Shown: piece by piece, positions 1 to 64,000 of the stretch
Layout: every line of letters begins with the position of its first letter
Position numbering within the stretch: the stretch's first letter is position 1
Assembly: GCF_001280205.1 (NCBI RefSeq)
Contig: NZ_CP012573.1
Span: forward strand, 620,001-684,000
Reading direction: 5' to 3'
From: Clavibacter capsici
GTDB lineage: Bacteria > Actinomycetota > Actinomycetes > Actinomycetales > Microbacteriaceae
Length of the DNA stretch: 64,000 bases
Program-made: the position numbers and the translations under genes
The notes under the pieces: generated by a model
What the model saw: only the letters and a program-made list of their open reading frames with translations
Databases searched by the model: none
Told to the model about the DNA's origin: nothing

Positions 1-848
1 TTCTCCGCGAACGGGTCGCCCACCTGCACCGCGGGGCGCTTGGTCGGGCCGCCGTCGGCGAACGTGTCGCTCGCGAGGATGGAGGCGCCGCCGATGCCGT
101 CGCCGCCTGTGCGGGCGCCGAACAGCACGACCTTGTTGCCCACGCCGCGCGCGTTGGCGAGGTGGAGGTCCTCGTGGCGGAGGACGCCGACCGCGAGCGC
201 GTTGACGAGCGGGTTGCCCTGGTACACGCGGTCGAAGTAGGTCTCGCCGCCGATGTTCGGCAGGCCGAGGCAGTTGCCGTAGAAGCTGATGCCGGACACC
301 ACGCCGTGCACGACGCGCGCCGTGTCCGGGTCGTCGATGTCGCCGAAGCGCAGCGCGTCCATCACGGCGACCGGGCGGGCGCCCATCGAGATGATGTCGC
401 GGACGATGCCGCCGACGCCCGTGGCCGCGCCCTGGAACGGCTCGATGTAGGAGGGGTGGTTGTGGCTCTCGATCTTGAAGGTGACGGCCCAGCCCTCGCC
501 CACGTCGACGACGCCGGCGTTCTCGCCCATGCCGACCATGAGGTCCTTCTTCATGGACTCGGACACCTTCTGCCCGAACTGGCGCAGGTACTTCTTCGAG
601 GACTTGTAGGAGCAGTGCTCGCTCCACATGACCGAGTACATGGCGAGCTCGCCGCTCGTGGGGCGGCGGCCGAGGATCTCGCGGATCCTGAGGTACTCGC
701 CCTCGGTGAGCCCGAGCGCCGCGTAGGGCTGCTCCTTCTCGGGGGTGCGCTCGGCCATCTCGACGGTGTCGGCGACGTGGCGGCGGAGGCTGCGTCCGTC
801 TCCCGCGGGGTCGGTGGGGACGGAGGCGGGATCGGGGTGGACGCTCAC
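1..848 (-). CDS. purL: Phosphoribosylformylglycinamidine synthase subunit II (N-terminal part; runs off the left edge)
   Basis: PurL makes FGAM from FGAR, ATP and ammonia in the fourth step of de novo purine synthesis, working in the cytoplasm with PurQ and PurS. About 282 N-terminal residues of a protein usually near 750 are present. They include the family motifs SEHCSYKSS (catalytic His78), [10 protein letters not shown] (HNHP at 129-132) and GGETYFD, and an intact ATP-site start. The GTG start at 848 overlaps the purQ stop (GTGA), so the two are translationally coupled in the order purS-purQ-purL. Separate small PurL, PurQ and PurS is the usual Gram-positive arrangement. The C-terminal two thirds lie outside the window. 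Confidence 0.97.
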
Positions 849-1540
849 TGCGCGAGGACTCCTTCGAGGACGGACGTGAAGAGACGGAGGCCGTCGACAC
901 CGGAGCGCATGGCGGCCGGGGTGTCCGGTCCGAAGCCCTCCTCGACGGCGTGCTCGGGGTGGGGCATGAGGCCGACGACGTTGCCGCGGGCGTTGGTGAT
1001 CCCGGCGATGTCGCGCAGGGACCCGTTCGGGTTGCCGCCGAGGTAGCGGAAGGCCACGCGGCCCTCGCCCTCGAGGCGGTCGAGCGTGTCGGCGTCGGCG
1101 ATGAAGCCGCCCTCGCCGTTCTTGAGCGGGATGGTGATCTCCTCGCCCTCGGCGAAGGCGCTCGTCCACGCGGTGCCGGTCGCCTCGACGCGGAGGCGCT
1201 GGTCGCGGCAGACGAAGTTCCCTGCCTCGTTGCGGATCAGCCCGCCAGGCAGCAGGTGCGCCTCGGTGAGCATCTGGAAGCCGTTGCAGATGCCGAGCAC
1301 GGGGACGCCGCGACCGGCCGCGTCCACCACCTCGCGCATGATCGGCGCGAACGCCGCGATGGCGCCGGCGCGCATGTAGTCGCCGTAGCTGAAGCCGCCG
1401 GGGAGCACGACCGCGTCCACGCCCTGGAGGTCGTGGTCGCCGTGCCAGAGCGCGACGGGCGTGGCGCCCGCGAGGCGGACGGCGCGCTGGGCGTCGCGGT
1501 CGTCGAGGGATCCCGGGAAGGTGATGACCCCGACGCGCAT
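845..1540 (-). CDS. purQ: Phosphoribosylformylglycinamidine synthase subunit I (glutaminase)
   Basis: PurQ hydrolyses glutamine and channels ammonia to PurL. The 231-residue class I amidotransferase domain has the nucleophile Cys85 in the elbow LGICNGFQM, the oxyanion-side LPGGFSYGD motif near residue 46, and the His194/Glu196 pair in MPHPEHA. Length and motif spacing match stand-alone PurQ. It sits between purS (1-base overlap of start and stop) and purL (4-base overlap), so all three subunits should be made in concert. No sign of damage. Confidence 0.98.
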
Positions 1541-1932
1541 CAGCGCTGCTCCGCCGCGGCGGAACCGTGGGGGAGCGGGTGCGCGGCCACGTCGGTGTCG
1601 GCCGTGCCGCCGTCGGCGACCGTGTGGTCGTCGGTGACGTTGCCGGTGGCCATGTCGGCCTCGGCGGAGATGCCGAACCCGTCGAGCCCGGCGACGTGGA
1701 CGCTGATGACGTCCTCGATGACGGAGTTGGAGAGCATGTCGGCGGCGAGCGACTGGACGTCGGCGAGCAGCGCGTCGTCCACCTCGCCCTCGACGGTGAG
1801 CTCGAAGCGCTTCCCGATGCGGACGCCGGTGAAGCGGTCCTTGCCGAGGCGGGCGAGGGCGCCGGCCACGGCCTTCCCCTGGGGGTCGAGCAGCTCGGCC
1901 TTGGGCATCACTTCGACGACGATCGTGGGCAC
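1540..1932 (-). CDS. purS: Phosphoribosylformylglycinamidine synthase subunit PurS, with a C-terminal extension
   Basis: PurS is the small structural subunit that bridges PurL and PurQ. The first ~85 residues carry the typical fold: a strand starting [18 protein letters not shown], then VRIGKRFEL and the helix ending in NSVIEDV. Family members are usually about 80 residues. This one is 130, with an acidic, Ala/Asp/Thr-rich tail (from about residue 86) that looks disordered. The stop overlaps the purQ start by one base. The 84-base gap upstream must hold the operon promoter; I could not single out a clear -10/-35 pair. Confidence 0.93.
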
Positions 1933-2016
1933 GATGGATCTCCGGCTTCCTGGAGGCGGGTGGATGCGCTCAGCGTACCGGACGGCGGACCGCCGCCGGC
2001 CGGGCTCCCGGGCGGA

Positions 2017-2700
2017 TCAGCCGATCGCCTCGGGCAGCAGCTCCACGCGGTAGGCGGCGTCGATGGTCTCGCCGGTGGCGGGATCCTCGAGCTGCACGCG
2101 CCAGCGCGACGCGAACTGGTCGACGCCCGGGACCATGGCGACCGTGCCCGAGATGAGCACCGTGCCGGGCACGCGGAGGCCGCGCTGCTCGAGCACCTCC
2201 AGCCAGTGGTCGGGCGTGAGGAGCGCGCCGAGCGTGGAGTCCTGGATGAGCTCCTCCGCGCCCTCCTCGCCGACCCAGCCGCGCAGGCGGATCGCGTCGA
2301 GGCGGTCGCGCACGTCGGCGAGGCGCCAGGCCCTGCGTCCCAGCACGTCGGGTCCGGCGTTCTTGCTCCACGCGACGCCGTGCACCTCGAGCGCGCGGTC
2401 GGTGTGGTCGCACGCGACCGTGAGGAGCACGTCGTCCTCGGTGATCACGAGGGCCCACTCGGCCTCGCCCGAGGTGCGGCCGTGCTGCGCGGGCACCGCG
2501 TCGGCCTGCGACGCGAGGTAGGGCGCGACCGGGTAGAGCGCGGGCGTGACCTCGGGGCCGGGGACGCCGAGCTCCGCGAGCTCGGCGATGTGCGCCTGGA
2601 CCTCGGCCTGGTCGCGGCCCGCGTAGCCGGCGTTGAGGAGCGACACGACCTCGACGCTCGTGGTGGATCCGTCGGGCAGCTGGAAGCGCAGGGTGGTCAT
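2017..2700 (-). CDS. DUF2848-family protein (fumarylacetoacetate-hydrolase-like)
   Basis: A 227-residue soluble protein that I recognise as DUF2848, a family distantly related to fumarylacetoacetate hydrolase and of unproven reaction. Typical features are the N-terminal strand FQLPDGSTTSVEV, the VTPALYPVAPYL segment and the DHTDRALEVHG segment that probably lines the active site. The start at 2700 follows a good ribosome site (GGAGG); longer upstream readings would cross the divergent promoter. It is transcribed away from an MHS-family transporter, with a TGTATACA palindrome between them. The same palindrome precedes the nearby gntR and amidohydrolase genes, so all four probably act on one substrate. 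Confidence 0.72.
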   Translation of the reverse strand: MTTLRFQLPDGSTTSVEVVSLLNAGYAGRDQAEVQAHIAELAELGVPGPEVTPALYPVAPYLASQADAVPAQHGRTSGEAEWALVITEDDVLLTVACDHTDRALEVHGVAWSKNAGPDVLGRRAWRLADVRDRLDAIRLRGWVGEEGAEELIQDSTLGALLTPDHWLEVLEQRGLRVPGTVLISGTVAMVPGVDQFASRWRVQLEDPATGETIDAAYRVELLPEAIG

Positions 2701-2783
2701 CGGTCCTCCGGTGGTGTTTCGAGCGTGTGAAGAAATGCGGATCCGGACGCCTCGACCATGGTGCCGGGCCTCCGGTATGCCTA

Positions 2784-2793
2784 CTGTATACAG
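2784..2793. promoter_or_regulatory. Candidate GntR operator CTGTATACAG
   Basis: A perfect 10-base palindrome centred on TGTATACA in the divergent region between the DUF2848 gene and the MHS transporter. An identical 8-base core with matching flanks (CTA-n-TGTATACA-n-CAC) occurs at 5016-5023 upstream of the GntR gene. FCD-type GntR proteins bind short palindromes of this type. Assignment to this regulator is inferred from position and repetition. Confidence 0.6.
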
Positions 2794-2864
2794 CACACCG
2801 ACCGGATGCCGGGCGGGATCCGATCGCCGGATCCGCCGCCCGGCTCCCTCACCCGAGGAGCCCC

Positions 2865-4262
2865 ATGGCCGACGACCCCACCGCCTCCCCGGCGACGACC
2901 GCGCCCGCATCCGGAGCGCATGCGGCGCCCGCCGCGACGGCGAAGCCGACCCGCCGCGAGCTCGTCAAGGCGTTCACCGCGAGCCTCACCGGCACCTCGC
3001 TCGAGTGGTACGACTTCGCCGTCTACTCCGCGGCCAGCGCCGTCGTGTTCCCCGTCGTCTTCTTCCCGGCGTCGGACCCCTACACGGCGACGATCCTCGC
3101 GTTCTCCACCTACGCGGTCGGCTACGTGTCGCGCCCCGTCGGCGGGTTCGTCTTCGGCCGGCTCGGCGACAAGATCGGCCGGAAGCCCGTCCTCGTGCTC
3201 ACGCTGCTGCTCATCGGCATCGCGACGTTCCTCATCGGCGTGCTGCCGGGCTACGCGACCATCGGGCTCGCGGCGCCGATCATCCTCGTGCTCCTCCGGT
3301 TCGCGCAGGGCGTGGGCGTCGGCGGCGAGTGGGGCGGCGCGGTGCTGCTCTCCAGCGAGTTCGGGGATCCGCGGAGGCGCGGGTTCTGGTCGTCCGCCGC
3401 GCAGGTCGGTCCGCCCGCGGGCAACCTGCTCGCCAACGGGGCGCTCGCGCTCCTGACCGTGCTGCTCACCGAGGACGACTTCCTCGACTGGGGCTGGCGC
3501 GTCGCCTTCCTCCTCTCGGCGCTGCTCGTGGCGTTCGGCCTCTGGATCCGCCTGAAGCTCGAGGACACCCCCGTGTTCCGCGCGCTGCAGGAGCGCGGCG
3601 ACCGGCCGAGCGCGCCCATCTCGGAGATCTTCCGCACGCAGGGCCGCCCGCTCGTCGCGGCGATCCTGTCCCGCGTCGGACCCGACGTCCTCTACGCGCT
3701 CTTCACGGTCTTCACGCTCACCTACGGCGTGAACACGCTCGGCTTCGACCGCAGCCAGGTGCTCGTCGCGGTGCTCGTCGGATCCGCCGTGCAGCTGTTC
3801 ACCATCCCGTTCGCGGGTGCCGTGAGCGACCGGATCAACCGCCGGGCGCTGTACGCGGCAGCGGCCGTGGGCGCGGCCGTCTGGGCGTACGTGTTCTTCG
3901 CGATCACCGACGGGTCGTCGACCTTCGTGCTCGGCGTGGGCATCGTGCTCGGCCTCTTCTTCCACTCCTTCATGTACGGGCCGCAGGCGGCGTACATCAT
4001 CGAGCAGTTCTCGCCGCGGCTCCGCTACACGGGAGCGTCGCTGGCGTACACGATCGCCGGCGTGATCGGCGGGGCCATCGCGCCGCTGATGTTCACGATC
4101 ATCTACGAGGAGACGGGCAGCTGGGTCGGCATCGCGCTGTACCTCACGGCCGCCGTCGTGCTGACGCTCGTGGGCCTCGCGATGGGCCGCGACTCGGACG
4201 TGTCCGAGGACGAGGAGTACGTGCGCACGGGCGCCGAGGGCGTGGCCGCGCCGCGCGTCTGA
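2865..4262 (+). CDS. MFS transporter, metabolite:H+ symporter (MHS) family
   Basis: A 465-residue, 12-segment inner-membrane symporter for an organic acid, betaine or similar small metabolite; the substrate cannot be read from sequence. The signature LEWYDF (46-51) at the first membrane segment and the loop 2-3 motif GRLGDKIGRK (98-107) are typical of the MHS group (ShiA, ProP, KgtP relatives). The first ~30 residues are Ala/Pro-rich and cytosolic. ATG at 2865 is preceded by GAGGAG at 2855-2860. It is divergent from the DUF2848 gene and shares the GntR-type operator. A strong hairpin follows the stop. Confidence 0.9.
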   Translation: MADDPTASPATTAPASGAHAAPAATAKPTRRELVKAFTASLTGTSLEWYDFAVYSAASAVVFPVVFFPASDPYTATILAFSTYAVGYVSRPVGGFVFGRLGDKIGRKPVLVLTLLLIGIATFLIGVLPGYATIGLAAPIILVLLRFAQGVGVGGEWGGAVLLSSEFGDPRRRGFWSSAAQVGPPAGNLLANGALALLTVLLTEDDFLDWGWRVAFLLSALLVAFGLWIRLKLEDTPVFRALQERGDRPSAPISEIFRTQGRPLVAAILSRVGPDVLYALFTVFTLTYGVNTLGFDRSQVLVAVLVGSAVQLFTIPFAGAVSDRINRRALYAAAAVGAAVWAYVFFAITDGSSTFVLGVGIVLGLFFHSFMYGPQAAYIIEQFSPRLRYTGASLAYTIAGVIGGAIAPLMFTIIYEETGSWVGIALYLTAAVVLTLVGLAMGRDSDVSEDEEYVRTGAEGVAAPRV

Positions 4263-4279
4263 CGCCCGCCCGCACCGGC

Positions 4280-4312
4280 CGACGCCCGGATCCCCTCGGG
4301 GTCCGGGCGTCG
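4280..4312. terminator. Bidirectional terminator hairpin
   Basis: CGACGCCCGGATCCCC pairs with GGGGTCCGGGCGTCG across a TC loop, giving about 15 base pairs of almost pure GC. It lies between the convergent MHS transporter and gntR genes and could serve both strands. There is no long U tract, as is common in high-GC actinobacteria. Confidence 0.7.
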
Positions 4313-4334
4313 TCGCGTGCGGCGGCGGACCGCG

Positions 4335-5009
4335 TCAGGCGCGGAGCAGCACGTCGAGCGTGACGGCGAGGTGCCGGTCGATCGCGTCGCGGGCCGCCTC
4401 GGCGTCGCCCCTCTCGAGCGCGTCGACGATGCCGGCGTGCTCCTCGCAGACCCGGTCCTGCCGGTCGGTGGCGCGGTAGAGCGCCTCGACGCCGACGAGG
4501 ATCTGCCGGGCGCGGAGCTTCGCGTAGGTGCGGCTCATGAGCTCGCTGCCCGCGGCGTCGACGAGCAGCTGGTGGAAGCGGCGGTCGTGCTCGATGAACT
4601 CCCGTCCGCTCTCGCGCGGCGGGCTGGCGACCATCGCGCGCTGCTGCTCGAGCACCTCGCGCATCGCATCCAGCGGCGTGCGGTCGTGCTCCACCGCGCT
4701 CGTGGCGGCGTGCCGCTCGAGCACGCCCCGCAGCTCCATCAGCTCGGCGATCTCGCGGCCGGTGATGACGGGGATCCGGGCGCCGCGCTTGGGGATCATC
4801 TCCACCAGGTCGTCGGCGGCGAGCAGCAGCAGGGCCTCGCGGACGGGCGTGCGCGAGACGCCGATGCGCTCCGCCAGCTCCTGCTCGTTGAGGAACGCGC
4901 CCTGCTGGTCGGGGTCGGTGAGGACGTGCGCGTGCAGGAACTCGTAGGCCCGCGCGCGGCCGGACTGCGCGCTCGTCGGTGCCCCTGGATCGCCCGCCCG
5001 TTCTCGCAT
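4335..5009 (-). CDS. GntR-family (FadR/FCD subfamily) transcriptional regulator
   Basis: A 224-residue one-component regulator. The winged helix lies at about 15-78, with the recognition stretch NEQELAERIGVSRTPVREAL at 41-60. The C-terminal all-helical FCD effector domain has probable metal/ligand residues Asp142, His146, His191 and His213. The ATG at 5009 has no ribosome site, and only six bases separate it from the TGTATACA palindrome, so the mRNA may be leaderless and the gene autorepressed. It is divergent from the carbon-nitrogen hydrolase. Repression lifted by the substrate or an intermediate is the likely mode, by analogy with other FCD regulators. Confidence 0.9.
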   Translation of the reverse strand: MRERAGDPGAPTSAQSGRARAYEFLHAHVLTDPDQQGAFLNEQELAERIGVSRTPVREALLLLAADDLVEMIPKRGARIPVITGREIAELMELRGVLERHAATSAVEHDRTPLDAMREVLEQQRAMVASPPRESGREFIEHDRRFHQLLVDAAGSELMSRTYAKLRARQILVGVEALYRATDRQDRVCEEHAGIVDALERGDAEAARDAIDRHLAVTLDVLLRA

Positions 5010-5014
5010 ACGCT

Positions 5015-5024
5015 ATGTATACAT
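5015..5024. promoter_or_regulatory. Candidate GntR operator ATGTATACAT
   Basis: A perfect 10-base palindrome in the 28-base gap between divergent gntR and the carbon-nitrogen hydrolase. It shares the TGTATACA core with the site at 2785-2792. It sits directly upstream of the gntR start and 4 bases before the GAGGAGG ribosome site (5028-5034) of the hydrolase, where bound protein would block both promoters. Confidence 0.6.
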
Positions 5025-5037
5025 CACGAGGAGGACC

Positions 5038-5877
5038 ATGCAGATCGCGCTCGCACAGATCATCAGCTCGCCGGATCCCGCGGAGAACCTCGCACGGATC
5101 GCCGCGTTCGCCGAGGACGCCGCGCGGCAGGGCGCCGAGCTCGTGGTGTTCCCGGAGGCGGCGCAGCGCGCGTTCGGGAACCCGCTGCCGGAGGTCGCGG
5201 AGCCGCTCGACGGGCCGTGGGCCTCGGGCGTGCGGGCGGTCGCGGACCGGCTCGGCGTCACGATCGTCGCGGGGATGTTCACGCCCGGCGCCGACGGCCG
5301 CGTGCGCAACACCCTCCTCGTCGCCCGGCCCTCCGGCCAGGAGGCCGCGGGCGCCTCCTCGTACGACAAGATCCACCTCTTCGACGCGTTCGGGTTCCGC
5401 GAGTCCGACGCGGTCGACCCGGGCGACGAGGTCGCCGTGATCGAGGTCGGCGGCACCCGCGCCTCGCTCGCCACCTGCTACGACGTGCGCTTCCCCGCGC
5501 TCTTCCTCGCGGGTGCCGACCGCGGCGCCGCGGTCAGCATCGTCTGCGCGAGCTGGGGCGCCGGCCCCGGCAAGGCCGACCAGTGGGACCTCCTGCTCCG
5601 GGCCCGCGCGCTCGACTCCACGACCTTCGTGGTCGCGGTCGGCCAGGGCGACCCCGCGACGCTCGAGGCCGGATCCCGCGGCCACGACCCCGCGAGCGGC
5701 GCGCCCACGGGCATCGGCCGCAGCGCCGTCGTCTCCCCGCTCGGCGAGGTGCTGCACCGCCTCGGCGGCGAGGAGGAGCTGCTCGTCGTCGACATCGACC
5801 CCTCGGTCGTCGAGGCCGCGCGCGGCACGCTGCCCGTGCTGGCGAACCGGCGCCGGGGGCTCGAGCAGGCGATCTGA
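5038..5877 (+). CDS. Carbon-nitrogen hydrolase (nitrilase superfamily amidase)
   Basis: A 279-residue cytoplasmic enzyme that hydrolyses a C-N bond of an amide or N-carbamoyl compound. The catalytic triad is complete: Glu40 in VVFPEA, Lys111 in YDKIHLFD and Cys147 in ATCYDVRFP. Length and motifs fit the omega-amidase/deaminated-glutathione amidase branch, but the gene is not in the usual context for that role. Here it belongs to a cassette with a GntR regulator, an MHS transporter and a DUF2848 protein, which suggests catabolism of an imported amide. The start at 5038 has the strong site GAGGAGG at 5028-5034. Confidence 0.9.
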   Translation: MQIALAQIISSPDPAENLARIAAFAEDAARQGAELVVFPEAAQRAFGNPLPEVAEPLDGPWASGVRAVADRLGVTIVAGMFTPGADGRVRNTLLVARPSGQEAAGASSYDKIHLFDAFGFRESDAVDPGDEVAVIEVGGTRASLATCYDVRFPALFLAGADRGAAVSIVCASWGAGPGKADQWDLLLRARALDSTTFVVAVGQGDPATLEAGSRGHDPASGAPTGIGRSAVVSPLGEVLHRLGGEEELLVVDIDPSVVEAARGTLPVLANRRRGLEQAI

Positions 5878-5903
5878 TCCGCGCGTCGGCCTGACGACGC
5901 GGG

Positions 5904-5935
5904 ACGGGCCCGGCCGCCGAGGCGACCGGGCCCGT
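5904..5935. terminator. Bidirectional terminator hairpin
   Basis: ACGGGCCCGG at 5904-5913 pairs perfectly with CCGGGCCCGT at 5926-5935 across a 12-base loop. It lies between the convergent hydrolase and aldo/keto reductase genes. Confidence 0.7.
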
Positions 5936-5950
5936 GCGTGCGCGTCGGGA

Positions 5951-6940
<990 letters not shown>

Positions 6941-7028
6941 GCGGTGCTCCGATCTCCTGCGGCCGGATGGGCCGCTCATCGAGCCTAGGCACGGTCCCGT
7001 CCGCGACGCGCCGGGTTCACGCATTGTT

Positions 7029-7041
7029 TTGAATCACTCAA
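7029..7041. promoter_or_regulatory. Candidate FurA box
   Basis: The inverted repeat TTGA-ATCAC-TCAA lies 12 bases upstream of the preferred furA start, in an AT-rich patch of an otherwise GC-rich region. FurA proteins next to catalase genes commonly repress their own promoter through such sites. Assignment rests on position and symmetry only. Confidence 0.45.
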
Positions 7042-7052
7042 GGGAGGTGTGC

Positions 7053-7550
7053 TTGACTGCCGCCATGCCCACCGCCCACGCGCACCACCATGCGCCGCCC
7101 CTCGACGCCGACGCCCTGCGCGCCGCGCTGCGGGAGGCGGGCCTGCGCGTGACCCGGCCGCGCGTGGCCGTCCTCGAGGCGGTCGACGCCCAGCCCCACT
7201 CGGACGCCGACCAGGTGCTCCGCGCGGTGAAGGGCGAGCTGCCCGGCACGAGCATCCAGGCGGTCTACGGCGTGCTCGGCGCGCTCGCGGCCGCGGGGCT
7301 CGTGCGCCGGATCGAACCCGCGGGATCATCCGCGCGGTACGAGCGGCGGACGGGCGACAATCATCATCACCTCGTCTGCACGTCGTGCAGGACGATCGTC
7401 GACGTGGACTGCGCCGTGGGGGAGTCCCCCTGCCTCGTGCCGTCCGAGTCGGCGGGGTTCCTCGTGGCGAGCGCCGAGGTGACGTACTGGGGCCTGTGCC
7501 CCGCCTGCCGGACCGCGACCGCGGATCCCGGTGCCACCGTCGCGACCTAG
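7053..7550 (+). CDS. furA: Fur-family peroxide/iron-responsive repressor next to catalase
   Basis: A Fur-family repressor with a winged-helix DNA-binding part (about residues 15-90, recognition helix near SIQAVYGVLGAL) and a dimerisation part holding structural zinc cysteines in CTSC and CPAC. A regulatory His cluster appears as NHHHLVC. It lies 78 bases before katA, the classical furA-kat arrangement in which oxidation releases repression of catalase. Start choice: TTG at 7053 lies 5 bases after AGGGAGG (7041-7047), whereas the ATG at 7065 is 17 bases away. With TTG the protein is 165 residues, with ATG 161. Confidence 0.88.
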   Translation: MTAAMPTAHAHHHAPPLDADALRAALREAGLRVTRPRVAVLEAVDAQPHSDADQVLRAVKGELPGTSIQAVYGVLGALAAAGLVRRIEPAGSSARYERRTGDNHHHLVCTSCRTIVDVDCAVGESPCLVPSESAGFLVASAEVTYWGLCPACRTATADPGATVAT

Positions 7551-7628
7551 CAGTCGCCACCGGCCGACCCCACGTCCGGACGACCCGAGCCAGCACCTCC
7601 CCGTTCCACCGCTGACAGGAGAAACACC

Positions 7629-9158
7629 ATGACCGACCAGAAGCACACGACCACCGACTCCGGAGCACCGGTCGCCAGCGACGAGCACTCGCTGTCCGTC
7701 GGGCCCGACGGCTCCATCCCGCTGCACGACCACTACCTCGTCGAGAAGCTCGCGCAGTTCAACCGCGAGCGCATCCCGGAGCGCGTCGTGCACGCCAAGG
7801 GCGGCGGCGCGTTCGGCACCTTCCGCGTCACCAACGACGTCAGCGCGTACACCCGCGCCTCCCTCTTCCAGCCCGGCGCCGAGGTCGAGATGCTCGCGCG
7901 CTTCAGCACCGTCGCCGGCGAGCAGGGCAGCCCCGACACGTGGCGCGACCCCCGCGGCTTCGCGCTGAAGTTCTACACGGACGAGGGCAACTACGACCTC
8001 GTCGGCAACAACACCCCCGTCTTCTTCATCCGCGACGGGATCAAGTTCCCCGACTTCATCCGCTCGCAGAAGCGCCTGCCGGGCTCGCACCTGCGCGACC
8101 ACGACATGCAGTGGGACTTCTGGACGCTCTCGCCCGAGACCGCCCACCAGGTCACCTGGCTCATGGGCGACCGCGGCCTCCCGAGCTCGTGGCGCCACAT
8201 GGACGGCTTCGGCTCGCACACCTACCAGTGGGTGAACGCGGCCGGCGAGCGCTTCTGGGTGAAGTACCACTTCAAGACGCAGCAGGGCATCGAGATCCTG
8301 AAGCAGGAGCAGGCCGACCAGATCGCCGGCGAGGACGCCGACTTCCACATCCGCGACCTCACCGAGGCCATCGACCGCGGCGACTACCCGGAGTGGAAGC
8401 TCGAGGTGCAGATCATGCCCTACGAGGAGGCGAAGTCGTACCGGTTCAACCCGTTCGACCTCACCAAGGTCTGGTCGCAGAAGGACTACCCGCGCATCGA
8501 GGTCGGCACCATGACCCTGAACCGCAACCCGGAGAACTACTTCGCGCAGATCGAGCAGGCCGCGTTCGCGCCCTCGAACTTCGTGCCCGGGATCCAGGCG
8601 AGCCCCGACAAGATGCTCCTCGCGCGCATCTTCAGCTACGCCGACGCGCACCGCTACCGCGTGGGCACCAACCACGCGCAGCTGCCGGTGAACGCGCCCA
8701 AGTCGCCCGTGCACAGCTACTCGAAGGACGGCCAGGGCCGCTACCACTTCGAGTCGGCCGGCACGCCCGTCTACGCGCCCAACTCGCACGGCGGCGCGCA
8801 CGCCGACCCGGCCCGCGCCGCGGAGAGCGCCGGGTGGGAGCAGGACGGCGAGCTCGTCCGCTCGGCCGCCACGCTGCACGCCGAGGACGACGACTTCGTC
8901 CAGGCCCGCATGCTCGTCAACGAGTCGATGGACGACGCGCAGCGCGAGCGCCTCGTCGGCAACATCGTCGGCCACGTGAGCAAGGTCACCACGGCGGAGC
9001 TCCGCGCCCGCGTCATCCAGTACTGGACGAACGTAGACGGCTGGCTCGGCGCGGCCGTCGCCGCCGGCCTGCCGCCGCTCCCCGGATCCGCGCCCGTCGC
9101 CGAGGCCACGCCCGGCCCGACGCGCGACGCCGAGGAGGTCTCCGTCGCGGCCCACTGA
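7629..9158 (+). CDS. katA: Monofunctional haem catalase
   Basis: This 509-residue enzyme splits hydrogen peroxide to water and oxygen. Key residues are present: catalytic His55 ([12 protein letters not shown]), distal Asn127/128 ([10 protein letters not shown]) and the proximal haem ligand Tyr337 ([12 protein letters not shown]). It is a small-subunit (clade 3-like) catalase without the extra C-terminal flavodoxin domain. AGGAGA at 7617-7622 precedes the ATG. It follows furA in the same direction, so FurA probably controls it. In a plant-associated bacterium it would counter the host oxidative burst (inference). Confidence 0.97.
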
Positions 9159-9181
9159 GCCGCGGCGGTGATCCGCTGATC

Positions 9182-9232
9182 GCACGACACGACGCCCGTC
9201 CCCTCGGTGAGGGGGCGGGCGTCGTCGTGTGC
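9182..9232. terminator. Strong bidirectional terminator
   Basis: A long inverted repeat: CACGACGCCCGTCCCCTC-like left arm and GAGGGGGCGGGCGTCGT-like right arm with a GGTG loop and few mismatches, about 24 pairs in all. It separates convergent katA and the GNAT gene. Confidence 0.75.
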
Positions 9233-9245
9233 GGGGCGAGCCCGC

Positions 9246-9767
9246 TCAGGCGAGCGGCAGCTCCATCTCCAGATCCCGCTGCGAGCGGTCGAGCGCGTAC
9301 GGGACGCTCCGGCCCGTGAGGGCGAAGCCGCGGCGCTCGTAGTAGGCGCGGGCGCGCGGGTTGTCCTCGTGGACCTCGAGGCGGAGGGCCCGCGCGTTCG
9401 GGCGGTCGCGGGCCCAGGCGATCACGGCGTCGAGGAGGAGGTCGGTGACGCCGGCGGCGCGGCCTCGGACGTCCGGCGTGATGTAGACGCTCACGAGCAT
9501 CACGCGCGTGGGGTCCGCGGCGACGTAGGCGTTCATCGCGCCGAGCCAGCGGCCGGTCGCGCGCTCGACGGCGACGTAGGCGGTGCTGCCCGGCTGCTCG
9601 GCGCGGGCGGTGCGCGCGCGCCAGTCAGACTCCGGCCGGGCGAGCGCCTGCTCGAGCGTCTCCAGGTACGCGAGCGGGGTGTCCTCGAGCATCTCGAGGC
9701 GGAGCGCGCGGTACTCGCGCCAGTCCTCGGCGCGGAGGCGGTGGATCACCGCGTCGGGCACGGTCAC
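9246..9767 (-). CDS. GNAT-family N-acetyltransferase
   Basis: A 173-residue acetyl-CoA-dependent acetyltransferase of the RimI/PhnO-like GNAT fold. The acetyl-CoA loop corresponds to DVRGRAAGVTDLLLDAVIAW, and the usual C-terminal segment VHEDNPRARAYYERRGF is present (Asn and Tyr contacts). The substrate is unknown. The GTG at 9767 overlaps the stop of the upstream GNAT gene (GTGA), so the two are co-translated. A second in-frame GTG two codons later is an alternative. Confidence 0.85.
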   Translation of the reverse strand: MTVPDAVIHRLRAEDWREYRALRLEMLEDTPLAYLETLEQALARPESDWRARTARAEQPGSTAYVAVERATGRWLGAMNAYVAADPTRVMLVSVYITPDVRGRAAGVTDLLLDAVIAWARDRPNARALRLEVHEDNPRARAYYERRGFALTGRSVPYALDRSQRDLEMELPLA

Positions 9768-10339
9768 ACCAGCTGCCCGTTGACGTGGAGGTCGCCCGCG
9801 GGGAACGCGTCGGCGGGGGAGGTGACCGGCAGCATCAGCCAGCCGTGGTCCTGGTGCACCACCTCGGCGGCGCCGCGGAGCGTGAAGCCGTTGTAGTGGC
9901 CCGTGCGGCCGGGGAGCGGGATCCAGCCGTGGCGCGTGTAGTAGCCGGCCGTCGCGTCGCCCGTCTCGAGCAGGCCGAACGGGACGGCGAGGCGCGCGAG
10001 CGCACCGCGGATCCCGTCGGCGAGGAGCGTGCCGAGGCCCTGCCCCTGGCGCTCCGGGTGCACGGCCACCATGCCGGTGGATCCCACGAGCAGGTCGTCG
10101 GCCGGGTCGCCCGCGCCGTCGCCCAGCTCCACGTGCATGCGCCGGATCCCCGCGTGCGCGACGAGCTCGTCGCCGTCGTGCACGAGGATCCGCAGCTCCG
10201 GCTGCGCGCCCGCCCAGCTGCGCGCGCCGGCGTACCCCTCGCGGAAGTCGGGGAAGGCGAGCGCGAGGAGCGCCGCGATGGACGTGTGCGCGGCGACGTC
10301 GAGCGCGCCCTCGCGGACGACGGTGAGGCGGGGTCCCAT
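9764..10339 (-). CDS. GNAT-family acetyltransferase, AAC(2')/NodA-like layout
   Basis: A 191-residue GNAT protein. The acetyl-CoA site is HPERQGQGLGTLLADG (about residues 98-113), with DATAGYYTRHGWIPLPG downstream. After that comes a C-terminal part with HQDHGWLMLPV and a final acidic/hydrophobic strand, the arrangement seen in AAC(2')-type and NodA-like acyltransferases. The short N-terminal region with RILVHDGDELVAHAGI fits the same group. This is a structural resemblance only; I do not claim aminoglycoside resistance. It is the first gene of a two-GNAT operon, divergent from the AI-2E transporter gene. Confidence 0.75.
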   Translation of the reverse strand: MGPRLTVVREGALDVAAHTSIAALLALAFPDFREGYAGARSWAGAQPELRILVHDGDELVAHAGIRRMHVELGDGAGDPADDLLVGSTGMVAVHPERQGQGLGTLLADGIRGALARLAVPFGLLETGDATAGYYTRHGWIPLPGRTGHYNGFTLRGAAEVVHQDHGWLMLPVTSPADAFPAGDLHVNGQLV

Positions 10340-10426
10340 GGATCGAGGCTAGCGGCCGGCCCCGCCGGTGTCCGGGCCCGGCCCGCGGCCCGGTCACGCG
10401 GGCCGCCCGCCCGTAGGGTTGACCGC

Positions 10427-11584
10427 ATGACCACCCCGCAGTCCGTCTGGCAGGACAAGCTCGGCCGCCTCTCCATCCGCTGCGTGCAGATCCTGGCGGT
10501 CCTCGTGGTCGCCATCGCGATCGTGTACGCCGCCATCTCGCTCAAGCTCGTCGTGATCCCCGTGATCATCGCGCTGATCCTCGCCTGCGCCGTGCGCCCG
10601 ATGGTGCTCTGGATGGAGCGCCGCGGCCTCCCCGACGCGCTCGCCGCGGCCATCGCGCTGCTCACGGGCCTCGTGCTCTTCGGCGGCGCGATCACGGCCG
10701 TCGTCTTCGGCGTGCAGAGCCAGTGGCCGACGCTCGTGAAGGCCACCAGCGAGGGCATCGACCAGCTGCAGTCGTTCATCGAGGAGGGCGGCCTCCCCAT
10801 CGACTCGGGGCAGATCGACTCGCTCCGCCAGTCGGCCGTGGACTTCCTCACCAGCAGCCAGTTCGGATCGGGCGCCATCGCGGGCGTCTCGGCCGCCGCC
10901 GAGGTCGTCACGGGCGCGGTGCTCGGGCTCGTCGTGTTCTTCTTCTTCGTCAAGGACGGGCCGCAGATCTGGGCCTTCCTCATCCGCCCGTTCCGCGGCC
11001 GCGGCCGCAAGCGCGCCGTGCGCGTGGGCCACGAGGGCTCGAAGGTGCTCGGCGGGTACATCCGCGGCACGGCGACGGTCGCGCTCGTCGACACCGTGTT
11101 CATCGGCGCCGGCCTCTTCATCCTGGGCGTGCCGCTCGCGCTGCCGCTGTCGCTCATCGTCTTCATCGGCGCGTTCGTGCCCATCGTGGGCGCGACCGTC
11201 GCGGGCATCCTCGCGGCGCTCGTCGCGCTCGTGACCAACGACCTCGGCACCGCGATCTGGGTCATCGCCATCGTGATCCTCGTGAACCAGCTCGAGGGCA
11301 ACCTGCTGCAGCCGGTCGTGCTCGGCAACGCGCTCAAGCTGCACGGCCTCGTCGTGCTGCTGGCCCTGACCGCCGGCACGATCCTCGGCGGCATCATCGG
11401 CGCGATCCTCTCGGTGCCGCTCACGGCCGTCGCGTGGACCGCGTGGAAGATCGTGATGGAGCCGGACGAGGAGGAGCCCGAGCCGCCGGCACCCGCGCCC
11501 CTCGAACCCGTGAAGAAGGCGGCGCGCGGCCTCACCGCGAAGCTCACGGGCCGTCCCGCCACCACCACGCGCGCCGCCCGGTGA
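10427..11584 (+). CDS. AI-2E family (TqsA-like) membrane transporter
   Basis: A 385-residue polytopic membrane protein of the AI-2E exporter/PerM family. It has about eight membrane segments arranged as two N-terminal pairs, a soluble linker (about residues 100-150) and the C-terminal cluster containing [18 protein letters not shown] and [11 protein letters not shown], the family signature. The C-terminus is a Pro/Glu then Lys/Arg-rich cytosolic tail. Family members export small molecules or act as Na+/H+ antiporters; the cargo here is unknown. Its stop overlaps the DUF1206 start (GTGA). Confidence 0.88.
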
Positions 11585-12378
11585 GCGCCACCGGCGCCGC
11601 GTCGAGCCTCCAGCGGAAGCCCGGCTTCGCGGTCGCCGCGCGCCTCGGGCACGCGGTCAACGGCCTGCTGCACCTCCTCATCGGCGTGATCGCGTTCCGC
11701 CTCGCCACGGGCGGCGGCGGCGAGGCCGATCAGTCCGGCGCGCTCGGCTCCATCGCGGGGTCGCCCGGCGGCCGCGTGCTGCTCTGGATCATCGTGGTCG
11801 GCCTCCTGGGCCTCGGCCTCTGGCAGCTCGTCGAGACCGTGCTCGCGCGCGGCGAGGACGCGAAGCGCACCTGGGCGGCGCGCGCGAAGGAGCTCGGCAA
11901 CGCCGTCGCCTACCTCGCGATCGCCGCCACCGCGCTGCGGTTCGCGACGGGCGGATCCAGCGACTCGTCCGAGCAGACGCAGTCACTCAGCGCCCGCCTG
12001 CTCGCGGCGCCGGGCGGCGTGGCCCTGCTCGTGGTCCTCGGCCTCGCCGTCGTCGCGGTCGGCGTCTACTTCGGGTTCAAGGGCGCGACGAAGCGCTTCC
12101 AGGAGGACATCTCCGTGCCGTCGGGCTCGCTCGGTCGCGGGATCACCGCGCTCGGCGTCGCGGGCTACATCGCCAAGGGCGTCGCGCTCGTCGCGGTCGG
12201 CGTGCTGTTCGTCGTCGGCGCCGTGACGGCCGACCCGAGCCGCGCCACCGGCCTCGACGGCGCGCTCCAGGCGCTCGCGGCGCTCCCTGCGGGCGTCGCC
12301 GTGCTCGCGATCACCGGCCTCGGCCTCATCGCCTACGGCCTGTACTGCGGCGCCCGCGCGCGCTACGCGAAGCTGTGA
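11581..12378 (+). CDS. DUF1206 membrane protein
   Basis: A 265-residue integral membrane protein made of three similar two-helix repeats, the architecture of DUF1206. The start GTG overlaps the preceding stop, and the stop overlaps the next start, so it is the middle of a three-gene coupled chain. Each repeat contains a pattern such as [34 protein letters not shown] or [16 protein letters not shown] followed by an Ala/Gly-rich partner helix. No function is established for the family. Confidence 0.82.
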
Positions 12379-13115
12379 CGCGGATCCCGCCGGTCGTGCT
12401 CGACGGCGTGCGGCCGGACGAGGTCCACGTGGTGCGCGTCTTCGCGGACGCGGACGGTCGGCACGGCAACGAGCTGGGGATCGTGCTCGCCTCGCCGCGC
12501 ACGGACGGCCGGGAGCTGGCGGTCGCGCAGGCCCTCGGCTTCAGCGAGACCGTGTTCGTGGACGCGGTGGACGCGCCGGGCGCGGATCCGCTCGGGGCCT
12601 CGATCCGCATCCTCACGCCCGCCCGCGAGCTGCCCTTCGCGGGGCACCCGACCGTCGGCACGGCCTGGTGGCTGGCGTCGCGCGGGCTGCCGGTCGACCA
12701 CCTGCGGGTGCCCGCCGGACTCGTGGCCGTGACCCGCGACGCGGACGTCGTGCGCGTGACCGCCGACCCGGCGTGGGCGCCCGTCTTCGCCTGGCGCGAG
12801 CTGCCCTCCGCCGCGGAGCTGGCCACGCTCGACCTCGTGGCGGCCGTCGCCGATGCGGGCGCCGACCACCTCTACGCGTGGGCGTGGATCGACGAGGCGG
12901 CCGGCTGGATCCGCTCGCGCATGTCCGCTCCCGCGCTCGGCATCCCCGAGGACGAGGCGACCGGGGCCGCCGCCCTGCGGGTCACCGCGCACCTCGGCCG
13001 CGACCTGCGCATCACGCAGGGCCGCGGCAGCGAGCTGGTCACGCGCCTGCTCCCCGACGGTCGGGCCGAGGTCGGCGGGCGGACCGTGCCGGACCGCGTG
13101 ATCCCGCTGCCCTGA
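12375..13115 (+). CDS. PhzF-family isomerase/epimerase-like protein
   Basis: A 246-residue protein of the PhzF family, whose members isomerise or epimerise small metabolites using an acid/base Glu. The N-terminal motif GNELGIVL supplies the predicted catalytic Glu33, and [14 protein letters not shown] (about 83-96) is the conserved family loop. The second half carries the weaker mirror repeat with [11 protein letters not shown] and the final [10 protein letters not shown]. Its GTG start overlaps the DUF1206 stop. The substrate is unknown, and nothing nearby suggests phenazine synthesis. Confidence 0.87.
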
Positions 13116-13142
13116 CCCGCGACGCGGAAGCCGGTCGGCCCG

Positions 13143-14456
13143 CTAGGACGTCGGCGTCTCCGCGTCCTCCGTCGCCGGCTCCTCGCGCGGGATGACGAGG
13201 ATCTCCGAGATCCGCCGCCGGTCGAGCGCCGTCACCTGGAGGGTCACGCCGTCGACCTCGACCGAGTCGCCGACCTGCGCGAGCCGCCCGAGCTCCTCGA
13301 TCACGAAGCCCGCGACCGTGTCGGACGCGGAGTCGGGGAGCTTGACGCCCGTCGCCTCCTCGAAGTCCTGGAAGTTGAGGCGGCCGTCGATCGTGCCGCC
13401 CTCGGCACCCAGCTCGCGTTCGGCGGAGTCGGTGTCGTACTCGTCGAAGATCTCGCCGACGACCTCCTCCACGAGGTCCTCGAGCGTGACGATGCCGTCC
13501 GTGCCGCCGTACTCGTCCACGATCACGGCGATCTGGTGGCCCTCGGCGCGCATCATCGTGAGCGTCGGCAGCACGCGCGCGGTCGCCGGGAGGTACGGGA
13601 TCGGGCGCAGGATCTCGGAGACGGGGCGCTCCGGATCCGCCGCGATCGCCTGGTACAGGTCGCGCACGTGCACGAAGCCGATGACGTCGTCGATGGTCTT
13701 GTCGACCACCGGGTAGCGCGAGTACGGCCGGTCCTGCACGTCGATCCCCGCGTCGCGGACCGTGCCGGTGCCGTCGAGCGCGGCGATCTCCGGTCGCGGC
13801 TTCATCACCTCGCTGAGCTGGCGGTGGCGGAGGGAGAGCACGTCGTCGAGGATCCGGCGCTCGTCGTCCGGCAGGCCCTCGTGGCTGGAGACGATGTCGC
13901 GGAGCTCCTCCTCGCTCATCTCCTCGCCCGTCTTGTGCGGATCGCCGCCGAGGAGGCGGACCACGAGGTTCGTCGAGACGGAGAGCAGCCAGATCACGGG
14001 CCGCATGAGGATCGCGAAGCCGTTGAGCACCGGCGCGACGCCGTACGCGAAGCCCGCGTTGCGCTGGATCGCGAGGCGCTTGGGCGCGAGCTCGCCGAGC
14101 ACGAGCGAGAGGTAGGCGATCACGAGCGTGAGCGCCAGGGTGGCGATGGTCGAGGCGAGGCCCGGTTCCAGGCCCCACGAGACGAACAGCGGGACCACGG
14201 ACGGCGCGATCGACGAGGCGCCGTACGCGGCCGACGCGAAGCCGGCGACCGTGACGCCGATCTGCACCGCCGCGAGGAAGGTGTTGGGGTTCCGCGCGAG
14301 GGCGGCGACCTTCTCACCGCGGCGGCCGCGCGCGGCGAGGGCGTTCAGCTGGCCCTCGCGGAGGGTGACGAGCGCCATCTCGGTGGCGGCGAACACCCCG
14401 CCGATGAGGACGAAGACGACGACCAGGACGATGTTGAGGAGGAGGTCGCCGTTCAC
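13143..14456 (-). CDS. CNNM/HlyC-CorC family membrane protein with CBS pair
   Basis: A 437-residue hemolysin-C/CorC-type protein, probably a Mg2+/Co2+ transporter or regulator. It has an N-terminal CNNM membrane domain with three to four helices (to about residue 190), then a CBS pair (about 210-330, with SRYPVVDKTIDDVIGFVHVRDL and AVIVDEYGGTDGIVTLEDLVEEVVGEI), and a CorC_HlyC domain at the C-terminus. The GTG at 14456 is the best start: upstream codons give Pro/His/Arg-rich nonsense. No clear ribosome site is visible. It is convergent with the phzF-like gene. Confidence 0.87.
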   Translation of the reverse strand: MNGDLLLNIVLVVVFVLIGGVFAATEMALVTLREGQLNALAARGRRGEKVAALARNPNTFLAAVQIGVTVAGFASAAYGASSIAPSVVPLFVSWGLEPGLASTIATLALTLVIAYLSLVLGELAPKRLAIQRNAGFAYGVAPVLNGFAILMRPVIWLLSVSTNLVVRLLGGDPHKTGEEMSEEELRDIVSSHEGLPDDERRILDDVLSLRHRQLSEVMKPRPEIAALDGTGTVRDAGIDVQDRPYSRYPVVDKTIDDVIGFVHVRDLYQAIAADPERPVSEILRPIPYLPATARVLPTLTMMRAEGHQIAVIVDEYGGTDGIVTLEDLVEEVVGEIFDEYDTDSAERELGAEGGTIDGRLNFQDFEEATGVKLPDSASDTVAGFVIEELGRLAQVGDSVEVDGVTLQVTALDRRRISEILVIPREEPATEDAETPTS

Positions 14457-14682
14457 GAGCGGGTGCCGGTCGGGCGGGCGCCGGTGGGGCGGAGGGCGCG
14501 GATAGCGCGGATCCCGCGGAGGGGAGCGATGGCGCGGAGGGTGCGGGGCGTGCCCGGGGTCGTCCGGGCGCCGGGACTGTGGCTGTCGGGAGCGGGCTCC
14601 CGCGCGGTTCTGTGCATGCACCGAGGGTAGTGGAGCGGGTGGGGAAATAGCCGTGCCGCAGCGCGTGCCCTAGCGTCGGGGC

Positions 14683-15108
14683 ATGGATCAGCAGTGGATC
14701 GGCTCCTGGGGCTGGCTCGCCCTCGCGCTCGTCAACGCCGGGCTCGCCGAGCAGAAGAACCGGTCGAGGTGGACCTGGTTCCTCGTCTCCCTCCTCCTCG
14801 GCCCCATCGCGACCTTCTTCATCGTCACGTGGGAGCGCGCCCCCGAGCGTCCCGTCGCCCGGCCGGGGGAGGGCCCGACGAACGGGCTCCTCGCGGTGGG
14901 CATCGGGCTGGGGGTCGCTGCCGTCGTCAGCGCGGTGGCGGCGGTCGCGGTCGGCGACCCCGGCCTGTGGCTCCTCGCCGGGGCGCTCGCGGTGGTGGCG
15001 GCGGTCTCCGTCGTCCTGCACGTGCTCGCGCACCGGCGGTGGGCGGCGCTGCGGGCGGATCGCGGGCGCGCGCCCGGGGCGCGCTCCATGGAGGTCGACC
15101 GGGGCTAG
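14683..15108 (+). CDS. Small hypothetical membrane protein
   Basis: A 141-residue protein with about four predicted membrane segments: an N-terminal pair (WGWLALALVNAGLAEQ and TWFLVSLLLGPIATFFIV) and a C-terminal pair (Val/Ala/Gly-rich, about 68-115), ending in an Arg-rich cytosolic tail. I recognise no family. The reading frame is open with normal GC3, and it stands alone between two minus-strand units. Confidence 0.6.
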   Translation: MDQQWIGSWGWLALALVNAGLAEQKNRSRWTWFLVSLLLGPIATFFIVTWERAPERPVARPGEGPTNGLLAVGIGLGVAAVVSAVAAVAVGDPGLWLLAGALAVVAAVSVVLHVLAHRRWAALRADRGRAPGARSMEVDRG

Positions 15109-15194
15109 TGCGCCGGGCGCGACCGCCGGGACGCATCGGTGCGGGGAGCGCGCTGTCGTCCGTCCGTCCGGCGGTCGACGCCCGACCGGTCGCG

Positions 15195-15971
15195 TCAGCC
15201 CGCCGGGATGCACGGGCTGCCGGAGCCCGCGGCCCGCGCCCGCTCCAGCAGCGACACGTGCAGGTACCCCGCGTAGCCGCCGGGCGTGCGGCCCTCGCGG
15301 CGGCTCGAGGTGAGCACTTCGCCCGCCGCGGACGCCGCGACGCTCGCGCCGCGGGCACGCAGCCGCGCGACCAGGTCCACGTCCTCGTGCTCCGCCACCG
15401 CCGGGAAGCCGCCGGCCGCGAGGTAGGCGTCGCCGCGGATCCCGAGGTTCGCGCCGTGCACGTGGCCGTTCGCCTGACCGGGCACGCGCGTGGCGCGCCA
15501 GGCCGCGACCTGCTCCGGGCTGAGGTCCGCGAGCTCGGGCCGCACGGTGCCGACGACCACGTCCGCTCCCGCGTCGGCGAGCTCCAGCTGGCTCGTGATC
15601 CACGCGGGCGGCACCTCGGAGTCCGCGTCCGTGCACGCGATCCACAGCTCGTCGGCCGACCCGGCCGCGGCGGCCAGGGCGGCGTCGACCCCGCGTGCGC
15701 GTGCGGCGCCGACGCGGCCGTCCGCGGTCTCGATGACCTCCACGCCCGCGGCCCGCGCGATGCCGGCCGTGCCGTCGCGGCAGTCGTCGGCCACGAGGAT
15801 CACGCGCACGTGGATCCCGTCGGCCCGGGCGCGCTCGGCGGCGGCCTCCACGGATGCGAGGCAGCGGCCCACGAGCTCCTCCTCGTCGCGCGCGGGGATG
15901 ACGACGGCGACCGCGCGGATCCGCCGCGCCGGCTCCTCGACGCCGGCGGCCGCGGCCGACGCGCTCGTCAC
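15195..15971 (-). CDS. Family 2 glycosyltransferase
   Basis: A 258-residue GT-A fold glycosyltransferase that transfers a sugar from a nucleotide donor. VVIPARDEEELV (about 23-34) is the N-terminal nucleotide-binding strand, ILVADDC the second, and the DxD metal motif is TDADSE (Asp115, Asp117). FPAVAEHEDVDLVARLRARG matches the acceptor-side ED motif. There is no membrane segment, so it is cytosolic. Its GTG start overlaps the stop of the large fusion gene, so the two form one unit and probably act on one glycoconjugate. Confidence 0.88.
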   Translation of the reverse strand: MTSASAAAAGVEEPARRIRAVAVVIPARDEEELVGRCLASVEAAAERARADGIHVRVILVADDCRDGTAGIARAAGVEVIETADGRVGAARARGVDAALAAAAGSADELWIACTDADSEVPPAWITSQLELADAGADVVVGTVRPELADLSPEQVAAWRATRVPGQANGHVHGANLGIRGDAYLAAGGFPAVAEHEDVDLVARLRARGASVAASAAGEVLTSSRREGRTPGGYAGYLHVSLLERARAAGSGSPCIPAG

Positions 15972-18562
15972 CGCAGCCCCGTCCGGACGGCGACCGAGCG
16001 CGGATCCGCCGACAGCACCTCGAGCAGGAAGTCGTCCTCCTCGTGGCGCAGGATGCGCGTCAGCCCCGGCACCGCGGCCAGCCGCGCGTGCACCTCGTCG
16101 CCCGACCGGCGGAAGTCGCCCTCCGGGTGCCGCCAGTGGCAGGCGACGAGCGTGCCCGCGGCGCCGAGCGCGTCGGGCAGGGCGGCGAGCACGCGGTCGA
16201 GCGCGTCGTCGTCGAGGTAGTAGCCGACCTCGCTCATCACGACGAGGTCGAACGCGCCCGCGGGCCAGTCGGCGCCGACGTCGCGCACCTCGACGCGCAC
16301 GTGCGGCGCGTCCGCGAGGCGCGCCCGGGCACGCTCGACGGCGGTCGGCGCGACGTCCACCGCCAGCAGGTCGTCGACGCGCTCGGCGAGCCCCGCCGTC
16401 GTCACGCCGATGGAGCAGCCGATCTCCAGCGCCCGTCCGTAGCGCTCGTCGGGCAGGGCCGCGAGCGTGGCGAGCCGCTTGCGCCGCTCGTACCAGCGGG
16501 TCGTGACGCGCCACGGGTCCTCGTCCTTCGCGTACGCGGCGTCGAAGCGCTCGGCGGCGGTGGCGGTGGCGTCGGCGGTGGCGGGCGGGGCGGGCTCCTC
16601 CGCGAGGATCAGGACCTCCCGGTCGGCGTCCGCGTGCCGGAGGAAGCCGGGCTGGAGCACGGCGCGGTCGGCGGGGTCGTCGGAGAGCGGCTGCACCTGG
16701 CTCGCGTGCGCGCGGATCGCGGCGCGCTTCGCCTCCCGGGCGGCCGGGCCGAGGGGCAGCGCGCGCATCGCGGCCCACGGCACGCGCGGGTCGTCGGGCG
16801 TCGCCCAGTGCCACATCCACACGGGGTACTCGACCAGCCGGATCCCCGGGCCGGCCGCGTCCGCCACCAGCTCGGCGACGACCTCTCCCGTGACGCGGTG
16901 GTCGCGGTGCCCGTCGCCGCGCCAGGGCGCCGCGACCCACGTGCCCGGAGCGGATCCCGCGAGCACGACGGCGAGGTCGTCCCGCACGGCGTCGCGGCGC
17001 TCGCGGACCCCGCCGTCGGGGTGGCCGAGGAGCACGAGCCGCGCGTCGGGCGCGACGGCGTCGAGGGCGGCGCGGGCCTCGTCGCGGCGGAGCGCCACGA
17101 GGTCGGCGGGCGTGCGGGTGGGGGATCCGGGGTGCGAGGCGGCCCCGTCCGTCACGATCACGAGGGTCACGGGCACGCCGCGCGCGGCCGCCGTCGCCAT
17201 CAGACCGGCGGCGCCGATCGACTCGTCGTCGGCGTGCGCGGAGACCACGACGAGCGCGGACATCCCGTCGATGTCGGGCGCGGGCATCCGGTCCCAGCGC
17301 GGATCCGCGGGCCACGCGTCCGCGTCGTTCCCCGGCTCGCGCGCGTCGAAGGCCACGCGCGCGGGGGCGGCGGGATCCGCGACCGGGGCGGGCGCGGCGG
17401 CCTCCGCGGCCGCCGCCGCCCGCCGCCGCGCCTCCTCCGCGAGCGCCCCGCCGAGCGAGGCGTCGTCCCGCTCCGCGTGGTGCTGCCGCACGTACAGCTC
17501 GAGGTCGGCGACGCGCTTGGCGTGATCCGCGTCCTGCGCGAGCGGCGCCGGCCCGAGGGCGTGCGCCACGTGCGCGAGCGTCTCCTCCACGGCCCGCGCG
17601 ACGACGGCGCGCACGCGCTTCGCGAGCAGCCGCCCGGCCTCGCCCTCGGCGTGGCCGTCGTCGACGAGCGCCGCGGCCTCGGCGAGCGACGCCCGGGCCC
17701 CGTCGAGCACCGCGTCCACGGCGCCCAGGTGCATGAGGAGGAGGCGGTCGGCCCCTTCGCGGGAGGCCGCGCGCAGCAGCGTGCGCGCCAGCCCGACGGC
17801 GCCGCCGTACCAGCAGGCCGCGACCCCGATCCCGCCCCAGTGGAAGCCCGGCCGATCCAGGTACCAGCCCGGCTCCCCGACGCGTCGCGCCGGCACGTCG
17901 CGCAGGCGCAGCGGGCCGCTCGGCACCTCCGTCAGCCCGCGGGCGACCCAGGCACCGGGCACGACCTCGACCCCGGGCTGCCGCAGGTCCACCGCGAAGA
18001 GCCCGCGCGAGCCGTCGTCGACGGCGGCGGTGATGAGCGCGTGCGTCAGCGACCCGGCGAGCGAGCACCACGGCTTGGTGCCCGTGAGCAGCACCCCGTC
18101 GGGTCCGTCGACGGCCGTGAGCGGATCCCCGCCCCCCTCCGCCGCGAACACGCCCCACGTCATCGCCGCGCCGCCCGCGTCGGCACCGGCCGCTGCGTCG
18201 GCGCTCCCGGTCGCTCCCGCGGCGGCGCGCTCCTGGTCGAGGATGGCGAGCGCGTCGAGGTGCGGCTCCACCGTGCGCGCGAGCCCGAGGTCGGCGGCGG
18301 CGAGCGTCGCGAGGGCCTCCCACAGGTCGGTCGTGCCGCCGCCGCCGGGTCGCGCCCCGCCGGCGCCGAGCTCCACCGCGAGGGCGAGCGCCCGCTCCGT
18401 CGACCAGCCCGCCCCCATGGGCGTCGCCGGGAGCGCCTCCCGGACGCGCAGGACCGCGGGCCCGCCGGCGTCCTCGCCCGGCGGGACCGCACCGGATGCG
18501 AGACGGACGCGCGCCGGGACGGTCGCGTCGGAGGGGGAGCCGGGCAGGGGAGCGGATGTCAC
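15968..18562 (-). CDS. Acyl-CoA dehydrogenase-like / PIG-L deacetylase / SAM methyltransferase fusion
   Basis: An 864-residue protein with three domains in one frame. Residues about 45-390 resemble acyl-CoA dehydrogenases (LLTGTKPWCSLAGSLTHAL in the middle domain, helical C-terminal part). Residues about 434-640 are a PIG-L/LmbE zinc deacetylase with SAHADDES (His443, Asp445, Asp446) and the distal HRDHR motif. Residues about 670-850 are a class I methyltransferase of NodS type (ALEIGCSIGVTT near 710). PIG-L enzymes remove acetyl groups from amino sugars; the acceptor here is unknown. With the coupled glycosyltransferase it suggests synthesis of a modified small glycoconjugate. No ribosome site is visible before the GTG at 18562. 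Confidence 0.82.
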   Translation of the reverse strand: MTSAPLPGSPSDATVPARVRLASGAVPPGEDAGGPAVLRVREALPATPMGAGWSTERALALAVELGAGGARPGGGGTTDLWEALATLAAADLGLARTVEPHLDALAILDQERAAAGATGSADAAAGADAGGAAMTWGVFAAEGGGDPLTAVDGPDGVLLTGTKPWCSLAGSLTHALITAAVDDGSRGLFAVDLRQPGVEVVPGAWVARGLTEVPSGPLRLRDVPARRVGEPGWYLDRPGFHWGGIGVAACWYGGAVGLARTLLRAASREGADRLLLMHLGAVDAVLDGARASLAEAAALVDDGHAEGEAGRLLAKRVRAVVARAVEETLAHVAHALGPAPLAQDADHAKRVADLELYVRQHHAERDDASLGGALAEEARRRAAAAAEAAAPAPVADPAAPARVAFDAREPGNDADAWPADPRWDRMPAPDIDGMSALVVVSAHADDESIGAAGLMATAAARGVPVTLVIVTDGAASHPGSPTRTPADLVALRRDEARAALDAVAPDARLVLLGHPDGGVRERRDAVRDDLAVVLAGSAPGTWVAAPWRGDGHRDHRVTGEVVAELVADAAGPGIRLVEYPVWMWHWATPDDPRVPWAAMRALPLGPAAREAKRAAIRAHASQVQPLSDDPADRAVLQPGFLRHADADREVLILAEEPAPPATADATATAAERFDAAYAKDEDPWRVTTRWYERRKRLATLAALPDERYGRALEIGCSIGVTTAGLAERVDDLLAVDVAPTAVERARARLADAPHVRVEVRDVGADWPAGAFDLVVMSEVGYYLDDDALDRVLAALPDALGAAGTLVACHWRHPEGDFRRSGDEVHARLAAVPGLTRILRHEEDDFLLEVLSADPRSVAVRTGLR

Positions 18563-18820
18563 GTGGAGGGGCGCCAGTTCGTCGAGGGGTCTACCGGGCG
18601 GGGCCCGGTCCTCCTCCGAACCTACAAGCGTCCGCGGCCGACTGCCCCGGCGCGGTCGGAGGCGCCTCCGCGGAGCCGGCCGGTGGATCCCGCCGCGCGG
18701 TGCGGCGGCGCATCATGGCACCCTTGTCTCCTCGGATCACCCGGTCACGCGGGTGTGGGACCCTGACGGCAGGACCGGGGCGCGATCCGCACCGACCACG
18801 GACGACCGAGGGGACCGAAC

Positions 18821-19045
18821 ATGGACGACCGCACCGACCAGCACGCCGACGAGCCGACGACGGGGGGACCCGAGCGGTCCGACCAGCCCGCCCCGGAGGC
18901 GGTCGAGGAGTTCGAGCGGCTCGCCGTCCTCCGCATGGGCGGCCAGGACATCGAGGGCGCCATCGACGCGCTCCCCGACGAGGACGCCCGCGACGTCGCC
19001 GAGGTCGCCATCGACCGCGTCGTGCGCGGCTACGACCACCTCTGA
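18821..19045 (+). CDS. Small acidic hypothetical protein
   Basis: A 74-residue, strongly acidic, soluble protein with a disordered N-terminus (about 1-25, rich in Asp, Gln, Pro) and a predicted helical C-terminal half (EEFERLAVLRMGGQDIEGAI, then DARDVAEVAIDRVVRGYDHL). GAGGGGA about 9 bases before the ATG is a good ribosome site. I do not recognise a family; it is short but well formed and convergent with purC. Confidence 0.6.
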   Translation: MDDRTDQHADEPTTGGPERSDQPAPEAVEEFERLAVLRMGGQDIEGAIDALPDEDARDVAEVAIDRVVRGYDHL

Positions 19046-19089
19046 CGGGCAGCGGCCGCGGGTGCCGGGCGCACGCCCGTCGGGCGCGC

Positions 19090-20010
19090 CTACCGCCCGG
19101 TGAGCCGCGCGATCAGCTCGCGGTACCGCTCGGCCGTCCGCTCCACGATCTCGGGCGGCAGCACCGGCGGCGTGCCCGTGCGATCCCAGTTCGCCGCCAG
19201 CCAGTCCCGCACGATCTGCTTGTCGAAGCTGTCCGTGCGGTTGCCGGTCGCGTACGCCTCGGCGTCCCAGTACCTGGACGAGTCGCTCGTGAGCACCTCG
19301 TCGGCCAGCGTCGTGACGCCCGTGCGCGGGTCGATGCCGAACTCGAACTTGGTGTCCGCGAGGATCACGCCGCGCTCCTCGGCGATGGCCGACGCGCGCC
19401 GGTAGACGTCGAGCGACAGGTCGCGCAGCCGCGCCGCCTCCTCGTGCCCCACGAGCTCCTCGGTGCGCGCGAACGTGATGTTCTCGTCGTGCTCGCCCTG
19501 CGGCGCCTTCCAGGCGGGGGTGTAGATCGGCTCGGGCAGGCGGTCGCCCTGCTGCAGCCCCGCGGGGAGCGGGATGCCGCACACGGTGCCGTGCTCGCGG
19601 TACTCCTCCCAGCCGGATCCGGCCAGGTACCCGCGCACCACGCACTCGATCGGGAGCATCTCCAGCACCCGGCAGAGCATGGCGCGCCCCTGGACCTCGT
19701 CGGGGATGCCGATGCGGTCGAGGGTGGCGCCGTCGACCAGGTGGTTCGGCACATCCAGCCGGTCGAACCACCAGAGGCTCAGCTGCGTGAGGAGCTCGCC
19801 CTTGCCGGGGATGCCCGGCTCGAGCGCGAAGTCGTACGCGCTCACCCGATCGGTCGCGACGACCAGCACGTGCGGCTCGCCCTCGAGCGCGCGATCCTCG
19901 GTGTCGTCGACCGCGGGGCTGAACAGCTCGCGGACCTTGCCCGAGTAGGCGTGGTCCCAGCCGGGGAGGTCCCACTCCGAGGCGTGGCCGGCGGGGACGG
20001 CGGCGCTCAT
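19090..20010 (-). CDS. purC: Phosphoribosylaminoimidazole-succinocarboxamide synthase
   Basis: PurC joins CAIR and aspartate using ATP to form SAICAR, step eight of purine synthesis. The 306-residue protein shows the N-terminal SGKVRELF nucleotide loop, RVSAYDFAL, ECVVRGYLAGSGW and the signature LADTKFEFG (about 218-226). The length is normal for the stand-alone bacterial type. Its ATG overlaps the purD stop (ATGA), so purD-purC are coupled with purD first. Confidence 0.97.
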   Translation of the reverse strand: MSAAVPAGHASEWDLPGWDHAYSGKVRELFSPAVDDTEDRALEGEPHVLVVATDRVSAYDFALEPGIPGKGELLTQLSLWWFDRLDVPNHLVDGATLDRIGIPDEVQGRAMLCRVLEMLPIECVVRGYLAGSGWEEYREHGTVCGIPLPAGLQQGDRLPEPIYTPAWKAPQGEHDENITFARTEELVGHEEAARLRDLSLDVYRRASAIAEERGVILADTKFEFGIDPRTGVTTLADEVLTSDSSRYWDAEAYATGNRTDSFDKQIVRDWLAANWDRTGTPPVLPPEIVERTAERYRELIARLTGR

Positions 20011-21257
20011 CGGATCACCTGCGCGGCGATGTCGGTGCGGTGCTGCGACCCGTCGAGGCCGATCAGCCCCACCGCCTCGTAGACCCGGGATCTCGCCTCC
20101 TCGAAGCCGCGCCCCGTGGCGACGACGCTGAGCACGCGGCCGCCCGTGGCGACGAGGCCGGCGTCGGACTCCGCGGTCGCGGCGTGCGCGACGCTGACGC
20201 CCGCGACGCGCTCGGCCTCCTCGAGGCCCGAGATGACGCGCCCGGTCCGCGGCGACTCCGGGTAGCCCTCGCTCGCGACGACGACCGTGACGGCCACGTC
20301 GTCCGAGAACTCCGGTCGCGGCATGCCGCCGAGCTCGCCGGACGCGGCGGCCAGCAGCAGCTGCGACAGCGGCGTGACGAGGCGGGGCAGCACGACCTGC
20401 GTCTCCGGATCCCCGAAGCGCGCGTTGAACTCGATGACCCGGATGCCGTCCGCGGTGAGGATGAGCCCGCAGTACAGCAGCCCGATGAACGGCGTCTGCT
20501 CCTCGGCGAGCTTCCGCACGGTGGGCAGCGCGATGGTGTCGATGACCTCGTCGACGAAGCCCGCGGGCAGCCACGGCAGCGGCGAGTACGCGCCCATGCC
20601 CCCGGTGTTCGGCCCCGCGTCCCCGTCGCCGAGGCGCTTGTAGTCCTGCGCGGGCGAGAGGGGGAGCACGTCGTGCCCGTCGGAGAGGAGGAACAGCGAC
20701 ACCTCCTGCCCGGCGAGGAACTCCTCGACGAGCACGGTGCCCTGGCCCAGGTAGTGGCGCGCGTGCTCCAGGGCGCGCGAGCGGTCGGCCGTGACCAGCA
20801 CGCCCTTGCCCGCGGCGAGGCCGTCGGCCTTGATGACGTAGGGGGCGCCGTACTCGTCGAGGGCGGCCTCGACCTCGTCGACCGTGCCGGCCTGGGCGGC
20901 ACGGCCGGTGGGCACGCCCGCCTCCTCCATGATGCGCTTGGCGAACGTCTTGGATCCCTCGAGCGCCGCGGCGGCGCGGCCCGGCCCGAACACGGGGATC
21001 CCGCGGGTGCGGAGCGCGTCGGCGACCCCGGCGACGAGCGGCGCCTCCGGTCCCACGACGACCAGCTCGAAGCCCTCCGCGAGCGCGTGCTCGGCGACGA
21101 CGACCGGGTCGTCGATGTCCATCGCGACGACGGGCACCGCGCGCGCCAGCCCCGCGTTGCCGGGGGCGGCGACGATGTCGTGCCCGGCGTCCTCCCGGAG
21201 CAGGGCCGTGACGATGGCGTGCTCGCGCGCACCGGAACCGAGTACCAGGATCTTCAC
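20007..21257 (-). CDS. purD: Phosphoribosylamine-glycine ligase
   Basis: PurD makes GAR from phosphoribosylamine, glycine and ATP, step two of the pathway. The 416-residue ATP-grasp enzyme begins with the dinucleotide-like loop GSGAREHA (7-14). It carries the central YVIKADGLAAGKGV lysine loop and the C-terminal signature EFNARFGDPETQ. The GTG at 21257 gives the canonical N-terminus VKILVLGSG. It overlaps purC at its 3' end. The 378-base region upstream contains its promoter. Confidence 0.97.
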   Translation of the reverse strand: MKILVLGSGAREHAIVTALLREDAGHDIVAAPGNAGLARAVPVVAMDIDDPVVVAEHALAEGFELVVVGPEAPLVAGVADALRTRGIPVFGPGRAAAALEGSKTFAKRIMEEAGVPTGRAAQAGTVDEVEAALDEYGAPYVIKADGLAAGKGVLVTADRSRALEHARHYLGQGTVLVEEFLAGQEVSLFLLSDGHDVLPLSPAQDYKRLGDGDAGPNTGGMGAYSPLPWLPAGFVDEVIDTIALPTVRKLAEEQTPFIGLLYCGLILTADGIRVIEFNARFGDPETQVVLPRLVTPLSQLLLAAASGELGGMPRPEFSDDVAVTVVVASEGYPESPRTGRVISGLEEAERVAGVSVAHAATAESDAGLVATGGRVLSVVATGRGFEEARSRVYEAVGLIGLDGSQHRTDIAAQVIR

Positions 21258-21635
21258 GCCCCCACCCTATCGACGCGGACCCCGTCGCCCCGGGCACCGG
21301 GAACGGTCCCGGGGGAACGCCGCATCCGGCCTCGGGGGAGGAGGCGAGGAGGGCGGGAGGCCGACCCTCCGCGGGAACGGGGTGGGTCGGCTCCCTGCCT
21401 CGCCCGGCGTTCTTCGGGTCCGCCGGGGGGCGCGTCGTCCCGACCTCCCGGCGCCCGGGGAGGCGACGGGAGGGAGGACGTCCTGTCGTGCTCGGCGGGT
21501 CGTGTCACCGTCCGGCACTTCCATACACGGTAATGGATGTCCCCCTAAATGCGGACCGTGCGCGACGCCCCATTAGGAGGGGTGCGCGACCCCTGCCGGG
21601 AGCCCGAGCGCCGCGCGCTCTGGCATCCTGGGACG
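21258..21635. other. Intergenic region between divergent purD and the sterol-carrier-like gene
   Basis: No protein-coding frame here is convincing; the short frames are Arg/Pro/Gly-rich by-products of base composition. The right end holds a relatively AT-rich stretch (about 21520-21550) that could carry a promoter. A 6-bp stem AGGGGT/ACCCCT lies at 21578-21594, and the 9-mer GTGCGCGAC is repeated around 21557 and 21583. I cannot assign a function to these. Confidence 0.4.
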
Positions 21636-22016
21636 ATGGCCAAGGCGCGCATCCACCCGACCGTCGGACAGCCCGCCGTGCGGGCCGCGCTCGCCCAGGG
21701 CGCCGACGCCGACCGCGAGACCCGGGCCACGGCCGTGCGCTTCCTCCTGCAGTCGCTGGCGGATCTCGCGCCCGGCGGCACCGTCGAGGTCCGCGTCCCG
21801 CCGTTCGGCGCCGTCCAGTGCATCGAGGGCCCGGGCCACACGCGCGGCACGCCGCCGAACGTCATCGAGACGGACCCGGCCACCTGGATAGCGCTCGCCA
21901 CGGGCGGCACCACGTGGGACGCGGGAGTCGAGGCGGGTGCCGTGCGCGCGTCCGGGCTCCGCGCGGACCTCCGCGGCCTGCTGCCCGTGCCGTGGCAGCT
22001 CCCCGCGGACCGCTGA
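21636..22016 (+). CDS. Sterol carrier family protein
   Basis: A 126-residue soluble protein I recognise as the small actinobacterial sterol-carrier-like family found beside purF in many genomes. It has the N-terminal segment KARIHPTVGQPAVRAAL, a central beta part with TVEVRVPPFGAVQCIEG, and the helix-strand ending GLRADLRGLLPVPW. Family members are thought to bind hydrophobic ligands, but no role is proven. The ATG at 21636 fits family starts; no strong ribosome site is visible. It is followed by a small membrane protein gene and convergent purF. Confidence 0.75.
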   Translation: MAKARIHPTVGQPAVRAALAQGADADRETRATAVRFLLQSLADLAPGGTVEVRVPPFGAVQCIEGPGHTRGTPPNVIETDPATWIALATGGTTWDAGVEAGAVRASGLRADLRGLLPVPWQLPADR

Positions 22017-22095
22017 GCGTCCGGCCGGCGGTCGTCCACGGGCCGTCGGCGCTCGCGGTTCGCCGGCTGTCCGCGGCTCGGGGGATGATGGACGC

Positions 22096-22404
22096 ATGAC
22101 CGACGCCCGATCCCAGCCCGACGACGAGCGCCGCACCGAGGTCCTCGTGCGGCGGTCGCCCCGCTACTTCCGCTTCATGGGGGTCGGTGCCGTGCTCGGG
22201 ATCATCGTGGCGATGGTCCTCACGGTCACGTTCCCGCCGAACCCGGAGTTCTCCGAGGCGCAGGTGCTGGCGTTCCTCGCGCTGTTCGCGGTCGTGCTCT
22301 TCGGCGGCCTGGCCGCGCTCCTGGCGCTGGCGCTCGACCGCGCGGCGTCGCGCCGCTCGCGGGTCCTCACGGCCGAGCGCGAGCGCGGCGAGCCCGGCGC
22401 CTGA
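22096..22404 (+). CDS. Small two-helix membrane protein
   Basis: A 102-residue protein with a charged N-terminus (1-24), two membrane helices (about 28-46 and 57-80) joined by FPPNPEFSEAQ, and an Arg/Glu-rich cytosolic tail. This resembles conserved actinobacterial membrane proteins encoded next to the sterol-carrier-like gene and purF. The function is unknown. Its stop is 30 bases from the convergent purF stop. Confidence 0.65.
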   Translation: MTDARSQPDDERRTEVLVRRSPRYFRFMGVGAVLGIIVAMVLTVTFPPNPEFSEAQVLAFLALFAVVLFGGLAALLALALDRAASRRSRVLTAERERGEPGA

Positions 22405-22434
22405 TCCGGCTCCCGCGCCCGCCGACGCCCGGGA

Positions 22435-23895
22435 TCAGCTGAGCTGCGTGCGCTCCAGCCACGACAGGTACTCGGGCGTCACGTCGCCCGTGATGTACTC
22501 GCCCGTGAAGCAGCTCATCTCGAGGTCCTCCACGCCGGTGGATCCCTCCAGGATCGCGTCGCGCATGTCCGCCACCTCCTGGTAGATGAGGTGGTCGGCG
22601 CCGAGCTCGGTCGCGATCTCGGGGATCTTCCGCCCGTGCGCGATGAGCTCCTGCCGCGACGGCATGTTGATCCCGTACACGTGCGGGTAGCGCACCGGGG
22701 GAGCGGCCGACGTGAACGTCACCTTGTTGGCGCCGGCCTGCCGGGCCATGTCGACGATCTCGCGGCTCGTCGTGCCGCGCACGATGGAGTCGTCGACGAT
22801 GAGGATGTTCTTGCCCCGGAACTCCGAGCTCATCGCGTTGAGCTTCTGGCGCACCGACTTCTTGCGCTGCGCCTGCCCCGGCATGATGAACGTCCGGCCC
22901 ACGTAGCGGTTCTTGTAGAACCCCTCGCGATACTCGATCCCGAGCGTCTGCGCGACCTGCATGGCCGACGGCCGTGACGAGTCCGGGATGGGCATGACCA
23001 CGTCGATGTCGCCCGCCGGGCTGTGCTCCGCGATGGTGGCCGCGAGCCGGTTGCCCATGCGCAGGCGCGCGTCGTAGACGCTGATGCCGGACATGACCGA
23101 GTCGGGGCGCGCGAGGTAGACGAACTCGAAGGCGCAGGGGATGAGGCGCGGCGTCGGGTGGCACTGGCGCGCGTGCATCTGGCCGTCCATGGTGATGAAC
23201 ACGGCCTCGCCGGGCGCGACGTCGCGCACGATCTCGTAGCCGAGCGACTCCATGACGAGCGACTCGCTCGCCACGACCCACTCCATCCGGCCGCCCTGGA
23301 GCTCGCGGCGGCCGAGGGTGAGCGGGCGGATCCCGAACGGGTCGCGGAACGCGAGCATCCCGTGCCCGGCGATCATGGCGATGGAGGCGTACGACCCCTC
23401 GACGCGCTCGTGGACGCGCTCGACGGCGGTGAACACCTGGTCGGGATCCAGCGCCATGCCGGACACCTGCGACTGCAGCTCGTGCGCGAGGACGTTGACG
23501 AGCAGCTCGGTGTCGGAGCTCGTGTTGGTGTGGCGGCGATCCACGTGGAAGAGCTCCTGCGCGAGCTCCCGCGTGTTCGTGAGGTTGCCGTTGTGCACCA
23601 GGACGATGCCGTAGGGCGCGTTCACGTAGAACGGCTGCGCCTCGTCCTCGTCGGCGGCGCTGCCCCGCGTCGCGTAGCGCACGTGGCCGAGGCCCATGGT
23701 GCCGAGGAGCGAGCGCATGTCGCGGGTGCGGAACGCCTCGCGCACCTGGCCGCTGAGCTTCTTTACGTGGAAGGTGTTGCCCTCGGCCGTGGCGATGCCG
23801 GTGGAGTCCTGACCGCGGTGCTGCAGGAGCAGGAGGCTGTCGTAGACGAGTTGGTTGACGGGTTCGGACGATACGACGCCGACGATGCCGCACAT
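22435..23895 (-). CDS. purF: Amidophosphoribosyltransferase
   Basis: PurF catalyses the first committed step of purine synthesis, making phosphoribosylamine from PRPP and glutamine, and is the feedback-controlled enzyme. The 486-residue protein begins MCGIVGVV, so Cys2 becomes the N-terminal nucleophile after Met removal. NGNLTN (102-107) and the glutaminase motif HVRYATRGS are present, and the PRPP loop is VDDSIVRGTT (367-376). No long propeptide is seen; upstream codons give unrelated sequence, and GGAG precedes the ATG at 23895. It is divergent from purM. Confidence 0.97.
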   Translation of the reverse strand: MCGIVGVVSSEPVNQLVYDSLLLLQHRGQDSTGIATAEGNTFHVKKLSGQVREAFRTRDMRSLLGTMGLGHVRYATRGSAADEDEAQPFYVNAPYGIVLVHNGNLTNTRELAQELFHVDRRHTNTSSDTELLVNVLAHELQSQVSGMALDPDQVFTAVERVHERVEGSYASIAMIAGHGMLAFRDPFGIRPLTLGRRELQGGRMEWVVASESLVMESLGYEIVRDVAPGEAVFITMDGQMHARQCHPTPRLIPCAFEFVYLARPDSVMSGISVYDARLRMGNRLAATIAEHSPAGDIDVVMPIPDSSRPSAMQVAQTLGIEYREGFYKNRYVGRTFIMPGQAQRKKSVRQKLNAMSSEFRGKNILIVDDSIVRGTTSREIVDMARQAGANKVTFTSAAPPVRYPHVYGINMPSRQELIAHGRKIPEIATELGADHLIYQEVADMRDAILEGSTGVEDLEMSCFTGEYITGDVTPEYLSWLERTQLS

Positions 23896-23972
23896 GCTTC
23901 GGCTGACTCCTGAAGAGTAGAAGAGGTGGGGGAGTCGCCAGTCTCCCACACGGGAGCGACGCGCCCGGCCGC

Positions 23973-23978
23973 TACTGT
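23973..23978 (+). promoter_or_regulatory. Probable -10 element of a leaderless purM transcript
   Basis: TACTGT ends 7 bases before the purM GTG start, and no ribosome site is present. This spacing puts transcription start at or next to the start codon, the geometry of leaderless mRNAs that are common in actinobacteria. Confidence 0.5.
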
Positions 23979-23985
23979 GTCTCAG

Positions 23986-25095
23986 GTGACCACCAAGAGC
24001 TCCTATGCAGAGGCCGGCGTCGATACGGAGGCCGGCGATCTCGCGGTCCAGCTGATGAAGGAGGCCGTCTCCCGCACGCACGGCCCCGAGGTCATCGGCG
24101 GCTTCGGCGGATTCGCGGGGCTGTTCGACGCGAGCGCCCTCACGCGGTTCCGCCACCCGCTGCTCGCGACCTCCACGGACGGCGTCGGCACCAAGGTCGC
24201 CATCGCGCAGGCGATCGACAAGCACGACACCATCGGCCAGGACCTCGTCGGCATGGTGGTCGACGACATCGTCGTGGTGGGCGCGCGTCCCCTCTTCATG
24301 ACCGACTACATCGCCTGCGGCAAGGTCGTCCCCGCGCGCATCGCCGACATCGTCGCCGGCATCGCGCGCGCGTGCTCGGACACCGGCACCGCGCTCGTCG
24401 GCGGCGAGACGGCCGAGCACCCCGGCCTCCTCGGGCCCGACGACTACGACGTCGCCGGCGCCGCGATCGGCGCGGTCGAGGCCGACTCCGTGCTCGGATC
24501 CGAGCGCGTCCGCGACGGCGACGTCGTGCTCGCCCTGGCGTCCAGCGGCCTGCACAGCAACGGCTTCTCGCTCGTCCGCCACATCCTCGGCGTCGCCGGC
24601 ATCGGCTTCGGCGACACGTCGGCGGAGCTCGGCGGCCTCGTCGGCGAGGTGCTCCTCGAGCCGACGCGCCTCTACACGACCCCGCTGCTCGACGTGCTGG
24701 CGCAGCCCGAGCTCGGCCCGGGCGTCCACTCCCTGAGCCACGTCACCGGGGGCGGCATCGCGGCCAACCTCGCGCGCGTGCTGCCCCGCGGGTCCTTCAG
24801 CGAGCTCGAGCGCTCCACGTGGTCGCCGCCCGCGGTCTTCCGCGCGCTGGCCGGCATCGCGGGATCCACGCTCGAGAGCGCCGAGGGCACCTGGAACCTG
24901 GGCGTGGGCATGATCGCGGTGGTCGACGCCGCCGCGGCCGACGGCATCGCGCGCGCGCTCACGGCGTCGGGCATCCCCACGTGGAAGGCCGGGCGCGTGA
25001 CGATCGGCGACGCCCCCGCGGGCGCCGGCTTCGAGCAGGGCGCGAAGGGCGTCGACGGCGGGGCCGTGCGCCTCACGGGCCGCTATCGCGACTGA
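23986..25095 (+). CDS. purM: Phosphoribosylformylglycinamidine cyclo-ligase
   Basis: PurM closes the imidazole ring of FGAM to give AIR, step five. The 369-residue enzyme shows the family sequence SYAEAGVDTEAGD at the start, TDGVGTK, the DDIVVVGARPLFMTDYIACG segment, GGETAEHPG and SHVTGGGIAAN. The GTG at 23986 is chosen because it immediately precedes the conserved TTKSSYAEAGV and has a -10 element 7 bases upstream. It is divergent from purF across 90 bases, so the two promoters are adjacent. Confidence 0.95.
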   Translation: MTTKSSYAEAGVDTEAGDLAVQLMKEAVSRTHGPEVIGGFGGFAGLFDASALTRFRHPLLATSTDGVGTKVAIAQAIDKHDTIGQDLVGMVVDDIVVVGARPLFMTDYIACGKVVPARIADIVAGIARACSDTGTALVGGETAEHPGLLGPDDYDVAGAAIGAVEADSVLGSERVRDGDVVLALASSGLHSNGFSLVRHILGVAGIGFGDTSAELGGLVGEVLLEPTRLYTTPLLDVLAQPELGPGVHSLSHVTGGGIAANLARVLPRGSFSELERSTWSPPAVFRALAGIAGSTLESAEGTWNLGVGMIAVVDAAAADGIARALTASGIPTWKAGRVTIGDAPAGAGFEQGAKGVDGGAVRLTGRYRD

Positions 25096-25169
25096 TCCCG
25101 CTCCGGCGTCAGCGGTCCGCCGCTCCGGCGACCGGCCGACGTCGCGTCGCCGACCGCCGGGCGCACGTG

Positions 25170-25203
25170 AACGGACCCGCCTCACCAGGAGACGGGTCCG
25201 TTT
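25170..25203. terminator. Intrinsic terminator between convergent purM and DUF3073 genes
   Basis: AACGGACCCG at 25170-25179 pairs perfectly with CGGGTCCGTT at 25193-25202 across a 13-base loop and is followed by a short T run. It is usable from both sides. Confidence 0.75.
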
Positions 25204-25230
25204 CAGCGCCGGCCTCGGCCGGCGACCGGA

Positions 25231-25440
25231 TCAGGCGCGCTTCTGCTCGTCGCCCGGGACGTAGGCGTCCGGCTCGTCGGCGTACTCGTCCCACTTCGCG
25301 GCCTCGGCCGCGTACTGCTCGTCGACCGCCCCGTGGGTGGTCAGCTCGCGCTCCAGCTGCGTGTAGTCCACATTGGGACTGAACGACTTCAGCTCTCGCG
25401 CGATCTTGGTGTGCTTAGCTTTTTGACGGCCGCGCCCCAT
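25231..25440 (-). CDS. DUF3073 protein
   Basis: A 69-residue small protein of the actinobacterial DUF3073 family. The basic N-terminus MGRGRQKAKHTKIARELKS is the family hallmark, followed by the Asn-Val-Asp-Tyr segment and an acidic tail with WDEYADEPDAY. It probably contacts nucleic acid or ribosomes given the basic head, but no function is established. The ATG at 25440 is at the family start. Confidence 0.88.
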   Translation of the reverse strand: MGRGRQKAKHTKIARELKSFSPNVDYTQLERELTTHGAVDEQYAAEAAKWDEYADEPDAYVPGDEQKRA

Positions 25441-25515
25441 GCGAGACCCCCTCACGACTCAGGCCCCGACGGGCGGTGACAACGCTGGATCCAGCGGACA
25501 GGGTTGGAGAAAACC

Positions 25516-25529
25516 TAGGGGCTACCCTA
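25516..25529. promoter_or_regulatory. TAGGG-GCTA-CCCTA inverted repeat
   Basis: A short inverted repeat in the 207-base gap between DUF3073 and the flavin oxidoreductase. On the minus strand TTAGGGTAGCC matches one half of the DtxR/IdeR consensus, while the other half does not. It could be an operator for either gene or coincidence. Confidence 0.25.
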
Positions 25530-25647
25530 ACATGTGGCCTTCGGCGTCCCGGGCGTGTCCTCCCCGACGGGAGGTGCCACCGGCATCGTACGTGGTCGTC
25601 CCGACGCGGGGGATCCACGCGGCGGCGGGCGCTAGCCTGGTCCTCCC

Positions 25648-26778
25648 ATGAGCCGCGAACCCGCTGAGACCCAGGTCGTGGTCATCGGTGCCGGGCAGGC
25701 CGGCCTCTCCGTCGCGTACCACCTGCAGCGCCTCGGGCTCCGCATGGGGACGGACGCCGTCGTGCTCGACCGCGGGCCGTCGACGGGCGGCGCGTGGCAG
25801 CACAGGTGGGCGGCGCTCCGCCTCGGATCCGCGCACCGGGTCGCCGACCTGCCCGGCATGTCCCAGATGGGCATCTCGTTCGAGACCGCCGACCGGCGCC
25901 TCCCCGCGCGCGACGTGGTGCGCGACCACTACGCCAGGTACGAGGAGCACTTCGACCTGCGCGTCGCGCGGCCGGTCGAGGTGCGCGCGGTGCTCGACGC
26001 CGACGCGCCGCCGCCCGCCGCATCGCGCCGTCGGGCCGCCCACCCGTCCGACGCGGCGCGTCCGCTCCTCGTGCGCGCGACCGACGGGGACCGCGTCGCG
26101 CGCCTCGTCGTCAACGCCACCGGCACCTGGGGCGCGCCCTTCATCCCCAGCTACCCGGGCCTCGGCGACTTCCGCGGGCGGCAGCTGCACACCTCGGGCT
26201 ACCGGGCGGCGGCGGACCTCCGGGGCCTGCGCGTCCTCGTCGTGGGCGGCGGCACCTCCGCCATCGGCTTCCTGCTGGAGCTCGAGGGCGTCGCGGCGCG
26301 GACGATGTGGTCGACCCGGCGTCCCGTCGACTTCCTCGAGGCGGGCGAGCTCGACGTCGAGGCCGCGGTCCGCGCGGTCGACCTCCAGGACCAGGCGGCG
26401 CGGGCGGGCGAGGCGCTGCCGAGCATCGTCAGCGGGACGGGCGTGCCGCGCACCCGGCGCATCGTCGCGGGGATCCGCCGCGGCGTGCTCGCGAGCGGGG
26501 GCGCCATCGCGCGCTTCGAGGAGGACGGCGTGGTCTGGGCCGACGGCGGTCGCGACCAGGTCGACGCGGTGATCTGGGCCACCGGCTTCCGGCCGGAGAT
26601 CCGGCACCTGGCGCCGCTCGGCCTCCGCGAGAAGGAGGGCGGGGTGCGCGTCGAGTCCGGGGTGTCCGCCCGGGATCCGCGGGTGTTCCTCGCGGGCTAC
26701 GGTCCGCAGGCGTCCACGATCGGGGCGAACCGCGCGGGTCGGCGCGTGGCCCGGCAGGTCGTCGCGGCGCTGGGCTGA
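25648..26778 (+). CDS. FAD-dependent NAD(P)H oxidoreductase (flavin monooxygenase-like)
   Basis: A 376-residue flavoprotein of the CzcO/TrkA-type flavin-containing monooxygenase superfamily. It has an N-terminal FAD loop VVVIGAGQAGLS (10-21), the GGAWQHRWAALRLGS segment, a second Rossmann loop for NADPH (VVGGGTSAIG, about residue 198) and the C-terminal ATGF motif. The substrate is unknown. ATG at 25648 fits the canonical N-terminus. It stands alone and is followed by a clear hairpin at 26899-26930. Confidence 0.87.
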   Translation: MSREPAETQVVVIGAGQAGLSVAYHLQRLGLRMGTDAVVLDRGPSTGGAWQHRWAALRLGSAHRVADLPGMSQMGISFETADRRLPARDVVRDHYARYEEHFDLRVARPVEVRAVLDADAPPPAASRRRAAHPSDAARPLLVRATDGDRVARLVVNATGTWGAPFIPSYPGLGDFRGRQLHTSGYRAAADLRGLRVLVVGGGTSAIGFLLELEGVAARTMWSTRRPVDFLEAGELDVEAAVRAVDLQDQAARAGEALPSIVSGTGVPRTRRIVAGIRRGVLASGGAIARFEEDGVVWADGGRDQVDAVIWATGFRPEIRHLAPLGLREKEGGVRVESGVSARDPRVFLAGYGPQASTIGANRAGRRVARQVVAALG

Positions 26779-26898
26779 GGCCGCGGATCCGCCTGCGGAC
26801 GGGGGACACGGGGGCCCGGCGTCCTTCGCGGGTACTCACGACGCGGACCCCCGCGTCGATCCGGACCTCACGGGTCGGTCCGGATGCCGTCCGACCGG

Positions 26899-26930
26899 CG
26901 CGCGGTGCACCGTCATCGGGGCACCGCGCG
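26899..26930 (+). terminator. Terminator of the flavin oxidoreductase gene
   Basis: CGCGCGGTGC at 26899-26908 pairs perfectly with GCACCGCGCG at 26921-26930 across a 12-base loop and is followed by TTCC. It lies 120 bases after the stop codon. Confidence 0.65.
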
Positions 26931-27037
26931 TTCCGGTCGAGTCGCACGAGCTCCCGGGGGAAAGAGTTCGTGCACTAACAACTGTACAGGCGTGTCCTCC
27001 ATTTCGAGGACACGAACGGCGCGTGGCGCCGACGACG

Positions 27038-27070
27038 GAGGGGAGCCGACCCGACGGGCCGGCTCCCCTC
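27038..27070 (-). terminator. Terminator of the DUF3618/Holin-X operon
   Basis: GAGGGGAGCCG pairs with CGGCTCCCCTC, 11 bp around an 11-base loop, 14 bases beyond the minus-strand operon's last stop. Confidence 0.7.
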
Positions 27071-27083
27071 CTCGTGCGGTGGA

Positions 27084-27647
27084 TCAGCCGCGAGCTTCGT
27101 CCTGGACGGCCTGCTTGGCGTCCTGGGCGCTGCTCGTGACGTCCTGCGCGGTGGACTGCGCCTCGGACCGGACGGTCTCGGCCGAGTCGCTCGCGGTGCT
27201 CGCGACCGACTGCGCGGCCTGCTGCGCGGGCTCCTTCAGCTCGGACGCGACGTCCTTCGCCGCATCGGTCGCCTTCTCGACGAGGGGCTGCGCCTTGTCC
27301 TTGACGGTCGAGGCGAGCTCCTTCTCCTTGTCGCTCGCCGGGATCAGCGAGGCGATGAGGAGGCCGGCGCCGAACGCCACGAGGCCGAGGCCGACGGGGT
27401 TGCCCTTGGCCTTCGCCTTCGCGCCGCCCGCGGTGCCGGAGACGGCGTCGCCCACGCTGTCGCGGGCGTCGCTCGCGGAGCCGAGGACGCTGTCCTTGAC
27501 GTTCGACAGGGCGCCGCGCACCTTGTCGGTCTGGCGCTGGGCCACCTTCGCGGGGGTGACCTTGTCGGCCACCGCGTCCACGTCGATGCTCAGCTCGTTC
27601 CGCGTGCGCTCGATGTCCGCACGGATCCGGTCGGGGTTGTCGCTCAT
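27084..27647 (-). CDS. DUF3618 protein
   Basis: A 187-residue protein with the DUF3618 N-terminus (DRIRADIERTRNELSIDVDAVADKV, residues 6-30), a single membrane helix (about 86-105, GLGLVAFGAGLLIASLIP) and a long Ala/Ser/Lys-rich heptad-like region predicted to be coiled coil (about 108-187). It is the last gene of a three-gene coupled cassette with a Holin-X protein; its ATG overlaps that gene's stop. Such trios are widespread in actinobacteria and are thought to serve envelope or stress functions. Exact role unknown. Confidence 0.85.
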   Translation of the reverse strand: MSDNPDRIRADIERTRNELSIDVDAVADKVTPAKVAQRQTDKVRGALSNVKDSVLGSASDARDSVGDAVSGTAGGAKAKAKGNPVGLGLVAFGAGLLIASLIPASDKEKELASTVKDKAQPLVEKATDAAKDVASELKEPAQQAAQSVASTASDSAETVRSEAQSTAQDVTSSAQDAKQAVQDEARG

Positions 27648-28063
27648 CGGTCTGCCTCGTTCCTCTTCATCGCTTCGGGGATCTTCTTGACGCTGTCGGC
27701 CGTGCGGGGGGCTCCCTGCACGGTCTTCAGCTGCTTGCGGCCCTGCAGGTACATGACCAGGCCGATGACGGCCCAGATCACGGCCACGACGACCGCGGCC
27801 CAGGCCAGGTTGTCGAACCAGTAGGCGAGCCCGTACATCAGGGCGACGGACAGGAAGAACACGGCCATCAGCCCCGCGTACCCGGCGCCGCCCAGGAGGC
27901 CGGCGCCCTTCCCGGCCTTCTTGGCCGAGTCGCCGATCTCCGCCTTGGCGAGGGCGATCTCCTGCCGCATGAGCGTGGAGACGTCCTTCGTGACGTTCCC
28001 GAGGAGGTCGCCGAGGCTGGTGGTCGCGGCCTTCTCCTCGGACGGGGTGCGTCCGTCGGTCAT
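27644..28063 (-). CDS. Actinobacterial Holin-X family membrane protein
   Basis: A 139-residue protein with two membrane helices (about 53-80 and 88-108) preceded by an amphipathic segment (SLGDLLGNVTKDVSTLMRQEIALAKAEI) that is diagnostic of the family. Despite the name, these are not lysis proteins of a phage here: no phage genes surround it, and the family is chromosomal in most actinobacteria. It overlaps both neighbours by 4 bases. Confidence 0.85.
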   Translation of the reverse strand: MTDGRTPSEEKAATTSLGDLLGNVTKDVSTLMRQEIALAKAEIGDSAKKAGKGAGLLGGAGYAGLMAVFFLSVALMYGLAYWFDNLAWAAVVVAVIWAVIGLVMYLQGRKQLKTVQGAPRTADSVKKIPEAMKRNEADR

Positions 28064-28935
28064 GCGCGGGATCCGTCGGCGCGCTCGCCCGTGCCGAAGG
28101 TCTCGGTCAGCGGGTCGGTGGCGCGCGTGCGGTCGTAGAGCGGCGTGGACGCGTCCGTCGCCGGGGCGTCGTACGGTCCGACGCCGATCGGCTCGTCGGC
28201 GCTGAGCTCGGTGGGCACCGAGGCGCTCGGGGTGGGGACCGCGGGCGTGACGTAGCCCGTGGCGGCGCCCGTCGTCGTGGTGGGGGCGGCTCCCGTGGCG
28301 GCGGACGACTTCTCCGCCTCCTTCTGGTCGTGCGCCTCGCTCGTGAGCGAGCGGGTGAGCCGGCCGGCGGCGACGCCGGCGACGACCGCGAGGCCGACGA
28401 ACAGGCCCGGGCGGCGTCGCGCGAAGTCGGTCACGTCCTGGAGGAGCGTGCCGGGGTCGCGGCCCTCGAGGTACGAGGCCGCGCTGCCGGCGCGCTGGGC
28501 GACCTGCGAGACGAGCTCGCTGGCGAGGCCGGTGCTCTCTGACTTGTCGCCCATCTCGCGGAGCTCGTCGCTGAGCGTGCGGAGGCTGCCGGCGGCGCGC
28601 TCCTGCTGGACGCCGGTCTGCTCGCGGAGCTGGTCCCGGGTCTGGCCGAGGAGGTCCTGCGCCTGCGACTTGACCTCGGACGCGACCTTCGAGGCCTCGT
28701 CCTTGGTGACGCCGGCGACGTGCTGGGTGCCGGCCTTCGCGTCGCCGGCGACGTTGGCCGCCTGCTCCTTCGCGGTGTCCTTGGTGCTGCTGCTGCCGGT
28801 GCCGGTGCTGCTCGCGGTTCCGATGCCCGCGCTCGGGGTCGTGCCCAGGGTGGACGCCGGGACGACGGCCGCGTACGCGTCGTCGGAGGCGTGTCCGCCG
28901 TTCGCGGGCGACGCCGGTGTGAGGTCGTTCGACAT
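28060..28935 (-). CDS. Disordered/coiled-coil membrane protein, first gene of the Holin-X cassette
   Basis: A 291-residue protein. A low-complexity Ala/Thr/Ser N-terminus (1-60) precedes a helical region with heptad character (about 60-150, AKEQAANVAGDAKAGTQHVA and EVKSQAQDLLGQTRDQLREQ). One membrane helix follows (about 176-192, GLFVGLAVVAGVAAGRLTRS), then a Pro/Thr/Ala-rich tail. No enzyme motif is present. The coupling to Holin-X and DUF3618 genes suggests a membrane-associated complex. The start ATG at 28935 has GAGGGA nearby. Confidence 0.7.
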   Translation of the reverse strand: MSNDLTPASPANGGHASDDAYAAVVPASTLGTTPSAGIGTASSTGTGSSSTKDTAKEQAANVAGDAKAGTQHVAGVTKDEASKVASEVKSQAQDLLGQTRDQLREQTGVQQERAAGSLRTLSDELREMGDKSESTGLASELVSQVAQRAGSAASYLEGRDPGTLLQDVTDFARRRPGLFVGLAVVAGVAAGRLTRSLTSEAHDQKEAEKSSAATGAAPTTTTGAATGYVTPAVPTPSASVPTELSADEPIGVGPYDAPATDASTPLYDRTRATDPLTETFGTGERADGSRA

Positions 28936-29091
28936 GTGGTTCCCTCTCGGTTCTCGTGGTGTTCGAGCTGCCGCAGGGCTCGGGCCCTGCGGGGCTCACG
29001 CAACTCCGAGAGGAGGGCAGTGCATAGCCCCCCTGCCGAAAAGGGGGCCCCCTAACTATTCGTGGGCAGATGCGCTATACGCGCGCCCCTG

Positions 29092-31158
29092 CTACGGGGT
29101 CTCGCGACCGCTCGTGTGCTTCACGGGCGTGACCGGGGGACCCGGTCGGCGCACGGCGGGACGCACCGGCTCGCCGCGTCGGTCCTGGCCGGGCACGGGC
29201 CGCGACCGGCGGCCGTAGATGAGCTCCGACGAGTCGAGCAGCCACGGGACGAGGGCCAGGGTGACGCCGTGCACGAGCAGCAGCTTCTGGCGGATCCGCC
29301 GGGCCTTGTGGTTGTGCAGCAGCGTCTCCCACCAGTGGCCGACGATGTAGACGGGCGTGTAGACCGTGATGATCTCGCTGCCGTGCTCGGCACGACGCGA
29401 CTTCAGGTACTTGATGAGCGGGAAGCTGATGTCGCGGTACGGCGAGGCGACGATGCGCAGCGGCATCTCGATCTCCATCTCGACCCACTGCCGCTCGAGC
29501 AGCCTCGTGGCCTCGTCGTCGACGGAGACGTGCACCGCCTCGATGCTGTCGTGGTTGGCCGCGATGGCGTAGTCGAGGGCCTTGAGCACGGGCTTCTGCA
29601 TCCGGCCGACGAGCACGACCGCGTGGTCGCCCGTGGACCCGAAGACCGTGACGGGATCGACCTCGATCTCCTTCTCGACGTCGCGGTAGTAGCGGTTCAC
29701 GCCGAGCATGAGGAGGAACAGCACCGGCATGATCGCGAAGACGAGCCAGGCGCCGTGCGTGAACTTGGTGATGGTGACGACGATGAGCACCAGCGCGGTG
29801 AGCAGCGCGCCGAACGCGTTGATGGCGAGGCCGCGGATCACCTCGCCGCGGTTCGCGCAGCCCTCGCGGAGCATGCGGGTCCAGTGCACGACCATGCCCG
29901 TCTGGCCGAGGGTGAACGAGACGAAGACGCCGATGATGTAGAGCTGGATCAGCTGCGTGAGGTTCGCCTGGTAGACGACGAGGATGAGCGTCGCCCCGAG
30001 CGCCAGCAGGAGCATGCCGTTGCTGTAGACGAGGCGGTCGCCGCGCGTGAGCAGCGACTTGGGGGCGTAGGCGTCCTTGGCGAGCACGGATCCGAGCAGC
30101 GGGAAGCCGTTGAACGCCGTGTTGGCCGCGAGCAGGAGGACCGCGGCCGTGGTCGCCTGCAGGAGGTAGAACATCACGCTGCCGCCGCCGAACGTGGCCG
30201 CCGCGACCTGCGCCATGAGGCTCTTCTGCGGCTCGGTGGCGCACTCGGCCCAGCCCCGGAGGTCGCACGGGTGCTCGCCGTAGTGCACCTGCGCGATGAG
30301 CGCGAGGGTGGTGAGGCCGACGAACAGGACGATGGCGGTGCCGCCCATGATGACGAGGGTCGCCTGCGCGTTCTTGACCTTGGGGGTGCGGAACGCCGGC
30401 ACGCCGTTCGAGATGGCCTCGACGCCCGTGAGCGCGGAGCAGCCGCTGGAGAACGCGCGGAGCAGCAGGAGGATGAACGCCACCTGCGACAGGCTGGGGG
30501 TGTCGACCGTGTACGCGGCGGACTCCGCGACGGGCGGGTCGCCGAGGGCGGTGCGGGCGAGGCCTACCGCGATCATCACGCCGACGCTGGCGATGAAGAG
30601 GTAGGTCGGCACGGCGAACGCCTTGCTCGACTCGCGCACGCCGCGGAGGTTGACCGCCGCCAGGAGCGCGACGAAGAACACGGCGATCTCGACGCGGAAC
30701 GGGGCGATCTCGGGGATCGCGCTGATGATGTTGTCGACGCCCGAGGCGACGGAGACGGCGACCGTGAGGATGTAGTCGACGAGGAGCGCCGACGCGACGA
30801 CGAGCCCCGCCTTCTCGCCGAGGTTCTTGTGCGCGACCTCGTAGTCGCCGCCGCCCGACGGGTAGGCCTTGATGAGCTGCCGGTAGCTGAGCACGACGAC
30901 GACCAGCAGGATCACGACGCACGCCGCGACCCACGGCGCGAAGCTCAGGAACGCGAGCCCGCCGAGCGTGAGGATGAGCAGCAGCTCCTGGGGCGCGTAC
31001 GCCACCGAGCTGAGCGGGTCGCTCGCGAAGATGGGGAGGGCCAGGTGCTTGGGGAGGAGCTGGCCCTCGAGCTTGTCGCTGGCGAGCTTCTCGCCGATGA
31101 GCAGCCGCTTGGCGGGACTGCTCTCGGGGGCCTGGGGGTCCGGAGTCACGAGCGGCAA
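29092..31158 (-). CDS. KimA-like APC superfamily permease (probable K+ uptake)
   Basis: A 688-residue membrane protein with about 12 helices (to about 480) and a large cytosolic C-terminal domain. FASDPLSSVAYAPQE (44-58) is the hallmark of the KimA/YdaO group of APC permeases, which in Bacillus take up K+ with high affinity and bind c-di-AMP through the C-terminal region. A role in K+ homeostasis is inferred from that family. Start: TTG at 31158 or GTG a few codons later; neither has a clear ribosome site. No c-di-AMP riboswitch fits in the 78-base upstream gap. Confidence 0.82.
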   Translation of the reverse strand: MPLVTPDPQAPESSPAKRLLIGEKLASDKLEGQLLPKHLALPIFASDPLSSVAYAPQELLLILTLGGLAFLSFAPWVAACVVILLVVVVLSYRQLIKAYPSGGGDYEVAHKNLGEKAGLVVASALLVDYILTVAVSVASGVDNIISAIPEIAPFRVEIAVFFVALLAAVNLRGVRESSKAFAVPTYLFIASVGVMIAVGLARTALGDPPVAESAAYTVDTPSLSQVAFILLLLRAFSSGCSALTGVEAISNGVPAFRTPKVKNAQATLVIMGGTAIVLFVGLTTLALIAQVHYGEHPCDLRGWAECATEPQKSLMAQVAAATFGGGSVMFYLLQATTAAVLLLAANTAFNGFPLLGSVLAKDAYAPKSLLTRGDRLVYSNGMLLLALGATLILVVYQANLTQLIQLYIIGVFVSFTLGQTGMVVHWTRMLREGCANRGEVIRGLAINAFGALLTALVLIVVTITKFTHGAWLVFAIMPVLFLLMLGVNRYYRDVEKEIEVDPVTVFGSTGDHAVVLVGRMQKPVLKALDYAIAANHDSIEAVHVSVDDEATRLLERQWVEMEIEMPLRIVASPYRDISFPLIKYLKSRRAEHGSEIITVYTPVYIVGHWWETLLHNHKARRIRQKLLLVHGVTLALVPWLLDSSELIYGRRSRPVPGQDRRGEPVRPAVRRPGPPVTPVKHTSGRETP

Positions 31159-31236
31159 CGATACCCCGCGACATGCCCGGGTCGCGACGGCGCGGGCGCG
31201 GCCCGGGGCCCCGCTGGATCCGCGTCGCGCCGCGGA

Positions 31237-31902
31237 CTAGCCGACGGTGGCGACGGGTCCCGTCGGGAGGGTGCCCGCCGGATCCGCGGAGGCGTCGTCG
31301 CCGCGTCGCCGGCGCCGCTCGCGGACGGGGACGGGGAGGTCGAACAGGGGGAGCGTGCGCTGGACGATCGGGCCGATCAGCAGGGCGAACGCGAGCGTGC
31401 CGAGCCCCACGTTCCCGCCCAGCGCCCAGCCGATCGTGAGCACGACCAGCTCGATCCCGACGCGCACGCGCCAGACCGGCCAGCCGGTGCGGCGGTGGAT
31501 CCCCGTCATCAGCCCGTCGCGCGGCCCCGGCCCGAAGTGCGCGCCGATGTATAGGCCCGTCGCGACGCCGAGCAGGACGAGGCCCGCGGCGAAGAGCGGG
31601 ATGCGGATCCAGAGCGCGTCGACCGCCGGCACCACCGCCAGCGCGACCTGCGCGCTGTAGCCCACGAAGAGGACGTTGAGGACGGTGCCCCAGCCCGGGC
31701 GCTGGCGGATGGGGATCCAGAGGAGCAGCACGAGCGCGCCGATGATGTTCGTCACCAGACCGAAGGGGAGGCCCGTGCGGAGGGTCACCCCCTGGCTGAG
31801 GACGTCCCAGGGGGACACGCCGACGGCGGCCTGGAGCATCATCCCGATGGCGAAGCCGTAGAGGAAGATGCCGACGGCGAACTGGACTGAGCGACGGAGC
31901 AT
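31237..31902 (-). CDS. YczE-family membrane protein (divergent from its MocR regulator)
   Basis: A 221-residue protein with five to six membrane segments. FGIGMMLQAAVGVSPWDVLSQG-like sequence (GMMLQAAVGVSPWDVL) and HFGPGPRDGLMTGI are the two family signatures. YczE proteins have unknown transport or regulatory roles. ATG at 31902 is chosen; a TTG 12 codons upstream (31938) is possible but would run into the shared operator. It is divergent from a MocR-type regulator, matching the yczE/yczR divergon described in Bacillales. Confidence 0.8.
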   Translation of the reverse strand: MLRRSVQFAVGIFLYGFAIGMMLQAAVGVSPWDVLSQGVTLRTGLPFGLVTNIIGALVLLLWIPIRQRPGWGTVLNVLFVGYSAQVALAVVPAVDALWIRIPLFAAGLVLLGVATGLYIGAHFGPGPRDGLMTGIHRRTGWPVWRVRVGIELVVLTIGWALGGNVGLGTLAFALLIGPIVQRTLPLFDLPVPVRERRRRRGDDASADPAGTLPTGPVATVG

Positions 31903-31911
31903 GAGGGAGAT

Positions 31912-31950
31912 CCAATCGCGGCACGGGTTGCGGGACAAGGTGCCAATCGC
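31912..31950. promoter_or_regulatory. Candidate MocR operator: direct repeat CCAATCGC spaced 31 bp
   Basis: CCAATCGC occurs at 31912-31919 and again at 31943-31950, in the same orientation, 31 bp apart start to start (three helical turns). Both copies are in the gap between yczE and the MocR gene. MocR/GabR-type dimers bind direct repeats, so this is the likely operator. The assignment is inference. Confidence 0.55.
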
Positions 31951-31964
31951 CAGGCTGTGGCCTC

Positions 31965-33413
31965 ATGACCCTCCCCGGATCCGCACCTGCCGCCGTGCTC
32001 GGCCCGGCCGCCCTCACGGCGCTCCTGGGGGAGTGGAACCGGACGGGGACCCCGGCGTACCGGGCGCTCGCCGACGGGATCCGCCGGCTCGTGCTCGACG
32101 GCCGCGTGCCCGTGGAGGCCCGCCTCCCCGCGGAGCGCGAGCTCGCCGCGGCGCTCGGGCTCAGCCGCACGACCGTGGCGGCGGCCTACGCGGCGCTCCG
32201 TGCGACCGGCCACCTCGCGAGCCGGCGCGGCTCCGGCAGCGTGACGCGGATCCCGCGGCGCGCGCCCGACGCCGAGGGGGAGGGACGCGAGGTGGCCGAC
32301 ATGAGCCGCGCCGCCGTGCCCGCGCCGCCCGCGCTCGCCGAGGCCGCGATGCGCGCGGCGGCCAGGCTCCCGGCGCACCTCGACGGGCACGGCTACGACG
32401 TGGACGGGCTGCCCGAGCTGCGCGAGGCGATCGCGGCCCGCTACCGCGCCCGCGGCCTGCCGACCGAGGCCGACGAGGTGCTCGTGACCGTGGGGGCGCA
32501 GCACGCGATCGGGCTCCTCGCCTCCGTGCTCGTGCGCCGCGGCGACCGGGCCCTCGTCGAGCAGCCGAGCTACCCGCACGCGATCCAGGCCCTCCGCGAC
32601 GCGGGGGCGCGCCTCGTCGGGGCGGGCGTCGGCTCCGACGGCTGGGACGAGGACCTGCTCGAGCAGACGATCCGCCGCACCCGGCCCGCGCTCGCCTACC
32701 TCATGCCGGACTTCCACAACCCCACCGGCCGGACCATGCCCGAGGACCAGCGCGCGCGGATCGTCGCGCTCGCCGAGGCGCACGGGGTGACGGTGGTCGC
32801 GGACGAGACGACGGCCGAGCTCGACATCGACCGGGCGACCGCGCATCCGCCGCTCGCCGTGCACGGGTCGCCGGGCGCGGTGGTGCTCGTGGGCTCGGTG
32901 GGCAAGACGGTGTGGGGCGGGCTCCGCGTCGGGTGGATCCGCGCCGGCCGCCCCCTCCTCCGCGAGCTCGTCCGCGCGCGCTCGGCCCGCGACCTCGGCA
33001 CGCCCGTGCTCGAGCAGCTCGTGGTGGCCGACGTGCTGGGCGGCATGGACGGGATCCTCGCCGAGCGCCGCGCGCGCCTGCGCGAGACCCGCGACCACGT
33101 GGAGGCCGAGCTCGCCCGGCGCTTCCCCGGCTGGGAGGTGCCGCACGTCGACGGCGGGCTCGCGGTGTGGGTCGGCATCGGCGCGCCCGTGAGCACGGAG
33201 CTCGCGCTCGCCGCCCGCGCGCGCGGCCTGGCGATCACGGGCGGGAGCCGGTTCGGGCACGACGGCGCGTTCGAGCGGTTCCTCCGGATCCCCATCACGG
33301 CGCCGCCCGCCGCCACCGACCGCGCGCTCGACATCCTCGAGGACGCGTGGCGCGGGCTCGCGCCGGCGGCCGGGCTCGAGCACGACGTCGAGGACCGCTC
33401 CGTCCTCGTCTGA
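31965..33413 (+). CDS. MocR/GabR-type transcriptional regulator (YczR-like)
   Basis: A 482-residue chimera. The N-terminal GntR winged helix (about 24-95) includes LPAERELAAALGLSRTTVAA. It is followed by a type I aminotransferase domain that binds pyridoxal phosphate. The PLP lysine is predicted as Lys314 in VGSVGKTVWGGLRVGW, and the PHNPTG-like motif appears as DFHNPTGRTMP. It probably regulates the divergent yczE gene and itself; the effector is unknown. ATG at 31965 has no strong ribosome site. Confidence 0.9.
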   Translation: MTLPGSAPAAVLGPAALTALLGEWNRTGTPAYRALADGIRRLVLDGRVPVEARLPAERELAAALGLSRTTVAAAYAALRATGHLASRRGSGSVTRIPRRAPDAEGEGREVADMSRAAVPAPPALAEAAMRAAARLPAHLDGHGYDVDGLPELREAIAARYRARGLPTEADEVLVTVGAQHAIGLLASVLVRRGDRALVEQPSYPHAIQALRDAGARLVGAGVGSDGWDEDLLEQTIRRTRPALAYLMPDFHNPTGRTMPEDQRARIVALAEAHGVTVVADETTAELDIDRATAHPPLAVHGSPGAVVLVGSVGKTVWGGLRVGWIRAGRPLLRELVRARSARDLGTPVLEQLVVADVLGGMDGILAERRARLRETRDHVEAELARRFPGWEVPHVDGGLAVWVGIGAPVSTELALAARARGLAITGGSRFGHDGAFERFLRIPITAPPAATDRALDILEDAWRGLAPAAGLEHDVEDRSVLV

Positions 33414-33521
33414 CGCGGCGGCCGCCCTGGGGACGCGGCCGACGGCGAGGGTGCCGCGGGCGATAGCGTCCCGGCATCCGCGCGACCTCCCGCGAGCGGC
33501 GTCCGTCCCGACGTCCCGTCC

Positions 33522-33557
33522 CGACGGCACGTCTCGACGGCACGTCTCGACGGGCAC
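33522..33557 (+). repeat. Short tandem repeat upstream of the secreted protease-like gene
   Basis: CGACGGCACGTCT is repeated exactly at 33522-33534 and 33535-33547 and continues as the partial copy CGACGGGCAC. It lies within the 5' region of the protease-like gene; related CGTCCCGA units precede it. Function unknown; slippage is possible. Confidence 0.6.
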
Positions 33558-33604
33558 CGCCCGGCGGAGCGTCGCGAGCCGCCCGATCCTGGAGGAAGAA
33601 CACC

Positions 33605-34582
33605 ATGCGCATCCGTCCGCGATCCACCCGCGCCAAGACCCCGGCCGCCGCCGGACGATCGCGTCACGCGTTCGCCGCGCTGGCGCTCGTCGGCGGTCTC
33701 GCCGCGGCCGGCCTCGCCGTGCCGTCCCCGGCGTCCGCCGCCGCGTCCGCCGCCGCGCCCGGCGCGACCGTCGTCCCCGCATCCGCCGACGGCGCCGCCG
33801 CGGCCGCGCACTGGACGCCCGTCGCCCGCGCGGCCGCCCTCGCGGCCGACGCGCCGTCGATCGCCGGATCCGCCTCGGCGGCGCAGGCCTCGACCATGTC
33901 CGCGTCGGACGACACGGGCACCCCGGGCGCCGCGCCGGTCCCGCACCCCGACCAGCCGTTCGTCGGCGTCCTCTTCTACGTCTCGGGCGGACGCGACCGG
34001 GCCTGCACCGCGAGCGTCGTCGACACCCCGAGCGGCGACGCCATCGCGACCGCCGCCCACTGCCTCGTCGACCGGCGCACCGGCGCCGCCACCACCCTCG
34101 CCACCTTCATCCCCGGAGCCCAGGGGGCCACGGCGCCCCACGGCATCTGGCCGGTGCGCGTCGCGGCGGTCTCCTCGTCGTGGACGACGACCGGCCGGGC
34201 CTCGGACGACGCGGGCTTCGCGCGCGTCACCGGCCCCGCGGGCGAGGTGCTCGCGGCCTCGGTGGGCGCCGCCGAGCCCGTGTTCGGGACGCCCCTCGTG
34301 CCGGCGACCGGTCAGGCGCCGCGCCTCGCGATCCTCGGCTACCCGAAGGCCGGATCCGTCGCCTCGACGCTGGAGGCATGCGCCGGCCGGCCGCAGCACG
34401 ACACGGGCGGCCAGACCTCCCTCCCGTGCGCGCTCGGCACGGGCGCGGCCGGGTCGCCGGTGCTCACGGCGGCCGGCGAGCAGCGCTCCGTCGTCGCGCG
34501 CCCGTCCGCAGGACGCGGCGTGCTCCTCGCCACGTGGGGCGCGGAGGCGCAGCGCGCCCTGTCCTCTCTGCAGGGGCGGTAG
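33605..34582 (+). CDS. Secreted trypsin-fold (chymotrypsin/V8-like) protein lacking the catalytic serine
   Basis: A 325-residue exported protein. The signal peptide covers about 1-45 (Arg-rich start, hydrophobic FAALALVGGLAAAGLAV, cleavage near ASA). The peptidase S1-like domain keeps His152 in TAAHC and Asp202 in ASDDAGFARV, with cysteine pairs C134/C153 and C259/C275 likely bonded. The nucleophile region reads GAAGSPVL (280-287) where active V8/trypsin-type enzymes have GxSGSP or GDSGGP, so the Ser position is Ala282. It resembles the secreted serine-protease family (Pat-1/Chp/Ppa) of Clavibacter, in which inactive members are known. ATG follows GGAGGAAG. Confidence 0.72.
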   Translation: MRIRPRSTRAKTPAAAGRSRHAFAALALVGGLAAAGLAVPSPASAAASAAAPGATVVPASADGAAAAAHWTPVARAAALAADAPSIAGSASAAQASTMSASDDTGTPGAAPVPHPDQPFVGVLFYVSGGRDRACTASVVDTPSGDAIATAAHCLVDRRTGAATTLATFIPGAQGATAPHGIWPVRVAAVSSSWTTTGRASDDAGFARVTGPAGEVLAASVGAAEPVFGTPLVPATGQAPRLAILGYPKAGSVASTLEACAGRPQHDTGGQTSLPCALGTGAAGSPVLTAAGEQRSVVARPSAGRGVLLATWGAEAQRALSSLQGR

Positions 34583-34651
34583 TCGGGCCCCGGGCAGCGG
34601 TCCGCCGTAGCCGCCGAGCGCCGGTCTCGGACGGCTGCCTGGGGAATCCCT

Positions 34652-34663
34652 TTCGTGCACGAA
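34652..34663. promoter_or_regulatory. Palindromic candidate operator TTCGTGCACGAA
   Basis: A perfect 12-base palindrome located about 32-43 bases before the glgX start codon. A CATACT -10 element (34683-34688) ends 6 bases before GTG, indicating a leaderless transcript. The palindrome would then cover the -35 region, where a repressor or activator of glycogen metabolism could act. Inference. Confidence 0.45.
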
Positions 34664-34694
34664 CGGGTCGGAGCGGCGCGAGCATACTGAACCG

Positions 34695-36776
<2,082 letters not shown>

Positions 36777-36792
36777 CCGCACCCGCACGATC

Positions 36793-36830
36793 CGCCGACG
36801 CGCCCTCGGGAGACCGGGGGCGCGTCGGCG
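36793..36830 (+). terminator. Terminator after glgX
   Basis: CGCCGACGCGCCC (36793-36805) pairs perfectly with GGGCGCGTCGGCG (36818-36830), 13 bp around a 12-base loop, 17 bases after the glgX stop. Confidence 0.75.
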
Positions 36831-36903
36831 CGTCCGGGGGCGGAGCCGACCGGGCGTACCGTGGGGGTGCCCGGTTTCCGCCCCCGGGGAGATCGGATGT
36901 CGC

Positions 36904-37959
36904 GTGACCGCACCGCCCGCCCCGCGGCCGCCGTCGACCCGGACGCTCGACCTCGAGGCCGCGCTGCGCGCGACCGTCGGGCTCCTGGTGCCGCTGGTGG
37001 TGCTCCTCGCGATCGACCGCCTCGACCTCGCGCTGTACGCGTCGTTCGGCGCGTTCACCGGCCTCTACGGGCGGAACGAGCGGTACCGGCTGCGGCTCGC
37101 GAGCGTGGGCGCGGGAGCGGCGATGATGCTCGTCGCGATCGCGACGGGCGTGCTGCTCTCCCTCGCCGACGCGCCGCTCGCGCTCGAGGCCGTGGGACTC
37201 GTCGTCGTGCTCGGCGGGGCGTCGCTCGTGTCGACGGCGATGAGCCTCGTGCCGCCGCATCCGCTGTTCCCCGTGTTCGGGCTCGTCGTGTGCGCGGCCG
37301 TGCCGGTGGATGCGGCGCAGGCCCGCGACGCGCTCGTGACGGCGGTGGCCGCCATCGTCTTCTCCGCCGGCGTCTGCATGTCCGGCTGGCTTCTCCGCCG
37401 CTGGGCGCCCGCCGCCCAGGCGCACCGCTTCCGGGCGCTGCCGCGGATCCCCGTGCGCGACGCCGCCGTGCACCGCGATCCGGCCGCCTGGACCGCGGTG
37501 GTCGCCAACGTCGTCGGCGCGCTCGTGGCCGGCGCGATCGCCGTGGCGCTCGGGCTCGGGCACCACTACTGGGCGGTCGTGACGCTCGTCGCCGTGCTGC
37601 CGGTGGTGCGCGGGCCGCTGTCGTTCACGCGCGTGGCGCACCGGGTGCTGGGGACGCTGGCCGGATCGGTGGTGGCCGCGGGGATCCTCGCGCTGCACCT
37701 GCCCGCCGCCGCGGTCATCGCGGTCGCCGTTGCCTGCCAGTTCGCGGCCGAGCTCGCGGTGGGGAGGCACTACGGGCTGGCGCTCGTCTTCATCACGCCG
37801 CTCGCGCTCGTGATGGGGAGCCTCGGCCGGACGCAGCCGGTGCTGCCGCTCGTCGCCGACCGGGTCATCGACACGGTCGTGGGCGCAGGCGTCGGCGTCG
37901 CGGTGATCCTCGTGCTGCGGGCGTTCGCGGTGCGGGGCCGGCGGGTCGCCGGGGCCTAG
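36904..37959 (+). CDS. FUSC-family membrane protein
   Basis: A 351-residue membrane protein with two blocks of about five to six helices. Each block resembles the FUSC/YccS aromatic-acid exporter unit: first block LALYASFGAFTGLYGRNERY, second block GLGHHYWAVVTLVAVLPVVR with SFTRVAHRVLGTLAGSVVA. GTG at 36904 is chosen because upstream codons read through glgX sequence; GGGGAGA lies 12 bases away. The stop codon shares bases with the stop of the convergent lipoprotein gene. The substrate is unknown. Confidence 0.82.
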   Translation: MTAPPAPRPPSTRTLDLEAALRATVGLLVPLVVLLAIDRLDLALYASFGAFTGLYGRNERYRLRLASVGAGAAMMLVAIATGVLLSLADAPLALEAVGLVVVLGGASLVSTAMSLVPPHPLFPVFGLVVCAAVPVDAAQARDALVTAVAAIVFSAGVCMSGWLLRRWAPAAQAHRFRALPRIPVRDAAVHRDPAAWTAVVANVVGALVAGAIAVALGLGHHYWAVVTLVAVLPVVRGPLSFTRVAHRVLGTLAGSVVAAGILALHLPAAAVIAVAVACQFAAELAVGRHYGLALVFITPLALVMGSLGRTQPVLPLVADRVIDTVVGAGVGVAVILVLRAFAVRGRRVAGA

Positions 37960-38354
37960 CCGAGGGCCGTGCTGCTCCAGCCGTAGATGCGGCCGTTCGC
38001 GCCGAAGAGGTTCCAGCCGTCGGCGCAGGTGACCTGCGCGGGGTCGATCTCCGGCGGCCACCAGGTGTCCTGGATGGTGGTCATCTTGAGGTCGGTGCAG
38101 CCGCCGGGAGCCGGTGCCGGCTGCGCGGTCTGCACGGCCACGATGCTGCCGACCTTCTTGTCGGACTTGGTGCGGATGAGGGTGCCGTCCTGCGGGATCC
38201 AGGTCGGCATCGACCCGCCGAGCGCCGACTGGGCGTCCGCGGTGGTGGGGTAGATGGCGGTCGTGGCGGTCTGGAACTGGGACTGGACCCCGCATCCGGA
38301 CAGGAGCGCCGCGCTCGCGATGGCGGCCAGGACGGTCAGGGTCGGTCGATGCAT
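37956..38354 (-). CDS. Putative lipoprotein
   Basis: A 132-residue exported protein with a lipoprotein signal: hydrophobic TVLAAIASAALL followed by the lipobox LLSGC, so Cys21 is the lipidation site. The mature part contains four more cysteines or so and the repeated-looking DGTLIRTKSDKKVGSIVAV segment. I recognise no family. Its end overlaps the end of the FUSC gene by four bases. Confidence 0.7.
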   Translation of the reverse strand: MHRPTLTVLAAIASAALLSGCGVQSQFQTATTAIYPTTADAQSALGGSMPTWIPQDGTLIRTKSDKKVGSIVAVQTAQPAPAPGGCTDLKMTTIQDTWWPPEIDPAQVTCADGWNLFGANGRIYGWSSTALG

Positions 38355-38618
38355 CCCCCTAGTGTGCCTCGTCAGCGACGGCGGCGGATCCGGATCCACC
38401 CGACGCGGTGGGGGGAGCAGGCGAGCGACGGTCCGGTCGGGATCCTCTGCCATGTGCAGGACGGGCCGTCCGTCGTGCCGACAGGTGATTGGCTCTGGCG
38501 CCATCGGAGCGGTGCGTCCCGCGCGTGGCTCGTGGAGGGCGGGGGGCCACGGCCGGTCGGCCCGCCCGGCACCTGCCGATGTGGCCGACCCGGTCGGCGG
38601 ACGAAGGAGGAGGGCGAC

Positions 38619-39725
38619 GTGGATTGGTTCCGCAACGCGGTGTTCACGCCCGGCGCCGATCGGGACGAGGTCGGCGCCGGACTCGACGAGTACGTCACCG
38701 AGCTGCGCGCATGGGCTCGCCGTCATGTCGATGCGCCTGTCGGCGTCTTCCTGAGCGGCTCCCTCGCCCGGCGGGAACCGGGTGTCATGTCCACAGGCCA
38801 CGGTGGGGTCCTCCTGTCCGACCTCGACCTCGTGGTGATCGCCGCCGGGGAGGAACTCGCACAGCGCATCGCCGGGACGCTGAAGGCCGAGATGCTCGAG
38901 CGGAGGCCCGATCTCACGACCACGACCTTCGCGGTCGACGTCGGGAACCTGAGGCGCCTCCGGGGGAGCGTCGCCGCCGACCTCGCGCAGGGGTGGGACG
39001 AACCCCTGTACGGCAGCGCACCCGGGCCGTTCCCCCGCCGCGACCTGACGGATCGAGACCACGAGGAGCTGTGCATCCACCAGTTGGGGGCGTGCCTGTT
39101 CTATCCCCCTGCCGACGCGCCGTGCGACGGCCTCCGCCACTTTCGTCCGGGCCGGGGGATGCACGCGGTGAAGTCCGTCCTGGAGTCCCTCCGCCTCCGG
39201 GTGAGCGTCGCCGGGGTGCGAGCGCCGACCTACGCATCGCTCCTCGCGCCCGAGTCCTCCGAGGTCCTCGCAGCCGAGCAGCGCGACCTGGCGCATCGCG
39301 CGATCCGGGCGCGCGAGTTGGGCGCGCCGCTGTCCGAGTTCGACGACCTCGCCATCCCGTCCGTCCTGGCGGCTCTCTCCGACCGCCTCGGCTGCTCGCC
39401 GACACAGGCGTCGCTCGCTCGTGCGGTCGAGGACCGCGTGCGGGACCTGACCGGGGTGCTCCCGCTGTTCTCCGCGCTCGCCGTCCTCCTCGCGCTCGGC
39501 CCCGGGGATCCGCCTCTGGATGCGGCGATCCGCGGATTGCTGGCACGCACGAGCGACGCCGAGCTGCCCACGTCCCGCTCGGCGCGCGATCAGCTGGTGA
39601 GCGCAGCGTCGCCCGGCGACCTCGGCGTCCACCTGCCTCTCTGGCTCGACATCCGCGAGGACTACTACACGCGACTCGGCGACACGAACTTCGGGCGCGT
39701 GGCCGATCCAGGCGGACATCGATGA
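38619..39725 (+). CDS. Nucleotidyltransferase-fold protein, first gene of the accessory cluster
   Basis: A 368-residue protein with a pol-beta-type nucleotidyltransferase motif: GSLARRE at 47-53 and SDLDLVVI (Asp68, Asp70) as metal ligands. The remainder is helical, with no family I recognise. Such proteins adenylylate small molecules, antibiotics or proteins. In a biosynthetic cluster it could be a tailoring or self-resistance enzyme. GTG at 38619 follows the strong site AAGGAGGAGGG (38603-38613). The stop overlaps the aminotransferase start (ATGA). Codon use is less GC3-extreme than in flanking genes (TTG, TCG, AAA-type codons more frequent by eye). Confidence 0.7.
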   Translation: MDWFRNAVFTPGADRDEVGAGLDEYVTELRAWARRHVDAPVGVFLSGSLARREPGVMSTGHGGVLLSDLDLVVIAAGEELAQRIAGTLKAEMLERRPDLTTTTFAVDVGNLRRLRGSVAADLAQGWDEPLYGSAPGPFPRRDLTDRDHEELCIHQLGACLFYPPADAPCDGLRHFRPGRGMHAVKSVLESLRLRVSVAGVRAPTYASLLAPESSEVLAAEQRDLAHRAIRARELGAPLSEFDDLAIPSVLAALSDRLGCSPTQASLARAVEDRVRDLTGVLPLFSALAVLLALGPGDPPLDAAIRGLLARTSDAELPTSRSARDQLVSAASPGDLGVHLPLWLDIREDYYTRLGDTNFGRVADPGGHR

Positions 39726-40876
39726 CGGCGGCGCCCGAGCACGAGCTCCCGGGATGGAGCTCCTCCCGCGCGCGCGCCCTCCACGCCCGACGGTGGGCCG
39801 AGGTCGAGGGATCCGACATCCTGCCCCTCACGACAGCGGAGTTCGACGTCCCGACCGACCCGGACATCATCGCCGCCGTGCAGCGACGCCTGGAGGACCC
39901 GTTGGCGTACGAACCGCATTACACGAGCGGCGCAGTGGGGGCGACTCTGGCGCGCTTCCACCGCGAGGAGCACGGCATCCCCGTCTCCTCGGAGTGCTTC
40001 TGGCTCGTCGCGGGGGTGATCGCCGCGTCGCGAGCAGTCCTGGTCCAGGTCATCTCGCCGGGCGACGAGGTGCTCTTCCTGCGCCCGTCCTACCGACCGA
40101 TCGTCGACGCCATCGTCGGCGCCGGCGGCGTCCCGGTCGCTGCGGACATCTCGTCGCCCCGGGGCATCGTCGCATCGCTGCGGGAGGCGCTGAGCCCCCG
40201 GACCCGCGCGGTGTACCTGTGCCACCCGCACAACCCGACCGGTCACAGCCTCAGCGCTGACGACCTCGGCGGCATCGCGGAGCTGGCGCGGGAAAGCGAC
40301 CTCGTCATCCTCTGCAACGAGCTGCACGCCCGCCTCACGTTCCAGGGGCGGCACGTGCCCGCGGCCGCGTCGGCACCGGAACGCGTCATCACCTTCGGCG
40401 GGGCCACGAAGTCCCACAACCTCGCCGGCCTCGGCGGCGGTTTCGTCTACACGCAGGATGCTGACTGGGCTGCGGCGCTCCGCCAGGCTGCCGGGAGCTC
40501 GGTGCCGGCAGCGCGGGGACTGCAGCAGCTCGGGCTGCAGGTCGCGTACTCCAGCGAGCCATCCGGATGGCTGGGACGCATCAGGTCGTCCATCGTCGCG
40601 AACCGCCGGCGGCTGTCGACCGCCCTGGTCGGCTGGGATCCGACGCTGGACGTGTACCCGTCCTCGGCGACGGGCTTCATCTGGGCGCGCTCCGGTCGCC
40701 ACGCGGACCTGGCTCGGGAGCTGGAGCGCGACACGGGGATCCGCACGGCCCCCGGCCGCTCGTTCGGCGTCGGAGACGCACACGTGCGCATCGCCGTGCC
40801 GCTGCCCGTCACGACGCTGGAGGAGACGATCCGCCGTCTGTCGGGGGGTGAGGCGGCGGCGGGCGGACGCGGGTGA
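39722..40876 (+). CDS. PLP-dependent aminotransferase/C-S lyase, MalY-PatB type
   Basis: A 384-residue fold-type I enzyme. The PLP lysine is Lys230 in GGATKSHNLAGLGG. HPHNPTGHSLS and CNELHARL match the MalY/PatB group (normally CDEIH). MalY/PatB enzymes cleave cystathionine or cysteine conjugates, but relatives in biosynthetic clusters act as transaminases. In this cluster it would be the aminotransferase. It is coupled to the nucleotidyltransferase gene and its last 68 bases overlap the convergent reductase gene. Confidence 0.82.
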   Translation: MTAAPEHELPGWSSSRARALHARRWAEVEGSDILPLTTAEFDVPTDPDIIAAVQRRLEDPLAYEPHYTSGAVGATLARFHREEHGIPVSSECFWLVAGVIAASRAVLVQVISPGDEVLFLRPSYRPIVDAIVGAGGVPVAADISSPRGIVASLREALSPRTRAVYLCHPHNPTGHSLSADDLGGIAELARESDLVILCNELHARLTFQGRHVPAAASAPERVITFGGATKSHNLAGLGGGFVYTQDADWAAALRQAAGSSVPAARGLQQLGLQVAYSSEPSGWLGRIRSSIVANRRRLSTALVGWDPTLDVYPSSATGFIWARSGRHADLARELERDTGIRTAPGRSFGVGDAHVRIAVPLPVTTLEETIRRLSGGEAAAGGRG

Positions 40877-41726
40877 CGGCCGAGAAGTCGGTTCCCGGGC
40901 CGAACTCGCGGGCCGCGCGGTCGTAGGCGTGCTTCACCCGCACGATCTCGGCCCGGCCCTGGCCGTCGCCGATCATCTCGAGTGCGTGGCCGAGGTCCTT
41001 GACCATGTTCCGCACGGAGAAGTCCGCATCCCCGAAGTCATGCCCGAGAGCGCGATCCAGCTTCGCGTCCATGACGAGCGACATCCACCCGTCGGACCTC
41101 AGGATCCTCCAGGCGGTGTCCCGTGACTCCGGGAGCGCGGACTCGAACAGGGGGACGAAGGTGGTGAGGGTCTGGAGCAGCGCGGCCCCCCAGGCGTTGT
41201 AGAGCAGCTTGAACCGGGTCGGATCGCCGGGAGTGGGGAAGTCGTACACGACGGCGGCCATCGCCGAGTAGAAGGGCTCCAGGCAGCTGGTGTCGTCGGC
41301 CGAGTGCCGGAAGGCGGACAGGCTCCCTCGGGCGGCCCCGCTCCTGCTCCCCGTGAGCGGGGACTCGACCGCGCGACCGCGAGTGGCCCCGACGGCGCGA
41401 TGCCAGTCGAGGAACCACCGGACCCCCAGCGTCCCCATCTCGACGGCATGGGCCGGTCGATCCTCCAGGTAGCCGCGCATCTGGTCACCGAACCAGATCT
41501 CCGACGCGCGTGCCTCCGACTCCGCGCACGACACGATCACGGACGGCTCCCACTCGAGGGCCGCGGAGATGTCGTCGACGCCCGCCTTGCCCCCGTTGCC
41601 AGGGTCCGGGTAGTGCCGCGACAGCACACGGACGTCGGCGACGGGCGCGACGTTGCGGATGATGCCCTGCGTCATCACCCCGCGTCCCACGAAGAGGACC
41701 TTCAGCCGGTCCTCCTGCCCGTTCAC
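40809..41726 (-). CDS. NAD(P)-dependent 3-hydroxyisobutyrate dehydrogenase-like reductase
   Basis: A 305-residue beta-hydroxyacid dehydrogenase relative. The Rossmann loop is VLFVGRGVMTQGI (10-22). ESPLTGSRSGAARG (121-134) corresponds to the family substrate loop APVSGGxxGA, and Lys173 with Asn177 (KLLYN) matches the catalytic Lys/Asn. The C-terminus ends in a Pro-rich tail translated through the overlap with the aminotransferase gene. It is the last gene of the seven-gene minus-strand operon and starts with GTG overlapping the previous stop. The substrate is unknown; it may reduce a keto or aldehyde intermediate. Confidence 0.75.
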   Translation of the reverse strand: MNGQEDRLKVLFVGRGVMTQGIIRNVAPVADVRVLSRHYPDPGNGGKAGVDDISAALEWEPSVIVSCAESEARASEIWFGDQMRGYLEDRPAHAVEMGTLGVRWFLDWHRAVGATRGRAVESPLTGSRSGAARGSLSAFRHSADDTSCLEPFYSAMAAVVYDFPTPGDPTRFKLLYNAWGAALLQTLTTFVPLFESALPESRDTAWRILRSDGWMSLVMDAKLDRALGHDFGDADFSVRNMVKDLGHALEMIGDGQGRAEIVRVKHAYDRAAREFGPGTDFSAVTRVRPPPPHPPTDGGSSPPAS

Positions 41727-42853
41727 CGTGCCGTCTCCGATCCGGCGACGAGGCCGCGGCGGACGCCGATGCAGCGGAGCTGACGGCTCCACTCGTCGAC
41801 GGGCATGGCTCCGAAGTGCGGGATGTCGGTGAAGTAGCGCGCGTCGCGCCCGGGCGGCAGTACGCGCTCGTCCCGGGCCTCCCCTCGGGCGATGGCCAGG
41901 TGCTCGTCGGTGATCCCGTGCGTCGATGCCCGGACCTCGTGGTCCATGGACAGGAATGCGTCGACGTCCAAGGAACTGGTGCGTCGCTGCTCGTCCCGCA
42001 CGACGCGGGCGAGGTCGGCGTCGATCAGGGCCAGCAGGGCGTCGACCGGGGCGGACAGCACCTGCGCGTCGAGAGCCAGCATCTTGGCGATCTTCTTCAC
42101 CTCGTGGCCGCCGCGCGACGGGCCAGCGCGCAGACCGGCATCGGAGGCCGCGAGGAGCGCGTCCGACAGGGCGAGCAGGCGGAGGGTGCGCATGCTGGAC
42201 GTCAGGGTGCCCATGTCAGGGCTGATCCCGAGCAGATCGCTGACGGCGCGTTTGCCGGAAGATCCGTGGATCGTCGGCACCAGGCCGATCGCGACCTCGA
42301 GGTGCGCGATGTTGAGGTGCAGCTCGGTGAAGGTGTCGCCGTGCATGTCGAACGTGACCACGTCGAAGAGCGGGAAGACCCCCTGCGGGCGACGGAGGAA
42401 GAACTTGTGGTACTCGCCGAGTCGTCGTCCGTCGACGTGGAAGGGGACGCGGAAGTCGATCTCCGCGGCAGTGAAGGTCCGGGCGATCGCCTCATCCGCG
42501 CTCACGACGAACAGGTCGGCGGGAGCCACGCCATTCGCCTGGCAGAAGGCCGACGGGAAGTCGAGGAGGAGCCGCTCGTCCCGGCCGCGGGTCACGGTCA
42601 TCATGTGGACGAGATCGTGCTTGATCTCCCAGTACGGGTTGGGTGGAGTGACCTTCAGGTGCCTGGTCCAGATGGTCCTCGCGGGCGTGGCGAAGGTCGC
42701 CCCCGGGCTGAGCGCGGTGAGGTCGTGGCTCTGGAGCACGGACCCGAGCAGCCAGCCGTCCTGCGCGAGAGGCGGCACCGGACTGCTGCGGAAGCACGCT
42801 CCCTCGGCGAAGGCTCCCATCCAGGAGAGGGGGGACTCGTCAGCAGACCACAT
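41723..42853 (-). CDS. Unrecognised 376-residue cluster protein
   Basis: A soluble protein with no family I can name and no signal peptide or membrane helix. Visible features: an N-terminal aromatic segment (WMGAFAEGACFRSS), conserved-looking HDLVHMMTV (about 80-88), EYHKFFLRRPQGVFPLFDVV (about 148-167), and a predicted helical middle (about 225-310). His and Asp are frequent in HLNIAHLEVAIG and TFDMHGD, so metal binding is possible. It overlaps the BacA-like gene by 14 bases and the reductase by 4, so it is an integral operon member. Confidence 0.7.
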   Translation of the reverse strand: MWSADESPLSWMGAFAEGACFRSSPVPPLAQDGWLLGSVLQSHDLTALSPGATFATPARTIWTRHLKVTPPNPYWEIKHDLVHMMTVTRGRDERLLLDFPSAFCQANGVAPADLFVVSADEAIARTFTAAEIDFRVPFHVDGRRLGEYHKFFLRRPQGVFPLFDVVTFDMHGDTFTELHLNIAHLEVAIGLVPTIHGSSGKRAVSDLLGISPDMGTLTSSMRTLRLLALSDALLAASDAGLRAGPSRGGHEVKKIAKMLALDAQVLSAPVDALLALIDADLARVVRDEQRRTSSLDVDAFLSMDHEVRASTHGITDEHLAIARGEARDERVLPPGRDARYFTDIPHFGAMPVDEWSRQLRCIGVRRGLVAGSETAR

Positions 42854-43397
42854 ACACGCACCACACCATCGTCGGGTTGAAGGTCTTGCGGACGACTATC
42901 CGGCCGCTCGCCACGAGGGTCTCGGATCGCTCGGTCACCGAGCCGATGGCGTAGCGATACCCCTCGTGGAGCATCGCCTCGAAGGCGAGCGGCTTGCTCC
43001 GGAAGTAGACGGGCGGCCGGTCCGCATGGTCGATGCCGGACGCCTTCGACAGCGCGCGGGTCGCGGGCTGCAGCGCCATGCCCGAGCGCAACCAGGCAGT
43101 GTTCTCGAACACCGCCATCGGCTTCGTGGGTCGCATGAAGGTGCAGATCAAGGTCACCTTGTCGATCGAGGCGAAGTGGAGATCGACCCAGCTCAGCCCG
43201 GACTCGTCGTCCACGTATCCGGCGGGCATGACGACGAAGTCCGCCCGCAACTCGGGCAGCCGGTCGAAGAGCTCCGTGTACGTGTCGCACAAGCGGATGC
43301 GCGCGTTGCACCCGAAGGCGTCGCTGTGCCACGCCCGCGCGGCGGCCACCGAGTCCGTGCCTGCGGGGCCGAGCACGTGCACGGCCGGCCTAGGCAT
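42840..43397 (-). CDS. Prephenate dehydratase/BacA-like (prephenate-using) protein
   Basis: A 185-residue protein with the bilobed prephenate dehydratase-type fold. HVLGPAGTDS (7-16) matches the GPxGTxS phosphate/substrate loop, DTYTELFDRL the next helix, and DFVVMPAGYVDD the PIEN-like strand. The TRF motif of true dehydratases is absent, and no ACT domain follows. Both features, and the length, match BacA, the prephenate decarboxylase of bacilysin synthesis. The alignment was done by eye and from memory, so the reaction is uncertain. It overlaps MFS and unknown neighbours. Confidence 0.6.
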   Translation of the reverse strand: MPRPAVHVLGPAGTDSVAAARAWHSDAFGCNARIRLCDTYTELFDRLPELRADFVVMPAGYVDDESGLSWVDLHFASIDKVTLICTFMRPTKPMAVFENTAWLRSGMALQPATRALSKASGIDHADRPPVYFRSKPLAFEAMLHEGYRYAIGSVTERSETLVASGRIVVRKTFNPTMVWCVYVVC

Positions 43398-44650
43398 GAT
43401 CGGCCCGATCCGTGGGGGCGTCGGCCCCGTCCGCCGGAGGTAGCAGGCTCGGCGGGCGTCGCGAAGCCAGGAGCACCACCGCGGAGACGGCCACGAAGCC
43501 GATTGCCGCGATCATCGCGAGCACCGGCGGGCTCACCGCGCTGCTGAGCTGGCCGAACACCATGTTGCCGAGGGGCAGCGAGGCTCCGGCCAGCGTCACG
43601 ACGAACGCGAAGACCCTCCCGATGAGCGCCGCGGGCGCGGACGTCTGGAGCTTCGTGAAGAGCACCACGTTGTACGCGGCGACGACGCCGCCCAGCGTGA
43701 ACAGGACGAGGGCGGTCACGGCCAAGGAGTCGATCGTCAGGCAGGCCAGTCCCGTGGCGACGACGGGGGCCAGATGCGCGGCGCGGAAGCCGTTGATCCG
43801 CGAGGCGAGCACGCCCGCGGCGATGCCGCCGGCGAGCGCTCCTGCAGCTTCCGCGACGTTGCCCAGCCCGAACGCCGCCGCGCCCCAACCTGTCTGCGTG
43901 GATCGGGTCAGGAGCACGAAGGTCGGCGCCATGAGGAAGAAGTTCAGTGACGTGGCGCACCACTACCTCCCGAGACAGAGCCCGGTCGAGCTTCAGGAAC
44001 CGGACACCACCGAGGATCAGCTCGAGGCGCTTCTCCGATCGGTCCGTGGGCGCCTCGGCGCATCTCGTGGACACCGCCATCGTGAGAGCGGCCGAGACGA
44101 GGAAGGAGATGCCGTTCACCGCCGTCGCGGCGGGGAGGCCCGCATCACCGCCCAGGAGCAATGCGGCGCCCACGACGGGACCGGCTGAACGAGCGACCTC
44201 GCTGACGATCGCGTAGGCGCTGTTGACTCGGATCAGGGAGCGCGGATCGGTGATGAGCGGGGTCAGCGCCCTGCTCGACGGCGAGTAGAGCGCCGCGAGG
44301 GCGGCCAACAGGATCATCAGGGTGGCGATCTGCGCGAGGGAGACGGAACCCGGATGAGTGAACTGCCACGCGCTCACGACGCCGCAGGCGGCGGCTGCCG
44401 TCACGTCGATGGCGATGAGCAGCTTCCTCCTGTCGACTCGGTCGATCCAGAAGGTCCCGAAGAGCCCCACCAGGAGGGTCGCGACCCCGGCGCATGCGTT
44501 CGTGGTGCCGACGGCATCGCTCCCGAGCGCGGAGCCGATGGCCCACGTCGCCACCACGCCGAAGGACAGGCCACCCAGCTTCGATGTGCCCACCGCGGCC
44601 AGCAGCCAGCGTGCGCTCGCGAATCCGATCGGGGCGGGCTGCGGCGTCAT
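43390..44650 (-). pseudogene. MFS exporter gene interrupted by a single-base frameshift
   Basis: Frame A from the ATG at 44650 encodes about 229 residues of an MFS (EntS-like) exporter, with RVDRRKLL in loop 2-3 and YSPSSRALTP. Frame B from about 43962 to 43390 encodes the second half (FFLMAPTFVLLTRSTQTGWG to the stop). Frame B has a TAG at 43963-43965, so the shift lies between about 43938 and 43963. Joined, the product is about 420 residues, normal for the family. The start overlaps the ADC-like stop (ATGA). Possible causes are real inactivation, a sequencing error or programmed shifting. Confidence 0.82.
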
Positions 44651-45309
44651 AGCGGTATCGAGCCGCACAGGGTGAACCCGCTCGCGGAGGAGGCGACGGC
44701 GACCAGCTCGAACGGATGGCCGGAAAGGATCCCGGTGCCCGAACCGGCCGTCACGCCGACCGAGAGATCCGGCCGATCATGGACGTCCTCCACGTTGAGC
44801 CGATGGATCTCGGGGCGACGGCGTCCGTCGGGGGTCTGGATCACGGTGACCACTGGCGGGACGGCCATGCGGGGAGCCTCCCCCTGCGCCTCTGGTGCAT
44901 CCCACAGGGACACGTCGACGTCGAGGGACTCCATCGAGAACGTCCATCTCGCGTCCTGGACGGCGGGGATGCACGAGGAGAAGTGCTTGTCGAAGCCGAG
45001 CTGGTACCCGCGGACCACGGAGAGCTCATGATCGACGAACGTGCGGATCGGGTAGGTGTGATCCTCGCCGCCCATCGTCACCGGGATCTTGACGAGCAGC
45101 TCACGGTAGGGCGTCCACGTCTCGCCGTCGAACTCGGTCCGGAGGTTCGACAGCGTGAGGATGAAGGACTCCGTGCGCAGCTGGTCGGCGATCACGTCCG
45201 GGACCTCCACGTCGAGCAGCGCGGAGACAGGACGGATGCCCCCGATGAAGCGGCAGAGGATGTGGATGTCGCTCGTCTCGACCCGATTCGGCAGCCGGAC
45301 GCACCTCAT
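44647..45309 (-). CDS. Acetoacetate decarboxylase superfamily enzyme
   Basis: A 220-residue protein resembling the acetoacetate decarboxylase family. PYRELLVKIPVTMG (68-80) contains the conserved Glu70. FVDHELSVVRGYQLGFDKHF (91-110) aligns with VDNxxAxxxGRExxGxPKK and puts a candidate Schiff-base lysine at Lys108. Members include decarboxylases, aldolase-dehydratases and enzymes of unusual amino-acid synthesis. In this cluster it may process a prephenate-derived or keto-acid intermediate. It overlaps the ATP-grasp and MFS genes by 4 bases each. Confidence 0.68.
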   Translation of the reverse strand: MRCVRLPNRVETSDIHILCRFIGGIRPVSALLDVEVPDVIADQLRTESFILTLSNLRTEFDGETWTPYRELLVKIPVTMGGEDHTYPIRTFVDHELSVVRGYQLGFDKHFSSCIPAVQDARWTFSMESLDVDVSLWDAPEAQGEAPRMAVPPVVTVIQTPDGRRRPEIHRLNVEDVHDRPDLSVGVTAGSGTGILSGHPFELVAVASSASGFTLCGSIPL

Positions 45310-46532
45310 GCCGGAGCCATCCGGAGCTCCCGGGCGACGACCGCGCGTGCTTCGTCCAGCTTGGCGCGCAGCGTGTCGTGCGTGTCCGCCGTCAGCTCCA
45401 GTATCACCGCGTCCTCGTGGACCGCGGTCGCGTCGCTGGTGATGTCTCCCTCGACGACGTAGACGAAGGCCGTGTCGGCCTGCGGGAACGACGACGGCGT
45501 GGGGGCGGTGACGACGCGTCCCGCCGTGCGGTACTTCGCATAGCACGACGCGAAGCGCCTCGGTCGCGGCAGGGTCTCGGCGGAGAGCGGCACGATGCGG
45601 AGGCTCTCGCCTCGCATGGCCTTCCAGTAGTCCTCCAAGAGCGTCGCGTCGAAGGCGTACCGGCAGAGGCGCGGGATGCTCAGGCCTCCGAACCGCCGCC
45701 CGACCTCGCAGAACACGGGGAGGCCGGCCTCGTCGACGAACCACTCGAAGTGGAAGGGCGTGACGGCGTCGGAGGCCCCCGTCAGGGTCTTCAGAGCCGC
45801 ATGGACGAGGGCGAAGAGGGTCTGGATGAGGGCCGGCTCATCGACGTACGCCCTGCTCGTGGAGATCGTGAGGCCGCTCCCCGCGTGGAGGGAGTCCAGC
45901 ACCATCTCGTCGTACTCGTGCACGTAGAAGTGGAGGATCTCGCCACCGACGGCCATGCCGTCGCATGTCAGCATCCGATCGCTGACCACCGCCTCCTCTG
46001 CCATGCGCTCATCCGTGATCGTGTGGCGCACCGAGTCGGATCCCTCCATCGCGGAGAGCCGACGCACGCCGGCGCCTCCGGCGCCCCTTCGGGGTTTGAG
46101 GATCCCGAAGCCTTCGCCGGCGAGATCGGCCAAGGTCCCGGTGAAGTCCGTGAGGCCACGGAACCGGGGCTGGGGGACGACGCCCTGCAGAGCGCTTCGC
46201 ATGAAGAGCTTGTCCTTGAACATCGTGCCGACAGCGAAGTCGGACGGGCCCGTCACGAAGAACTCGTGGAGGAATCCGGCCGTGTCCATGTCCTCCTCGC
46301 CCAGGGTGGAGACGGATCGCAGCTCGTGCGTCTCCTGCAGCTCCCGCAGGGCGCCCATGAGCACGGGGAGGTCGAAGGACTCGAGGAAGCGCACCTTGCT
46401 GAGGTCGATCCGGCTGTCGCTCGTGTACCGGTGGCGCACCTGCTCGTGCCCCAGGATGACGACGTCCTCGGCGATCGCGTTCCAGAGGTCGACCGCTCGG
46501 GGCGTGTGCCGGAACAGGACGACGTGGGTCAC
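45306..46532 (-). CDS. ATP-grasp ligase (L-amino-acid-ligase-like)
   Basis: A 408-residue ATP-grasp enzyme. Lys108 (DKLFMR) and Lys146 (GFGILKPRRGAGGAGV) are the nucleotide-binding lysines. FEWFVDEAGLPVFCEVGRRFGG carries the Mg-binding acid residues. Stand-alone ATP-grasp enzymes of this size typically join a carboxylate to an amine, as in BacD-type dipeptide formation. It is coupled to the galE-like gene (GTGA overlap). Which two substrates it joins cannot be read from sequence. Confidence 0.82.
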   Translation of the reverse strand: MTHVVLFRHTPRAVDLWNAIAEDVVILGHEQVRHRYTSDSRIDLSKVRFLESFDLPVLMGALRELQETHELRSVSTLGEEDMDTAGFLHEFFVTGPSDFAVGTMFKDKLFMRSALQGVVPQPRFRGLTDFTGTLADLAGEGFGILKPRRGAGGAGVRRLSAMEGSDSVRHTITDERMAEEAVVSDRMLTCDGMAVGGEILHFYVHEYDEMVLDSLHAGSGLTISTSRAYVDEPALIQTLFALVHAALKTLTGASDAVTPFHFEWFVDEAGLPVFCEVGRRFGGLSIPRLCRYAFDATLLEDYWKAMRGESLRIVPLSAETLPRPRRFASCYAKYRTAGRVVTAPTPSSFPQADTAFVYVVEGDITSDATAVHEDAVILELTADTHDTLRAKLDEARAVVARELRMAPA

Positions 46533-47566
46533 CGGTCGACTCCGCGGTGAGCGTCCGAGGATGGCGAGGCGGCGAGGAGGGCGGCGAGCTTCGGGGCCCA
46601 GGCGAGGGAGTCGGCCACCCCCTGCTCGAGCGAGCGCTCGGCGCTCCAGCCGAGCAGCTCCTCTGCCTTGCTCGTGAGCGGCGCGCAGCCCGCCACGTCC
46701 CCGGGTCTCGCTTCCGCACGGGTCACGGCGAGCTTCGCGTCGACCACCGACTCGAACGCCGACAGCAGCTCGAACACCGTCGTCCCCGTCCCCGTGCCCA
46801 GGTTGATGACCTGGTACGGGGCGCGCGTCGACGATCGCACCAGGTCGTCGAACCGCTGGAGGGCGAGGATGTGCGCTCGGGCCAGGTCCCACACGTGCAC
46901 GTAGTCGCGGAGGCCGGAGCCGTCGCGCGTGGGCCAGGTCGTGCCGGTGACCGTGAACGTGCCAGAGGCATTCGACGCCTCGATCATCTTCCCGAGCGCG
47001 TGCGACGGGTTCGTGCTCTGGAGACCCGACCGCATGTCCGGATCCGCGCCGATGGGGTTGAAGTACCGGAGCACGACGGCGCTCATGAGACCCGCCGTGC
47101 ACGCGTCCTGCAGGATGCGCTCCACCATGTGCTTGGACGCGGAGTACGGGCTCTGGGGCGCGACGGGGGAGTCCTCGTCGACGAACTCGCCGCCGCTCGA
47201 TGCGTACATGGACGCGGTGGAGCTGAAGACGAACCGGTGGATGCCGCGAGCGGTGAGGGCCCGCACGAGGGAGATGGTCTTCGCGACGTTGTTGTCGTAG
47301 TAGTCGAGAGGCTTCTCCATGGACTCCGGGACGACGATGCGGGCGGCGCAGTGGATGACCGCGTCGATGTCCGGGTGCCTGTCGACGATGGCGTCGACCA
47401 GGCGGGTGTCGCCGATGTCGCCGACGTGCAGCTCGCCGTGGTGGACGAACTCCGGGCGGCCCGTGCTGAGGTCGTCCAGGACCACGATCTCGATGCCTGC
47501 GTCGAAGCCGTACGAGGCGATGGTGGACCCGATGTAGCCCGCCCCTCCGGTGATGAGGACTTTCAT
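46529..47566 (-). CDS. UDP-glucose 4-epimerase-like SDR enzyme
   Basis: A 345-residue extended short-chain dehydrogenase with GGAGYIGS (7-14), Thr/Ser in SSTASMY and the active pair Tyr141/Lys145 (SPYSASKHM). LRYFNPIGADP and the C-terminal GWSAERSLEQGV are typical of GalE. It interconverts UDP-glucose and UDP-galactose or a related pair. As first gene of the operon (site ACAGGAG before the ATG), it could supply a sugar for the product, or be a housekeeping enzyme used as a cluster starter. Confidence 0.88.
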   Translation of the reverse strand: MKVLITGGAGYIGSTIASYGFDAGIEIVVLDDLSTGRPEFVHHGELHVGDIGDTRLVDAIVDRHPDIDAVIHCAARIVVPESMEKPLDYYDNNVAKTISLVRALTARGIHRFVFSSTASMYASSGGEFVDEDSPVAPQSPYSASKHMVERILQDACTAGLMSAVVLRYFNPIGADPDMRSGLQSTNPSHALGKMIEASNASGTFTVTGTTWPTRDGSGLRDYVHVWDLARAHILALQRFDDLVRSSTRAPYQVINLGTGTGTTVFELLSAFESVVDAKLAVTRAEARPGDVAGCAPLTSKAEELLGWSAERSLEQGVADSLAWAPKLAALLAASPSSDAHRGVDR

Positions 47567-47811
47567 GACGCGATCTCCTGTCTCCGAGGCGGACGGGACA
47601 AGCGCGGCCCGATTGGTGCGAGAGCGTATGGCTGGTGCCCGGCGGCCTGAGGCTGTTGTCCACCGTCGCCGACGCGAGGTCCGCGTGCCCAGCGGGGCGG
47701 AGACCGGTCAGGACGCGTGCCGCGCACCGCAGGGACGACGGACCGAGAGCCTCAGCTCATGCGCGGGTGGTGGCCGGGCTGGGCCGAGACGGGCATTCCT
47801 CGTTTCGCGGG
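47567..47811 (-). promoter_or_regulatory. Upstream region of the minus-strand biosynthetic operon
   Basis: No gene is seen in these 245 bases. CATACG (47630-47625 on the minus strand) is a possible -10 element about 59 bases before the galE-like start. There is no convincing -35 element. The region should carry the promoter of the seven-gene operon. Confidence 0.35.
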
Positions 47812-48210
47812 TCAGCGACGACGGCGGATGCGGATGGGCCCTCGGGCGGTGGAGGGATCGACGACCGACCCCTTCTGGGTGATCTCCACCTCGCCCGCCT
47901 CCACGAGCCGCCGGGCCGCGCGCCGGGCCGGCTCCATCAGGTCGCGCCAGTCGTCGGGCGACTCCGCGCGGGCCGCCTCGGACGGGCAGATCGTTGCGCC
48001 GCCGGCGCGGTGGGCGAGGAGGTCGAGGATCCGCCGCTCGAGCGCCGCGTCGACGTCGGAGACCCCACGGCGCCGGCACGCGTCGCTGCAGTAGCGGACC
48101 TGGTCCCAGTCGCGCTCCCACTTCCTGCGCCACTCGATCGTGCGACCGCACGAGGCGCAGGTCTTGGGCTCGGGGACGCGGTCGGTCGTGCTCGATGCCC
48201 GGTGCGCCAT
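47812..48210 (-). CDS. DUF2256/DUF3253 zinc-motif protein
   Basis: A 132-residue protein with an N-terminal DUF2256 zinc ribbon (Cys18, Cys21, Cys41, Cys45; [20 protein letters not shown]) and a C-terminal DUF3253 winged-helix-like domain ([20 protein letters not shown] through [14 protein letters not shown]). The combination is common in actinobacteria; DNA binding is plausible but unproven. ATG at 48210 follows GGAGGG. Confidence 0.85.
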
Positions 48211-48398
48211 CCCTCCAGCATGCTCCGTCCTGCGGGCCGCCGACCGGGCGCACGGCGAGCCGTTCGAAAACCCGCCGCGAGCGGGGATTTCCCGGGACCA
48301 GGTGCGATACTTCCCCCACGGGGCGGGTTCCCGGTGCGGGCGATCAGCGGTCCGAGCGACCGCCGCACCCGCGGCCCGCATCGCACAAGGAGCACCCC

Positions 48399-51300
48399 CT
48401 GCATCTCCTCTCCGTCTTCAGCCTCCGCAACCGGGCGCTGATCGCGCTCATCACGATCGTCATCGGGGTGTTCGGCGGCATCGCGCTGACGACGCTCAAG
48501 CAGGAGCTCATCCCGTCGGTGTCGTTCCCGCAGCTCGCGGTCGTCACCGCGTACCCGGGGGCGTCGCCCGCCGTCGTCGACTCCGACGTGTCGACGCCCA
48601 TCGAGCGCGCGATCCAGGCGGTGCCGGGCCTGGAGTCCTCCACCGCGACCTCGCGCACCGACTCCTCCGTCATCTCGGCGTCGTTCACGTACGGCACCGA
48701 CCTCGCGACGGCCGAGCAGAAGATCGACCAGGCCATCAACCGGATCCGCACGACGCTGCCGGACGGGATCGACCCCGTGGTCATCGCGGGCAGCATCGAC
48801 GACCTGCCGGTGATCCAGATCGCCGTCACGAGCGACCTCAGCCCGCAGGACCTCACGGCCGCGCTCGAGCGCTCGACGCTCGGCGACATCCGCAAGCTCG
48901 AGGGCGTGCGCGACGCGAGCCTGCTCGGCACGGTGGGGCAGCGCGTGGTCATCACGCCGGACCCCGCGAAGGTGCAGGGCGCCGGCCTCACGAACCAGGC
49001 GATCCGCGACGCGCTCGACGCCAACGGGAAGCTGCTGCCCGCGGGATCGGTGACGGAGGACGGCACCACGCTGTCGGTGCAGTCGGGCACGCGCCTCGGC
49101 TCCACCCAGGACCTCTCCTCCCTGCCGCTCTTGGGCGCGGCCGGCGGGCGCGAGCTGACGATCGGCGACGTCGCCACCGTGGAGCTCGGCCAGGACCCCA
49201 CGACCGGCATCTCGCGCGTCGACGGCCAGCCCTCGCTCACCATCGCCGTGACCAAGACGCCCGCGGGCAACACGGTCGACGTGTCCCACCTCGTGACGGA
49301 GCTCCTGCCGCAGCTCGCGGACGACCTGGGGAACGGCACGGAGTTCACGGTCGTCTTCGACCAGGCGCCCTTCATCGAGCAGTCGATCTCGAGCCTCACC
49401 ACCGAGGGCCTGCTCGGCCTCGTGTTCGCGGTGCTCGTGATCCTCGTGTTCCTCATGTCGATCCGGTCGACGATCGTGACCGCGATCTCCATCCCGGCCT
49501 CGGTGCTCATCACCTTCATCGGCATGCTCGCCTCGGGCTACACGCTCAACATCATCACGCTCGGCGCGCTGACCATCGCGGTCGGGCGCGTGGTGGACGA
49601 CTCGATCGTGGTGATCGAGAACATCAAGCGGCACCTGTCCTTCACGCCCGACCGGCTCGACGCGATCCGCGCGGCCGTGCGCGAGGTCGCGGGCGCCGTG
49701 ACGGCGTCGACCGCCACGACCGTCGCGGTGTTCCTGCCGATCGCGCTCGTGGGCGACATCACGGGCGAGCTGTTCCGGCCGTTCGCGCTCACCGTGACCA
49801 TCGCGCTCGCCGCGTCGCTGTTCGTCTCGCTGACGATCGTCCCGGTGCTCGCGTACTGGTTCCTGCGGCCCGAGGGGGAGTCGCGCCGGGCGCGCCGTAA
49901 GGCGGCGGCCGCGGCGGGGACCGTCCGCACGGGCGCGCACGCCGCCGTCCGCGGATCCGCCGACGACCGCGAGCGCTCCGGCCGACGCGCGCACGGATCG
50001 CACGCGGCGCACGGCGACGGCGAGGGGACGGACCGGCCCACGCGCCTCCAGCGCGGCTACCTGCCGATCCTCGCGTGGACGCTCAAGCACTCCGCGGTGA
50101 CGCTGGTGCTCGCGATCCTCGTGCTCGGCGGCACCGTCGCGCTCATCCCGAGCATGAAGACCAACTTCCTCGGCGACAGCGGGCAGAACACGCTCACCGT
50201 CTCGCAGGAGCTGCCGAGCGACACGAGCCTCGAGGCGCAGGACACCGCGGCCACGAAGGTCGAGCAGGCGCTCATCGGCGTCGAGGGCGTGGACACCGTG
50301 CAGACCTCCATCGGCGCGGACAGCACGTCGCCCACGGCGGCGTTCAGCGGCGGGGGCGGGATCACGTTCTCGCTCACGACCGACTCCGACGCCGACCAGG
50401 ACGCGATCCGCGAGCGCGTGCGGACGGCCGTCGACGGCCTCACCGACGTCGGCGACGTGTCGCTCGCGGCGGCCTCGGGCGGGTTCTCCTCCAGCGACAT
50501 CGAGGTGCAGATCACCGCGAACGACTCCGACGACCTCAAGGCCTCCGCCGACGCGATCCTCGCCGCCGTGAAGGACATCCCGTCCATCGAGCAGGCCACG
50601 AGCAACCTGTCGGAGACGCAGCCCTACATCGCGGTGACCGTCGACCGCGCCAAGGCCGCGGCGGCCGGGCTCAGCGAGCAGGCCGTGGGCGGCATCGTGA
50701 CCGCGAGCCGGCTGCCGGCCGCGGTCGGGCAGGTCGTGATCGACGAGAAGACGCTGTCCATCTACATCCAGGACCCGGACGCCGCGCAGAGCCTCCAGGG
50801 GCTGCGCGACTTCCGGATCCCCACGGCGCGCGGCCTCGTGCCACTCAGCGACCTGGCGACGGTCGAGGTGGCCGACGGCCCCGCGACCGTGACGACCACG
50901 GGCGGCTTCCGCAGCGCGACCGTGAGCGCGACGCCCGGCAGCGACGACGTGGGCTTCGCCTCGTCCGAGGTGTCCCGGGCCGTCGCCGACGTGCAGCTCC
51001 CGGCCGGCGCGCAGGCGTCGCTCGGCGGCGTGGCCTCGCAGCAGTCGGACGCGTTCGGGCAGCTCGGGCTGGCGGTGCTGGCGGCGATCCTGATCGTCTA
51101 CATCATCATGGTCGCGACGTTCCGGAGCCTCGTGCAGCCGCTCGTGCTCCTCGTCTCGGTGCCGTTCGCGGCGACCGGCGCGGTGCTGCTGCAGGTGGTG
51201 ACGGGCGTGCCGCTCGGCGTCGCGTCGATCATCGGCCTGCTGATGCTGGTGGGCATCGTGGTGACGAACGCCATCGTGCTCATCGACCTCGTGAACCAGT

Positions 51301-51641
51301 ACCGGACGCGCGGGATGGAGCTCCGCGAGGCGATCCTCCAGGGCGCCGGGCGCCGGCTCCGGCCCATCCTCATGACGGCGCTGGCGACCATCTTCGCGCT
51401 GCTGCCGCTCGCGATCGGGCTCACCGGGCACGGCGGGTTCATCTCGCAGCCGCTCGCGATCGTCGTGATCGGCGGTCTGCTGTCGTCGACCGTGCTGACG
51501 CTGCTGGTGCTGCCGTCGCTGTACTCGCTCGTGGAGCGGGCGGGCCTGCGGATCCGGGCGCGCGGCGAGCGGCGGCGGGCCGAGCGCGGGCTGCCGGTCG
51601 CGGGATCCGCGGAGGCGTCGGGGGAGCGAGCCGCGGGCTGA
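48399..51641 (+). CDS. RND-superfamily efflux transporter
   Basis: A 1080-residue inner-membrane pump with the RND architecture: one helix, large periplasmic-type loop, six helices, then the repeat. [20 protein letters not shown] (fourth helix) holds the proton-relay Asp pair. [19 protein letters not shown] is the matching tenth-helix segment. It resembles AcrB/MmpL-like transporters of Gram-positives; the substrate is unknown. No ATG, GTG or TTG fits. The conserved N-terminus begins at CTG 48399, six bases after AAGGAG (48387-48392), so a CTG start is proposed. A Pro/Arg-rich linker occurs near residue 500-550. Confidence 0.87.
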
Positions 51642-51969
51642 TCCCCGGCTAGGCCCCGCCCCGGGCGCCCGCAGCGCGATGCGTGGCGCGCCCGGGCGGA
51701 GCCGCGCCCTGGTGCGGGGAGGGGCGATGCGGTAGTGTTCTCCAGTCGGCTCTTGACACCGCTACCGGACCATCCATCCGGGCGGATGGATTTGTCAGTC
51801 AGGTGGGCCGGTTTCCCCCTCTCGTTCCGCAGAGGGGTACGTCACGCGATGACACGGCCCCCGGTCGACGACTGCCCGGGTTGAGAGCAGCTCTGCGCAC
51901 CCTGATCCTGTAGCGCGCTGCTTCGCACATGCGCATTGTCATGCATCCGAGCAGAACGAGGACTCCCTC
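51642..51969 (+). promoter_or_regulatory. Long structured leader of the DEAD-box helicase gene
   Basis: The 328-base region before the helicase gene contains no convincing protein. TTGACA (51753-51758) may be a -35 element. Two clean hairpins follow: ATCCATCC/GGATGGAT (51772-51791) with TTTG after it, and CCCCTCT/AGAGGGG (51816-51837). A long leader with hairpins is typical of cold- or autoregulated DEAD-box helicase mRNAs, so attenuation or RNA-based control is inferred. Confidence 0.5.
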
Positions 51970-54153
51970 ATGCCCTACAACAACGACTCCCCGCGCGGCG
52001 CCAAGCGCGCTCCGGCGGGATCCCGCAGCCCGAACCACCGCGGCTACAACTCCGATCCCGCGCCCAAGAAGCAGCGCTGGAACGCCGACGAGCGCGCCCA
52101 GCGCTCCGGCCAGGACGACCGCCCCCAGCGCGGCGGCGCCAGCCGTCCCGCGCGCGGCGGCGACCGCCCCAACTGGGAGCCCCGCGCCGAGCGCCCCGCC
52201 GGTCGCGGCGAGCGTCCCGCGTACGGCGACCGCCCCAACCGCGCCGGCCAGCGCCCCGAGCGCGGCGACGCCCGCCCGCAGCGCGGCGAGCGTCCCTCCT
52301 ACGGTGGCGGCGCGTACGACCGCGGCCAGCGCGGCGAGCGTCCCTCCTACGGCGCCGAGCGCGGACAGCGCTCCGAGCGTCCCTCGTACGGCAACGACCG
52401 TCCGGCCCGTGGTGGCGAGCGGTCCGAGCGTCCCTCCTACAACGACCGCGCGCCGCGCAACGAGCGTCCGTCCTACAACGACCGCGCGCCGCGCAACGAG
52501 CGTCCCTCGTACGGGAACGACCGGCCGCAGCGGTCGGAGCGTCCGTCGTACAGCGACCGGAACGAGCGCCCCTCGTACAACGACCGCAACAGCCGCTCGG
52601 AGCGTCCTGCGTACAACGACCGCGCCCAGCGCAGCGAGCGTCCGTCCTACAACGACTCGCGCCCGGCCCGCTCGGAGCGTCCGTCGTACGGCGACCGCGC
52701 CGAGCGCCCGTCGTACGACGACCGCCCGGCCCGCGCCGAGCGTCCCGCGTACGGCGACCGCCCGGCCCGCACGGAGCGTCCCTCCTACGGCGACCGCCCG
52801 CAGCGGTCCGAGCGTCCCTCCTACGGCGACCGCCCCCAGCGCAGCGAGCGCCCGTCCTACGACGACGCCCGCCCCAAGCGCGACAGCGACTTCTACCCGA
52901 GCAAGGAGGGCGCCCCGCGCCACGCTCCCGCCGAGGACGTCGTGCTCGAGCGCCTCGAGGCCCAGGCCACCACGGCCAAGGACGTCGACGGCGTGACCTT
53001 CGCCGCCCTCGGCCTCGGCCAGAACATCGTCCGCGTGCTCGAGGAGCTGGGCGCGGCGAGCCCGTTCCCGATCCAGGCCGCCACGATCCCCGACGTGCTC
53101 GCGGGTCGCGACGTGCTCGGCCGCGGCCGCACCGGATCCGGCAAGACCATCGCGTTCGGCGCGCCCCTCGTGGAGCGCCTGCTCGAGAACGACGGCGCGA
53201 AGAACCGCAAGATGGGCCGCAAGCCCCGCGCGCTGATCCTCGCCCCGACGCGCGAGCTCGCCATGCAGATCGACCGCACGGTGCAGCCCATCGCCCGCTC
53301 GGTGGGTCTGTTCACCACCACCATCTTCGGCGGCGTGCCGCAGTTCAAGCAGGTGGGTGCGCTGCAGCGCGGCGTCGACATCCTCATCGCGACCCCCGGC
53401 CGCCTCGAGGACCTCATCGACCAGGGCCGCCTCGACCTCTCGGAGATCGTCGTCACGGTCCTCGACGAGGCCGACCACATGTGCGACCTCGGATTCCTCG
53501 AGCCCGTCCAGCGGATCCTCCGCCAGGTGAAGCCCGACGGCCAGCGCCTGCTCTTCTCGGCCACGCTCGACAAGGGCGTCGCGACGCTCGTCAACGAGTT
53601 CCTGCCGTCGCCCAGCGTCCACGAGGTCGCGGGCGAGGACCAGGCGTCGTCGACCATCGACCACCGCGTGCTCCTCATCGAGCAGCGCGACAAGGCCGCG
53701 ATCATCGAGCAGCTCAGCTCGGGCGAGGGCAAGACGCTGATCTTCGCCCGCACCCGCGCGTTCGCCGAGCAGCTCGCCGACCAGCTCGAGGACGCCGGCA
53801 TCCCGGCCACGTCGCTCCACGGCGACCTCAACCAGGCGCGCCGCACGCGCAACCTGCAGCTCCTCACGAGCGGCAAGGTCCGCGTGCTCGTGGCGACCGA
53901 CGTGGCCGCCCGCGGCATCCACGTGGACGACATCGGGCTGGTCATCCAGGCCGACGCGCCGGACGAGTACAAGAGCTACCTCCACCGCGCCGGCCGCACG
54001 GGCCGCGCGGGCAAGCAGGGCACCGTCGTGACGCTGATCACGAAGGCCCGCCGCCGTCGCATGGACGACCTCCTGGGTCGCGCCGAGATCACGGCCACGA
54101 CGGTCATGGCCGCCGCCGGGGACCGCGTCATCGCGGACCTCGCGCGCGCCTAG
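51970..54153 (+). CDS. DEAD-box RNA helicase with long repetitive disordered N-terminus
   Basis: A 727-residue RNA helicase. Residues about 81-300 consist of some 18 copies of an (S/N/A/G)ERPSY(G/N)DR-type unit and are predicted to be disordered. The core (about 330-727) has the Q motif (FPIQAATIPD), motif I GRTGSGKT (about 385), PTRELA, TPGRLEDL, the DEAD box (499-502), SAT (about 529) and HRAGRTGRAG (about 672). It would unwind RNA duplexes, for example during cold adaptation or ribosome assembly. Start ATG 51970 has AGGA nearby. Followed by a terminator. Confidence 0.94.
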   Translation: MPYNNDSPRGAKRAPAGSRSPNHRGYNSDPAPKKQRWNADERAQRSGQDDRPQRGGASRPARGGDRPNWEPRAERPAGRGERPAYGDRPNRAGQRPERGDARPQRGERPSYGGGAYDRGQRGERPSYGAERGQRSERPSYGNDRPARGGERSERPSYNDRAPRNERPSYNDRAPRNERPSYGNDRPQRSERPSYSDRNERPSYNDRNSRSERPAYNDRAQRSERPSYNDSRPARSERPSYGDRAERPSYDDRPARAERPAYGDRPARTERPSYGDRPQRSERPSYGDRPQRSERPSYDDARPKRDSDFYPSKEGAPRHAPAEDVVLERLEAQATTAKDVDGVTFAALGLGQNIVRVLEELGAASPFPIQAATIPDVLAGRDVLGRGRTGSGKTIAFGAPLVERLLENDGAKNRKMGRKPRALILAPTRELAMQIDRTVQPIARSVGLFTTTIFGGVPQFKQVGALQRGVDILIATPGRLEDLIDQGRLDLSEIVVTVLDEADHMCDLGFLEPVQRILRQVKPDGQRLLFSATLDKGVATLVNEFLPSPSVHEVAGEDQASSTIDHRVLLIEQRDKAAIIEQLSSGEGKTLIFARTRAFAEQLADQLEDAGIPATSLHGDLNQARRTRNLQLLTSGKVRVLVATDVAARGIHVDDIGLVIQADAPDEYKSYLHRAGRTGRAGKQGTVVTLITKARRRRMDDLLGRAEITATTVMAAAGDRVIADLARA
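52210..52869 (+). repeat. Coding tandem repeat: ERPSY-type units
   Basis: About 18 near-tandem copies of a 9-13 residue unit centred on ER-P-(S/A)-Y-x-x-R, spanning 660 bases within the helicase gene. Codons vary between copies (TCCTCC, TCGTAC and so on), so the protein repeat rather than the DNA repeat seems to be under selection. Confidence 0.85.
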
Positions 54154-54168
54154 CGCTCACGCACGACC

Positions 54169-54211
54169 ACGACGGCCGTCCCACCCCTCAGCCGGGTGGA
54201 GCGGCCGTCGT
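54169..54211 (+). terminator. Terminator after the helicase gene
   Basis: ACGACGGCCG (54169-54178) pairs with CGGCCGTCGT (54202-54211), with an inner CCCACCC/GGGTGG stem around the loop. Confidence 0.7.
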
Positions 54212-54251
54212 CGTCGGTGGGGCGGCTCGGTGGTCTGGCATCCTCGATGCC

Positions 54252-54782
54252 GTGCCCGACCGGATCCGCCTGCTGACGCCCGACGACGCCCCCGCCCTGT
54301 CCGCGCTGCGCCTCCGCAGCCGCGCCTTCCTCGCGCCGTGGGAGCCGATCCGGCAGCCGGATCACGACACCCCCGCCGGCCAGCGCGCCGACGTCGAGGC
54401 GGCGCTCGCGCAGCACGCGCGCGGGCAGGGCGTGCCGTTCGCGATCCTCGACGACGACGGATCCGTGGCCGGCCGCGTCAACCTGAACGGCATCGTCCGC
54501 GGCGCGTTCGAGTCGTGCGCGATGGGGTACTGGCTCGCGGCGGATCGCACCGGCCGCGGCCTCGCGACCGAGGCTGCGCGCGCCGCCGTCGCCCACGCGT
54601 TCGACGACCTGGGGCTGCATCGGGTCGAGGCCGGGACGCTCCTGCACAACGACGCGTCGCAGCGCGTGCTCGCCCGATGCGGCTTCACGCGCTACGGCCT
54701 CGCGCCGCGCTACCTGCGCATCGCGGGGGAGTGGCAGGACCACGTGCTGTTCCAGCGGCTGGCGGACGAGCCGCGCGTCTGA
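54252..54782 (+). CDS. GNAT-family (RimJ/RimL-like) N-acetyltransferase
   Basis: A 176-residue RimJ/RimL-type acetyltransferase. LAADRTGRGLATEAARAAVAHAF is the acetyl-CoA loop, GLHRVEAGTLLHNDASQRVLARCGF the conserved C-terminal part. Such enzymes acetylate protein N-termini or small amines; target unknown. GTG at 54252 is the only start giving the family N-terminus; no good ribosome site. Confidence 0.83.
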   Translation: MPDRIRLLTPDDAPALSALRLRSRAFLAPWEPIRQPDHDTPAGQRADVEAALAQHARGQGVPFAILDDDGSVAGRVNLNGIVRGAFESCAMGYWLAADRTGRGLATEAARAAVAHAFDDLGLHRVEAGTLLHNDASQRVLARCGFTRYGLAPRYLRIAGEWQDHVLFQRLADEPRV

Positions 54783-54813
54783 GCTCGCGGTGCAGCCGGA
54801 TACCCTCGACCGC

Positions 54814-55305
54814 ATGCAGATCCGCCCCGCCACGGACGCCGACTGGCCCCGCATCTTCCCCTTCTATCGCGCGATCGTCGACGCCGGCCGCACCTACGCG
54901 CTCCCGGCCGGGCAGTCGCTCGAGGAGGCGCGGCCGAACTGGATGGCGGAGGCGCCCGCCCGCACCTTCGTGGCGGTCGACGACGACGGCACGGTGCTCG
55001 GATCCGCCAAGGCCGGCCCGAACCGGCCGGGCCGCGGGGCGCACGTCGCCACCGGGTCCTTCCTCGTGGATCCCGGCCACGGCGGCCGCGGCGTCGGCCG
55101 CGCGCTCGGCGAGTTCGTGTTGGCGTGGGCGCGCGCGGAGGGGTACCGGGCGATCCAGTTCAACGCCGTCGTGGAGACGAACCGCGCGGCCGTGCACCTG
55201 TGGGAGTCGCTCGGCTTCCGGATCATCGGCACCGTCCCCGAGGCCTTCGACCACGCCGAGGACGGGCTCGTCGGCCTGCACGTCATGCACCTGCCGCTCC
55301 GCTGA
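54814..55305 (+). CDS. GNAT-family N-acetyltransferase (phosphinothricin-type group)
   Basis: A 163-residue acetyltransferase with GSFLVDPGHGGRGVGRALGEF as acetyl-CoA loop and AAVHLWESLGFRIIGTVPEAF at the C-terminus. The pattern IRPATDADWPRIFPFYRAIV at the start is seen in the PPT/Pat-like branch. The target is unknown. ATG at 54814 is chosen over the GTG at 54790; neither has a ribosome site. Confidence 0.8.
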   Translation: MQIRPATDADWPRIFPFYRAIVDAGRTYALPAGQSLEEARPNWMAEAPARTFVAVDDDGTVLGSAKAGPNRPGRGAHVATGSFLVDPGHGGRGVGRALGEFVLAWARAEGYRAIQFNAVVETNRAAVHLWESLGFRIIGTVPEAFDHAEDGLVGLHVMHLPLR

Positions 55306-55330
55306 CCCGCGGTCGGCGACGGGCGGACCC

Positions 55331-55366
55331 ATGTGCACATGTCAGAACATGCGCTACGTTGGACGG
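55331..55366. promoter_or_regulatory. Promoter/operator region of the inositol operon
   Basis: ATGTGCACAT at 55331-55340 is a perfect palindrome, followed by ACATGT-n-AACATG and a possible -10 TACGTT (about 55355). It lies just upstream of iolC with no other gene between. A repressor of the IolR type could bind here; the regulator itself is not in the window. Confidence 0.4.
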
Positions 55367-55416
55367 GCATCAGCACCCGCCACCGCACTCCGACCCGGAG
55401 AGGACGCAGCGCTCCC

Positions 55417-56376
55417 ATGAGTCCCGCCCCGACCCCGATCCACGACGTGATCACCATCGGCCGCGTCGGCGTCGACCTCTACCCCCTCCAGGACGGCGTG
55501 GGCCTCGAGGACGTCGCGACGTTCGGCAAGTACCTCGGCGGGAGCGCGGCCAACGTGGCGGTCGCGGCCGCCCGGCACGGCAGGTCCGCCGCCCTCGTCT
55601 CGCGCGTGGGGGACGACCCCTTCGGCCGCTACGTCACGCGCGAGCTCGAGCGGCTCGGGGTCTCCGCCGAGTTCGTGACGCCGATCGACGACCTGCCGAC
55701 GCCCGTCACCTTCTGCGAGATCTTCCCGCCCGACGACTTCCCCCTCTACTTCTACCGCCGGCCGAAGGCGCCCGACCTCTGCATCGAGGCGGACGCGCTC
55801 GACACGACGGCGATCCAGGACGCGCGCGTGCACTGGTCCACGGTCACGGGCCTCAGCGAGGAGCCGAGCCGGTCCGCGCACCACGCCGCGTGGGTCGCCC
55901 GCGCGCGCCGCCCGCTCACGGTGCTCGACCTCGACTACCGGCCCATGTTCTGGTCGTCGCCCGCGGACGCGACCCGCGAGGTCGGCCGGGCGCTCGAGCA
56001 CGTGACGGTCGCCGTGGGCAACCGCGAGGAGTGCGAGATCGCGGTGGGGGAGACGGATCCGCTGCGGGCCGCCGACGCGCTGCTCGACCGCGGCGTCGAG
56101 CTCGCCATCGTGAAGCAGGGCCCGAAGGGCGTGCTCGCGAAGACGCGCGACGAGACCGTGGAGGTGCCGCCGTACCCGGTCGAGGTCGTCAACGGGCTCG
56201 GCGCGGGCGACGGGTTCGGCGGCGCGCTCGTGCACGGCCTGCTCGCCGGATGGGAGCTGGAGCGGATCCTGCGCTTCGCGAACGTCGCGGGCGCCATCGT
56301 CGCGTCCCGCCGCGAGTGCTCGACCGCCATGCCGACCACGGCCGAGGTCGAGGCCGTGCTCGAGGGGATCCGATGA
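55417..56376 (+). CDS. iolC: 5-dehydro-2-deoxygluconokinase
   Basis: A 319-residue PfkB-family sugar kinase that phosphorylates 5-dehydro-2-deoxygluconate in myo-inositol breakdown. It has the N-terminal VITIGRVGVDLYPLQDGVGLE pattern, GGSAANVAVAAARHG, and the catalytic Asp265 in GLGAGDGFGGALVHG. MSPAPTP at 55417 is chosen because upstream residues are Arg-rich and unrelated. GAGAGGA precedes it. First gene of the operon; its stop overlaps the next start (ATGA). Confidence 0.92.
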   Translation: MSPAPTPIHDVITIGRVGVDLYPLQDGVGLEDVATFGKYLGGSAANVAVAAARHGRSAALVSRVGDDPFGRYVTRELERLGVSAEFVTPIDDLPTPVTFCEIFPPDDFPLYFYRRPKAPDLCIEADALDTTAIQDARVHWSTVTGLSEEPSRSAHHAAWVARARRPLTVLDLDYRPMFWSSPADATREVGRALEHVTVAVGNREECEIAVGETDPLRAADALLDRGVELAIVKQGPKGVLAKTRDETVEVPPYPVEVVNGLGAGDGFGGALVHGLLAGWELERILRFANVAGAIVASRRECSTAMPTTAEVEAVLEGIR

Positions 56377-57314
56377 CCGCGGTCGACGCGTCCCGGGCGC
56401 CCGCCGAGGCGCTCCGCGCGGGCGACCTGCCAGGCGCGTTCCAGGCCCTCCGCGACCTGCGCGCCACGGATCCCGCCGCGGTCGCCCGCGCGCTCGCCGG
56501 CCGCGTCCGCCGCCCGCTGATCCGCGACGACGGCCGCCTGCTCATCGTCGCCGCCGACCACCCCGCCCGCGGCGCCCTCGGCGTCGGCGACGACCCGATG
56601 GCCCTCGCCGACCGCTACGAGCTGCTCGCGGGCCTCGCCACCGCCCTCACGCGCGACGGCGTCGACGGCGTGCTCGGCACCCCCGACATCGTCGACGACC
56701 TCGCGCTCCTCGGCCTGCTCGACGACAAGGTGGTCGTCGGATCCATGAACCGCGGGGGCCTCCGCGGCGCCGCCTTCGAGATGGACGACCGCTTCACCGC
56801 CTACGACGTGGCGGGGATCGTGCGCGACGGCCTCGACTTCGCGAAGACGCTCGTGCGGATCAACCTCGCCGACGCCGGCACCGCCGCGACCCTCGAGGCC
56901 AACGCCCGCGCGGTCGACGACGCCGTGCGGGCCGGCCTGCCGATCATGCTCGAGCCCTTCATGAGCGCATGGCAGGAGGGCCGGATCGTCAACGACCTCA
57001 CGCCCGACGCCGTCATCACCTCGATCGCCGTCGCATCGGGGCTCGGCTCGTCCTCCGCCCGCACGTGGATGAAGCTGCCCGTCGTCGACGACATGGCCCG
57101 CGTCATGGCCGGCACCACCCTGCCCACGCTGCTGCTCGGCGGGGATCCGCAGGGCGCGAGCGCGGACACCTGGGCCGGCTGGGAGCACGCCCTCGACCTG
57201 CCGGGCGTGCGCGGCCTCGTCGTCGGCCGCACCCTGATCCACCCCGCCGACGGCGACGTCGCCCGCGCGGTCGACCAGGCCGTCGACCTCGTGCACGGCC
57301 GCGCCCGCCCCTGA
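56373..57314 (+). CDS. Cgl0159-type (beta/alpha)8 aldolase-like protein
   Basis: A 313-residue TIM-barrel protein of the group fused or adjacent to IolC in actinobacteria, related to DeoC/FbaB-type aldolases. The Schiff-base type lysine is likely the Lys in WMKLPVVDDM; SMNRGGLRG, PIMLEPFM and GLVVGRTLIHP are further conserved parts. It probably cleaves 5-dehydro-2-deoxygluconate 6-phosphate (the IolJ step) to malonate semialdehyde and DHAP. The start overlaps the iolC stop. Confidence 0.78.
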   Translation: MTAVDASRAPAEALRAGDLPGAFQALRDLRATDPAAVARALAGRVRRPLIRDDGRLLIVAADHPARGALGVGDDPMALADRYELLAGLATALTRDGVDGVLGTPDIVDDLALLGLLDDKVVVGSMNRGGLRGAAFEMDDRFTAYDVAGIVRDGLDFAKTLVRINLADAGTAATLEANARAVDDAVRAGLPIMLEPFMSAWQEGRIVNDLTPDAVITSIAVASGLGSSSARTWMKLPVVDDMARVMAGTTLPTLLLGGDPQGASADTWAGWEHALDLPGVRGLVVGRTLIHPADGDVARAVDQAVDLVHGRARP

Positions 57315-57365
57315 CCCCGACGACCGACCCGACCCGTCCACCACCCGCCACCGCCTGAGGACACC

Positions 57366-58871
57366 ATGACCGACACCGCTCCGCTCCCCGTCGTCCCGCA
57401 CTGGATCGACGGCGCCCGTTCGCCCTCCACCTCCGGGCGCACCGCGCCCGTCTACGACCCGGCCCGCGGCGTCGTCACCAAGGAGGTCGCGCTCGCGGGG
57501 GCCGACGAGATCGAGCGCGCCGTCGCGTCGGCGAACGCCGCGTTCCCCGCCTGGCGCGACCTGTCGCTCGCCAAGCGGCAGGCGATCCTCTTCCGCTTCC
57601 GCGAGCTGCTCGAGGCGGAGAAGGGGGAGCTCGCGGAGATCATCACGTCGGAGCACGGCAAGGTCGTGAGCGACGCGCTCGGCGAGATCACGCGCGGGCA
57701 GGAGGTCGTGGAGTTCGCGACCGGCCTCGCGCACCACCTCAAGGGCGAGTACTCGGAGCAGGTGTCCACGGGCGTCGACGTGTACTCGACCAAGCAGCCG
57801 CTCGGCGTGGTCGGGATCATCTCGCCGTTCAACTTCCCCGCGATGGTGCCCATGTGGTTCTTCCCCATCGCGATCGCGGCCGGCAGCGCGGTGGTGCTGA
57901 AGCCCAGCGAGAAGGACCCGAGCGCGGCCATCTGGATCGCCGAGCTGTGGAAGCGCGCCGGCCTCCCGGACGGCGTCTTCACGGTGCTCAACGGCGACAA
58001 GGAGGCGGTCGACGGCCTGCTCACGCACCCGGACGTGCGGGCGATCTCGTTCGTCGGGTCCACGCCCATCGCCCAGTACGTCTACGAGACGGGCACCCGG
58101 CACGGCAAGCGCGTGCAGGCCCTCGGCGGCGCCAAGAACCACATGCTCGTGCTGCCCGACGCCGACCTCGACCTCGTCGCCGACTCGGCCGTGAACGCGG
58201 GCTTCGGCTCGGCGGGCGAGCGCTGCATGGCGATCTCGGTGGTCGTCGCGGTCGAGCCCGTCGCGGACGCGCTCATCGAGCGGATCACGGCGCGCATGGC
58301 GTCCCTGCGGGTCGGCGACGGCCGCCGCGGCTGCGACATGGGCCCGCTCGTCACCGAGGCGCACCGCGACAAGGTCGCCTCCTACATCGCCATCGCGGAG
58401 GAGGACGGCGCGCGCGTCGTCGTCGACGGCCGCGGCATCGAGGTCGACGGCGAGCGGGACGGCTTCTGGCTCGGCCCGACCCTCATCGACGAGCTGCCCA
58501 CGTCGTCGCGCGCGTACACGGAGGAGATCTTCGGGCCCGTGCTCGGCGTCGTCCGGGTGCGCACCTACGAGGAGGGCGTCGCGCTCATCAACGCGGGCGC
58601 GTTCGGCAACGGCACGGCGATCTTCACGAACGACGGCGGGGCCGCGCGCCGCTTCCAGAACGAGGTGCAGGTCGGCATGATCGGGATCAACGTCCCCATC
58701 CCCGTGCCCGTCGCCACGTTCTCGTTCGGCGGCTGGCGCTCCAGCCTCTTCGGCGACACCAAGGCCCACGGCGCCGAGGGCGTGCGCTTCTTCACCCAGC
58801 AGAAGGCGATCACCAGCCGGTGGCTCGACCCGTCGCACGGCGGCGTCGACCTCGGGTTCCCCCAGAACTGA
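57366..58871 (+). CDS. iolA: CoA-acylating (methyl)malonate-semialdehyde dehydrogenase
   Basis: A 501-residue aldehyde dehydrogenase superfamily enzyme that converts malonate semialdehyde to acetyl-CoA with NAD+. The nucleophile is Cys287 in SAGERCMAIS; cofactor residues are in PFNFPAMVP and VLKPSEKDPS. The RCMA motif distinguishes the MmsA/IolA group, which lacks the usual catalytic Glu. GAGGA precedes the ATG. Confidence 0.94.
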   Translation: MTDTAPLPVVPHWIDGARSPSTSGRTAPVYDPARGVVTKEVALAGADEIERAVASANAAFPAWRDLSLAKRQAILFRFRELLEAEKGELAEIITSEHGKVVSDALGEITRGQEVVEFATGLAHHLKGEYSEQVSTGVDVYSTKQPLGVVGIISPFNFPAMVPMWFFPIAIAAGSAVVLKPSEKDPSAAIWIAELWKRAGLPDGVFTVLNGDKEAVDGLLTHPDVRAISFVGSTPIAQYVYETGTRHGKRVQALGGAKNHMLVLPDADLDLVADSAVNAGFGSAGERCMAISVVVAVEPVADALIERITARMASLRVGDGRRGCDMGPLVTEAHRDKVASYIAIAEEDGARVVVDGRGIEVDGERDGFWLGPTLIDELPTSSRAYTEEIFGPVLGVVRVRTYEEGVALINAGAFGNGTAIFTNDGGAARRFQNEVQVGMIGINVPIPVPVATFSFGGWRSSLFGDTKAHGAEGVRFFTQQKAITSRWLDPSHGGVDLGFPQN

Positions 58872-58916
58872 CCATCCCGCCCGGCGGGGCAGCCGACGAC
58901 GACGACGGAGACGCGC

Positions 58917-59870
58917 ATGACGACGAACGAATGGCTGCACCCCCGCGGGACCCTCGGCCGCGACGGCTGGGAGACCGTGGTCGACGGGTCGCTGCCCGGC
59001 TGGGAGCACACGGGCCTCCGGGTCGCGGTGCTCGCCGCAGGCGACGCGCTCGACCTGCCCGCCGCGGGCGTCGAGCGCATGGTCGTGCCGCTCGCGGGAT
59101 CCTTCGCCGTGCGGCACCGCGAGGGCGACGGCGAGGAGCGCGTCACCGACCTCGACGGCCGCGCGTCGGTCTTCGCGGGGCCGACGGACGTCCTCTACCT
59201 GTCGTGCGCGTCGAGCGCGGTGCTCACCGGATCCGGCCGCGTGGCCGTCGCCGAGTCGCCCGCCACCCGGCACGTGCCGAGCCGCCGGATCGCCCGCGAG
59301 GACGTGTCGGTGGAGCTCCGGGGTGCCGGCCGGTCGAGCCGCCAGGTGCACAACTTCGCAACGCCCGGAACCCCCGGGTCGCTCGACGCCGAGCGCCTCA
59401 TCGTCTGCGAGGTGCTCACGCCCGCCGAGAACTGGTCGAGCTACCCCGCGCACAAGCACGACGAGGAGAGGCCGGGGGAGGAGTCGGAGCTCGAGGAGGT
59501 CTACTACTTCGAGACCGCCGTGGGGCGCGGCCTCGAGGCGCCCGCCGACGCGGATCCGTTCGGCCTCTTCCACACCTCGTCGTCGCCCGCGGGCGAGATC
59601 GCCATCGACGCCGTCGTGCGCACGGGCGACGTCGCGCTCGTGCCGTACGGCTACCACGGGCCCGCGGTCGCGGCGCCCGGCTACGACCTCTACTACCTCA
59701 ACGTGATGGCGGGCCCGGGCGCCGACCGCGCCTGGCTCATCAGCGACCACCCCGCGCACGGCTGGATCCGCGGCACGTGGGCCGGGCAGGCGATCGACCC
59801 TCGCCTGCCGTTCACCGCCGACGCGACGCCCGCCGCTCCCGCGTCCGACCAGGAGTCACCGACCCGATGA
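58917..59870 (+). CDS. iolB: 5-deoxy-glucuronate isomerase
   Basis: A 317-residue double-cupin metalloenzyme that isomerises 5-deoxyglucuronate to 5-dehydro-2-deoxygluconate. The C-terminal cupin carries SSYPAHKHDE, EVYYFE and PYGYHGP, the family metal ligands. GGAGA precedes the ATG. The stop overlaps iolD (ATGA). Confidence 0.94.
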   Translation: MTTNEWLHPRGTLGRDGWETVVDGSLPGWEHTGLRVAVLAAGDALDLPAAGVERMVVPLAGSFAVRHREGDGEERVTDLDGRASVFAGPTDVLYLSCASSAVLTGSGRVAVAESPATRHVPSRRIAREDVSVELRGAGRSSRQVHNFATPGTPGSLDAERLIVCEVLTPAENWSSYPAHKHDEERPGEESELEEVYYFETAVGRGLEAPADADPFGLFHTSSSPAGEIAIDAVVRTGDVALVPYGYHGPAVAAPGYDLYYLNVMAGPGADRAWLISDHPAHGWIRGTWAGQAIDPRLPFTADATPAAPASDQESPTR

Positions 59871-61783
59871 CCGAGCCCACCACCCGCATGACCGTCAGTC
59901 AGGCGCTCGTCGCGTTCCTCGCGAACCAGTGGACGGTCGACGGCGACCACCGCGAGCGCACCATCCCCGGCGTCTTCGGGATCTTCGGCCACGGCAACGT
60001 GGCCGGCATCGGCCAGGCGCTCATGCAGGCGAACGCCGAGGATCCCGACCTCATGCCGTACCACCAGGCCCGCAACGAGCAGGCCATGGTGCACCAGTCC
60101 GTCGGCTTCGCGCGCATGCACCGCCGCCTCGCCACCTACGCGAGCGCCGCCTCGGTGGGGCCGGGCGCCGCCAACATGCTCACGGGCGCCGCCCTCGCGA
60201 CGGCCAACCGGCTGCCGGCGCTGCTCCTGCCGAGCGACACCTTCGCGACGCGGGTCGCGGATCCGGTGCTGCAGCAGCTCGAGCACCCGCACGACACGGG
60301 CATCAGCGTGAACGACGCGTTCCGCCCGCTCTCGCGCTTCTTCGACCGCGTGCAGCGGCCCGAGCAGCTGTACTCGATCGCGCTCGCGGCCATGCGCGTG
60401 CTCACCGACCCGGCCGAGACCGGCGCCGTGACCATCGCGCTGCCCGAGGACGTGCAGGCGGAGGCGCTCGACGTGCCGCTCGCGTTCCTGGCGCCGCGCG
60501 AGTGGCACCTGCGCCGGCCGCTCCCGGAGCGCGGGCCGCTCGCCCGCGCCGTGCAGGCGATCCGCGACGCGCGCACGCCGCTCATCGTCGCGGGCGGCGG
60601 TGTCATCTACTCCGCGGCCGAGGAGGCGCTGCTGTGCTTCGCCGAGGCCACCGGCATCCCGGTCGGCACCACGCAGGCCGGCGGTGGATCCCTCGCCTGG
60701 GACCACCCCCAGTACCTGGGCGGCATCGGCGCCACCGGATCCACCGCCGCGAACCGCCTCGCCGCCGAGGCCGACGTCGTGATCGGCATCGGCACGCGCT
60801 ACTCCGACTTCACGACCGCGAGCCGCACGGCGTTCCAGCGCCCCGACGTGACCTTCGTGAACGTCAACGTCGCCGCGTTCGACGCGTACAAGCACGGCAC
60901 GCAGCTGCCCGTGGTCGCCGACGCCCGCGAGACCCTGGAGGCGCTGATCGAGGCGCTGGCCGGCACGCACGTAGACGCCGCCTACGCCGACCGCATCGCC
61001 CGCGAGAAGCGCGAGTGGGACGCCGCCGTCGACCGCGCGCTCGCCCCCACGGGCGGCGCGCTGCCCGGGCAGCCCGAGATCATCGGCGCGGTCCAGGCGG
61101 CGAGCGACCCGCGCGACGTCGTCGTGCAGGCGGCGGGATCCCTGCCCGGCGACCTCCACAAGCTCTGGCGCGTGCGCGATCCGCTCGGCTACCACGTCGA
61201 GTACGCGTTCTCGTGCATGGGCTACGAGATCCCCGGCGGCCTCGGGGTCAAGCGCGGCGCGGAGGCGTACGGCGACGACCGCGACGTGATCGTCATGGTC
61301 GGCGACGGCTCCTACCTCATGCTGCACACGGAGCTCGTGACGGCGGTCGCCGAGGGGATCAAGGTCATCGTCGTCGTGATCCAGAACCACGGCTACGCGT
61401 CCATCGGCCACCTCTCCGAGACGGTCGGCACCGAGCGCTTCGGCACGCGCTACCGCGCGCTCGACCCGGCGACGCGCAACTTCGAGGGCCGCGAGCCGCT
61501 GCCCGTCGACCTCGCGGCGAACGCGCGGAGCTACGGCGTCGACGTGATCGAGGTCGCGCCCGGCCCCGACGCGACGACGGCGCTCGGCGAGGCCGTGCGG
61601 CGCGCGAAGGCGTCCGACCGCACCACCGTGATCCACGTCGAGTCCGACCCGCTCGTCTACGGACCCGACGGCGAGGGCTGGTGGGACGTGCCCGTCCCCG
61701 GCGTCTCCGAGATGCCGTCGACGCAGGCCGCGCACGCGGAGTACGTGGAGCGGAAGAGGGCGCAGCGGCCGCTGCTCGGATGA
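59867..61783 (+). CDS. iolD: 3D-(3,5/4)-trihydroxycyclohexane-1,2-dione hydrolase
   Basis: A 638-residue thiamine-diphosphate enzyme that opens the inositol-derived ring to 5-deoxyglucuronate. Glu71 in HQARNEQAMVH activates ThDP; the metal-binding GDGSYLMLHTELV is in the C-terminal domain; MGYEIPGGLGVK is also typical. Last gene of this operon. A perfect hairpin follows at 61787-61816. Confidence 0.95.
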   Translation: MTEPTTRMTVSQALVAFLANQWTVDGDHRERTIPGVFGIFGHGNVAGIGQALMQANAEDPDLMPYHQARNEQAMVHQSVGFARMHRRLATYASAASVGPGAANMLTGAALATANRLPALLLPSDTFATRVADPVLQQLEHPHDTGISVNDAFRPLSRFFDRVQRPEQLYSIALAAMRVLTDPAETGAVTIALPEDVQAEALDVPLAFLAPREWHLRRPLPERGPLARAVQAIRDARTPLIVAGGGVIYSAAEEALLCFAEATGIPVGTTQAGGGSLAWDHPQYLGGIGATGSTAANRLAAEADVVIGIGTRYSDFTTASRTAFQRPDVTFVNVNVAAFDAYKHGTQLPVVADARETLEALIEALAGTHVDAAYADRIAREKREWDAAVDRALAPTGGALPGQPEIIGAVQAASDPRDVVVQAAGSLPGDLHKLWRVRDPLGYHVEYAFSCMGYEIPGGLGVKRGAEAYGDDRDVIVMVGDGSYLMLHTELVTAVAEGIKVIVVVIQNHGYASIGHLSETVGTERFGTRYRALDPATRNFEGREPLPVDLAANARSYGVDVIEVAPGPDATTALGEAVRRAKASDRTTVIHVESDPLVYGPDGEGWWDVPVPGVSEMPSTQAAHAEYVERKRAQRPLLG

Positions 61784-61786
61784 CGC

Positions 61787-61816
61787 GGGGCCGGCGACGT
61801 GATCGCCGCCGGCCCC
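61787..61816 (+). terminator. Terminator of the inositol operon
   Basis: GGGGCCGGCG pairs perfectly with CGCCGGCCCC, 10 bp around a 10-base loop, directly after the iolD stop. Confidence 0.8.
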
Positions 61817-61869
61817 GGATGACCGCGGGCACGTCACGCGGTTCGCGGACGTGACCTGCGCGGACGAGC

Positions 61870-62433
61870 TCAGAACCGGCGAGGAGCCGGCGCGTGGTGC
61901 GTGAAGAGCGTCCAGTCGAGGGTCGCCCTGTCGATCGGACCGCGTCCGCCGACCCTGCCGTAGTCGTAGCCGGTGCAGTGGGGGCCGGAGAAGCTGGTGA
62001 CGGTGGTGTCGTAGATCTGCGGCAGGACGACGCCCGCGTAGCGGACGTCGTCGATCCTGTCGTTGTAGCCGGAGTACGAGACGCACTCGTCGACGTCGTT
62101 GTAGGCCAGCCCACCCGGCCTGACCGAGTAGCCCTGGACGCGGAAGGACCGGATGTTCTGCCCTCCGTGGGCGACCGGGATCCAGTGCGTCTGGAACACG
62201 AACCGGAACAGCGGGCCGGGCCACTTGGGCGCCGGTCCGGGCTTGGCTCCCGGGATGGTGATCTAGGAGGCGTCGACGGGGGTGGACGCGGGCACCGCGG
62301 CTGCCGGGGCAGCGGACGCCGGCGCGATGCCGAGGCCCAAGGTGGCGGAGAGCGCGATGGTGGCGGCGGCGGCGATGGTCCCCGCGCGACGGAGGCGACG
62401 CGGGGATCGGGTCGAGGGCGTGGTGGATGGCAT
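61870..62433 (-). pseudogene. Secreted protein gene with an in-frame TAG after the signal peptide
   Basis: One frame runs from ATG 62433 (GGAGC ten bases upstream) to a stop at 61870, 188 codons, broken only by TAG at 62265-62263 (codon 57). Residues about 1-41 form a signal peptide (RRLRRAG, then a hydrophobic Ala-rich core, cleavage near PASA). After the stop the sequence continues in frame (ITIPGAKPGPAPKWPGPLFR) into a cysteine-containing domain with GYNDRIDDVRYAGVV and SGPHCTGYDYG. A Gln codon CAG to TAG change is the simplest origin. The protein family is not recognised. Confidence 0.72.
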
Positions 62434-62503
62434 GGTGATGGTGCTCCGTTCTCGGCGAGCAGGAGGACCGAGTCGCTGCCGCCCTGGCCGCCCGGATGCT
62501 ATT

Positions 62504-62513
62504 TCCTATAGGA
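62504..62513. promoter_or_regulatory. Palindrome TCCTATAGGA before the isomerase gene
   Basis: A perfect 10-base palindrome in an AT-rich patch (TGCTATTTCCTATAGG) 46 bases before the isomerase start. It has the look of a GntR-type operator at a promoter; no regulator gene is in the window. Confidence 0.45.
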
Positions 62514-62558
62514 TCTGGATCCCGGGCATCCGGGACCCGACGACCGCGATGGAGCAGC

Positions 62559-63536
62559 ATGCCGGAGACACCCGCGACCCACCCCGCCCCGGCGTTCACG
62601 GCCGCGGACTGGCCCATCGCCACCTGCCTGCACTCCTTCTCCACCGTCGGCCGCGACGGCACCGCCCTCCACGACGCGGACGCCGCCGTCTGGGACCGCA
62701 TGTTCGCCGACATCGCCCGCGAGGGCTTCACCCTCGCCGAGCTCGCCGACAGCCACGTCCGCCCCGCCGACCTCGAGCCCTCCCGCCGCGACGAGCTCGT
62801 CGCCATCGCCCGCGACCACGGCGTCGGCATCCCGTCGGTCCACCTGCAGCGGCAGAGCGTGATCATGCCGGGCCACGAGGAGCAGAACCTCGCCTACGCC
62901 CACCGCACCATCGATGCGATCGCGGAGATGGGCATGGAGGTCTTCTCGACGGGCCTGCACCAGCCGTTCAGCGACGCGCAGCGGAAGGCGCTGTGGTTCT
63001 GGACGGCCGAGGGTCCGAAGGACCCCGACGATCCCGAGGTGTGGGACGCCGCCGTCACGCGCCTCCGCGAGCTCGGCCGGCACGCGGCGCAGCTGGGCCT
63101 GCGCATGGCGCTCGAGATGTACGAGGACACCTACCTCGGCACGGCCGACAGCGCCGTGCGGCTCGTGGAGGAGATCGGCCTCGACAACGTCGGCCTCAAC
63201 CCGGACGTCGCGAACCTCATCCGCCTGCACCGCCCGGTCGAGAGCTGGCGCGAGCTGTACGCGAGGACGCTGCCGTACGCCAACTACTGGCACGTGAAGA
63301 ACTACATGCGCGACGAGGCCGCCGACGGCAGCTGGGCGACCAGCGTGCCCACGACCATGCGGGCCGGCCTCATCGACTACCGGCAGGTGATCCGCGACGC
63401 GGTCGAGCTCGGCTTCGACGGGATCATCCTCACCGAGCAGTACGGCGGCGACAGCCTCGGCGTCTGCGCGGAGAACCGCGACTACATCCGCACGCTGCTT
63501 CCGCAGACGCGCGACGCAGAGGGAGAGGCACCATGA
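62559..63536 (+). CDS. Sugar phosphate isomerase/epimerase (AP-endonuclease family 2 fold)
   Basis: A 325-residue TIM-barrel metalloenzyme. Typical parts are the N-terminal TCLHSFSTVG, VSVH-like GIPSVHLQRQ, the metal ligand Glu in ALEMYEDTYLG, NVGLNPDVANL, and YWHVKNYMRD near the end. It belongs to a catabolic operon with a 3-hydroxyacyl-CoA dehydrogenase-like gene, whose start overlaps its stop. The sugar or acid substrate is unknown. ATG at 62559 is chosen since upstream residues are Arg-rich. Confidence 0.83.
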   Translation: MPETPATHPAPAFTAADWPIATCLHSFSTVGRDGTALHDADAAVWDRMFADIAREGFTLAELADSHVRPADLEPSRRDELVAIARDHGVGIPSVHLQRQSVIMPGHEEQNLAYAHRTIDAIAEMGMEVFSTGLHQPFSDAQRKALWFWTAEGPKDPDDPEVWDAAVTRLRELGRHAAQLGLRMALEMYEDTYLGTADSAVRLVEEIGLDNVGLNPDVANLIRLHRPVESWRELYARTLPYANYWHVKNYMRDEAADGSWATSVPTTMRAGLIDYRQVIRDAVELGFDGIILTEQYGGDSLGVCAENRDYIRTLLPQTRDAEGEAP

Positions 63537-64000
63537 CCGACCAGCACAGCACCGCACGCAGCATCGCCATCGTCGGATCCGGCTACATGGGCGGGGGCAT
63601 CGCGCAGGTGCTCGCCCTCGCGGGCGCGCAGGTGCGCATCGCCGACATCTCGGAGGAGATCGCCGTCGCGAACCACGCGCGCCTCATCGCCGAGGCGGAG
63701 CGGTTCGTCGCCGACGGGCTGTTCCCCGCCGACGCCGTGGAGCGGATCCGCGCGGCGGTGACGCCCGCCGCGTCCATCGAGGAGGCCGTCGAGGGCGCCG
63801 ACCTCATCGAGGAGGCGGTGCCGGAGAAGCTCGAGATCAAGCACGCGACGCTGCGGCGGATCTCGGCGGCGGCGCGCCCCGACGCGGTCATCGGATCCAA
63901 CACCTCGACGATCCTCATCTCCTCGCTCGCCGAGGCCGTCACGAACCCGGAGCGGTTCCTCGGCGTGCACTTCTCGAACCCGGCGCCCTTCATCCCGGGC
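63533..64000 (+). CDS. 3-hydroxyacyl-CoA dehydrogenase family protein (N-terminal part)
   Basis: The first 156 codons of an NAD-dependent dehydrogenase, cut by the right edge. The Rossmann loop is GSGYMGGGIAQ (15-25); the catalytic-domain approach with DLIEEAVPEKLEIK and SNTSTILIS is typical, ending at HFSNPAPF. Proteins of this size in sugar operons can also be L-gulonate-type dehydrogenases. It is coupled to the isomerase gene (ATGA overlap) with GGGAGAGG upstream. Confidence 0.9.
   Translation, partial: MTDQHSTARSIAIVGSGYMGGGIAQVLALAGAQVRIADISEEIAVANHARLIAEAERFVADGLFPADAVERIRAAVTPAASIEEAVEGADLIEEAVPEKLEIKHATLRRISAAARPDAVIGSNTSTILISSLAEAVTNPERFLGVHFSNPAPFIPG

What the first reader, a model, noticed from the sequence alone, without database searches (positions are those of the whole stretch)
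38619..47566. Undescribed bacilysin-like biosynthetic gene cluster
Nine contiguous genes encode a prephenate dehydratase/BacA-like protein, an ATP-grasp ligase, a PLP aminotransferase, a 3-HIBADH-like reductase, an acetoacetate-decarboxylase-like enzyme, an MFS exporter, a GalE-like epimerase, a nucleotidyltransferase-fold protein and an unrecognised protein. Seven are in one minus-strand operon with 4-14 base overlaps. The combination of prephenate-type enzyme, ATP-grasp ligase, aminotransferase, reductase and exporter is the logic of bacilysin (BacA-BacG), but ADC-like, GalE and nucleotidyltransferase genes are not part of that pathway. It could make a novel dipeptide or amino-acid conjugate, possibly glycosylated or nucleotidylated.
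Basis: partly seen in the sequence, partly recalled or inferred. Interest (0 to 1): 0.87.

Follow-up and report, generated by a model that had tools for sequence, protein, structure and literature searches.

The report
Acquired prephenate-type biosynthetic cluster in Clavibacter
A plant-pathogenic bacterium carries a small foreign block of nine genes that probably makes an unusual ring-containing amino acid or short peptide by a route related to, but different from, that of the antibiotic bacilysin; the product is not known.

Summary
They fill a 9.4 kb insertion (about 38396-47835) with low G+C and an imperfect 25-bp direct repeat at its ends; 16 of 16 congeners fetched (of 17) lack it at the same site. 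A plasmid contig points to Clavibacter capsici. The prephenate-enzyme-like protein (BAC) is not BacA proper but belongs to a separate clade, related to BacA by profile. Main result: relatives of six of the nine genes (BAC, GalE, aminotransferase, HIBADH-like, nucleotidyltransferase, ADC-like) form one contiguous operon beside NRPS genes in three actinomycete loci, two of them named Streptomyces; BAC, HIBADH, nucleotidyltransferase and GalE recur in Nocardia. The nucleotidyltransferase and aminotransferase links are weak. The 'odd' genes thus look core; BacB, BacC and BacG counterparts were not found. Best reading: a module making a non-aromatic prephenate-derived amino acid, joined in the window by an ATP-grasp ligase instead of NRPS. 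All chemistry is inferred and the product unknown. P0002 is an orphan whose fold could not be predicted.

The parts
38371..38395 (.). left copy of imperfect 25-bp direct repeat at the island edge
   Evidence: 23 of 25 identical to 47811-47835; the two congener empty sites that I read show one copy
38396..47835 (.). inserted island, 9440 bases
   Evidence: 16 of 16 fetched congeners are collinear on both sides and lack it; G+C 0.703 against 0.739
38619..39725 (+). NTase-fold protein P0008, 368 aa (GSLARREP...SDLDLV)
   Evidence: 29% to Nocardia P0003, E 2e-24; GSL[AS]R...SD[LV]D in the 7 aligned; no Pfam match; fold name from the motif, recalled
39722..40876 (+). class I/II PLP aminotransferase P0009, 384 aa
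   Evidence: PF00155 E 6e-32; 36% to the aminotransferase in L046
40809..41726 (-). 3-HIBADH-like reductase P0010, 305 aa
   Evidence: 39-42% to the partner in three six-gene clusters; catalytic-type Lys (role recalled) in 7 of 7 aligned
41723..42853 (-). orphan protein P0002, 376 aa
   Evidence: no Pfam, PDB, plasmid or genome contigs relative; model pLDDT 34
42840..43397 (-). BAC, prephenate-enzyme-like P0001, 185 aa
   Evidence: separate clade 100/99; profile match to BacA, probability 99.2
43390..44668 (-). MFS exporter gene split over two frames (first part from 44668 or 44650; second part 43390-43932)
   Evidence: PF07690/PF05977 on both parts, second part below cut-off; frame change about 44008-43919
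44647..45309 (-). ADC-superfamily-like protein P0011, 220 aa
   Evidence: PF06314 E 1.9e-5, below cut-off; 39% over 111 aa to the L009 partner; Lys of GF[DH]K in 4 of 4
45306..46532 (-). ATP-grasp protein P0012, 408 aa
   Evidence: only PDB match at E<=1 is an L-amino acid ligase, 4wd3, E 2.4e-4
46529..47566 (-). GalE-like extended SDR P0013, 345 aa
   Evidence: TIGR01179 over cut-off; 54-55% to BAC-linked GalE of L009 and L010, 35% to the genome's other GalE over cut-off
47811..47835 (.). right copy of imperfect direct repeat

Best explanation
The island is a horizontally acquired biosynthetic cluster. Its core is a recurrent module that turns prephenate into a non-aromatic (cyclohexenyl or cyclohexadienyl) amino acid. 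Proposed route, all chemistry inferred: BAC decarboxylates prephenate without aromatising it; the ADC-like enzyme acts on the resulting 2-oxo acid through a lysine imine (double-bond shift or cyclisation), taking the place of the cupin BacB; the HIBADH-like enzyme reduces it; the aminotransferase makes the amino acid; the GalE-like SDR oxidises or inverts the ring hydroxyl, or supplies a sugar nucleotide; the nucleotidyltransferase nucleotidylates an intermediate or the product (activation or self-protection). In the window the ATP-grasp ligase joins the amino acid to a second one, where the Streptomyces relatives have NRPS proteins, and the MFS protein would export it. Shown: gene content, island, operon overlaps, recurrence of the module, clade of BAC. 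Inferred: every reaction, their order and the product.
For: BAC clade matches the BacA profile (4 rows) with probability 99.2 but the genome's own prephenate dehydratase (1 row, so a weaker test) with 17, and lacks the TRF motif seen in that PheA (importance of the motif recalled). A relative in L. fermentum sits with chorismate mutase, chorismate synthase, EPSP synthase and prephenate dehydrogenase genes, tying the family to prephenate. ADC-like proteins can act on 2-oxo acids by an active-site lysine, as MppR does (passages of PMC10367076). The one PDB match of the ATP-grasp protein is an L-amino acid ligase.
Against: I found no measured activity for any enzyme of this clade. BacB, BacC and BacG counterparts were not found. 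The aminotransferases of window and six-gene clusters share only 25-26%, so they may not be orthologous. The window NTase matches the short one of L009 only at E 0.05; the link runs through Nocardia (E 2e-4 to 4e-4) and a shared motif. The GalE tree does not hold all BAC-linked GalE together (1 change in only 2% of bootstrap trees; Nocardia's fall apart). Four of seven close BAC loci in the G076 genus show no module within the 20 kb fetched. The exporter is split and P0002 is unexplained. The window BAC pairs with two lactobacillus rows on long branches, and the tree program warned of long branches.
Confidence: 0.55

Rival explanations
1. BAC is a stand-alone non-canonical prephenate dehydratase, and the cluster makes a phenylalanine-like (aromatic) building block.
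For: The L. fermentum relative sits where a pheA gene would be expected, in an aromatic amino acid operon. Weak PF00800 match, 13.5 bits.
Against: Profile match to BacA far stronger than to the genome's own PheA, and TRF missing in 16 of 16 clade rows aligned. The genome already has a prephenate dehydratase over the PF00800 cut-off.
Confidence: 0.17
2. GalE and the nucleotidyltransferase work on a sugar or nucleotide donor, so the product is a glycosylated or nucleotidylated amino acid or dipeptide.
For: GalE-type signature RDY.HV and RPGD kept. NTase motif kept. Both recur with BAC. An LD-carboxypeptidase gene lies beside galE in N. farcinica; such enzymes can give resistance to peptide nucleotides (recalled).
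Against: No glycosyltransferase was recognised among the nine. In the window and two BAC-linked rows (L009, L046) the stretch that binds the nucleotide in GalE (role recalled) reads P.HALGK, where the own GalE has PHNLFP; the Nocardia row does not share this. P0002 has no known family.
Confidence: 0.2
3. The island is a decaying, non-functional import.
For: MFS gene split; found in 1 of 18 genomes of the genus, one genome per species.
Against: The other eight genes keep open frames, high third-position G+C and overlapping starts. An assembly error is not excluded. Export could use another pump.
Confidence: 0.25
4. A true bacilysin (anticapsin dipeptide) cluster.
For: Aminotransferase, amino-acid-ligase-like ATP-grasp protein, MFS and a distant BacA relative are present.
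Against: No match to the cupin BacB or to the two SDRs; BAC outside the BacA clade.
Confidence: 0.03
5. Unrelated housekeeping genes that happen to lie together.
For: Several proteins match only broad families.
Against: Sharp insertion absent from the 16 congeners fetched; relatives of six genes lie together in other genera.
Confidence: 0.01

Closest known systems
Streptomyces anulatus NBC 01759 plasmid cluster (L009; no product known to me), with S. sp. BHT-5-2 (L010) and unnamed G806 (L045)
   Same: BAC, GalE, aminotransferase, HIBADH-like, NTase and ADC-like genes, all six
   Different: NRPS adenylation/thioesterase and condensation proteins and P0017 instead of ATP-grasp and P0002; short NTase only weakly like the window's; six genes on one strand; MFS without a match to the window's
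Nocardia clusters (N. carnea, N. abscessus, N. farcinica plasmid)
   Same: BAC, HIBADH-like, NTase (long type, as in the window), GalE
   Different: BAC fused to a ferredoxin domain; P450, amidohydrolase, methyltransferase; no match to the window's aminotransferase, ADC or ATP-grasp proteins
Bacilysin bac operon (BacA-BacG)
   Same: prephenate-type entry enzyme (distant), aminotransferase, ATP-grasp amino-acid ligase type, MFS
   Different: no BacB, BacC, BacG match; BAC in another clade; GalE, ADC, NTase, HIBADH, P0002 added
Stravidin/amiclenomycin and salinosporamide, aeruginoside, suomilide pathways
   Same: cited or recalled as using non-aromatising decarboxylation of prephenate-type precursors (PMC10157211 passage; stravidin route recalled)
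   Different: this gene set is not described in the passages that I saw

Membership tests
Bacilysin cluster | BacA prephenate decarboxylase | tested here: not met
   window BAC lies outside the BacA clade (100/99); distant profile relation only
Bacilysin cluster | BacB cupin isomerase | tested here: not met
   no BLASTP match in the window at E 0.01 to the L042 cupin
Bacilysin cluster | BacC and BacG classical SDRs | tested here: not met
   no BLASTP match in the window at E 0.01 to the two L042 SDRs
Bacilysin cluster | BacD-type ATP-grasp amino acid ligase | tested here: inconclusive
   P0012 matches PDB 4wd3, an L-amino acid ligase, E 2.4e-4; BacD itself not compared
Bacilysin cluster | BacF aminotransferase | tested here: met
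   28% over 396, E 8e-14, at superfamily level only: another window aminotransferase matches too
Bacilysin cluster | BacE MFS exporter | tested here: inconclusive
   MFS gene present but split over two frames; not compared with BacE
BAC clade module (this work) | BAC, GalE, HIBADH-like and NTase in one cluster | tested here: met
   in the window and eight other loci, L009, L010, L045, L046, L048 (HIB part only), L003/L007, L008, L014; in Nocardia and L046 GalE is a few genes away
Prephenate dehydratase (PheA) | PDT domain over cut-off with TRF motif | tested here: not met
   13.5 of 25.2 bits; TRF absent
Prephenate decarboxylase | non-aromatising decarboxylation of prephenate | not testable with these tools
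   needs an enzyme assay
GalE (UDP-hexose 4-epimerase) | TIGR01179 over cut-off, YxxxK | tested here: met
   305.6 against 262.3 bits; SPYSASK; substrate untested

The most novel reading that the evidence does not exclude
The BAC-GalE-HIBADH-NTase quartet is a new way of building non-aromatic rings from prephenate, in which the nucleotidyltransferase tags an intermediate with a nucleotide and the altered GalE-type enzyme works on that tagged ring. Peptide antibiotic clusters of Streptomyces, Nocardia and Clavibacter share it but finish it with different machinery (NRPS or ATP-grasp).
Probability: 0.12. Interest if true: 0.8.

Novelty: new variant of a known kind. Interest (0 to 1): 0.55.

Why it matters
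If the reading holds, it defines a second family of prephenate-diverting natural-product pathways, beside BacA. It has a gene signature that can be mined for (BAC motif, HIBADH, NTase, GalE, aminotransferase, ADC), and suggests the same kind of building block being joined by an ATP-grasp ligase in one genus and by NRPS in another. It also shows one species of a plant-pathogenic genus with a secondary-metabolite island that the 16 congeners examined lack at that site.

Tried and rejected
Rejected: a true bacilysin cluster; housekeeping genes by chance; plain PDT membership. P0002: no relative in Pfam or PDB, plasmids or genome contigs (36 pattern matches, none confirmed). In 266 class genomes its only match besides itself is a 90-residue one at E 6.5e-4, which I take as chance over that many genomes; not followed. 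It does not match the 392-aa and 384-aa proteins of L046 and L048 or P0017 of L009. Its single-sequence model has pLDDT 34, so no fold search was made. The NTase model could not be run. An NTase scan of genome contigs gave two loci of 41 pattern matches, N. carnea and N. abscessus. The MFS of L009 has no match in the window at E 0.01. A Microbacteriaceae hit, G1225, has no other module gene in the 20 kb fetched. L006 (NTase hit at E 4e-4) was not followed. Paper searches, 10 in all; nothing in the listings or passages that I saw describes this gene set. The library is open-access only, so this is no proof that it is unpublished. MIBiG and antiSMASH could not be run.
Full report
Observation. 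Nine genes lie at 38619-47566: two on the plus strand (NTase-fold P0008, aminotransferase P0009) and seven on the minus strand (GalE P0013, ATP-grasp P0012, ADC-like P0011, MFS, BAC P0001, orphan P0002, HIBADH-like P0010), read from frame-specific G+C and translations. Overlaps in the minus-strand series are 4, 4, 4, 8, 14 and 4 bases, so the operon claim stands. The two units converge, with a 68-base tail overlap. The MFS gene is split: both parts match MFS families, the second below cut-off, but in different frames, changing between about 44008 and 43919. I did not try to mend it. Names for BAC, ADC-like, ATP-grasp and HIBADH-like proteins rest on matches below Pfam's cut-offs; relatives elsewhere support BAC, ADC-like and HIBADH-like, and a PDB match the ATP-grasp.

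Island. The first 12000 bases of a plasmid contig of the same genome match a Clavibacter capsici plasmid at 100%. BAC was found in 1 of 60 relatives, the window's own genome; none of the 17 congeners had it. The flank at 48468-49667 is present in 18 of 18 genomes of the genus. I fetched the stretch beside it in 16 of the 17 congeners. All 16 align to the window up to 38395-38429 and again from 47810/47811, with nothing between. An imperfect 25-bp direct repeat (23 of 25) marks the ends, and the two empty sites that I read show one copy. The island's G+C is 0.703 against 0.739 for the rest of the window, and none of 226 same-length windows is as low. None of the nine genes is recognised as an integrase, so how it entered is unknown.

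The module. BAC relatives are rare. A single-sequence query gave 2 of 394 genomes in a class sample, one of them the window's own. With the profile A3 there were matches in 31 of 295 genomes of the G076 genus (taken as Streptomyces; inferred), in which seven places in six genomes stand out at E<1e-50; in 2 of 299 of the family, one being the window's own; and in 8 of 249 of the Nocardia order, of which the one strong match is N. carnea, already known. Plasmid searches added S. anulatus, S. sp. BHT-5-2, S. goshikiensis, two Nocardia and two lactobacilli. Comparing the open frames of these loci with the window proteins gave the main result. In S. anulatus (L009), BHT-5-2 (L010) and G806 (L045) the genes BAC-GalE-aminotransferase-HIBADH-NTase-ADC are contiguous on one strand, behind MFS, condensation-domain and P0017 genes, with an adenylation-domain gene on the other strand (domains by Pfam for the L009 adenylation protein only). 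The NTase of L009 was first seen by its motif. By BLAST it is only E 0.05 from the window's, and is tied to it through Nocardia (E 2e-4 to 4e-4), so with the aminotransferase it is the weakest of the six links. L046 has BAC, HIBADH, NTase, GalE and an aminotransferase 36% identical to the window's. L048 has BAC, GalE and what reads as an HIBADH part joined to an NTase. Nocardia (L003/L007, L008, L014) has BAC behind a ferredoxin domain (Pfam on L003, annotation in L014), HIBADH, NTase and GalE; P450 and methyltransferase were seen in N. carnea and N. farcinica and an amidohydrolase in N. farcinica (in N. carnea from the reading). L013 has BAC with a GalE fragment. L047, L049, L050 and L051 (four of the seven strong places) carry BAC without this module in the 20 kb fetched. 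Identities to the window: GalE 54-56% in five loci (L009, L010, L045, L046, L048) and 33-39% in Nocardia; HIBADH 39-42% in the three six-gene clusters and 27-30% elsewhere; ADC 36-45% over 78-111 residues; BAC 28-36% in actinomycetes, 23-30% in lactobacilli; aminotransferase 25-26% in the three six-gene clusters.

What BAC is. A tree of 26 rows splits 16 BAC-clade rows from four BacA proteins and six others by a 100/99 branch. In it the window row pairs with two long-branched lactobacillus rows, and the program warned that long branches meet. Profile comparison: BAC clade (16 rows) to BacA (4 rows) probability 99.2, E 3e-19; to the genome's own PheA (1 row) probability 17. The comparators differ in depth; BacA to the same PheA gives 54.8. 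In the MAFFT alignment the TRF of the own PheA falls on W-x-[VL] in 16 of 16 BAC-clade rows; that the TRF threonine matters in dehydratases is recalled. In L. fermentum, genes for chorismate mutase, chorismate synthase, EPSP synthase and a split prephenate dehydrogenase flank the BAC relative, which ties the family to prephenate but does not tell decarboxylase from dehydratase.

Partners. The lysine of the HIBADH family (role recalled) is kept in 7 of 7, and the ADC-type lysine (GFDK or GFHK) in 4 of 4. A second lysine seen in PDB 5upb is not kept, by an alignment with E only 1.3. [quoted passage not shown] The NTase keeps GSL[AS]R and SD[LV]D in the seven rows aligned. The window's is the long Nocardia/L046 type; the three six-gene clusters have a short one. 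The window GalE is 55% identical to the BAC-linked one of G806 and 35% to the genome's other GalE. However, the BAC-linked GalE need two changes on the tree, and only 2% of bootstrap trees hold them together, Nocardia's standing apart. One common origin of all partners is thus not shown. The ATP-grasp protein's one PDB match at E<=1 is an L-amino acid ligase.

Against bacilysin. The S. goshikiensis cluster L042 (BacA, cupin, SDR, 'glucose 1-dehydrogenase', MFS, aminotransferase) served as yardstick. Of its five enzymes only the aminotransferase finds island genes at E 0.01, and it also finds an aminotransferase outside the island; its MFS was not compared. A review of bacilysin (PMC9147277, passages) gives BacA as non-aromatising decarboxylase, BacB as isomerase, BacG as reductase, BacF as transaminase, BacC as dehydrogenase and BacD as ligase. 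The window has plausible stand-ins (ADC, HIBADH, aminotransferase, GalE, ATP-grasp), which is analogy, not homology.

Novelty. Ten paper searches showed no description of this gene set in listings or passages. For stravidin I saw passages only. A Clavibacter genome paper (PMC11521342, 12 of 16 matching passages) includes C. capsici genomes and mentions antiSMASH, but those passages say nothing on this island. The kind (prephenate-diverting clusters) is known; the gene set appears to be a new variant. The product remains unknown, and the exporter's state leaves open whether the cluster works in this strain.

Noticed in passing
L049, L050, L051 (and partly L047): BAC-clade genes beside HPPD/hydroxymandelate-synthase-like and FMN-dependent dehydrogenase genes (Pfam run on L049 only; the others by reading); a different BAC-clade pathway, perhaps to a ring-glyoxylate or ring-glycine (idea recalled).
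   Followed up: partly
L003:9033-9782, L008, L014:10001-10750: BAC fused behind a ferredoxin domain (Pfam on L003; 'ferredoxin' annotation in L014) and next to a P450 in N. carnea and N. farcinica; plasmid-borne in N. farcinica and N. wallacei.
   Followed up: partly
L014:16112-17104: LD-carboxypeptidase gene directly after galE in the N. farcinica cluster; a possible self-resistance gene.
   Followed up: no
L011:8565-12901: A BAC relative sits inside an aromatic amino acid operon of Limosilactobacillus fermentum; the prephenate dehydrogenase there is in two pieces.
   Followed up: partly
L048:7490-8638: One open frame reads as the start of a HIBADH-like protein followed by the NTase: a natural fusion or a deletion.
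   Followed up: no
L013:13941-15183: BAC gene plus a GalE fragment near the end of a linear S. goshikiensis plasmid, perhaps a remnant cluster.
   Followed up: no
L042:7935-13328: Bacilysin-type genes BacA-cupin-SDR-SDR-MFS-aminotransferase on a S. goshikiensis plasmid, with no ATP-grasp gene annotated in the stretch.
   Followed up: no
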